The translations under genes were made by a program, and so were the position numbers. A stretch of DNA of 24,783 nucleotides from a virus, in IMG/VR virus record IMGVR_UViG_3300006641_001985, positions 1-24,783 of that record; one strand, given 5' to 3'. The number at the start of each line of letters is the position of its first letter. Positions within the stretch are counted from its first letter, which is position 1. A model generated the notes under the pieces. It ran no database searches. It was given only the letters and a program-made list of their open reading frames with translations, and had not been told where the DNA came from. Of this stretch, positions 1-24,783 are shown piece after piece.

Positions 1-19
1 GCGTCGCGGGTCCGGGTAC

Positions 20-673
20 CTAAACCTCCACGCACACGGCCTTTTGTGGCACTTTTGCCCTGTTTTTGCGATGTGGCATCCCGCGCGACGTCGGACGAAG
101 CGGAACGCCTCGGTCGTCGAAGGCGCCCGTCCACTCCGCTGGTGTGTCCCGTTGGACAACCCGACGGGTCCGACCCTGCCCGACGACGGTCGGCACCTTC
201 AAGTGTACTCGAGCGCAATACTTCAGCATGTGGTCGCGCAGTTTCGCGCTGATTGACCTGCGGTACGTGATCCCCAGCTCAGCGCAGATCTCGCGCGAGG
301 ACGCGCCCTGAGAGCGCATCCTGTAGATCGTCTCGCCCCAGTTTGAGCAGCGCCAGCGGGACGCCGCCCACCGGGTTTTCAGCCCTGCCCGCCTCATGAG
401 CACGCCCATCCGCTCGCGCGTAATGCCCAGACTGTCTGCGGCCTGTTGCGGGTGCTGGCCTGCCAGCATCGCCTCCCACGCCGCCTCCAGCTGCGAGCGT
501 CCGATCTGGCGCGCTTCTGGCCTGCCGATGAACAAGCCACGCTTCCACGCCGCGATGTAGAGCTGGCTCCACGTCATGCCTTGAGACGCGGCCACCTGGT
601 CGCGGTCCTCTCCAGCCTGGATGCGTGCTGCTGCGTCTCGGATCTGCTGATTCGTCCACTTTCTCGCCGGCAT
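20..673 (-). CDS. Protein with three HTH-like segments, probable DNA-binding protein
   Basis: This 217-aa protein begins at an ATG preceded by GGGAGG. Three segments look like helix-turn-helix units, at about residues 7-47, 60-98 and 113-150. The second and third each carry an LGIT turn (residues 82-85 and 133-136) followed by an arginine-rich recognition-like helix. The C-terminal 50 residues are strongly basic with no recognisable fold. I do not recognise a named family. It is the last gene of the early minus-strand block in this window and lies directly downstream of the candidate origin. In a circular or permuted phage map the next genes outside the window would lead towards the packaging and head genes, so a late-gene regulator or a small-terminase-like role are the main alternatives. 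DNA binding is inferred from the HTH-like pattern only. Confidence 0.75.
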   Translation of the reverse strand: MPARKWTNQQIRDAAARIQAGEDRDQVAASQGMTWSQLYIAAWKRGLFIGRPEARQIGRSQLEAAWEAMLAGQHPQQAADSLGITRERMGVLMRRAGLKTRWAASRWRCSNWGETIYRMRSQGASSREICAELGITYRRSISAKLRDHMLKYCARVHLKVPTVVGQGRTRRVVQRDTPAEWTGAFDDRGVPLRPTSRGMPHRKNRAKVPQKAVCVEV

Positions 674-1022
674 GATGCCTCCCTTGGTCTAGTGCTGTCC
701 ATGTGGACGCCTTGACATGTCAAGCTGTCCAGAGCTGAAACGCCGTTCTGGCCGGCGTCGTCGGTGGCCATGGACGGCTTGGACGGCTTTCCACCCTCTT
801 TCCAACTTCCCTCTCTCTCTTTCTTCTTCTTCTTCTTCTTGGAAAAAAGGTGTCCAAGCTGTCCATGAGAGAGAAGTCAACGTTCTTCCTAGGTAATTCC
901 ATGGACAGAGCTGTCCATGGAGCTGTCCATGAGCCGTCCAAGCCGTCCATGATGTATCGCTGACGCGCGCGGCGAAGCACCCGAGACGCCGAGACGTGTC
1001 GGATGTATCGGCATGTCTCACG
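674..1022. other. Gene-free region with GTCCA iteron-like cluster; candidate replication origin
   Basis: No convincing gene lies in this 349-bp stretch. It holds 12 copies of the pentamer GTCCA or its complement TGGAC: forward at 697, 727, 852, 861, 913, 925, 936 and 945, reverse at 704, 771, 780 and 902. Many are extended to GCYGTCCAWG, and several sit 9-12 bp apart. An unbroken 35-nt pyrimidine tract lies at 806-840, followed by GGAAAAAAGG. A second direct repeat, GATGTATCG, occurs at 951-959 and 1002-1010. Repeated short sites, a strand-asymmetric tract and the adjacent VapE-like replication ATPase gene together suggest a replication origin. Function is inferred. Reading frames through the repeats give low-complexity peptides rich in WTA or MDGLDG and are not believable genes. 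Confidence 0.55.
711..724. promoter_or_regulatory. 14-bp perfect palindrome
   Basis: CTTGACATGTCAAG is a perfect inverted repeat with no spacer, 38 bp upstream of the three-HTH gene start at 673 and inside the candidate origin. It could be a protein binding site. It shares TGACA/TGTCA half-sites with the palindrome on the major capsid promoter (24754-24766), though the half-site spacing differs. Confidence 0.4.
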
Positions 1023-2276
1023 TCATCCGGTCTTGCGGCGGTACCCTCGGACCCACTTGCCGTTGCGGTTGACCTTGCCGGGCTCATGCGTCCCCAGCTT
1101 GTTGACCAGGGCGCTCAGGCGCCCGGCTTCCGCCATGCCCGGCGGCTTGTTCAGCTCGGCAGAGTCCCAGAACTCCCGCGTCGTGAAGTCCACGCGCGCG
1201 TCCGACCAGACCACTAGGTGCTGGAGCATCGGATCCGTCAGCTCGTAGGTCTCGGCGCGCACGGCGCGCTCCTCCTCGAGTTCCCGGTCAAGGTGCCACT
1301 TCTCACCCGCATAGTACGCGTCTCTAGCCTCGGCCCACAGTTGCTCGATCACGGCTTCCAGCCCGACGACGTCGCATTGCCCGACGGGCACGATCCACCA
1401 GCGGCGCGACCCGGTGCTGTCCTGGAGGAACTGGAGATCGTTCGTCGTGCCGGCGAATACGCAGCATCGCGGCGTGTCGACCACGTTGCGCCCGTAGGCT
1501 GGACGGTAGCTGTCCGTCTGGCTGGATACGAACGCCTTGAGCGTCTGGGCTTCCGCGCGTCTCATGCTGTCCAGCTCGGCCAACTCGTAGATCCACGCTC
1601 CGCGCAGGCTGTCGAACCGGTCCTTGGAGCTAAGATCAAGCGGCGTGTCGCGGTACCATTCACGCCCAAGCACGGCGATCGTCGTCGACTTTCCGCAGCC
1701 TTGGCGGCCCTGGAGAATCAGCACCGCGTCGGCCTTGGCGCCTGGCTCGTATGCCCGCGCGATTGCCTGGATCATCCACCGGCGCGCCATCTGCGCGACC
1801 AACGGGTCAGGCTCGGCCCCCAGGTAGTCAGCGGCCCACGTCGCCAGCCGCGGCACCCGGTCCCACTCCAGTTCACCCAACCATTCGCGCACGGGATGGC
1901 GGACGTCCTTACGGGCCTTCCAAAGTAGCGCCTCATGGATGATCGTCGTCGGTGCGCTCAGCCCGTAGGTGCGGTGCATCCTCAGGCCGATCTCGGCCTC
2001 GTCATGATCCTCGATCACAGCCCCGGCTACCTTGTCATCCCATCGCGCACGCTGGTGCAGCTCGTCCCAGTAGACGCGCCGGCTCCAATAGGGGTCACGC
2101 TCGAGAATGATCTGCACGTTATCCCGGTGTCCTCGCGGCTTGCCCTCGGCTTTCAGCGCCCCGGTCTTTGCGTCAAAGGTGTCCGGCGTCCGGTCCAGCG
2201 CTTCCCACGTCGCCTCGTCGCGGCGCCACGGCATGAGCTGCACGCCCGCCATCTCGATCAGCTCTGCGTCGGTCAT
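1023..2276 (-). CDS. VapE-family (virulence-associated E / SF3-like) replication ATPase
   Basis: This 417-aa protein has the hallmarks of the phage VapE family, an AAA-type ATPase that usually works with a primase at phage origins. A Walker A motif, GRQGCGKS, lies at about residues 190-197. A Walker B-like strand, AWIYELAELD, is at about 227-236, a sensor-1 segment FAGTTND at 274-280 and an arginine-finger-like DSTGSRRWW at 287-294. The first 180 residues match the usual N-terminal region (REWLGELEWD near 130-139). I chose the ATG at 2276 because it overlaps the preceding stop as ATGA and has GAAGGAGAAG just upstream; a longer reading frame exists but lacks these signals. PrimPol, encoded in the same run of genes, is its likely partner. 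The probable role is origin opening or helicase activity. Confidence 0.88.
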   Translation of the reverse strand: MTDAELIEMAGVQLMPWRRDEATWEALDRTPDTFDAKTGALKAEGKPRGHRDNVQIILERDPYWSRRVYWDELHQRARWDDKVAGAVIEDHDEAEIGLRMHRTYGLSAPTTIIHEALLWKARKDVRHPVREWLGELEWDRVPRLATWAADYLGAEPDPLVAQMARRWMIQAIARAYEPGAKADAVLILQGRQGCGKSTTIAVLGREWYRDTPLDLSSKDRFDSLRGAWIYELAELDSMRRAEAQTLKAFVSSQTDSYRPAYGRNVVDTPRCCVFAGTTNDLQFLQDSTGSRRWWIVPVGQCDVVGLEAVIEQLWAEARDAYYAGEKWHLDRELEEERAVRAETYELTDPMLQHLVVWSDARVDFTTREFWDSAELNKPPGMAEAGRLSALVNKLGTHEPGKVNRNGKWVRGYRRKTG

Positions 2277-2584
2277 GGCTTCTCCTTCAGATGCTCGCGA
2301 AAATGCTCTTTTTCTTCGACGGAATCCGCAACCGGACCGTAGCCGGGGCGACCTCGCAGCCATTTCACAACGGCGGCGCGCTCCGTCAATGCGGAACGCA
2401 GATGCTCGACGGCTTCGTCGAAGGCCCTCGTCCGCTCCGCGTAGAACTCTGGCGTCGAAGGGTCGAACAGCGCGCCACATTGTTCGCACCTGTGCAGATC
2501 ACCCAGCCCCAGAGGTTGAGCGTACTCGTTGTGTGGACAAGGACAGTACCGCCTGACTATGCGGATGGCGTGCTCGGATGTCAT
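2273..2584 (-). CDS. Hypothetical protein with zinc-ribbon-like N-terminus
   Basis: This 103-aa protein overlaps its upstream neighbour and the VapE gene by ATGA at each end, so it is translationally coupled in the replication operon. Near the N-terminus it has CPCPH (residues 14-18) and, about 15 residues later, CEQCG (33-37), a spacing compatible with a small zinc ribbon. The rest is charged and mostly helical (EHLRSALTERAAVVKWL and a lysine/glutamate-rich end). I do not recognise a family. A nucleic-acid-binding accessory role beside VapE is a guess from position and the cysteine pairs. Confidence 0.75.
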   Translation of the reverse strand: MTSEHAIRIVRRYCPCPHNEYAQPLGLGDLHRCEQCGALFDPSTPEFYAERTRAFDEAVEHLRSALTERAAVVKWLRGRPGYGPVADSVEEKEHFREHLKEKP

Positions 2585-2832
2585 GCGTCCCCCACAGGCT
2601 TCTTCGTCGCGTCCCGGCGAGCCTCGTAGATTGCGTCGAACAGCATGTCATGGGCCTTGGACGCTTCCAGCCACGCATCGAGATCCGCTTGGAGTCGCTC
2701 CAGACCTGCGGACTGCGACTCGATGCGCGCGAGGACGGTGGCGGTCTGCTCCGCATCAAGCTGCACACCCTTCCCGATGGCGACGGCGAGTTGCATGTTC
2801 ATGTGCGCTTGGCCAGCTGGGTCTGGGTTCAT
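2581..2832 (-). CDS. Small hypothetical helical protein
   Basis: This 83-aa protein starts at the ATG at 2832, which overlaps the previous stop as ATGA and has GGGAGGG upstream. Upstream in-frame starts are ignored for that reason. It is predicted to be mostly helical and charged (TATVLARIESQSAGLERLQ around residues 30-48), possibly a short coiled coil. No family is recognised. It lies between PrimPol and VapE and is tightly coupled to both neighbours. Confidence 0.72.
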   Translation of the reverse strand: MNPDPAGQAHMNMQLAVAIGKGVQLDAEQTATVLARIESQSAGLERLQADLDAWLEASKAHDMLFDAIYEARRDATKKPVGDA

Positions 2833-3080
2833 GCTCCCTCCCCGTCGTGCCAGCCGTTCGACACTTCGAGCTCGTAGGACGACACCCAAGCCTCGTTGAC
2901 CGCGCCGTTGGCCGGGTACTCGTCAACAGCCGGGTCGCCGTCGTCCACGTAGGCGAGACCCAAGTACACCTGGCTCTGTCCGATGGCGCGTACGCTGCCC
3001 GGAAGCCAGGCTTGACGATCCTTCGAGTAGAACCGGCAGAGCGACCCTACGGTGACTTCGTGGCCGTGTTTGTCGGTCAT
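2829..3080 (-). CDS. Small hypothetical protein
   Basis: This 83-aa protein starts with ATG at 3080 behind CCAGGAGGGACA and overlaps the upstream stop by ATGA. The N-terminal half (TVGSLCRFYSKDRQ, WLPGSVRAIG) looks like a small beta-barrel of the kind in which a protein gives the state of a setting or surface, but no family assignment is justified. The C-terminus is acidic. It belongs to the replication operon by overlap and direction. Confidence 0.72.
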   Translation of the reverse strand: MTDKHGHEVTVGSLCRFYSKDRQAWLPGSVRAIGQSQVYLGLAYVDDGDPAVDEYPANGAVNEAWVSSYELEVSNGWHDGEGA

Positions 3081-3283
3081 TGTCCCTCCTGGTTGTGATG
3101 CAGTCCCATGTCGACGTCATGTGCCAAGCGGTAGCCGTCCGCCCCCAGCTCGGGCGCTTTGGCGTCCAAATAGCGCACGATCGCTGCGTGCTCTCGCTGC
3201 GCGCCTCGTTTCTCCGCTTTTGCCAATTCGACCTGCAACTGCTCGGTGAAAATCGTCCAGATGCGGTCTAGTGCGTCGGTCAT
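3077..3283 (-). CDS. Small hypothetical helical protein
   Basis: This 68-aa protein starts at the ATG at 3283, chosen because it overlaps the PrimPol stop as ATGA and has GGAGG 5 bp upstream. It is rich in alpha-helix-forming residues (TEQLQVELAKAEKRGAQREH) and ends in a histidine-containing tail. No family is recognised. It is coupled to PrimPol upstream and to the 83-aa gene downstream. Confidence 0.72.
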   Translation of the reverse strand: MTDALDRIWTIFTEQLQVELAKAEKRGAQREHAAIVRYLDAKAPELGADGYRLAHDVDMGLHHNQEGQ

Positions 3284-4125
3284 CCCATCCTCCACAGCAT
3301 GTGAAGCCCACCGACCCATCCGCAAGAGTTGCGGTGATGGCAGACCGCTGGGCCTTCGTCCAAGTAGAACCAGACCTCGCGGTCGCCGCAGGACGGGCAT
3401 TTCAGATCGTCAATGTACGGGCGTGCCGCCTGCCGGAGCGTCCCGCCAAGCCGCGTGCCGACTTGGGAGCGCATGTCCGGGTCTCCGTCCAGCCTGTCTC
3501 TCACATGGCGCAGTGCCTCGCGCTCCGTGACTTGCCATGCCGGCGCGCTCGTGACCTTGCGGCGCTCGATCTTGGGCGGATCGACCATTTCCAGCAGCCA
3601 GAGCGGCGCGTTCAGGATTGGCGCGTCCATCGCCCCGAACCATTCGTACCGCGCACCGGAGCGGTGACGGGTCGGAGGAGCAATGACGTACCCACCATCA
3701 GCGCGTACATCCACGCCAGGCACAAGGCCCTGACGGTTCCTGAGATTGCGCCCGACCGGCCAGCGGAACCATACGTGAACTCCTCGTCCGGTTCGTACTG
3801 CGCGCGTAATGACCTCTCCATGCTGCTGCTCCTGTGAGGCGTACCAGCTGATCGCCTCGTCGGTGTCCAGATCCAGTACCCACAGGTTCGACCCCGGCCC
3901 GGTTGCGATGCCGATCCCGGCGTTGGGCCAGCGGCGCCACCACGCGTGAATGACCTCGAGCTGGTTCGACGCCTCGCGCTGCCATGCTCCAACCCGCGGG
4001 TGCTTCCCTCTGGCCTTCTCGCCGCACGCCTCCCCGGCTGGACAGGCGCACCGCGTACCCGTCCACTCCCAGAGCGGGTGAACTCGGAACCCAGCGTCCC
4101 CCAGCTCCAGAGCGGCGCGCATCAT
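3280..4125 (-). CDS. Bifunctional primase/polymerase (PrimPol-type) with C-terminal zinc ribbon
   Basis: This 281-aa protein matches the archaeo-eukaryotic-type primase/polymerase domain of phages and plasmids. The start fits the family (AALELGDAGFRVHPLW). The metal-binding LDLDTD lies at about residues 84-89, the nucleotide-binding TGRGVHVWF at 112-120, and the conserved DVRADGGYVIAPP at 139-151. The C-terminal 40 residues have CPSCG (243-247) and a second pair in VCHHRNSCGW (C262, C268), a zinc ribbon of the sort that helps primases recognise template DNA. The ATG at 4125 overlaps the BRCT gene stop as TGATG. No helicase domain is fused, so the separate VapE protein is the likely partner. 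It would make primers, and perhaps extend DNA, at the phage origin. Confidence 0.88.
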   Translation of the reverse strand: MMRAALELGDAGFRVHPLWEWTGTRCACPAGEACGEKARGKHPRVGAWQREASNQLEVIHAWWRRWPNAGIGIATGPGSNLWVLDLDTDEAISWYASQEQQHGEVITRAVRTGRGVHVWFRWPVGRNLRNRQGLVPGVDVRADGGYVIAPPTRHRSGARYEWFGAMDAPILNAPLWLLEMVDPPKIERRKVTSAPAWQVTEREALRHVRDRLDGDPDMRSQVGTRLGGTLRQAARPYIDDLKCPSCGDREVWFYLDEGPAVCHHRNSCGWVGGLHMLWRMG

Positions 4126-4439
4126 CAGACGGCTTCCAGATGCCCGGTCGCCATGACGTGCCGGATCATGCCAGCGGTAGCGGCATCCATGTCGGCCACG
4201 ATTGCGCCACGCTGGAAGCGCACCAGCTCGCAGAACTGCTGCTCGGTGATGACCTGGATCCCCCACGCGCGGGCCTGCATCTCGGCGCTACCTGCGTTCG
4301 GACCCGCAACCAGGTAGTGAACCTCGCGCGTGACCTTGCGAGACACGATAGCGCCTGCGGCCTCCGCGGCCTGCCAAGCCGGGTGACGTCCCATCGCAAG
4401 ATCGCCGGTGAACGCGATCACCTTGCCGGCAGCGCTCAC
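4125..4439 (-). CDS. BRCT-domain protein
   Basis: This 104-aa protein is almost entirely one BRCT domain like that at the C-terminus of bacterial NAD-dependent DNA ligases. GKVIAFTGDL is at about residues 5-14, the AAEAAGAIV helix and strand follow, then EVHYLVAGPNAGSAEMQ, and WGIQVITEQQFCELV leads into the last helix. I chose the GTG at 4439 because GGAGGG lies just upstream and GTGA overlaps the stop of the 43-aa membrane protein; the domain begins within five residues of it. BRCT domains bind DNA ends, nicks or phosphorylated partners. No ligase core is fused. Placed directly before PrimPol, it may tether the phage replisome to DNA or to a partner protein. A stand-alone BRCT in a phage replication operon is unusual. 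Confidence 0.85.
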   Translation of the reverse strand: MSAAGKVIAFTGDLAMGRHPAWQAAEAAGAIVSRKVTREVHYLVAGPNAGSAEMQARAWGIQVITEQQFCELVRFQRGAIVADMDAATAGMIRHVMATGHLEAV

Positions 4440-4567
4440 ATGCCCTCCAGAATGCCGGTCGCGATGACCGCACATGCAAAAAGGACAATTGCGATCCATC
4501 CATGCGCTAGACGTTCGCCATCCTCGGTGGCCTGTTCGCGGGTGAACCGATCTTCGTACTGGCTCAT
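4436..4567 (-). CDS. 43-aa single-span membrane protein
   Basis: This short gene encodes 43 residues: a charged start (MSQYEDRFTREQATEDGERL) and then a hydrophobic stretch, WIAIVLFACAVIATGIL, at about residues 24-40. The ATG at 4567 has GGAGGAT upstream. The TGA at 4438-4436 is overlapped by the GTG of the BRCT gene (GTGA), which supports real translation of both. The many acidic residues before the segment suggest a single transmembrane helix, orientation unknown. No family is recognised. Its first five residues and its ribosome-binding region are identical to those of the 66-aa gene upstream. Roles in superinfection exclusion or in anchoring replication to the membrane are possible but untested. 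Confidence 0.72.
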   Translation of the reverse strand: MSQYEDRFTREQATEDGERLAHGWIAIVLFACAVIATGILEGM

Positions 4568-4577
4568 GGGATCCTCC
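4553..4577. repeat. 25-bp direct repeat, copy 1 (start cassette of the 43-aa gene)
   Basis: This 25-bp sequence is identical to 4812-4836. It spans the ribosome-binding site GGAGGATCC, the ATG and the codons for MSQYE. Identity stops abruptly on both sides. Confidence 0.9.
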
Positions 4578-4625
4578 TGTGCTCGTCATCTAGGCTGAAT
4601 GGTTTGAAGTGCCTGAAATGCAGAC

Positions 4626-4826
4626 CTAGAGTGGCCGCAGCACCACCAGCCCGCGCGCGTCAACATAGGTGCCATCCACGCGAGCGGTGATCTCCGCGCG
4701 CTCCCCGAACACGTCCACGCACATGCTCTGAAATGCCTCTAGCGACGAGAACGTCTCAACATCGGGACAGTATGTGTCGCTCACGCAGCTGTAGGCGGTG
4801 GTGTCGCTGGATTCGTACTGGCTCAT
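4626..4826 (-). CDS. Hypothetical 66-aa acidic protein, first gene of the PrimPol operon
   Basis: The ATG at 4826 follows GGAGGATCCC, about 33 nt downstream of the expected start of transcription from the promoter at 4866-4895. The protein is acidic with three cysteines (CVSD, YCPD, MCVD), and its C-terminal half alternates strands (AEITARVDGTYVDARGLVVLRP). No family is recognised. As the first gene under an operator-like site it may be an early-expressed accessory protein. The first five residues match those of the next gene, the 43-aa membrane protein. Confidence 0.75.
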   Translation of the reverse strand: MSQYESSDTTAYSCVSDTYCPDVETFSSLEAFQSMCVDVFGERAEITARVDGTYVDARGLVVLRPL

Positions 4827-4836
4827 GGGATCCTCC
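4812..4836. repeat. 25-bp direct repeat, copy 2 (start cassette of the 66-aa gene)
   Basis: Identical to 4553-4577, 259 bp away, covering the ribosome-binding site, start codon and MSQYE codons. The two downstream proteins share nothing else, which suggests a duplicated start cassette or recombination within it. Confidence 0.9.
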
Positions 4837-4865
4837 GGTGTGGGCCACCTCGGCCCGACATCTTG

Positions 4866-4895
4866 AGCATACCCCTACCCGTTGCGAACGTGCAA
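4866..4895 (-). promoter_or_regulatory. Sigma70-like promoter of the PrimPol operon
   Basis: On the minus strand TTGCAC (4895-4890) and TATGCT (4871-4866) are separated by 18 bp, and the first gene starts about 40 bp further on. The -35 element lies inside operator copy O3 (4882-4897), so a bound repressor would block it. Confidence 0.6.
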
Positions 4896-4897
4896 CC
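4882..4897. promoter_or_regulatory. Operator-like site O3
   Basis: TTGCGAACGTGCAACC matches the two sites at 6014-6029 and 6039-6054 with consensus KTGCRRACVYGCAACC. Its core has TTGC-N6-GCAA partial dyad symmetry, as expected of a dimeric HTH repressor site. It overlaps the -35 box of the PrimPol operon promoter. Confidence 0.6.
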
Positions 4898-4899
4898 CT

Positions 4900-5361
4900 C
4901 TAGTGCACATTTCCTGAAGACGTGGGCCAGCCGTGCGCCTCTGGCGTCCACGTCTCGACCGTCACCAGCACGCCGGGGACGTCACCGACCGCGTGGATCT
5001 GACGGGTGACGTGCAGCTCGCAGACGAACCGGTCATCCTCAAGAAGTCCGGCCTCGACCATCGCGTCCATGATGATCTTCGCCAGGTTGTCGACGTCGGG
5101 CTTCACCGGCGTAGGGTGCGCTATGCCCATCTTCCACGCGGCAGGCTGGATCCACGTTGGGCGCGACTTGGGGCGCGGCATGTAGACGTCAAGCGCCAGC
5201 GCCACTAGACCCGTCCAGCATTCTCCGGCAGACTGCGCGCGGAACTGGACGACGGCAGCATCCACCCACGCGCGATGCTCTGGCGGCATGTACGCGCGGC
5301 CTCGTCCTAGACGTGGACGAGAGGCGCCACGCGGCACTAGCTCTAGGCTGTACGCTTTCAC
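4900..5361 (-). CDS. rusA: RusA-family Holliday junction resolvase
   Basis: This 153-aa protein fits the RusA endonuclease family, which dimerises and cuts four-way DNA junctions during phage recombination and replication. The characteristic KPDVDNLAKIIMDAM lies at about residues 87-101. It is followed by GLLEDDRFV at 105-113, giving the paired aspartates that bind metal in RusA. The N-terminal PRPKSRP (62-68) also fits. The GTG start at 5361 forms GTGA with the stop of the 71-aa gene and has AGGTGG upstream. It is the last gene of the repressor-led run before the second promoter. With the ERF annealing protein across the divergent promoter, it supports a phage recombination pathway. Confidence 0.88.
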   Translation of the reverse strand: MKAYSLELVPRGASRPRLGRGRAYMPPEHRAWVDAAVVQFRAQSAGECWTGLVALALDVYMPRPKSRPTWIQPAAWKMGIAHPTPVKPDVDNLAKIIMDAMVEAGLLEDDRFVCELHVTRQIHAVGDVPGVLVTVETWTPEAHGWPTSSGNVH

Positions 5362-5573
5362 GGTTCCACCTGGTGCTCGCCGGCTTGAATCGCTGCCCGG
5401 ATGGCGGACGCGTCCATGTGCGAGATGACGTGATCTCTTTGTAGGCGCCCGATGAACCGCAGAATCGCGAGCCGTTCCGACGTCGAGCCCTTTAGGACGC
5501 CTGCTACGAAGGCACGGTCAACGTCCGAGACCTCGTCCTCCTCAATGTCCACCGGCTCGAGGTCATAGATCAT
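5358..5573 (-). CDS. Hypothetical 71-aa acidic protein
   Basis: The ATG at 5573 was chosen because it overlaps the DUF3310 stop as ATGA and has GGAGG upstream. The first 20 residues are very acidic (IYDLEPVDIEEDEVSDVD), and the rest forms amphipathic helices (FVAGVLKGSTSERLAILRFI). No family is recognised. Coupling on both sides places it in the early operon between DUF3310 and RusA. Confidence 0.72.
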   Translation of the reverse strand: MIYDLEPVDIEEDEVSDVDRAFVAGVLKGSTSERLAILRFIGRLQRDHVISHMDASAIRAAIQAGEHQVEP

Positions 5574-5779
5574 CGCGACCTCCGCTGGATCTCGCGCTCC
5601 AGGTACCACGCTGCTTTTCGCAAGTCCTCGACGGTCGCGCCTTTATGCTCTGCGCGTGCGACGTACTTGACGACGTTCCCCAGGTTGAACCCCAGCGCCC
5701 ACGCCTCGATCGCATCAATTACCTCGATGCCACCGGCGTTGTAGTGTGCTGGATGGTTTACCCTGTCGCTCACGTCCAT
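5570..5779 (-). CDS. DUF3310 family protein
   Basis: This short protein is a clear DUF3310 member, a family common in phage nucleotide-metabolism regions and sometimes described as nucleotide-kinase-related. The motif VNHPAHYNAGGIEVIDAIEA is near the start, followed by NVVKYVARAEHKG and DLRKAAWYLEREI. The biochemical role is not established. Two starts are possible: ATG at 5779 (69 aa), overlapping the repressor end by 10 bp, or GTG at 5773 (67 aa). The GTG forms GTGA with the repressor stop and has GGGGGA at a better spacing. The GTG fits the coupling style of the neighbours. Either start keeps the whole domain. Confidence 0.85.
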   Translation of the reverse strand: MDVSDRVNHPAHYNAGGIEVIDAIEAWALGFNLGNVVKYVARAEHKGATVEDLRKAAWYLEREIQRRSR

Positions 5780-5991
5780 TCCCCCAGCTCGCGTCGTGGC
5801 TCTCCCAGCAGTTGATCGTAGCTAATGTGGAGAGCACCGCACAGCGCCGGCAGGATGCCAGCATTCGGGATCGTCTCGCCGGTCTCCCATCGCGTGATCT
5901 GCGCCAGGTGAACCCGTAGCGTCCGCGCCAGTGCACGTCGGCTGAGACCTCTAGCTAGACGCGCATTTTCGATGACTGGTCCGACGTTCAT
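5770..5991 (-). CDS. Small XRE/Cro-like HTH repressor
   Basis: This 73-aa protein is a single lambda-repressor-type HTH domain. VIENARLARGLSRRALARTL at about residues 6-25 contains helices 1 and 2, and VHLAQITRWETGETIP at 27-42 contains the recognition helix and the usual WETG turn. There is no dimerisation or cleavage domain, so it resembles Cro or a minimal C protein. The ATG at 5991 has no ribosome-binding site. A promoter (TTGCGG, 17 bp, TAAACA) puts the transcript start at or next to the ATG, so the mRNA is probably leaderless, as with lambda cI made from PRM. It faces away from the ERF operon across two operator-like sites, so it probably controls both directions and the PrimPol operon through O3. 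Confidence 0.88.
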   Translation of the reverse strand: MNVGPVIENARLARGLSRRALARTLRVHLAQITRWETGETIPNAGILPALCGALHISYDQLLGEPRRELGEWT

Positions 5992-5998
5992 GCTGAAA

Positions 5999-6027
5999 TG
6001 TTTAGCACCCCCCTTGCAGACCCGCAA
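5999..6027 (-). promoter_or_regulatory. Repressor promoter, predicted leaderless transcript
   Basis: Minus strand: TTGCGG (6027-6022) and TAAACA (6004-5999) with a 17-bp spacer. Transcription would start around 5991-5993, at the ATG. The -35 box lies inside operator O1, so the repressor probably regulates its own gene. Confidence 0.5.
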
Positions 6028-6029
6028 CC
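6014..6029. promoter_or_regulatory. Operator-like site O1
   Basis: TTGCAGACCCGCAACC, 25 bp from O2 and in the same orientation, matches the three-site consensus. It overlaps the repressor -35 box and a weak plus-strand -35-like TTGCAG upstream of the ERF gene. Confidence 0.6.
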
Positions 6030-6038
6030 GGCCCCATA

Positions 6039-6054
6039 GTGCAGACATGCAACC
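6039..6054. promoter_or_regulatory. Operator-like site O2
   Basis: GTGCAGACATGCAACC lies just upstream of the ERF ribosome-binding site (AGAGGAGAG). Binding here would cover the expected -10 region or transcript start of the ERF operon, whose own -10 (CATAGT or TAGTGC at 6035-6042) is weak. Confidence 0.6.
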
Positions 6055-6066
6055 CCAGAGGAGAGC

Positions 6067-6783
6067 ATGATCGTTCATCAGTCCCCATCGCTAGAGAGTC
6101 TGGCGCCTGCGCTGGTCGCGGCTCAAGCCGCAGTCAAAGTCGCATCCAAGGACGCCATCAACCCGCATCTCAAGTCGAAGTACGCCGATCTGGGTAGCGT
6201 GTGGGACGCCTGCCGCGAGGCGCTGACCTCAAACGGTCTTGCGGTCTCCCAGCACCCAGGCATGGACGGCGCGATGGTCACGCTGGACACGATGCTAGTT
6301 CACTCCAGCGGACAGTTCGTCACCAGCCGGTGCTCGGCGCCGCTTGGTCAGGCGACCGCCCAGGGCGTCGGCTCCGCGATCTCTTACCTGCGTCGCTACG
6401 CTCTCGCCTCGATCGTCGGAGTGGTGGCCGACGTACTGGACGACGATGGCGCGACTACCTCCTCGCCGGTGCGTGAACCTGTTGACCACGTTGCACGATC
6501 CCAGCCTGTGCAGCAGGTCGCGCGCGAGGTTGAGCAGACCTTCCCCGGCGCGCGTACCGTCGAGGTGTCCGGCATTCAGCCGGCGTGCGACAAGTGCGGC
6601 GGCGCCATGTGGGACAACCGTTGGCGCAAGGCTGAAGGCAAAATGTCACCCAAGGGGCCAGACTTTGCCTGCAAGGACAAGACTTGCGAGGGTCGGATCT
6701 GGAAATTCACGCCGCCAGATCCGTCCGGTCCGGTCCCTGAGTCCTCCGGGTCTCTGTTCAACGACGATGAGATGCCGTTCTAA
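6067..6783 (+). CDS. erf: ERF-family single-strand annealing protein with zinc finger and SSB-like tail
   Basis: This 238-aa protein is an ERF-family recombinase, which anneals complementary single strands in phage recombination. The N-terminal domain has SKDAINPHLKSKYADLGSVW (residues 27-46), then TLDTMLVHSSGQ and QGVGSAISYLRRYALASIVGV (99-119), all family hallmarks. After a linker comes a four-cysteine cluster (C174, C177, C202, C207) in a context, PDFACKDKTCEGRIW, seen in many phage ERF proteins. The extreme C-terminus is LFNDDEMPF. It closely resembles the acidic DDDIPF tip of bacterial SSB, which recruits repair and replication proteins. It is the first gene of the divergent plus-strand operon, with AGAGGAG before the ATG, and lies next to the operators. 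RusA across the promoter is a likely pathway partner. Confidence 0.9.
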   Translation: MIVHQSPSLESLAPALVAAQAAVKVASKDAINPHLKSKYADLGSVWDACREALTSNGLAVSQHPGMDGAMVTLDTMLVHSSGQFVTSRCSAPLGQATAQGVGSAISYLRRYALASIVGVVADVLDDDGATTSSPVREPVDHVARSQPVQQVAREVEQTFPGARTVEVSGIQPACDKCGGAMWDNRWRKAEGKMSPKGPDFACKDKTCEGRIWKFTPPDPSGPVPESSGSLFNDDEMPF

Positions 6784-7286
6784 TGGCCACTACTTACGAA
6801 CTGCTGGAGCAGGCCCGCGCCGTCATGGCGTGTCTTGAGACGGAGGCCGGTGTGCTCACGCCGGAGGCAGAGGCGCAGCTATTCGCGTTTCTGGATTCTA
6901 GCGCGGACAAGTTGGCTGCGTGCATGGCGATCGCGAAGCGGCTTGATTCGGAAGCCGAGCTTCTGAAGTCGGAGGAACTGCGCTTGCGGGACCGCCGGCA
7001 CGCGCTCGAGAACGGTGTCGAACGGGTCCGCGGGTACGCCACCGATCTCCTAGTGGCTCGCGAGGCGCTGGGCGAGGAGCCCAAGGTCAAAACCGCCAGC
7101 TACACGGCATGGCTTCAGACGACCGAGTCCGTGCAGGGACCAGAGGACGTGGCCTACTGGCCGATGGAATGGACTCGGACCAAGGTCGAGCCCGACCGCT
7201 CGTCCGCTCTGAAGGCCATCAAGGCCGGGTCAGAGGCACCGGACGGGTTCGGTATCGTCCAGCGTCGGAGCGTCCGATGGCGATGA
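6783..7286 (+). CDS. Siphovirus Gp157-family protein
   Basis: This 167-aa protein fits the Gp157 family often encoded beside ERF or other annealing proteins. A helical, coiled-coil-prone first two thirds (LYELLEQARAV-like start; SEAELLKSEELRLRDRRHAL at about residues 59-78) is followed by a strand-rich end. KVKTASYTAWLQTTESV is at about 101-117, and the final part reads VEPDRSSALKAIKAGSEAP then GFGIVQRRSVRWR. The family's molecular role is not firmly known. The ATG shares an A with the ERF stop (TAATG), so the genes are coupled. Confidence 0.82.
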   Translation: MATTYELLEQARAVMACLETEAGVLTPEAEAQLFAFLDSSADKLAACMAIAKRLDSEAELLKSEELRLRDRRHALENGVERVRGYATDLLVAREALGEEPKVKTASYTAWLQTTESVQGPEDVAYWPMEWTRTKVEPDRSSALKAIKAGSEAPDGFGIVQRRSVRWR

Positions 7287-7531
7287 TTGACGCTAAGAAG
7301 CTGCGAGAGAGGGTGCTTGAGATGAGCCGCACCGCGTACTCGATCGGCAACCGTGGCCGGGCGTTGGCTTATGACCGTGTGCTGGAGCTGATCGACGACC
7401 TTGAGGATGACGTCACTCAGCCGTCGGCGTCTCCGGCGCAGGCTTGGCCACCGGCGTCGTTCGCTGACCGCGTCCAGGTCGCTTCGCTCGTGTCCGCTTC
7501 TCTGCCGTGGGACCCTGTGCGCGACGACTAG
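7277..7531 (+). CDS. Hypothetical 84-aa protein
   Basis: The ATG at 7277 has GGAG 6 bp upstream; a second in-frame ATG at 7283 forms ATGA with the Gp157 stop. The first 45 residues form helices with basic and acidic faces (KKLRERVLEMSRTAYSIGNR, AYDRVLELIDDLEDDV), and the rest is proline- and alanine-rich. No family is recognised. The final 119 bp overlap the opposite-strand 150-aa gene, so the low-complexity C-termini of the two proteins constrain each other. Confidence 0.65.
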   Translation: MAMIDAKKLRERVLEMSRTAYSIGNRGRALAYDRVLELIDDLEDDVTQPSASPAQAWPPASFADRVQVASLVSASLPWDPVRDD

Positions 7532-7865
7532 CAAGGCGTTCTCGCGCGAGGTCCATCAGCACGCGATCGGCCTCGCGGATCTCCTCTCGCCGCTGGCGTG
7601 CTCGCTCCTGAGTCTCCGGATCAATCTCCGGAGCGGGCACTGGCGCAGGCTGGTTGGCTGGCTCGCCGGCGGCGTAGCTGATGATGGACCGACGCGGGAT
7701 CGACCACACGACGGTAGCCCATGCGGCGCCGTCCGCGTTCTGCGTCTCCAGTTCTTCGCATCCAACCAAGCGGACGTTGCCGTCCAATAGCTGATCATGC
7801 TCGATGTATGCGCAGCGGACTGGAACCGTGGAGTCGCCTACGGCGACGGTGACGATGAGCTTCAT
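7413..7865 (-). CDS. Hypothetical 150-aa protein with basic proline-rich tail
   Basis: The first 60 residues alternate strands (LIVTVAVGDSTVPVRCAYIE, ATVVWSIPRRSIISY). They are followed by a proline-rich linker, a charged helix (ETQERARQRREEIREADRVL) and a basic tail rich in K, R, P and T. No family is recognised. It lies past the terminator of the late operon and lacks its own ribosome-binding site at 7865. A four-codon leader (7876-7862) with GGAGG overlaps its start and may feed it ribosomes. Its last 119 bp overlap the converging 84-aa gene. It could be a late accessory protein reached by read-through. Moderate confidence that it is expressed. Confidence 0.6.
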   Translation of the reverse strand: MKLIVTVAVGDSTVPVRCAYIEHDQLLDGNVRLVGCEELETQNADGAAWATVVWSIPRRSIISYAAGEPANQPAPVPAPEIDPETQERARQRREEIREADRVLMDLARERLASRRAQGPTAEKRTRAKRPGRGQRTTPVAKPAPETPTAE

Positions 7866-7876
7866 GCACGGTGCAT
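7862..7876 (-). promoter_or_regulatory. Mini leader ORF and palindrome before the 150-aa gene
   Basis: On the minus strand ATG CAC CGT GCA TGA encodes M-H-R-A and ends in ATGA overlap with the 150-aa start. GGAGG lies 7 nt upstream, inside the descending arm of the terminator hairpin. ATGCAC-C-GTGCAT is also a 13-nt palindrome and might be a binding site instead. Confidence 0.35.
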
Positions 7877-7914
7877 AACAAAGCCTCCGGCCAGGCGGAA
7901 CCCGACCGGAGGCT
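7877..7914 (-). terminator. Intrinsic terminator of the late operon
   Basis: A 9-bp perfect stem, AGCCTCCGG/CCGGAGGCT (arms 7914-7906 and 7890-7882 on the minus strand), encloses a 15-nt loop and is followed by TTTGTT. It lies 17 bp past the stop of the tail fibre gene. Confidence 0.75.
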
Positions 7915-7930
7915 CGTCATTCAGTCGTGC

Positions 7931-9640
7931 TTACGCGCGACCGTAGGTGATGCCGACGAAGTCGTCCGCAGCCAGCTGGAACTCGAACACGACCTGGTCG
8001 ACGCCGGCAGGGCCGGTGCCGTTGCCGAACGTGAAGTCGTTCCCGGAGCCCGGCAACTGGAGCCTGCCATTGAGGTAGACCATCAGCGAGCCGAACGTGC
8101 TGTCCACATCGCCGTGGGCCAGGTTGAACGTGGTCTGGTTGGCGCTCGCCAGGAACGTCATGCCATGGTCGGACTTTCCGATTGCGGCAGTGACTTCTGG
8201 CGCGAGCTTCGCAAGGGTGACGGCGCCGTCCCCGATCTTTGCGGTCGTGACCGACGCGCCCTTCAGCTTGAGGCCGGTAGCAGTCGCCTCGATGGCATCG
8301 GCAGCGTCCACCAGCACGGACAGACCGTCACCAGTGGCCGCGAGAGCCGGGTTGGTGGCGTTCAGCTTGAGGCTAACGAAGCCGGAGCCGTCCACCTGGA
8401 CGCCGTTAGCGGTGCTGACGAAGATCCCGTTGGCATCCGCGCCCACGCCGCCGTTGAGCTTACGAGCCACACCGAGACCGGCGCTACCACGAGACAAACC
8501 GGAGGTGGCTTGCAGCTTGATCCTAAGCGCATCGGATGCGATCTCAATGCCACCAGAGGTATCGCACGCCACGTTCAGCGTGTTCCCGGTTTTTACGAGC
8601 GCATCGCCTGCCGTGATCTGCCCGAGGCCGGTGAACTGCGTGAACTCAAGCACCGTTGTTCCCAACGTGATCGCGCTGTCGTTGGTGCAGATCCAGCCGC
8701 TGTCCGCATACGTTCCCTCGCGGACGAATACGGCAGAGCCACGGATCTCGTTCGGAGCGTCGAAGTCGGGCGCGCGCGTCGAGCCCGAAACGCCGATCAC
8801 ATAGACACCAGAGTTGGCGCTCTGGCGGTAATACAGGATCCGGTCCCCTGCCTCGACGGTCACTCCACCGTAAGATCCGCCGGCGAGCATGGTCGTAGGG
8901 TCGATGCCAGTCGGCGGGAGATGGAGAGCGCGGACGCTTTCCTTCCAGTTGGCGCCCTGCGCGATGGCATCGACGTAGCCCTTCGTCACGACGTCGCTGT
9001 CCGCCGGGCTGGCGGCCATGCTCGTCTTGAGCTTGCCGGCGCTAAACGTCCACTCGGCGGTCAGATCCGCCTTGCCGGGCGTGACGGCGTTCGCGGCGAG
9101 CTTGTCGGTGGTGACGTTCGCGTCGATGATGGCCGACGTGCCGACGCTAGAGGATCCCAGCTTGCCGGAGGTCACGGCGCCCGCGCCGAGCTTGTCGGCA
9201 GTCACAGCACCCGTGCCGATCTTCGCCTCGAGGACAGCACCATCGGCCAGCTTGGCGGACTCGACCGCACCGGCTCCGATCTTGCCAGCAGTCACCGCGC
9301 CGTCGCCAATCTTGGCCTCGACGACCGAACCGGCTCCGAGCTTGTCAGCAGTGACAGCACCGGTCCCGAGCTTCGCCTCGACCACCGCACCGTCTGCAAT
9401 CTTGGCAGTCTCAACCGCACCCGCGCCGATCTTGGCTGCGGTAACCGCACCGGAAGCGAGCTTGGCCTCGGTGACGGCGTTGCTGGCCAGCTTCGCCTCG
9501 GTAGCCGCGCCATCCGCGATCTTCCCGGTAGTGACGTTGAGATCCTTGATCTTTGCAGTCTCGACCGCGTCGGCGGCCAACAGGCTGGCGATGATCGAAC
9601 CGGAAGCGAGGTCAGACGAGCGAATAAACGTACGTGCCAT
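7931..9640 (-). CDS. Tail fibre protein with decapeptide repeats
   Basis: This 569-aa virion protein starts at ATG behind CTAGGAGGGC. Residues about 25-194 are 17 decapeptide repeats of the form AVxxAKxxxG, with the lysine at every tenth position from 30 to 190. Such repeats are expected to form a fibrous trimeric shaft. Residues around 210-240 carry SDVVTKGYVDAIAQGANWK, the VTKxYVD segment common in phage tail fibres. A beta-rich middle and one more short repeat (TTAKIGDGAVTLAKL) lead to a C-terminal beta domain containing YLNGRLQL. It ends the late operon, just before the terminator. The role in host recognition is inferred from family resemblance; no enzymatic motif is seen. Confidence 0.82.
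   Translation of the reverse strand: MARTFIRSSDLASGSIIASLLAADAVETAKIKDLNVTTGKIADGAATEAKLASNAVTEAKLASGAVTAAKIGAGAVETAKIADGAVVEAKLGTGAVTADKLGAGSVVEAKIGDGAVTAGKIGAGAVESAKLADGAVLEAKIGTGAVTADKLGAGAVTSGKLGSSSVGTSAIIDANVTTDKLAANAVTPGKADLTAEWTFSAGKLKTSMAASPADSDVVTKGYVDAIAQGANWKESVRALHLPPTGIDPTTMLAGGSYGGVTVEAGDRILYYRQSANSGVYVIGVSGSTRAPDFDAPNEIRGSAVFVREGTYADSGWICTNDSAITLGTTVLEFTQFTGLGQITAGDALVKTGNTLNVACDTSGGIEIASDALRIKLQATSGLSRGSAGLGVARKLNGGVGADANGIFVSTANGVQVDGSGFVSLKLNATNPALAATGDGLSVLVDAADAIEATATGLKLKGASVTTAKIGDGAVTLAKLAPEVTAAIGKSDHGMTFLASANQTTFNLAHGDVDSTFGSLMVYLNGRLQLPGSGNDFTFGNGTGPAGVDQVVFEFQLAADDFVGITYGRA
9059..9568 (-). repeat. Array of 17 degenerate 30-bp coding repeats
   Basis: Inside the fibre gene, 17 units of 10 codons in constant register encode the decapeptide shaft. 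Units such as AVTADKLGAG occur twice. The array also produces long spurious open frames on the opposite strand. Confidence 0.85.
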
Positions 9641-9682
9641 GAGATGCCCTCCTAGTAGGCATCGTCACGGTACGGCAGGATG

Positions 9683-9704
9683 GACGCGCCCGCTAGGGCG
9701 CATC
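9683..9704 (-). terminator. GC-rich intergenic hairpin
   Basis: Minus strand: a 9-bp stem, GATGCGCCC/GGGCGCGTC, with one G-U pair and a TAGC loop, between the 170-aa gene stop (9711) and the fibre start (9640). No T run follows, so it may stabilise or process mRNA rather than terminate. Confidence 0.35.
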
Positions 9705-9710
9705 TTCGCG

Positions 9711-10223
9711 CTACGCGTAGGTCGACGGGTACGCGTACACCAGCACGCGCGTTTCGGCCTCAAGCGTGGACGTGAACGTGATCGTCGTCGAGGTCAGCGT
9801 GTAGTCGGCCTGGCCGCCCTGGGCCATGATGCGTCCGTTGACGATCACCTGGTGGCGCCGGCTGTTGGTCGAGATGGCCTGCGAGAGAGCGACCTGGGAG
9901 GCGTCGGTCGCTAGGACGATCTCCTCGTAGATGGGCCAGCCGGCGATCGGAGTCGGTGCTGCGGTGATGCCCACGACGCGCCCGTAGGCGTCTACCGTCA
10001 CGTTCGCGAGGTCGTAGGTACCTGGATTGACCGTCGCGACCGTGGCCATTGCTAGGACGACCGTGCTGTTCTCTCCGTTGTCGGTCAGCGTGAGCCCTGC
10101 ACCAGCGGTCAACACGCGCTCGGTCTCGCTGTTCGGGTCGGGCAGCAGCGTTACCGCGGCCAGCGTGCCGTCAGAGCCACCGCCGCCGCCGTTTAGGTTC
10201 TGAGGCTTGAGTAGCCGGCTCAC
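9711..10223 (-). CDS. Virion or fibre-associated protein, 170 aa
   Basis: The GTG at 10223 overlaps the previous stop as GTGA and has GGGAG 8 nt upstream; a TTG 15 bp further up is less likely. A glycine-rich N-terminal linker (NLNGGGGGSDG) leads to a beta-rich middle (VNPGTYDLANVTVDAYGRVV). The C-terminal domain reads QVIVNGRIMAQGGQADYTLT and TSTTITFTS. That domain resembles the C-terminal end of the adjacent tail fibre (YLNGRLQLPGSGNDFTF), suggesting a shared tip module. The YGRVV-type stretch is also common in phage tail proteins. A minor tail or fibre tip component is the best guess. Confidence 0.72.
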   Translation of the reverse strand: MSRLLKPQNLNGGGGGSDGTLAAVTLLPDPNSETERVLTAGAGLTLTDNGENSTVVLAMATVATVNPGTYDLANVTVDAYGRVVGITAAPTPIAGWPIYEEIVLATDASQVALSQAISTNSRRHQVIVNGRIMAQGGQADYTLTSTTITFTSTLEAETRVLVYAYPSTYA

Positions 10224-10603
10224 CGCGCCAGCTCCCAAAAAATCTCGTAGTCCGCGACGTTGTCCGTCCCCATGTTCATGCCCGGCGCGAGCCAGAGTTT
10301 GCCATCATCGTCGGTCTGGCATGGGATCTCGACTACCACGTCGAACAAGTCCAGGCTGTTGGTTTTGTCGCCGTACAGCTCCTGCTCGATGGACCCGGCC
10401 AGCGCACCGGAGGCCCGGTAGATCGCGGCGTAGAAGTGCGTGGCGCTGCCGCTAATGTGCTTCACCTTGACGCGTCGGATGATCAACTTGGCGCGGCTAT
10501 CGGTGATCGTGATCGCTGCGCGCGTGGAGATGCCCACGCCGGTCAACCGGCCAGCCTGCCGCCCGAGAGCGACAGCGTTTGCGAGCCGGTTTGCGACAGC
10601 CAC
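10220..10603 (-). CDS. Hypothetical virion protein, 127 aa
   Basis: The GTG at 10603 shares a base with the upstream TAG (TAGTG). The protein is beta-rich (AAITITDSRAKLIIRRVKVKHI, FDVVVEIPC) with a single cysteine and an aromatic end, YEIFWELAR. The likely fold is a small beta-sandwich. No family is recognised. It lies between the lysis genes and fibre genes and is probably a tail-tip or fibre-associated protein. Confidence 0.7.
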   Translation of the reverse strand: MAVANRLANAVALGRQAGRLTGVGISTRAAITITDSRAKLIIRRVKVKHISGSATHFYAAIYRASGALAGSIEQELYGDKTNSLDLFDVVVEIPCQTDDDGKLWLAPGMNMGTDNVADYEIFWELAR

Positions 10604-10770
10604 TAGTCCACCATGTCGCGTGCGATCTTCGCCGTGAGCGCGAGCGCCGCCTTGCCGATGGCCTTGCGCTCCTCAGGCGTCCATCCATCTTGGGCTGCTA
10701 CGCGAATGCGATTGGCGAGCGCGACCAGATCGGCCACGATCTCCAGCGCCTCGGTCGGGGTAAGCGGCAT
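10603..10770 (-). CDS. Small hypothetical helical protein, 55 aa
   Basis: The ATG at 10770 overlaps the endolysin stop (TGATG) and has GGAG 6 nt upstream. The sequence is two amphipathic helices (TEALEIVADLVALANRIRVA, RKAIGKAALALTAKIARDMV). No transmembrane segment, signal or family is evident. Coupling to the endolysin suggests co-expression with lysis genes. Confidence 0.65.
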   Translation of the reverse strand: MPLTPTEALEIVADLVALANRIRVAAQDGWTPEERKAIGKAALALTAKIARDMVD

Positions 10771-11249
10771 CAGGCGCTCCACTTGTTGTAGGTCTTGCCA
10801 TCGTAGCACGTCAACGCCTGGCCGCACTTGTCGGCGGCTCGGTATGGCTTGCCCAAGCTGAGATGAATCCACGTCGCCACGCCCGCCTGCTTCCCCTCCA
10901 GGATGGCCTGGCCGAACGGGATGCCGCTGGAGGTCACGATCCAGCGGAACACGTCCTCAAGGCGATGACCAGGTACCGAGAAGTCCACCGCTTCGCCCTT
11001 CGTGTGCTGGGACGTCGAGGACTTGCTACCGACCGCGGCGTTGACAGCAGGACCGCGGAACCCGCTGTGGATCTTGACCGGCCCATACTTCAAGCGCACC
11101 GGCTCAAGCAGCGTCACGCACAGTTCCTTCAGCTTGTCGATCACGACCTCGGCCTCCTCCCGGTTCGTCTCCAGCAGGTTCCCATGCGAGGTCCGCGTCA
11201 GCTCACCGAACGTGAAGTTGCGGCTGAGCTTGGTATCCGGAGGGGTCAT
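10770..11249 (-). CDS. Endolysin, M15-family zinc peptidase
   Basis: This 159-aa protein matches the M15 (VanY/D-Ala-D-Ala carboxypeptidase-like) peptidases used by phages to cut peptide cross-links of peptidoglycan. The N-terminal FTFGELTRTSHG fits the family. The active-site region has SGFR at about residues 62-65, SQHTKGEAVDF at 80-90 (zinc ligands H82 and D89), and WIHLS at 127-131 (H129). There is no signal peptide, so release should need a holin; the adjacent 147-aa membrane protein is the candidate. The ATG overlaps the upstream stop as ATGA. It could act during lysis or locally in the virion; lysis is favoured by context. Confidence 0.88.
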   Translation of the reverse strand: MTPPDTKLSRNFTFGELTRTSHGNLLETNREEAEVVIDKLKELCVTLLEPVRLKYGPVKIHSGFRGPAVNAAVGSKSSTSQHTKGEAVDFSVPGHRLEDVFRWIVTSSGIPFGQAILEGKQAGVATWIHLSLGKPYRAADKCGQALTCYDGKTYNKWSA

Positions 11250-11689
11250 ACGTCACCGTCTTGGGGAGAGTCGGTCTTGGCCTGCGCCACCTTAGAGCCA
11301 AAGTAGTAGCCGAACACGAGCGCCACGTTTGCACGGATCAGCTCCATCACGGACGCCTTCTCGGACGCGCTCAGGAGCGAGGTATCCGGCCCGCTGATTA
11401 CCGTGTCCACGACGAATACGCCGATGATGATCGCCATCATCGACATAACGAAGTGCGCCAAGGCCGACGTCTCGTTCTTCGCCTGAGAGAACATGCGCGC
11501 GACGTGTACTTGAATGGCAGCGATGATCGCCACTCCCAGCAGGATCGCGATGACCGTCGTGCTCTTGGCGTCATAGAGCGACGGGTAACCCTCGACCGCT
11601 GGCGGCGTCTCATCGACCACGACTGACCCAGTACCCACAGGAGCAGCCGCCAGCGGCGGGGCATTGTCGTTCAGAATGCCGGTATCCAT
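11246..11689 (-). CDS. Holin candidate, membrane protein with 2-3 TM helices
   Basis: This 147-aa protein has two clear transmembrane segments, at about residues 44-64 (TTVIAILLGVAIIAAIQVHV) and 79-99 (HFVMSMMAIIIGVFVVDTVI). A third shorter hydrophobic stretch, NVALVFGYYFGSKVA, is at about 121-135. The N-terminus is proline-rich and the C-terminus short and polar. It starts directly after the previous stop (TGA then ATG) and overlaps the endolysin start, the usual arrangement of holin before endolysin. The holin role is inferred from topology and position, not from a recognised family. Confidence 0.7.
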   Translation of the reverse strand: MDTGILNDNAPPLAAAPVGTGSVVVDETPPAVEGYPSLYDAKSTTVIAILLGVAIIAAIQVHVARMFSQAKNETSALAHFVMSMMAIIIGVFVVDTVISGPDTSLLSASEKASVMELIRANVALVFGYYFGSKVAQAKTDSPQDGDV

Positions 11690-12472
11690 TCAGTTCTTCT
11701 TCGCCTTGAGAGCCTTCTCGATCTTGACGATCCGCTCCTCCAGCTCGTCGGCGTCGAAGCCGACCGGCAGAGATCCGGCCTTCTTTTCGACCTTCGCGAT
11801 GCGATCCTCGACGTCTCCGAGCTTGGAGGTCAGACCAGCGAGACGGGCCTCGGTCTCGGCAGCCTTCACGGCGCACGGCGGCGGCTGCTGCGTAGAGTAG
11901 TCGGGAGCCTTGCGCGCCTCGGCGTCCGCCTGGATCTTCGCAAGCTCAACTTCCTTCTTGTTGTCGCTCCAGCCCTTGTAGAGTTTCATGGCGCCAGCCG
12001 AACCAGCGACAGCGACGATCGCGAGCAGCGCAGCGAGGCCAGCGTTTCCGCCTGCCGCATCGGTCAGCTTCGCCAGGTCATCGGCACTAGGTGTCGTGGG
12101 CTCGGCGGTGGTGGCGGTGGTCTCGACGGGCGCCGGCGCAGTAGCGGGAGCAGCCTCGACGGGTGCAGGAGCGGGAGCAGCCTCGACCGCAGGGGCCGGG
12201 ACGGCTGCATTAGGCGTGGGCGTCGGTTCCATAGCTACCTCGGAGTCGTCAGAGTCTACCGCATCCCGTCGCGTTGCGCGACCCTGCCGGCGGGACGGCT
12301 CCGTGTAGTAGATCCGGATCGTCGCGCCCTGCTCGTAATCGCACGCGCTGACGGGCCATTCGCTGCCGTCCTCCAGCATAAGCCGGTCGTCAACCAGGAC
12401 GGCTACCTCACCGGCGCGCACCAGGCAGTCCGCGACAATCGATCCGGTGTCTCCGGTGTCGGGCTGAGGCAT
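11690..12472 (-). CDS. Coiled-coil membrane protein with Pro/Ala linker, lysis-cassette member
   Basis: This 260-aa protein has an N-terminal soluble part (about 1-60), a Pro/Ala/Thr-rich linker (81-129), one transmembrane helix (about 143-163, LAALLAIVAVAGSAGA) and a charged coiled coil to the end (VEDRIAKVEKK, LEERIVKIEKALKAKKN). The ATG at 12472 overlaps the upstream stop as TAATG. An internal ATG at 12232 (residue 81) follows GAGGTAGCT and would give a shorter form of 180 residues starting at the linker, so two products are possible. It lies between another coiled-coil membrane protein and the holin candidate. A spanin-like or holin-regulating role is possible, but no lipobox or known family is seen. 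Confidence 0.72.
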   Translation of the reverse strand: MPQPDTGDTGSIVADCLVRAGEVAVLVDDRLMLEDGSEWPVSACDYEQGATIRIYYTEPSRRQGRATRRDAVDSDDSEVAMEPTPTPNAAVPAPAVEAAPAPAPVEAAPATAPAPVETTATTAEPTTPSADDLAKLTDAAGGNAGLAALLAIVAVAGSAGAMKLYKGWSDNKKEVELAKIQADAEARKAPDYSTQQPPPCAVKAAETEARLAGLTSKLGDVEDRIAKVEKKAGSLPVGFDADELEERIVKIEKALKAKKN

Positions 12473-12789
12473 TATCGGATCGCGAGCTTGATCGACTTTA
12501 CGTCCTGTTGCAGCTCCGCGACACTCCTTTCGACCGACGTCAACCGACCTTCGATCTGGGCTACGGACGACTTCAGGTCGGACACATCGCGCGCGATCTG
12601 TCGCACCTCTCCGCGAAACGAGTCGTCAACCTGCACGTCAGCCACCGGAGATGCCTGTGCTGTTGGCGTGTCGGTCACTGCCTCGACGGCATTGTCCGCG
12701 ACGAAGCCAGCACCGCCAGCCAGCAGATACCACAGTGGAACCGGAACCAGTCGGCCCGCCCAGGTGGACGAACCATCAGAGTTAGCCAT
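12472..12789 (-). CDS. Small membrane protein with C-terminal coiled coil, lysis-cassette member
   Basis: This 105-aa protein starts with ATG behind CGGAGGCCGA. A hydrophobic segment near the N-terminus (LVPVPLWYLLAGGAGFVADN, about 14-33) is followed by an acidic linker and a heptad-repeat coiled coil (SSVAQIEGRLTSVERSVAEL to the end). The order is the reverse of haemolysin XhlA-type proteins, where the coiled coil precedes the membrane segment. It opens a four-gene coupled cassette ending in the M15 endolysin. A role in membrane disruption or in partnering the next coiled-coil protein is inferred from context. Confidence 0.72.
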   Translation of the reverse strand: MANSDGSSTWAGRLVPVPLWYLLAGGAGFVADNAVEAVTDTPTAQASPVADVQVDDSFRGEVRQIARDVSDLKSSVAQIEGRLTSVERSVAELQQDVKSIKLAIR

Positions 12790-12843
12790 TCGGCCTCCGA
12801 CGACTGCCCCAGTACTACCACGAGAACGCCGCTTCTACTAGCA

Positions 12844-14415
12844 CTATGCGTGCGACGTCACCCGCAGGCTAACCACCAGCCCGTGATCCTCTGTCCACCG
12901 GATTGACTGCACCAGCGCTACGTCGTTGTCGAAGCCAACGTCAGCATCGGTCAGACTGAGGATATCCCCGCGGCGGATGCTGCCGTACCTGGGAGGTAAT
13001 GCGTACTGTACGGTGCGTGTCGGCAGCGCGTACCGGCGAGACCGCCATGCGGCCACCCTTGCAGCGGTAGCCTCGTCGCTGATGATCCCGCTTTCCCAGT
13101 CGCGAACAATGCGTCCGAACTGACCGTAGCTGCGCCGGAGTACGTCGTCGGTCCAGATGTTCGAGACGCTGGTCGGGTCGCCCGTGTAGCTGATGGACCG
13201 CGCGTACTCGTCCGTCAACGGGTTGACGCGATAGCGAAACGTGCCGGCGTTAGAGACGTCTGAGCGACCCTCATACGCCACCCTGGAGACGCGCGTGACA
13301 TCCGTTTCGACCGAGGTGTCAATCGACATGCTGGCGTCCGTGCTGCTCGCCGTCCATTCCCACACCTGAGGATAGACGCCACGCGGCCCGCTGACCATTG
13401 ATACCGGCAGTACCTCAAGGACCGACTGGAGCAGCCACTCGGAGAGCGTCACGGGCTCGTCGATGTACGTGTCGATCCGGTAGTCATCCAGCACAGCCCG
13501 AGCCGTCAGGAGGCTCTGATAGTCCACGCGCGCGGTACTACGCTCAAGCGCGTATTGCATGACCTCGCCAGCGCGGTTCACGCCTGGTAGGCCGCCTCCG
13601 TTGTCCCAGATCACCGCGAGGTTCTGACTGGCCGGGAACGTCCCACTCACCACATGATCTGCGACCGCAATGCGCCTGCCGTTGACCGTGACGTGTTCGA
13701 TGTTCGCCACTTGCGTATTGCCCTCGTCGTCGCGCAGCGTGACCGTCGAGGCTTCGACCTGGTGGCCAGCAATCGCGTATACGGCATGAATGACCGGACC
13801 TGCAACCACATAGCTATAGAGCACGAACGTATGACTCCCTGCCGTGACGCCCGCGCCAGGCGTCCCCACGACGAACGGGAATACGCGTCCGTTTGATTCC
13901 TCAGGCGTCGGGAACGCGCCCGCCTTGACCACGCCTGCGGCGTCCCATTCGGTGCGGTTGAATGTCACTAGCTCGTCGGGAAACGTGCCCGTGTCGTCCA
14001 GCACGTTCTCCTCGAGAGACAGCGTAATGGGCTCGTCCTCGCCGCCGTATTCCGGATCCACGAACGTACCGACCAGCACAGTACGCCGCTCCTCCCACGT
14101 CCCGCCGACGTAGACCTGAGCCAGCTCGCCGCGGACTCCGTCCAACATGTAACCGCGGCTTACCAGCTGCCCGACGTTGAACGGGAACATGAGCGCCAGC
14201 GCGACCGACGCCCGCGGCGCGTCCGTCACCCACAGGTCGATCGCCTCCTCGACGTCCGGTGCCTCCAGCATACCAGGCACCACCGCGACGGTTTGCGAGC
14301 CGACCCGTAGATCCCACGACTCGGTGCCCATGTAGTGCGTCTGGCCGGCGTACTCGAATACCAGCACCCACCGCCACCCGGCGGCGAGCTGTTCAGCGGT
14401 CCACCTGTCGCTCAC
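12844..14415 (-). CDS. Tail hub / baseplate-type protein
   Basis: This 523-aa protein follows the large tail protein with a GTGA overlap (GTG at 14415, GGAGGAGCT upstream). Its N-terminal 150 residues are strand-rich, with repeated tail-protein-like turns (VLVFEYAGQTHYMGTESWDL). The C-terminal part contains PPRYGSIRRGDILSLTDADV and IRWTEDHGLVVSLRVT, patterns seen in siphovirus tail hub or distal tail proteins that attach the fibre. In siphoviruses this position after the tape measure usually holds the distal tail protein and tail-tip components. The exact equivalent is uncertain because sequence conservation is low. Confidence 0.65.
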   Translation of the reverse strand: MSDRWTAEQLAAGWRWVLVFEYAGQTHYMGTESWDLRVGSQTVAVVPGMLEAPDVEEAIDLWVTDAPRASVALALMFPFNVGQLVSRGYMLDGVRGELAQVYVGGTWEERRTVLVGTFVDPEYGGEDEPITLSLEENVLDDTGTFPDELVTFNRTEWDAAGVVKAGAFPTPEESNGRVFPFVVGTPGAGVTAGSHTFVLYSYVVAGPVIHAVYAIAGHQVEASTVTLRDDEGNTQVANIEHVTVNGRRIAVADHVVSGTFPASQNLAVIWDNGGGLPGVNRAGEVMQYALERSTARVDYQSLLTARAVLDDYRIDTYIDEPVTLSEWLLQSVLEVLPVSMVSGPRGVYPQVWEWTASSTDASMSIDTSVETDVTRVSRVAYEGRSDVSNAGTFRYRVNPLTDEYARSISYTGDPTSVSNIWTDDVLRRSYGQFGRIVRDWESGIISDEATAARVAAWRSRRYALPTRTVQYALPPRYGSIRRGDILSLTDADVGFDNDVALVQSIRWTEDHGLVVSLRVTSHA

Positions 14416-17400
14416 AGCTCCTCCTCAATCAAGATCGACGACGTCCTGACGACCTCGCCGCGGCGGTCCTCGCCGGCGTATTCGTCGCCCTGGACAGTCT
14501 CGATCGAGACGTCGGAGACGATGCGCCCGTAGAGCATGTGGTCCCGGTGGACGACCATGTAGTTCGTTCCTGCCGCCTGAGGTTCGATCCACGGCAGGTA
14601 CACGACCGGCAGCTCCGGTCCTCGCGTCATCTCCACGATCCCGCGCATCATCGCAGGCCCGTCGACCGCAGCCGCGAGAGGCGTCCCGCCGGCAGTGTTC
14701 GTGTTCGTGATGTAGTCGGGCAGGCTAGATGCGCTCTGGTCGCGTTCTAGCTGGGACTGATCGACGCCGTCCGTCCATCCGAACTCGACCGTGCGGCGGG
14801 TCCTGCCCTCGTTGCGCGCGGTGCGCGTGCCGTCTCGCGCCGTCGTGAGCGTCGTGTTGGGCGAGCTGCGTACCTGCCGGCCCCAGGAGTACCGGTGCCC
14901 GAACGCGACGATCGGCCCCAGCATGATCACGCCGGCGTCGTACGTCTGGTTGATCGGATCTCGCACGACCTGGGTAGGAATGGTCAGCCGGTAGGCGTTG
15001 GCCTGCGGGTCGGCATTGAACACGAGGCACGCGCTACGGCTCGCGATGGCGCCGGCGGTGCCGTTGTTCGCCGCACCGGAGTCCGGCGCCACTTCTAGGC
15101 GCACTAGACGTGTAGTCGTCGCTGCGACTGGATTTGCCCAGGCGCCCTCAGATGATGCCGTGATCGTCGTCCCGAAACCGTCCAAGATCATCATGTCGCC
15201 CTCTAGGGCATTGAACGGGTACCAGTAGTCCGCGGCGGCGCTGCCCGTTCTGGGCACTACCGTGTCTCCCTGCATGCTCCATGTCAAACCGGACTGGCCG
15301 GACGTGCTGTCCCACGTTCCGATCGTCGTCCACGTCGCGGCGCCGGTGCGTTTCTCAAGCGTGGCCTGCGAGAACGAGGCATTCGCGATGTAGAGACCCA
15401 TGAGTGGAGACAACATGCGCTCGAGCTGTGCCGCGCTCGTGAATTCCCACACGATGACGTTGGGCCCTGCATCCGTGCGCCAGATCCGATCGGACGACGG
15501 GCTACGCCTGGGGTCCACGTTCTCGATCCCGTAGCGGTATGATGCCTCTACCCGCCACAGGTCGCCCACCAGCGACGGACCTCCGATGGCGCGAACGCTG
15601 ATGTAGTTGTTCAGCCGGCGGTACCGAACCGAGTAGTTCTGTGTTTTTAGGTCGCGCGGGTACTGTACCGCGTGAGCTTTGGATAGCGCGCCGGAGACGT
15701 ACGCCGCCACCAGTTCCCACGAGGACACGCCGGCGCCGTTCTGGCCGAACGTCACTAGCTGTCGAGCACCTGCTGGCGGTGCGATCGGCGTTAGCGCCTG
15801 GTTGTTAGCTCCCAGGATACGGACCCATGCTCGCGTATTCGCGGAGGCTCGACGCGTGTCCGACTGCCAGACCGTGAGACGTGCTCCGGTCGTGGTCTGG
15901 GTGACGTAGATCCTGAGCTGGAACCCAGCAGCCGGGACCGTGATCGTCGTGTAGACCGTGCCTGCGACAGCGTCCACAATCTCGATCTGCGTGGTGCTGA
16001 TGGCGCGCGCGGTCATCCGGTACTCGTTGCCGGCGTCAGCGACGATCACACCGACGTTCCCACCGAGTCCGGATACCTGTTGAGCGTCGACCAACACGCA
16101 GACCGTGTAGTCGAGAGCCACCGCAGGCGTGAGCGTGTAGGTGTATTGCAGCGACTCTAGCGCAGCCGCCGTAATGTTCAGTGATCCGGTAGTGCTCAAC
16201 GTCGCGGTAGCCGCACCGACCGTCGCGACCGTCCATCCTGCCGTATTCGGTAGGTCTGCCGGGTACCACGTCACTTGAGATCCGATGGTCTGCCCGGAGA
16301 ACGCAGCGTCCTCTGGAGGCGTGTGCGTCTGGTAGGCGCCGAACTGCCATTGGCACAACTGGTTTACGCGAACGCCGGCCGTCTTGGTGCCGAATAGTCG
16401 TAGCGACGAGTTGACGACAGCCGCCGAGTACTCCTGTGGGAGTCCGTTGCTGTTGCCAACCAGGAACGACGACGCCGTCAGCGAGGCCCCGTCCGTCGTG
16501 GCCCGTGTCCACGTCTCTCCGTCCTGGCTACTCTCCAGCATGACGCCATCTGCGGTGTTCGTGATGCACCACGCCACGCCGGCCTCGTCGACCACGAGTG
16601 CGAGTTGGGTCGTATTCCCTAGTTCGCCGTTCGCGTTCAGCGTTCCAGGCGATCCGTTCTGCAGATTGTAAACCGGCGCTGCGCTGATGGCCGTGAACGC
16701 AGACCCGAGCGGCATCGCGAGCGCCTGCGAGTCGGCGCCCCACGTCGCGAAATCTGACCCACAATAGGCCATCAGAAAACCGGACGTTCCAAACGGCACG
16801 ACGTCATGCACGCCGCCGGCCTGAGCACCAGAAAAGGCGGTCGACACATACGCGAATGACGCCCCGGCGTCGTTGCTGGCGTACTGCATGAGATGGTCAC
16901 GCGGCGCTGTTCCGCCGCCCAGACGCTTGGCAATTACTAGCAATACCTGACCGGCATTGTACGCTGCCCGGATTCTCCGGTAGGTGATTGGGATGCCGAC
17001 CACGGTAGAGGCTAGATCCTCTGCGAGTACCCGCTCGGCGTTCAACGTCCACGTCGTCCCGTCGTTGATCGACACGTACAGGCTCAGGTTGTGCCTGGTG
17101 GATCCAGAGTCCGTGTAGTCGTTGAACACCAGCAGCCCGATCTTGTTGTCGGGCATCAGGAACAACGCTGGCATGAGGTTCGGCGCCGCGACCGTGCCGG
17201 TTGAGGCGACCTCTTGTGTGGTCTGACTGCCAACCAGCGGAATGCGCGCGAGGCTGATCGAGGCAGCCGAACCAGGCGATCGGCGCGCAGCCACAATAAT
17301 AGTCCCAGCTGGCGTCGTGATCGCGTCGGAGCGCGTCGTGATGTACGTCGGCACGCCGACCCAGGACTCGAGATTGTCCCATCCTGTGATCGTCGTGAAG

Positions 17401-17714
17401 CTGGGAGCGCCGTACCAATCGACCGTCCCGTTCGGGCGCCAGAGAAATCCGCCCGGCTGGATCTCACCTGCGGCGTATTCGCCTGGGGAGCCGGCCTTAT
17501 AGGTGTAGACCTCGACAGCATCAGCCGACGACGTTCCACTGGCGGCGCGGCTCTCGAGCTCCATCGCGCCGTACCGCACTACGCTGGTAGGCACACCACC
17601 CTGGGCGCCGTCCTGGTTGAACGACGAGAGCGCCGTGGAGATCGTCGTGTGCTGGATGCGCGACGACGGGATGAGGATCCCACGGAACGCGTCGACATTC
17701 TTGCGGCTGCTCAT
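14412..17714 (-). CDS. Large tail protein with Asp-box (BNR) beta-propeller-like region
   Basis: This 1100-aa protein begins at the ATG at 17714, one base past the tape-measure stop, with GGAGGGGATGAG upstream. Three Asp-box motifs occur at about residues 215-222 (SINDGTTW), 280-287 (SNDAGASF) and 395-402 (SSQDGETW). They mark a sialidase-type beta-propeller over roughly residues 110-450. The following 400 residues are beta-rich with no clear match, and the C-terminal 250 include PLMGLYIANASFSQATLEKR and VMLGP-like strands. Asp-box repeats are found in glycan-binding or glycan-cleaving enzymes and in some phage tail spikes. Catalytic residues of a true sialidase could not be identified, so binding is as likely as hydrolysis. 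Confidence 0.75.
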   Translation of the reverse strand: MSSRKNVDAFRGILIPSSRIQHTTISTALSSFNQDGAQGGVPTSVVRYGAMELESRAASGTSSADAVEVYTYKAGSPGEYAAGEIQPGGFLWRPNGTVDWYGAPSFTTITGWDNLESWVGVPTYITTRSDAITTPAGTIIVAARRSPGSAASISLARIPLVGSQTTQEVASTGTVAAPNLMPALFLMPDNKIGLLVFNDYTDSGSTRHNLSLYVSINDGTTWTLNAERVLAEDLASTVVGIPITYRRIRAAYNAGQVLLVIAKRLGGGTAPRDHLMQYASNDAGASFAYVSTAFSGAQAGGVHDVVPFGTSGFLMAYCGSDFATWGADSQALAMPLGSAFTAISAAPVYNLQNGSPGTLNANGELGNTTQLALVVDEAGVAWCITNTADGVMLESSQDGETWTRATTDGASLTASSFLVGNSNGLPQEYSAAVVNSSLRLFGTKTAGVRVNQLCQWQFGAYQTHTPPEDAAFSGQTIGSQVTWYPADLPNTAGWTVATVGAATATLSTTGSLNITAAALESLQYTYTLTPAVALDYTVCVLVDAQQVSGLGGNVGVIVADAGNEYRMTARAISTTQIEIVDAVAGTVYTTITVPAAGFQLRIYVTQTTTGARLTVWQSDTRRASANTRAWVRILGANNQALTPIAPPAGARQLVTFGQNGAGVSSWELVAAYVSGALSKAHAVQYPRDLKTQNYSVRYRRLNNYISVRAIGGPSLVGDLWRVEASYRYGIENVDPRRSPSSDRIWRTDAGPNVIVWEFTSAAQLERMLSPLMGLYIANASFSQATLEKRTGAATWTTIGTWDSTSGQSGLTWSMQGDTVVPRTGSAAADYWYPFNALEGDMMILDGFGTTITASSEGAWANPVAATTTRLVRLEVAPDSGAANNGTAGAIASRSACLVFNADPQANAYRLTIPTQVVRDPINQTYDAGVIMLGPIVAFGHRYSWGRQVRSSPNTTLTTARDGTRTARNEGRTRRTVEFGWTDGVDQSQLERDQSASSLPDYITNTNTAGGTPLAAAVDGPAMMRGIVEMTRGPELPVVYLPWIEPQAAGTNYMVVHRDHMLYGRIVSDVSIETVQGDEYAGEDRRGEVVRTSSILIEEEL

Positions 17715-17715
17715 C

Positions 17716-19788
17716 TCATCCCCTCCGCTGGCCGGCGCGGGGTCCAGCCCCCATCGCACGGCCCAAGGTACCACGGGTCCGCAGCTCGTCGCGGATGAAG
17801 TAGTCAAACGCCTTGTGCTTGTAGACGATCTGCACGGAGGTGCCCTGCGAGCCCATGCCCTGCCCGGCGTTCAGCCGCTCGATGTTGCTGTCCCCGAGCG
17901 TCTGGCGTGCCACTGGGTTCAGCACCGCTTCGCCAGAGCGGAGACGGGCAACCATCTCGTCCGGTGCGCCGACGACGCCGCCGGCGTGGAACGCAGGTTG
18001 CTGCGCTGCGATGGCGGCGATCTGAACGGCGCCGGCTGCTGCGGCGATACCTGCCGCGATGAAGTTTGGCGCAGGAGGAGTCGCAAGTGCGTTTGCTGCG
18101 GCGAGCGCCGCGGCTGTCGTCGCCTGCGCGATCTTGAGTGCCTTGTCGACCAAAAACGCCTTCATGGCTGAATCACGCTCCTGCGAGACTCGCTGCTCGG
18201 CGCGCTGCTTTTCCTCGCGCGTGGCGTCCTCTCCGAGCTCGTCCCTAGCCGCGATGGCCGCGCGGTAGTCGTCCGTCTGAGCCGTCAGGTACGCGTCCGT
18301 GATCTGCGTTCCTACGCTCAAGATCTCGTTTGCCGTCGCGATCTCGGCCTTCGCGCGTTCAGCCAAGGCGAGCGCATCGGCCTCGGCATTGCGCTGCCTG
18401 AGCGCGTCCAGCTCCGAATAGAACGCCGTCTCGGCGTCGATGATCTGCGCGTCCGTCGCAGCCCAGATAGCCGCGCGCGCCTGCCCATCCTCGCCGGCCT
18501 GAGACACCAATGCAGCGCCAGCCTCGCGGATACCGCGCACGCGCTCCTCGTACCCGAGACGGATCTTCTCCTCGTCATTCGCTGCACTCATGGCGGCGGC
18601 GAGGCTCGACTTGCGCGCGGCTTCCTGCGCCGACTCAACCGCGTTTGCGGCCTGTTCGGCGGCGGCGGCTGCGGCCTTCTGCGCTTCTGTCTCGGCCTTG
18701 AGCTGCGCGGCGCGCTCCTTCTCCGCGTCCGTTGCGGCCTTGGTCGCAGCTTCGCTGGCCTGCTTCGCCTGAGTGGCTTGAATCTCCGCATCCCGCGCAC
18801 GCTTGACCGACTCGGACGCCCGCGAAATCGCCGCGGCGCGCGCCTGCTCGGCCTCGGTGTTGTCCTTCGTGATGCCAAAGTAGTCCGTACTCGTGCGGAT
18901 GCCGGTGGCGATGGACGCTTCCAGCGCGTCGAAGTCGGGCAGCGCAGCCTTCGCGCGAGCCGCCAACCCACGGATCGATTCCGCCGTCGAGTCGCTGATC
19001 AGTCCGAACGACGACAGACCCTCCGCGGCGAACGACAGCGCATCCGGGACCAACCCGAACACGCTGACCAGCTTGACGACCATTGTAGCAAGGCTGGCGA
19101 TCGTCCCGATCACTAGCTGCGTCGTCGCTTCCGTCTCGCGCGCGGCGCGGCTCTCCTCGTTGAGCTTCGCGATGAACGTGCCCAGGCGCTCGGACGCGTC
19201 CGACCGGATGCGCGCCTCGTCGGCGGTCGCCTGCGACAGAGCACCGGAAGCCACCGCAGCGTCAAGCGCCGCGGCTTCCTGCCGCTTCAGCTCCTCGGAT
19301 GCAAACGCGTTCGCCTCGGAGGCAATGCGCGCAAGCTCTGCCTCGCGCGCCAGCTCCGCGTTCATAGCCATGAACGCCGCACCAGCCGCCACAGCCGCGA
19401 CCGCAAGCGGGCCTAGCGCCGCCGTGCTGAGACCGAGCGTGCCCGCGGCGACCTCGCCCACGTCGGCCAGGTCCGCGACATTTCGCGCCACGTCCGCGAC
19501 GGGTCCGCCCAGCATCCCGAGCGCGCCGGCCAGCTTGCCCGAGTCGCGCCCAACGACGCCGAACGTGTCGCCCAGCTCCTTGGCCTTGTCGACCGCCGGT
19601 TGCATCGCCCGTGCTTGCGCCTTCGCAAGCTGCTTGGTCGCCTTCTCGTTCGCTTTGATCGTCTTTTCAAGCGCAGCCATCATGGCTAGCGCCTCTTTCT
19701 GCATGTCCTTGGGCAGAGTCGCAAGCTGCTGACGCAAGCCACCCAGCTCGGCGGTGATCTCAATAGGTACGGCTTCCGTCGCCATCAT
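17716..19788 (-). CDS. Tape measure protein
   Basis: This 690-aa protein is the tail-length ruler. It is alanine-rich and helical with long coiled-coil stretches (MQKEALAMMAALEKTIKANE near 29-48; KAATDAEKERAAQLKAETEA around 350). Hydrophobic segments lie near 120-150, 225-250 and 560-600, typical of siphovirus tape measures. Near the C-terminus is HAGGVVGAPDEMVARLRSGEAVLNP, split here only by length limits, which resembles the conserved end of many such proteins. At the usual 0.15 nm per residue it predicts a tail of about 100 nm. Two starts adjoin: ATG 19788 (ATGA overlap) and ATG 19785; AGGAGG at 19796-19791 fits 19785 better. Confidence 0.85.
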   Translation of the reverse strand: MMATEAVPIEITAELGGLRQQLATLPKDMQKEALAMMAALEKTIKANEKATKQLAKAQARAMQPAVDKAKELGDTFGVVGRDSGKLAGALGMLGGPVADVARNVADLADVGEVAAGTLGLSTAALGPLAVAAVAAGAAFMAMNAELAREAELARIASEANAFASEELKRQEAAALDAAVASGALSQATADEARIRSDASERLGTFIAKLNEESRAARETEATTQLVIGTIASLATMVVKLVSVFGLVPDALSFAAEGLSSFGLISDSTAESIRGLAARAKAALPDFDALEASIATGIRTSTDYFGITKDNTEAEQARAAAISRASESVKRARDAEIQATQAKQASEAATKAATDAEKERAAQLKAETEAQKAAAAAAEQAANAVESAQEAARKSSLAAAMSAANDEEKIRLGYEERVRGIREAGAALVSQAGEDGQARAAIWAATDAQIIDAETAFYSELDALRQRNAEADALALAERAKAEIATANEILSVGTQITDAYLTAQTDDYRAAIAARDELGEDATREEKQRAEQRVSQERDSAMKAFLVDKALKIAQATTAAALAAANALATPPAPNFIAAGIAAAAGAVQIAAIAAQQPAFHAGGVVGAPDEMVARLRSGEAVLNPVARQTLGDSNIERLNAGQGMGSQGTSVQIVYKHKAFDYFIRDELRTRGTLGRAMGAGPRAGQRRG

Positions 19789-20384
19789 GCCCTCCTAGCG
19801 GTGCGGCTGAGCGCCTGCGCGAGATGCGGCGCCCGCTCTCGGACGTACTTCCGGAGAGGCTTGTTGACCAACTCCTGCCACAAGTTGCGCCCGTCGCTAC
19901 GGCGAGGATTCAGCCGGTACGCACGCACGTTCGTCGGACGTCCCGCCTTGCGCTCATGCGCGGTCGTCAGCGCCGGGAGAACGCCGGTGCGCCGGTACTC
20001 GCTCATGATCTGCGAGTACGTCGCGTCGTCTACGGTGCCCTTGAACGTCGCCATAGCTGCGGTCCCGTCGCCGCGCGCCTTGGTGATTAGGCTCGTCGGT
20101 CCTGCCCGCTTGACGAAGTACGCCGAACGGTCCGCCGCGATGACGCGGCCTTTGACCTGGTCGGGCGTCAACCGGATCTCCCAGTCAAGCTGACCGGTCG
20201 AGCCATCGCGTCGGTAGACCTGCTCGTACCACTCCGCGGACGCGCGATCGTTGATCGTCTTGACGATGTGCTCGATTTCGTCCACGACGGCGGCGTGGGA
20301 GTTGCGCACGATCGCATCCAGCTTCTTCTGAAGCTGGGTACCGATCTTGGCCGTTGCGCGGCCTGCGCGGATGGTAATCGCCAT
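19785..20384 (-). CDS. Hypothetical 199-aa tail or head-completion protein
   Basis: The ATG at 20384 abuts the stop of the frameshifted chaperone product, and the gene end overlaps the tape measure start. The protein is basic, with helices at both ends (LQKKLDAIVRNSHAAVVDEI; KPLRKYVRERAPHLAQALSR) and a strand-rich middle (STGQLDWEIRLTPDQVKGRV, AYFVKRAG). This loosely resembles HK97-gp10-type tail-completion proteins, but the match is weak. Those genes normally sit before the tail terminator, so its position between chaperone and tape measure is unusual. Family assignment uncertain. Confidence 0.7.
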   Translation of the reverse strand: MAITIRAGRATAKIGTQLQKKLDAIVRNSHAAVVDEIEHIVKTINDRASAEWYEQVYRRDGSTGQLDWEIRLTPDQVKGRVIAADRSAYFVKRAGPTSLITKARGDGTAAMATFKGTVDDATYSQIMSEYRRTGVLPALTTAHERKAGRPTNVRAYRLNPRRSDGRNLWQELVNKPLRKYVRERAPHLAQALSRTARRA

Positions 20385-20923
20385 CTAGAACCCCCAGAAG
20401 GCCGCGGCCTCCGGGGAGAACTTACCACTATTCGCAGGCTTCCGCGCGGGCTTAGGCTTCGTCAACTCGGCGCGGACGCGATGCCACGCAAGCACGCGTT
20501 CCTGCGTCTCGACGTCCCACCGGTAGAAGGCGTCGGGGTCTCCGCAGTACGTTAGCCCCAGCTCGACCGCCAGATAGTCTAGCCCGCCGTCTGGGGATCG
20601 GAAAAACCCGCGGCGCGCGAGACGCCCTCCTCGGTCGGGCCACCCGTCAGCAGGCGCAACGCCTCGCCCGCGGCTTCGTAGATCTGCTCCTCCGGGATGC
20701 CCAGCGCCATCAGCTCGTCAAAGATCGCGCCGCCCCAGGCACACGCGTCATACTGCGCCGCCGCGAGCGTAGCCTTGAGAGGCTTCCCGCCCCAGCACGC
20801 GCCGAGCGCCGCAACCAGACCGCGCAACGCGTTCTTCTGCATCGCAAGGCCGACGTCCCTGGATAGCATGTACCCGTTCGGCTTCTTCAGCGGGATCTCG
20901 TAGTTACCCAGCTTGACGATCAC
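20385..20923 (-). CDS. Tail assembly chaperone, -1 frameshift product (G-T type)
   Basis: In siphoviruses two overlapping chaperone products precede the tape measure, the longer made by programmed frameshifting. Here the 114-aa frame contains the slippery heptamer G_GGT_TTT at residues 105-107. A -1 shift joins it to an open frame of 72 codons that ends with TAG at 20387-20385, giving 179 residues. The added part runs FRSPDGGLDYLAVELGL, YRWDVETQERVLAWHRVR, then a lysine/proline linker and ends in EAAAFWGF. The downstream frame has no start of its own and fills what would otherwise be a gap. The extension would bind tail tube subunits, by analogy with lambda gpGT; the function is inferred. Confidence 0.85.
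20579..20923 (-). CDS. Tail assembly chaperone, short (G-type) product
   Basis: This 114-aa protein starts at GTG 20923, behind GGGAGGTTGA. It is helical (SRDVGLAMQKNALRGLVAAL, EEQIYEAAGEALRLL), as expected for the N-terminal chaperone domain that coats the tape measure during tail assembly. The stop, TAG at 20581-20579, is reached when ribosomes do not shift at 20609-20603. It follows the tail tube gene and a hairpin terminator, in the normal siphovirus order. Confidence 0.8.
   Translation of the reverse strand: MIVKLGNYEIPLKKPNGYMLSRDVGLAMQKNALRGLVAALGACWGGKPLKATLAAAQYDACAWGGAIFDELMALGIPEEQIYEAAGEALRLLTGGPTEEGVSRAAGFSDPQTAG
20603..20609 (-). promoter_or_regulatory. Programmed -1 frameshift slippery site GGGTTTT
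   Basis: Codons GCG GGT TTT TCC place G_GGT_TTT in the zero frame, a canonical X_XXY_YYZ heptamer. The -1 frame continues TTC CGA TCC and stays open for 72 codons. A GC-rich region (CAGACGGCGGGCTAG) lies downstream, but no clear stem-loop or pseudoknot was worked out. Confidence 0.85.
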
Positions 20924-20941
20924 TCAACCTCCCTAGACGTG

Positions 20942-20973
20942 GAAACGCCCACCGGGCCGTAACCCGATGGGCG
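20942..20973 (-). terminator. Hairpin terminator after the tail tube gene
   Basis: Minus strand: CGCCCATCGGG, a six-base loop, then CCCGGTGGGCG, an 11-bp stem with one G-U pair, followed by TTTCC. It is between the tail tube stop and the chaperone start and would lower expression of the downstream genes relative to the tail tube. Confidence 0.6.
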
Positions 20974-20997
20974 CTCCGCGCGAGACCGCAACCCCTC

Positions 20998-21486
20998 TCA
21001 GGTGGCCGCGATCGATCCGTAGCAAGTTCCCGAAAGCGAGAACGTGTTCGGGCTTCCCTCCGCGAACTCAAGCGTCAGATGGCACTTGTCGAGGACGAGG
21101 GTATGGTCCGCGGCGTCGCCAAAGTCGGTGCCCTCGATCGTGAGGCCGACCTGGAGCAGCCACACGTCCGTGTCGCCGCGGGACACGCCAGCCGCGAACG
21201 CGCCGGACTTGTTGACCGCATCCCAAAGACACTTTTCGGTCGCGTCGCTCAGGTCCGTCATCGTCGCGGTAAAAGAGAACGTCGCGGGCGCGAAGTTGGT
21301 CTTGCGGACGTTGTGGAACGACCCGCGGTCCAGGTACATCTCGACCTCGGTCTGCGACTGCATGACGTTGGAGATCGAGAAGTCGCCGGCCTCGTACTGG
21401 ACTGTGAGCGTGATCGGAGACCCGGACCCGTCGCTGAGGGTGATGGTTCCGTCCCGGAAATTCTTGGGCTTGCTCGAGATTGCCAT
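20998..21486 (-). CDS. Major tail tube protein candidate
   Basis: This 162-aa protein begins at ATG behind GAGGTGATCT. It is almost all beta-strand (FRDGTITLSDGSGSPITLTV, FSFTATMTDLSD, KCHLTLEFAEGSPNTFSLSG), as expected for a siphovirus tail tube. It lies after the tail terminator candidate and before the frameshifted chaperones, the position of the tube gene in most siphoviruses. The hairpin just downstream fits its expected high expression. Assignment rests on fold pattern and gene order. Confidence 0.75.
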   Translation of the reverse strand: MAISSKPKNFRDGTITLSDGSGSPITLTVQYEAGDFSISNVMQSQTEVEMYLDRGSFHNVRKTNFAPATFSFTATMTDLSDATEKCLWDAVNKSGAFAAGVSRGDTDVWLLQVGLTIEGTDFGDAADHTLVLDKCHLTLEFAEGSPNTFSLSGTCYGSIAAT

Positions 21487-21494
21487 AGATCACC

Positions 21495-21944
21495 TCATGC
21501 TAGGGGCAGGGTATGGGTAACAGACAGGAGCGCCCGACCCACGATCCACTCGCCGGAGTCTAGCACTTCGCGCGTAATGTCCACAAGACGAACGCTAAGA
21601 TCACCCGGCCATCCAGCATCGTACCGCATCGCGGCGTTCACTAGCTCCTGCCCGGCTGCCTCTGCTTCGTCGAGCGCGACCAACTGGTCCTTTGGCCGGA
21701 TACGGTAGGCCCAGATGAGCGTGACCTCAGTCTCGCAGTCTAGGCCCTCCGCAGGTCGTCCGCGGTAGGCGCGCGTGTCGGCGGTCCTGCCGGTCAGCAC
21801 GGAGAAGAACTTGCCATGGCCCATGAGGCTTTCCGGATCGTTCCCGAATCGCTCCGGAACGAACGGAGACGGACGCCAGCCTGGCAGCGCATCCAGTAGC
21901 GTGTAGAACTGCTGACGGAGCTGGGCGCGGCTGACGGTGCTCAC
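21495..21944 (-). CDS. Tail terminator / head-tail joining candidate
   Basis: The GTG at 21944 overlaps the connector stop as GTGA; the 149-aa product is alpha/beta (RAQLRQQFYTLLDAL at the start, VTLIWAYRIRPKDQLVALDE, VGRALLSVTHTLPLA at the end). Size, composition and position between the head-tail connector and the tail tube match tail terminator proteins. No sequence motif decides it. No strong ribosome-binding site precedes the start, consistent with translational coupling. Confidence 0.65.
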   Translation of the reverse strand: MSTVSRAQLRQQFYTLLDALPGWRPSPFVPERFGNDPESLMGHGKFFSVLTGRTADTRAYRGRPAEGLDCETEVTLIWAYRIRPKDQLVALDEAEAAGQELVNAAMRYDAGWPGDLSVRLVDITREVLDSGEWIVGRALLSVTHTLPLA

Positions 21945-22690
21945 TGTTGGTACCACGGATTCGACCCGCGACTAGCGAGCCACCACGTCGGCGTTCCCGC
22001 CTGCCGGCGGTTCGGATCTGGCCGGTTCTCGTCGTTCTCGTCGTACGCGAACGTGAGCCGGCCCCACGCCTCCTCGTACTGTCGCCCGTACTGCTCCGCG
22101 AGCTGCTGGTAGCGCCCATCGCCGGCGCTGGTCGCGTAGTCGTTGAACAACAGATGGAGCGTCAAACAGGCGTGAACCTCGCGGAACGCGGATGGGCTCA
22201 TGACTAGCCATGGGCGTTTACCGGTCGCGATCAACCGATTGGTAATGATCGCCCAGGCTTCATCCAGGTAATCCTGCTCGGACGTGACTCCAGCCTCGCG
22301 CAACTGCCCTAGATCGCGGTGACGCCTCAATAGGTCCGCGTCGGTCACGACTGGATAGAGGCTTCTGCGGACGAGAGAGCCGTCCGTCCGGAACGTATGC
22401 GCCACGCCATCCGGCATGGTCAACGTCCACTCAAACAGCCACCCGTCAGAGAACGCGAACGACGCGATCGTAGATGCCTGGACTACCGCTGTTGCGACAT
22501 TTCCGATCACCGAGACCGGTAGCACGACAACCTGGGATCCGTCGTCACGCTGCACGCGAACGGATCCGGAGATCGGCGCAACCAATCCGCCGAACCGGAA
22601 AACCGGACAGCGGATCGTGTTGTTGCGGCCTCGCTCCAGCGTCTCTGGGACGATGAAACGAGCCGCGTATAGCGTGTCGCTCGCGCTCAC
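21941..22690 (-). CDS. Head-tail connector (gp6-like) with N-terminal extension
   Basis: This 249-aa protein starts at GTG 22690, 3 bp past the previous TAA. The C-terminal half is helical: DADLLRRHRDLGQLREAG, then YLDEAWAIITNRLIATGKRP, then a long helix SAFREVHACLTLHLLFNDYA. That pattern, small helices with D-x-x-L-x-x and a final helix, is typical of gp6-like connector proteins that join the portal to the tail. The first 110 residues are strand-rich (GLVAPISGSVRVQRDDGS) and are an extra domain relative to usual connectors of about 100-150 residues. The extension may bind a neighbouring virion protein. Confidence 0.68.
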   Translation of the reverse strand: MSASDTLYAARFIVPETLERGRNNTIRCPVFRFGGLVAPISGSVRVQRDDGSQVVVLPVSVIGNVATAVVQASTIASFAFSDGWLFEWTLTMPDGVAHTFRTDGSLVRRSLYPVVTDADLLRRHRDLGQLREAGVTSEQDYLDEAWAIITNRLIATGKRPWLVMSPSAFREVHACLTLHLLFNDYATSAGDGRYQQLAEQYGRQYEEAWGRLTFAYDENDENRPDPNRRQAGTPTWWLASRGSNPWYQQ

Positions 22691-22693
22691 CGC

Positions 22694-22918
22694 TTAGGCC
22701 AGAGCCGACCAGGCGCCAGCCGCACGCGCGTAGATCGTGTTTCCGGCGGTGCCGTCCACACGCATGTAGATCGAGCCGTTCGGCTCGGACGCGGACGGAA
22801 CGCCAACGCCGGTCGTGATCGTCGGGCTCGCGGTCAAGCTCCCACCCGGATTGCCCTTGATGACCAGACCCACAAGGGCCATACCCGCACGACGATTCTC
22901 AGAAACCTTCACAGCCAT
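22694..22918 (-). CDS. Small virion protein, 74 aa
   Basis: The ATG at 22918 follows CGGAGGATCCG. The C-terminal half reads GVPSASEPNGSIYMRVDGTA then YARAAGAWSAL, a pattern of short strands seen in phage fibre or decoration modules, where a glycine-serine turn precedes an aromatic-rich end. It lies between the capsid and the connector genes, so a head decoration or structural role is suggested. No family is named with confidence. Confidence 0.65.
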   Translation of the reverse strand: MAVKVSENRRAGMALVGLVIKGNPGGSLTASPTITTGVGVPSASEPNGSIYMRVDGTAGNTIYARAAGAWSALA

Positions 22919-22936
22919 CGGATCCTCCGATACGGG

Positions 22937-23083
22937 CTAACGCCCGCGGTTGTTTGCTTGACGATCCCAGCGTACCACAACCTCGCGCGACTTGCGCTCG
23001 GCATCTTGCGGACGCATCCCGCCCTTCTCGAGCTGGTTCTGAAACTTCTCGCGCGCGGCGCGCACCTGTGATTCGTCAGCCAC
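22937..23083 (-). CDS. Small hypothetical protein, 48 aa
   Basis: A GTG at 23083 overlaps the upstream stop by 8 bp (GTGGCTGA) and opens a 48-codon frame ending at TAG 22939-22937. The protein is charged and helical (VRAAREKFQNQLEKGG, PQDAERKSREVVVRWDRQAN). The frame fills a 157-bp gap between two virion genes, which supports it. The ribosome-binding site is weak, so coupled translation is needed. No family is recognised. Confidence 0.55.
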   Translation of the reverse strand: MADESQVRAAREKFQNQLEKGGMRPQDAERKSREVVVRWDRQANNRGR

Positions 23084-23708
23084 GGCGCCCACGCTTCGCA
23101 GGCTCAACCGCCGGCGGGTTCTCGAGCGCGGCCTGCATGGCCGTCAGCTTCGCAAGGTCACGGTCATAGCGCGCCTTCACGGTCGGCTCATGCAGCCGGT
23201 TCGCGTTGTTCTCCACGCGCTGACGCTGGCTCTCGATCATCGCCTCGGCCACCATCGGATCCATCGGAGCGACGTAGCCGTCCGCGATCAGTCCACGCAG
23301 GAACGAGCGGTATCCTTCCTGATCGGTCGTCATCACGACCTGGGTGCCAACCTGCCGCGGGGTCTCCCACCGCGAGAGATGCACCGGGCCGTTGCGACCG
23401 TCGTAAACCGTCACATAGCCACCATCGACCGCATCCCACGGGATGATAGTCCATCCGCCCTTGCGGAGCAGCGTTTCGGCGTGCGCCGTGTCGCCGTCCT
23501 TCGTGACGTTCTTAGCGCCGGGGCGCTGAGAGAGACGGGAGAGAACGGGCAGCCATTCTCCGTCCAGAAACTGCCACCGGTTCGGGTGCGCGATGTACCA
23601 CCAAGCAGGCTCGGCATCCATGCCAAGACGTGCCGTGTGGGTCGCCGGCGGGGACGCCGGGCGCCCTCCGAATCCGGTGTTGCTGTCGCTGGTGAGCCTA
23701 GCTGCCAC
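23076..23708 (-). CDS. Hypothetical 210-aa head-region protein
   Basis: The GTG at 23708 follows CGGGAGAGA. The middle of the protein is rich in tryptophan and tyrosine (EPAWWYIAHPNRWQFLDGEW) and contains GGWTIIPWDAVDGGYVTVYD. The C-terminal third is a charged helix (AMIESQRQRVENNANRLHEP, RYDRDLAKLTAMQAAL) and a basic end. No family is recognised. It directly follows the major capsid gene, where head-maturation, decoration or connector accessory genes are common. Confidence 0.68.
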   Translation of the reverse strand: MAARLTSDSNTGFGGRPASPPATHTARLGMDAEPAWWYIAHPNRWQFLDGEWLPVLSRLSQRPGAKNVTKDGDTAHAETLLRKGGWTIIPWDAVDGGYVTVYDGRNGPVHLSRWETPRQVGTQVVMTTDQEGYRSFLRGLIADGYVAPMDPMVAEAMIESQRQRVENNANRLHEPTVKARYDRDLAKLTAMQAALENPPAVEPAKRGRRG

Positions 23709-23734
23709 GTTCTCTCCCGTTTCTTAGTGACGCA

Positions 23735-24658
23735 TCACGCGTCGGTGATGATGCTGACGCCCATGCCGTCCTGCACCTTGGCAACACCGCAGTAGTAGTT
23801 GCCGACGATCTTCGTCAGAGCGGACGAGGCGTCACGCTCAAACTCGACCACCAGCGGGGTACCCGCCGGCTGCACGATGCCACCCGCGCCGGTCACGGCG
23901 TAGGGGGATCCTTCCGCCATCGCGATCGCGGAGTAACCAAGCATTGCACCGGCCCTGTCCGCGCCTGCGTTCGCCGTCACGACCTTGGAGGACACGAAGA
24001 TATCGACGCCGTTGAACATGCCCGCGAAACCCTGGCCCTTGATGGTCAGCATTTCCTGCGTAGCCGCCACAAACTGCGACGGACCCGCCTCGGCGCGGAG
24101 GCTCGCCTGGAAGTCAGCGAGCTGGCGCGGGTGCAGGATGCAGATGTACGGACCCGCCACGCTCTGAAGCGTGAGCGCGAACTGCGCGGAGTAGAAGTCG
24201 TCCACGCTCATGTCGACGCCGCTGGTGCCCACGACCTGCGTAAAATCGTCAATTACATTACAAAGAAGGCTCTGGAACGTCATGAGCGTCGAGCCGACCA
24301 TCGACTCCGCGAGACGCTGCACGTTCAGCCCGACGCTGTCCGTGAGGTTCGCGAGGTCCGAGATCGAATACTGGAGCGCGTGACGCGCCACGGTCACGTT
24401 GACGCCGGACTCGGTCAGCGCGGTGTTGGAGACCGCGGAGCCGTCCGCGACGCTCGACATGATGTCGGAGCCATCCAGGCCGACCACGGGGATCTGCACC
24501 GTCGAGGAACCGCGGCCCGCGACGTTGCCGAGACGCAGGATGGACGGGTGCATGTGGAGGCTGGCGCGGTCGGCCAGCTTGAGAACGATCTCCTGGTGGA
24601 GAACGGCGGCGAGACGGGCGGACCCACTCAGGTCGGCAAAGAGAACTTCGTTAGCCAT
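23735..24658 (-). CDS. Major capsid protein candidate
   Basis: This 307-aa protein is the first gene after the late promoter. The start lies behind GAGGTCCATC. It has the alternation expected of an HK97-fold capsid protein: an N-terminal helical arm (LHQEIVLKLADRASLHMHPS), a strand-rich core (STVQIPVVGLDGSDIMSSVA), a long helix (VGLNVQRLAESMVGSTLMTF), PYICILHPRQLADFQASLRA (a segment common in capsid subunits) and a final strand region. Gene order (capsid, connector, terminator, tube) supports the call. There is no obvious scaffold domain or cleavage site. Confidence 0.8.
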   Translation of the reverse strand: MANEVLFADLSGSARLAAVLHQEIVLKLADRASLHMHPSILRLGNVAGRGSSTVQIPVVGLDGSDIMSSVADGSAVSNTALTESGVNVTVARHALQYSISDLANLTDSVGLNVQRLAESMVGSTLMTFQSLLCNVIDDFTQVVGTSGVDMSVDDFYSAQFALTLQSVAGPYICILHPRQLADFQASLRAEAGPSQFVAATQEMLTIKGQGFAGMFNGVDIFVSSKVVTANAGADRAGAMLGYSAIAMAEGSPYAVTGAGGIVQPAGTPLVVEFERDASSALTKIVGNYYCGVAKVQDGMGVSIITDA

Positions 24659-24738
24659 GATGGACCTCGTGCGAACGGGTAGTGGTTGGTGATCAACCCG
24701 GCATCGCTGTTACGGGGCTCGACCCGGCGGGTACCGCT

Positions 24739-24767
24739 ACCCTAGAGGGACCGTGACAACTTGTCAA
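24739..24767 (-). promoter_or_regulatory. Promoter of the capsid/tail operon
   Basis: Minus strand: a consensus -35 TTGACA (24767-24762) and TAGGGT (24744-24739), 17 bp apart, about 80 bp upstream of the capsid start. The -35 overlaps the palindrome at 24754-24766. Confidence 0.6.
24754..24766. promoter_or_regulatory. Palindromic site on the late promoter
   Basis: TGACAACTTGTCA is an exact inverted repeat with a single central base. It covers most of the -35 element, so a bound protein would control the promoter. It differs from the O1-O3 operators and so implies another regulator. Confidence 0.5.
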
Positions 24768-24783
24768 CCGCGGATGCCCGCCA

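Follow-up and report, generated by a model that had tools for sequence, protein, structure and literature searches.

Introduction

In the E. coli PICI EcCICFT073, the replication origin lies 3' of pri-rep, and its function was tested with plasmids, whose replication it drives (PMC6092414). The C-terminal domains of SaPI Rep and of Cch2 bind iterons downstream; for the initiator helicase Cch2, these are short direct repeats that closely follow its gene (PMC7581432). Another arrangement is found in pRN1, where an essential stem-loop is located 3' of the replication gene; the authors of that study found no origin-type iterons in phage BIP-1 (PMC4234260).

Here, we analyzed a stretch of 24,783 nucleotides (positions 1 to 24,783 of the IMG/VR virus record IMGVR_UViG_3300006641_001985), which is called the window. 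The record, a linear virus contig of 24.8 kb, includes genes for capsid and tail, so it represents part of a phage and not a satellite island. Our comparison points with high confidence to positions 690-955 as the phage replication origin, of the iteron type known as PICI/SaPI 'rep-ori', which would be bound and opened by VapE.

Results

The array and its position

The original prediction described 12 copies of GTCCA or TGGAC within about 255 bp of the 674-1,022 gap, and the exact count is indeed 12, over a span of 697-949 (Table 1). With equal base frequencies, 0.5 copies per 255 bp are expected; outside the array there are 84 copies in 24.4 kb, or approximately 0.9 per 255 bp, and the maximum elsewhere in the window is 4 per 255 bp. 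The longer word AGCYGTCCATG, with one mismatch allowed, has nine matches in the window against 0.9 expected; eight of the nine lie inside the array, exact copies are found at 909 and 921, and none of 100 shuffles reached nine matches. The predicted tandem spacing of 9-12 bp also held, being 9 bp at 771/780, 852/861, and 936/945, and 12 bp at 913/925. In addition to what had been noticed earlier, 769-788 forms a perfect 20-bp inverted repeat with 932-951, 898-908 and 911-921 form a perfect 11-nt inverted repeat with arms 2 nt apart, and a further inverted repeat (704-717 with 718-731) is present among the outer far-side units. A search of Rfam with the array gave no match. In a scan of the collection, many viral contigs contained an exact copy of the 15-mer TGTCCAAGCTGTCCA, but their number was close to that expected by chance for the collection size, and few of them had a GTCCA cluster.

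As had been proposed, the array adjoins vapE: it is intergenic and immediately 3' of that gene, with no gene between, and 73 bp separate the last element from the stop codon.

Table 1. Features of the array and neighboring genes, in window coordinates (A and a', units in the two orientations).
Feature	Position	Strand	Details
Three-HTH protein gene	20-673	-	Weak HTH matches; starts at the array's end
GTCCA/TGGAC starts	697, 704, 727, 771, 780, 852, 861, 902, 913, 925, 936, 945		
Outer far-side units	695-731		727 = A, 704 = a', 697 = A
Inner tandem block, far side of tract	769-788		a' a'; TGGAC at 771, 780
Central low-GC region, candidate melting site	788-851		40.6% GC against 64.6% for the window
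Pyrimidine tract	806-840	+	35 nt; GA-rich on the vapE coding strand
Inner tandem block, vapE side of tract	850-868		A A; GTCCA at 852, 861
Single inverted unit	898-908		a'; arm of short hairpin, partner arm 911-921
Two more outer-block units	909-931		AGCTGTCCATGG AGCTGTCCATG; GTCCA at 913, 925
Outer tandem block, vapE side	930-951		A A, in vapE sense TGGACGGCT TGGACGGCT; GTCCA at 936, 945
VapE, SF3/AAA+ helicase	1023-2276	-	PF05272, E 1.3e-74; DUF5906, E 1e-8
PrimPol (AEP primase-polymerase)	3280-4200	-	PF09250, E 1.9e-35; separate gene in the module of vapE

The pyrimidine tract was predicted to be 35 nt long and is exactly so, while the next longest purine or pyrimidine run in the window is 12 nt and 200 shuffles produced runs of at most 29 nt. 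It is followed directly by GGAAAAAAGG (841-850). The lowest-GC 60-bp windows of the entire record fall within the central region, which is flanked by the two inner blocks.

Three other features of the window were observed. A phage gene with a BRCT domain (4125-4433, minus strand; PF00533, E 1.3e-5) is located between PrimPol and RusA; BRCT domains are more typical of ligases and repair proteins. The long protein encoded on the minus strand at 7931-9640, in which an AVTxAKIGAGAV-like motif recurs, is probably a tail fibre, and on the opposite strand a 594-codon reading frame is open at 7871-9655.

Conservation of the layout with changing words

The search for VapE relatives identified four contigs (L006-L009) at 53-55% identity, in which ~9-bp tandem units, a GA-rich tract, and the units again in inverted orientation follow straight after the vapE stop. 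In L010 and L011, whose VapE proteins are 35-41% identical, a matching arrangement 3' of vapE is built from the unrelated word CCTTAC. The words are therefore lineage-specific, and the arrangement is kept. The GA-rich tract is found at the equivalent place in L006, L008, L010, L011, and L294. No DNA-level relatives were found among named phages; named phages that carry the layout include Corynebacterium CL31 and IME1320_01, Marinobacter PS3, Synechococcus S-LBS1, and Bacteroides F2. The S-LBS1 array (L302, 34236-34641) lies at the extreme end of its record and is partly repeated approximately 255 bp apart, possibly because the genome is circular and its assembly overlap was left untrimmed. In the Acinetobacter phage Alexa (L297, 6028-6285), an ATGCACT array with a matching block order starts 279 nt beyond the stop codon of vapE. 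It overlaps with small ORFs whose annotation may be excessive.

The arrays of L007 and of L006/L008 can be aligned end to end, spacers and tract included, and approximately ten units are switched together between them, from GTCCACCC to GTCCGAC. Over their full length, the VapE proteins differ by approximately 11%, and residues 404, 411, and 414, in the predicted wing, are among the changes. Such a concerted switch is the trace expected of a change in binding specificity, although as a single case it proves nothing.

These relatives also bear on the reading of the array as a stem-loop origin of the kind proposed for pRN1 and related PrimPol-SF3 replicons, in which the structure would be recognized and not the words. 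The perfect 20-bp inverted repeat, the strong predicted single-strand folding of the array (z -6.2), and the position 3' of a replication gene, as in pRN1 (PMC4234260), agree with it. However, inverted iteron arrays necessarily fold, and the relatives retain tandem units at a spacing of 9 bp, for which a pure stem-loop would have no need, and switch them in concert; we regard this explanation as unlikely.

We extended the comparison to 88-89 vapE loci, de-duplicated from 178. The lag-9 repeat signal in the 350 nt 3' of vapE was 3.5 times that of the control (88 loci against 1987 control windows). Tandem pairs in both orientations were present in 16 of 88 regions compared with 18 of 3921 control windows (Fisher p 1e-18, a value to be taken loosely because the loci are related to one another) and in none of 2640 letter shuffles; eight of the 18 positive control windows were Pseudomonas-type loci with the array one small gene further along. 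When windows starting 0-1000 nt from the vapE stop were examined, inverted tandem arrays (~9-bp units, one mismatch) were found within 1.35 kb 3' of vapE in 59 of 89 loci, with a peak in the 0-500 nt bin (19% of windows, versus about 1% elsewhere). About one third of the loci had no array by this test, in some cases because the contig stops there.

Counting 6-mers alone in the region 3' of vapE had suggested that Pseudomonas-type loci are without an array, which was wrong, as their array lies further on, beyond a gene of approximately 370 nt (for example, L295 4170-4541).

In the sense of vapE, the block order is A A, a', A A(A), tract, a' a'(a'), A, a' a'(a'). The collapsed order was exact in 19 of 58 arrays, whereas orientation shuffles gave 3.4 on average and never more than 12; in CL31 and F2, the outer blocks are reversed. 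With TGGACRGCT taken as the forward unit, the window matches this layout at offsets A 73, 82, 93, and 105; a' 114; A 157 and 166; tract ~180-215; a' 236 and 245; A 291; a' ~313; and A 321. The GTCC word of the window is reversed relative to most relatives, and the fit requires TGGAC as the forward word.

The E. coli CFT073 island, equated with the published EcCICFT073 by strain, gene content, and location, has TCTACCT units in the gap after its primase gene at A 16 and 25; a' 70; A 93, 104, 113, and 123; a' 143 and 154; A 177; and a' 222 and 231. Its order is thus A A, a', A A A A, then a' a', A, a' a', and the window has the same block order with extra units in the outer blocks.

What follows the array varies among these phages, and this matters for the possibility that it is a terminase recognition (cos/pac) site. 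In L006, a 127-aa ORF and then the gene for the terminase large subunit follow within ~0.6 kb, and in S-LBS1 terS comes directly after the array. However, the array is still with vapE where the terminase is elsewhere: CL31, IME1320_01, and Bacteroides F1/F2 have a VRR-NUC or small gene and an SF2 helicase after it, with terL ~3-5 kb off, and in PS3 terL is 7 kb away. A packaging role is highly improbable because the array follows vapE and not the terminase, and the block order instead matches that of a validated origin.

VapE as the proposed initiator

The nearest solved structure to the window VapE is 7pds (sequence E 3e-44; fold TM 0.77), deposited as PriRep1 with dsDNA under the molecule name 'Similar to D. 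nodosus vapE'; the window protein is a homologue of this staphylococcal island helicase. The next fold matches were NrS-1 (6k9c), SaPI5 (7ola), and D5/E5-type helicases, which place VapE in the SaPI Rep / D5-like SF3 group of self-loading helicases, and DUF5906 is common to the window VapE and EcCICFT073 Pri-Rep. In the AF2 model (pLDDT 90), the C-terminal end consists of three helices and two strands in winged-helix order. This predicted winged helix (residues 349-417) recurs when the C-terminal domain is folded alone, and Foldseek with that domain alone gave weak winged-helix matches (best E 0.04, none below E 0.001). By analogy with SaPI Rep and Cch2, VapE may bind the 9-bp units via this C-terminal winged helix.

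The distance between words was correlated with that between VapE C-terminal domains when the core was controlled, although this partial correlation was small (0.175, p 0.016). A similar value (0.21) was obtained in the reverse direction, for the ATPase core with the C-terminal domain controlled. As the words track the ATPase core about as well as the C-terminal domain, the binding domain is not singled out.

The original prediction named two candidate binders, VapE and the three-HTH protein. VapE is the better candidate, and the other lacks support: the three-HTH protein probably does not bind the iterons, since in relatives the array adjoins other genes. The related idea that the array consists of transcription-factor operators, for example with the three-HTH protein controlling its own gene, which starts ~22 bp past the last unit (a unit overlapped by one promoter-like match), is very doubtful, since other genes take the place of the three-HTH gene in relatives, the HTH proteins of L007 are located elsewhere and are barely similar, and a dyad of 12 units on either side of a GA tract is seldom required for an operator. 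In L007, two adjoining multi-HTH genes (3953-5009) lie upstream of PrimPol, and small multi-HTH proteins are apparently common in its phage group.

Discussion

The proposal that iterons and an asymmetric tract beside VapE form an origin is supported by the layout, which is conserved 3' of vapE across divergent phages while its words change, and by the block-by-block match to the validated PICI origin of EcCICFT073 (PMC6092414). The origin reading is favored because the array is confined to the gap, the layout is conserved 3' of vapE, the order is that of EcCICFT073, and VapE is homologous to the island helicases. GC skew had been suggested as a check; as the window is a linear fragment, in which whole-genome skew is unreadable, seven complete phages with the array were used instead. 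An extremum of cumulative skew lay within 5% of the genome from the array in four of the seven, but its sign was mixed, with minima in S-LBS1 and CL31 and maxima in PS3 and Pae_U5; the other three had none within 5%. Skew thus supports the origin weakly, and the result is mixed and not decisive.

Based on the PICI/SaPI systems, origin firing might proceed as follows. VapE, made from the gene just upstream of the array, would act as a hexameric self-loading helicase whose C-terminal winged helix binds the ~9-bp units. The two opposed sets of units would load two helicase rings head to head, flanking the low-GC, GA-rich tract, which would melt between them. The rings may then open the DNA, and PrimPol may prime the exposed strands.

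Taken together, the PICI-type origin is probably not peculiar to satellites: tailed phages that replicate with a VapE-type helicase would generally have as their origin six blocks of ~9-bp units, arranged as a dyad about a melting tract, in hosts that range from Pseudomonas to Corynebacterium, Bacteroides, and cyanobacteria. Each lineage would change all its units in concert and so keep a private recognition word. The origin type itself is already known from PICI/SaPI, and its wide occurrence in ordinary tailed phages may be the part that specialists do not expect; we found no description of the layout 3' of vapE in phages in the open-licence literature, an absence that supports novelty only weakly. 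Although its name has long referred to virulence, VapE would gain a concrete job in ordinary phages, namely origin recognition and opening. Since the words differ between the close relatives L006/L008 and L007, these phages offer natural material on how a helicase binding domain and its sites change together, and the layout provides a simple way of predicting origins in many uncultured phages.

Among known origins, the DnaA-dependent and lambda-O types also have iterons beside the initiator gene or, as the lambda origin lies inside the lambda O gene, within it; however, their initiators belong to an unrelated family, and the array is without DnaA boxes (no TTWTNCACA, one mismatch allowed, in 674-1022). 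The pRN1-type origin is likewise an element 3' of a PrimPol-SF3 replication gene but consists of one ~100-bp stem-loop and not of 9-bp iterons. The putative SCCmec Cch2 origin resembles the window array in that a helicase has short direct repeats just 3' of its own gene, although only three 5-nt iterons, and no inverted double array, are reported there. The closest likeness is to the PICI/SaPI rep-ori (EcCICFT073, SaPIbov1, SaPI1, SaPI5). Unlike these, the window array lies in a tailed-phage fragment with capsid and tail genes, not in a satellite, and has another word, a separate PrimPol gene, and a GA/CT tract of 35 nt although the genome has 65% GC; like them, it is located directly 3' of a self-loading helicase gene, shows the EcCICFT073 block order, and has an initiator homologous to the staphylococcal island helicase 7pds.
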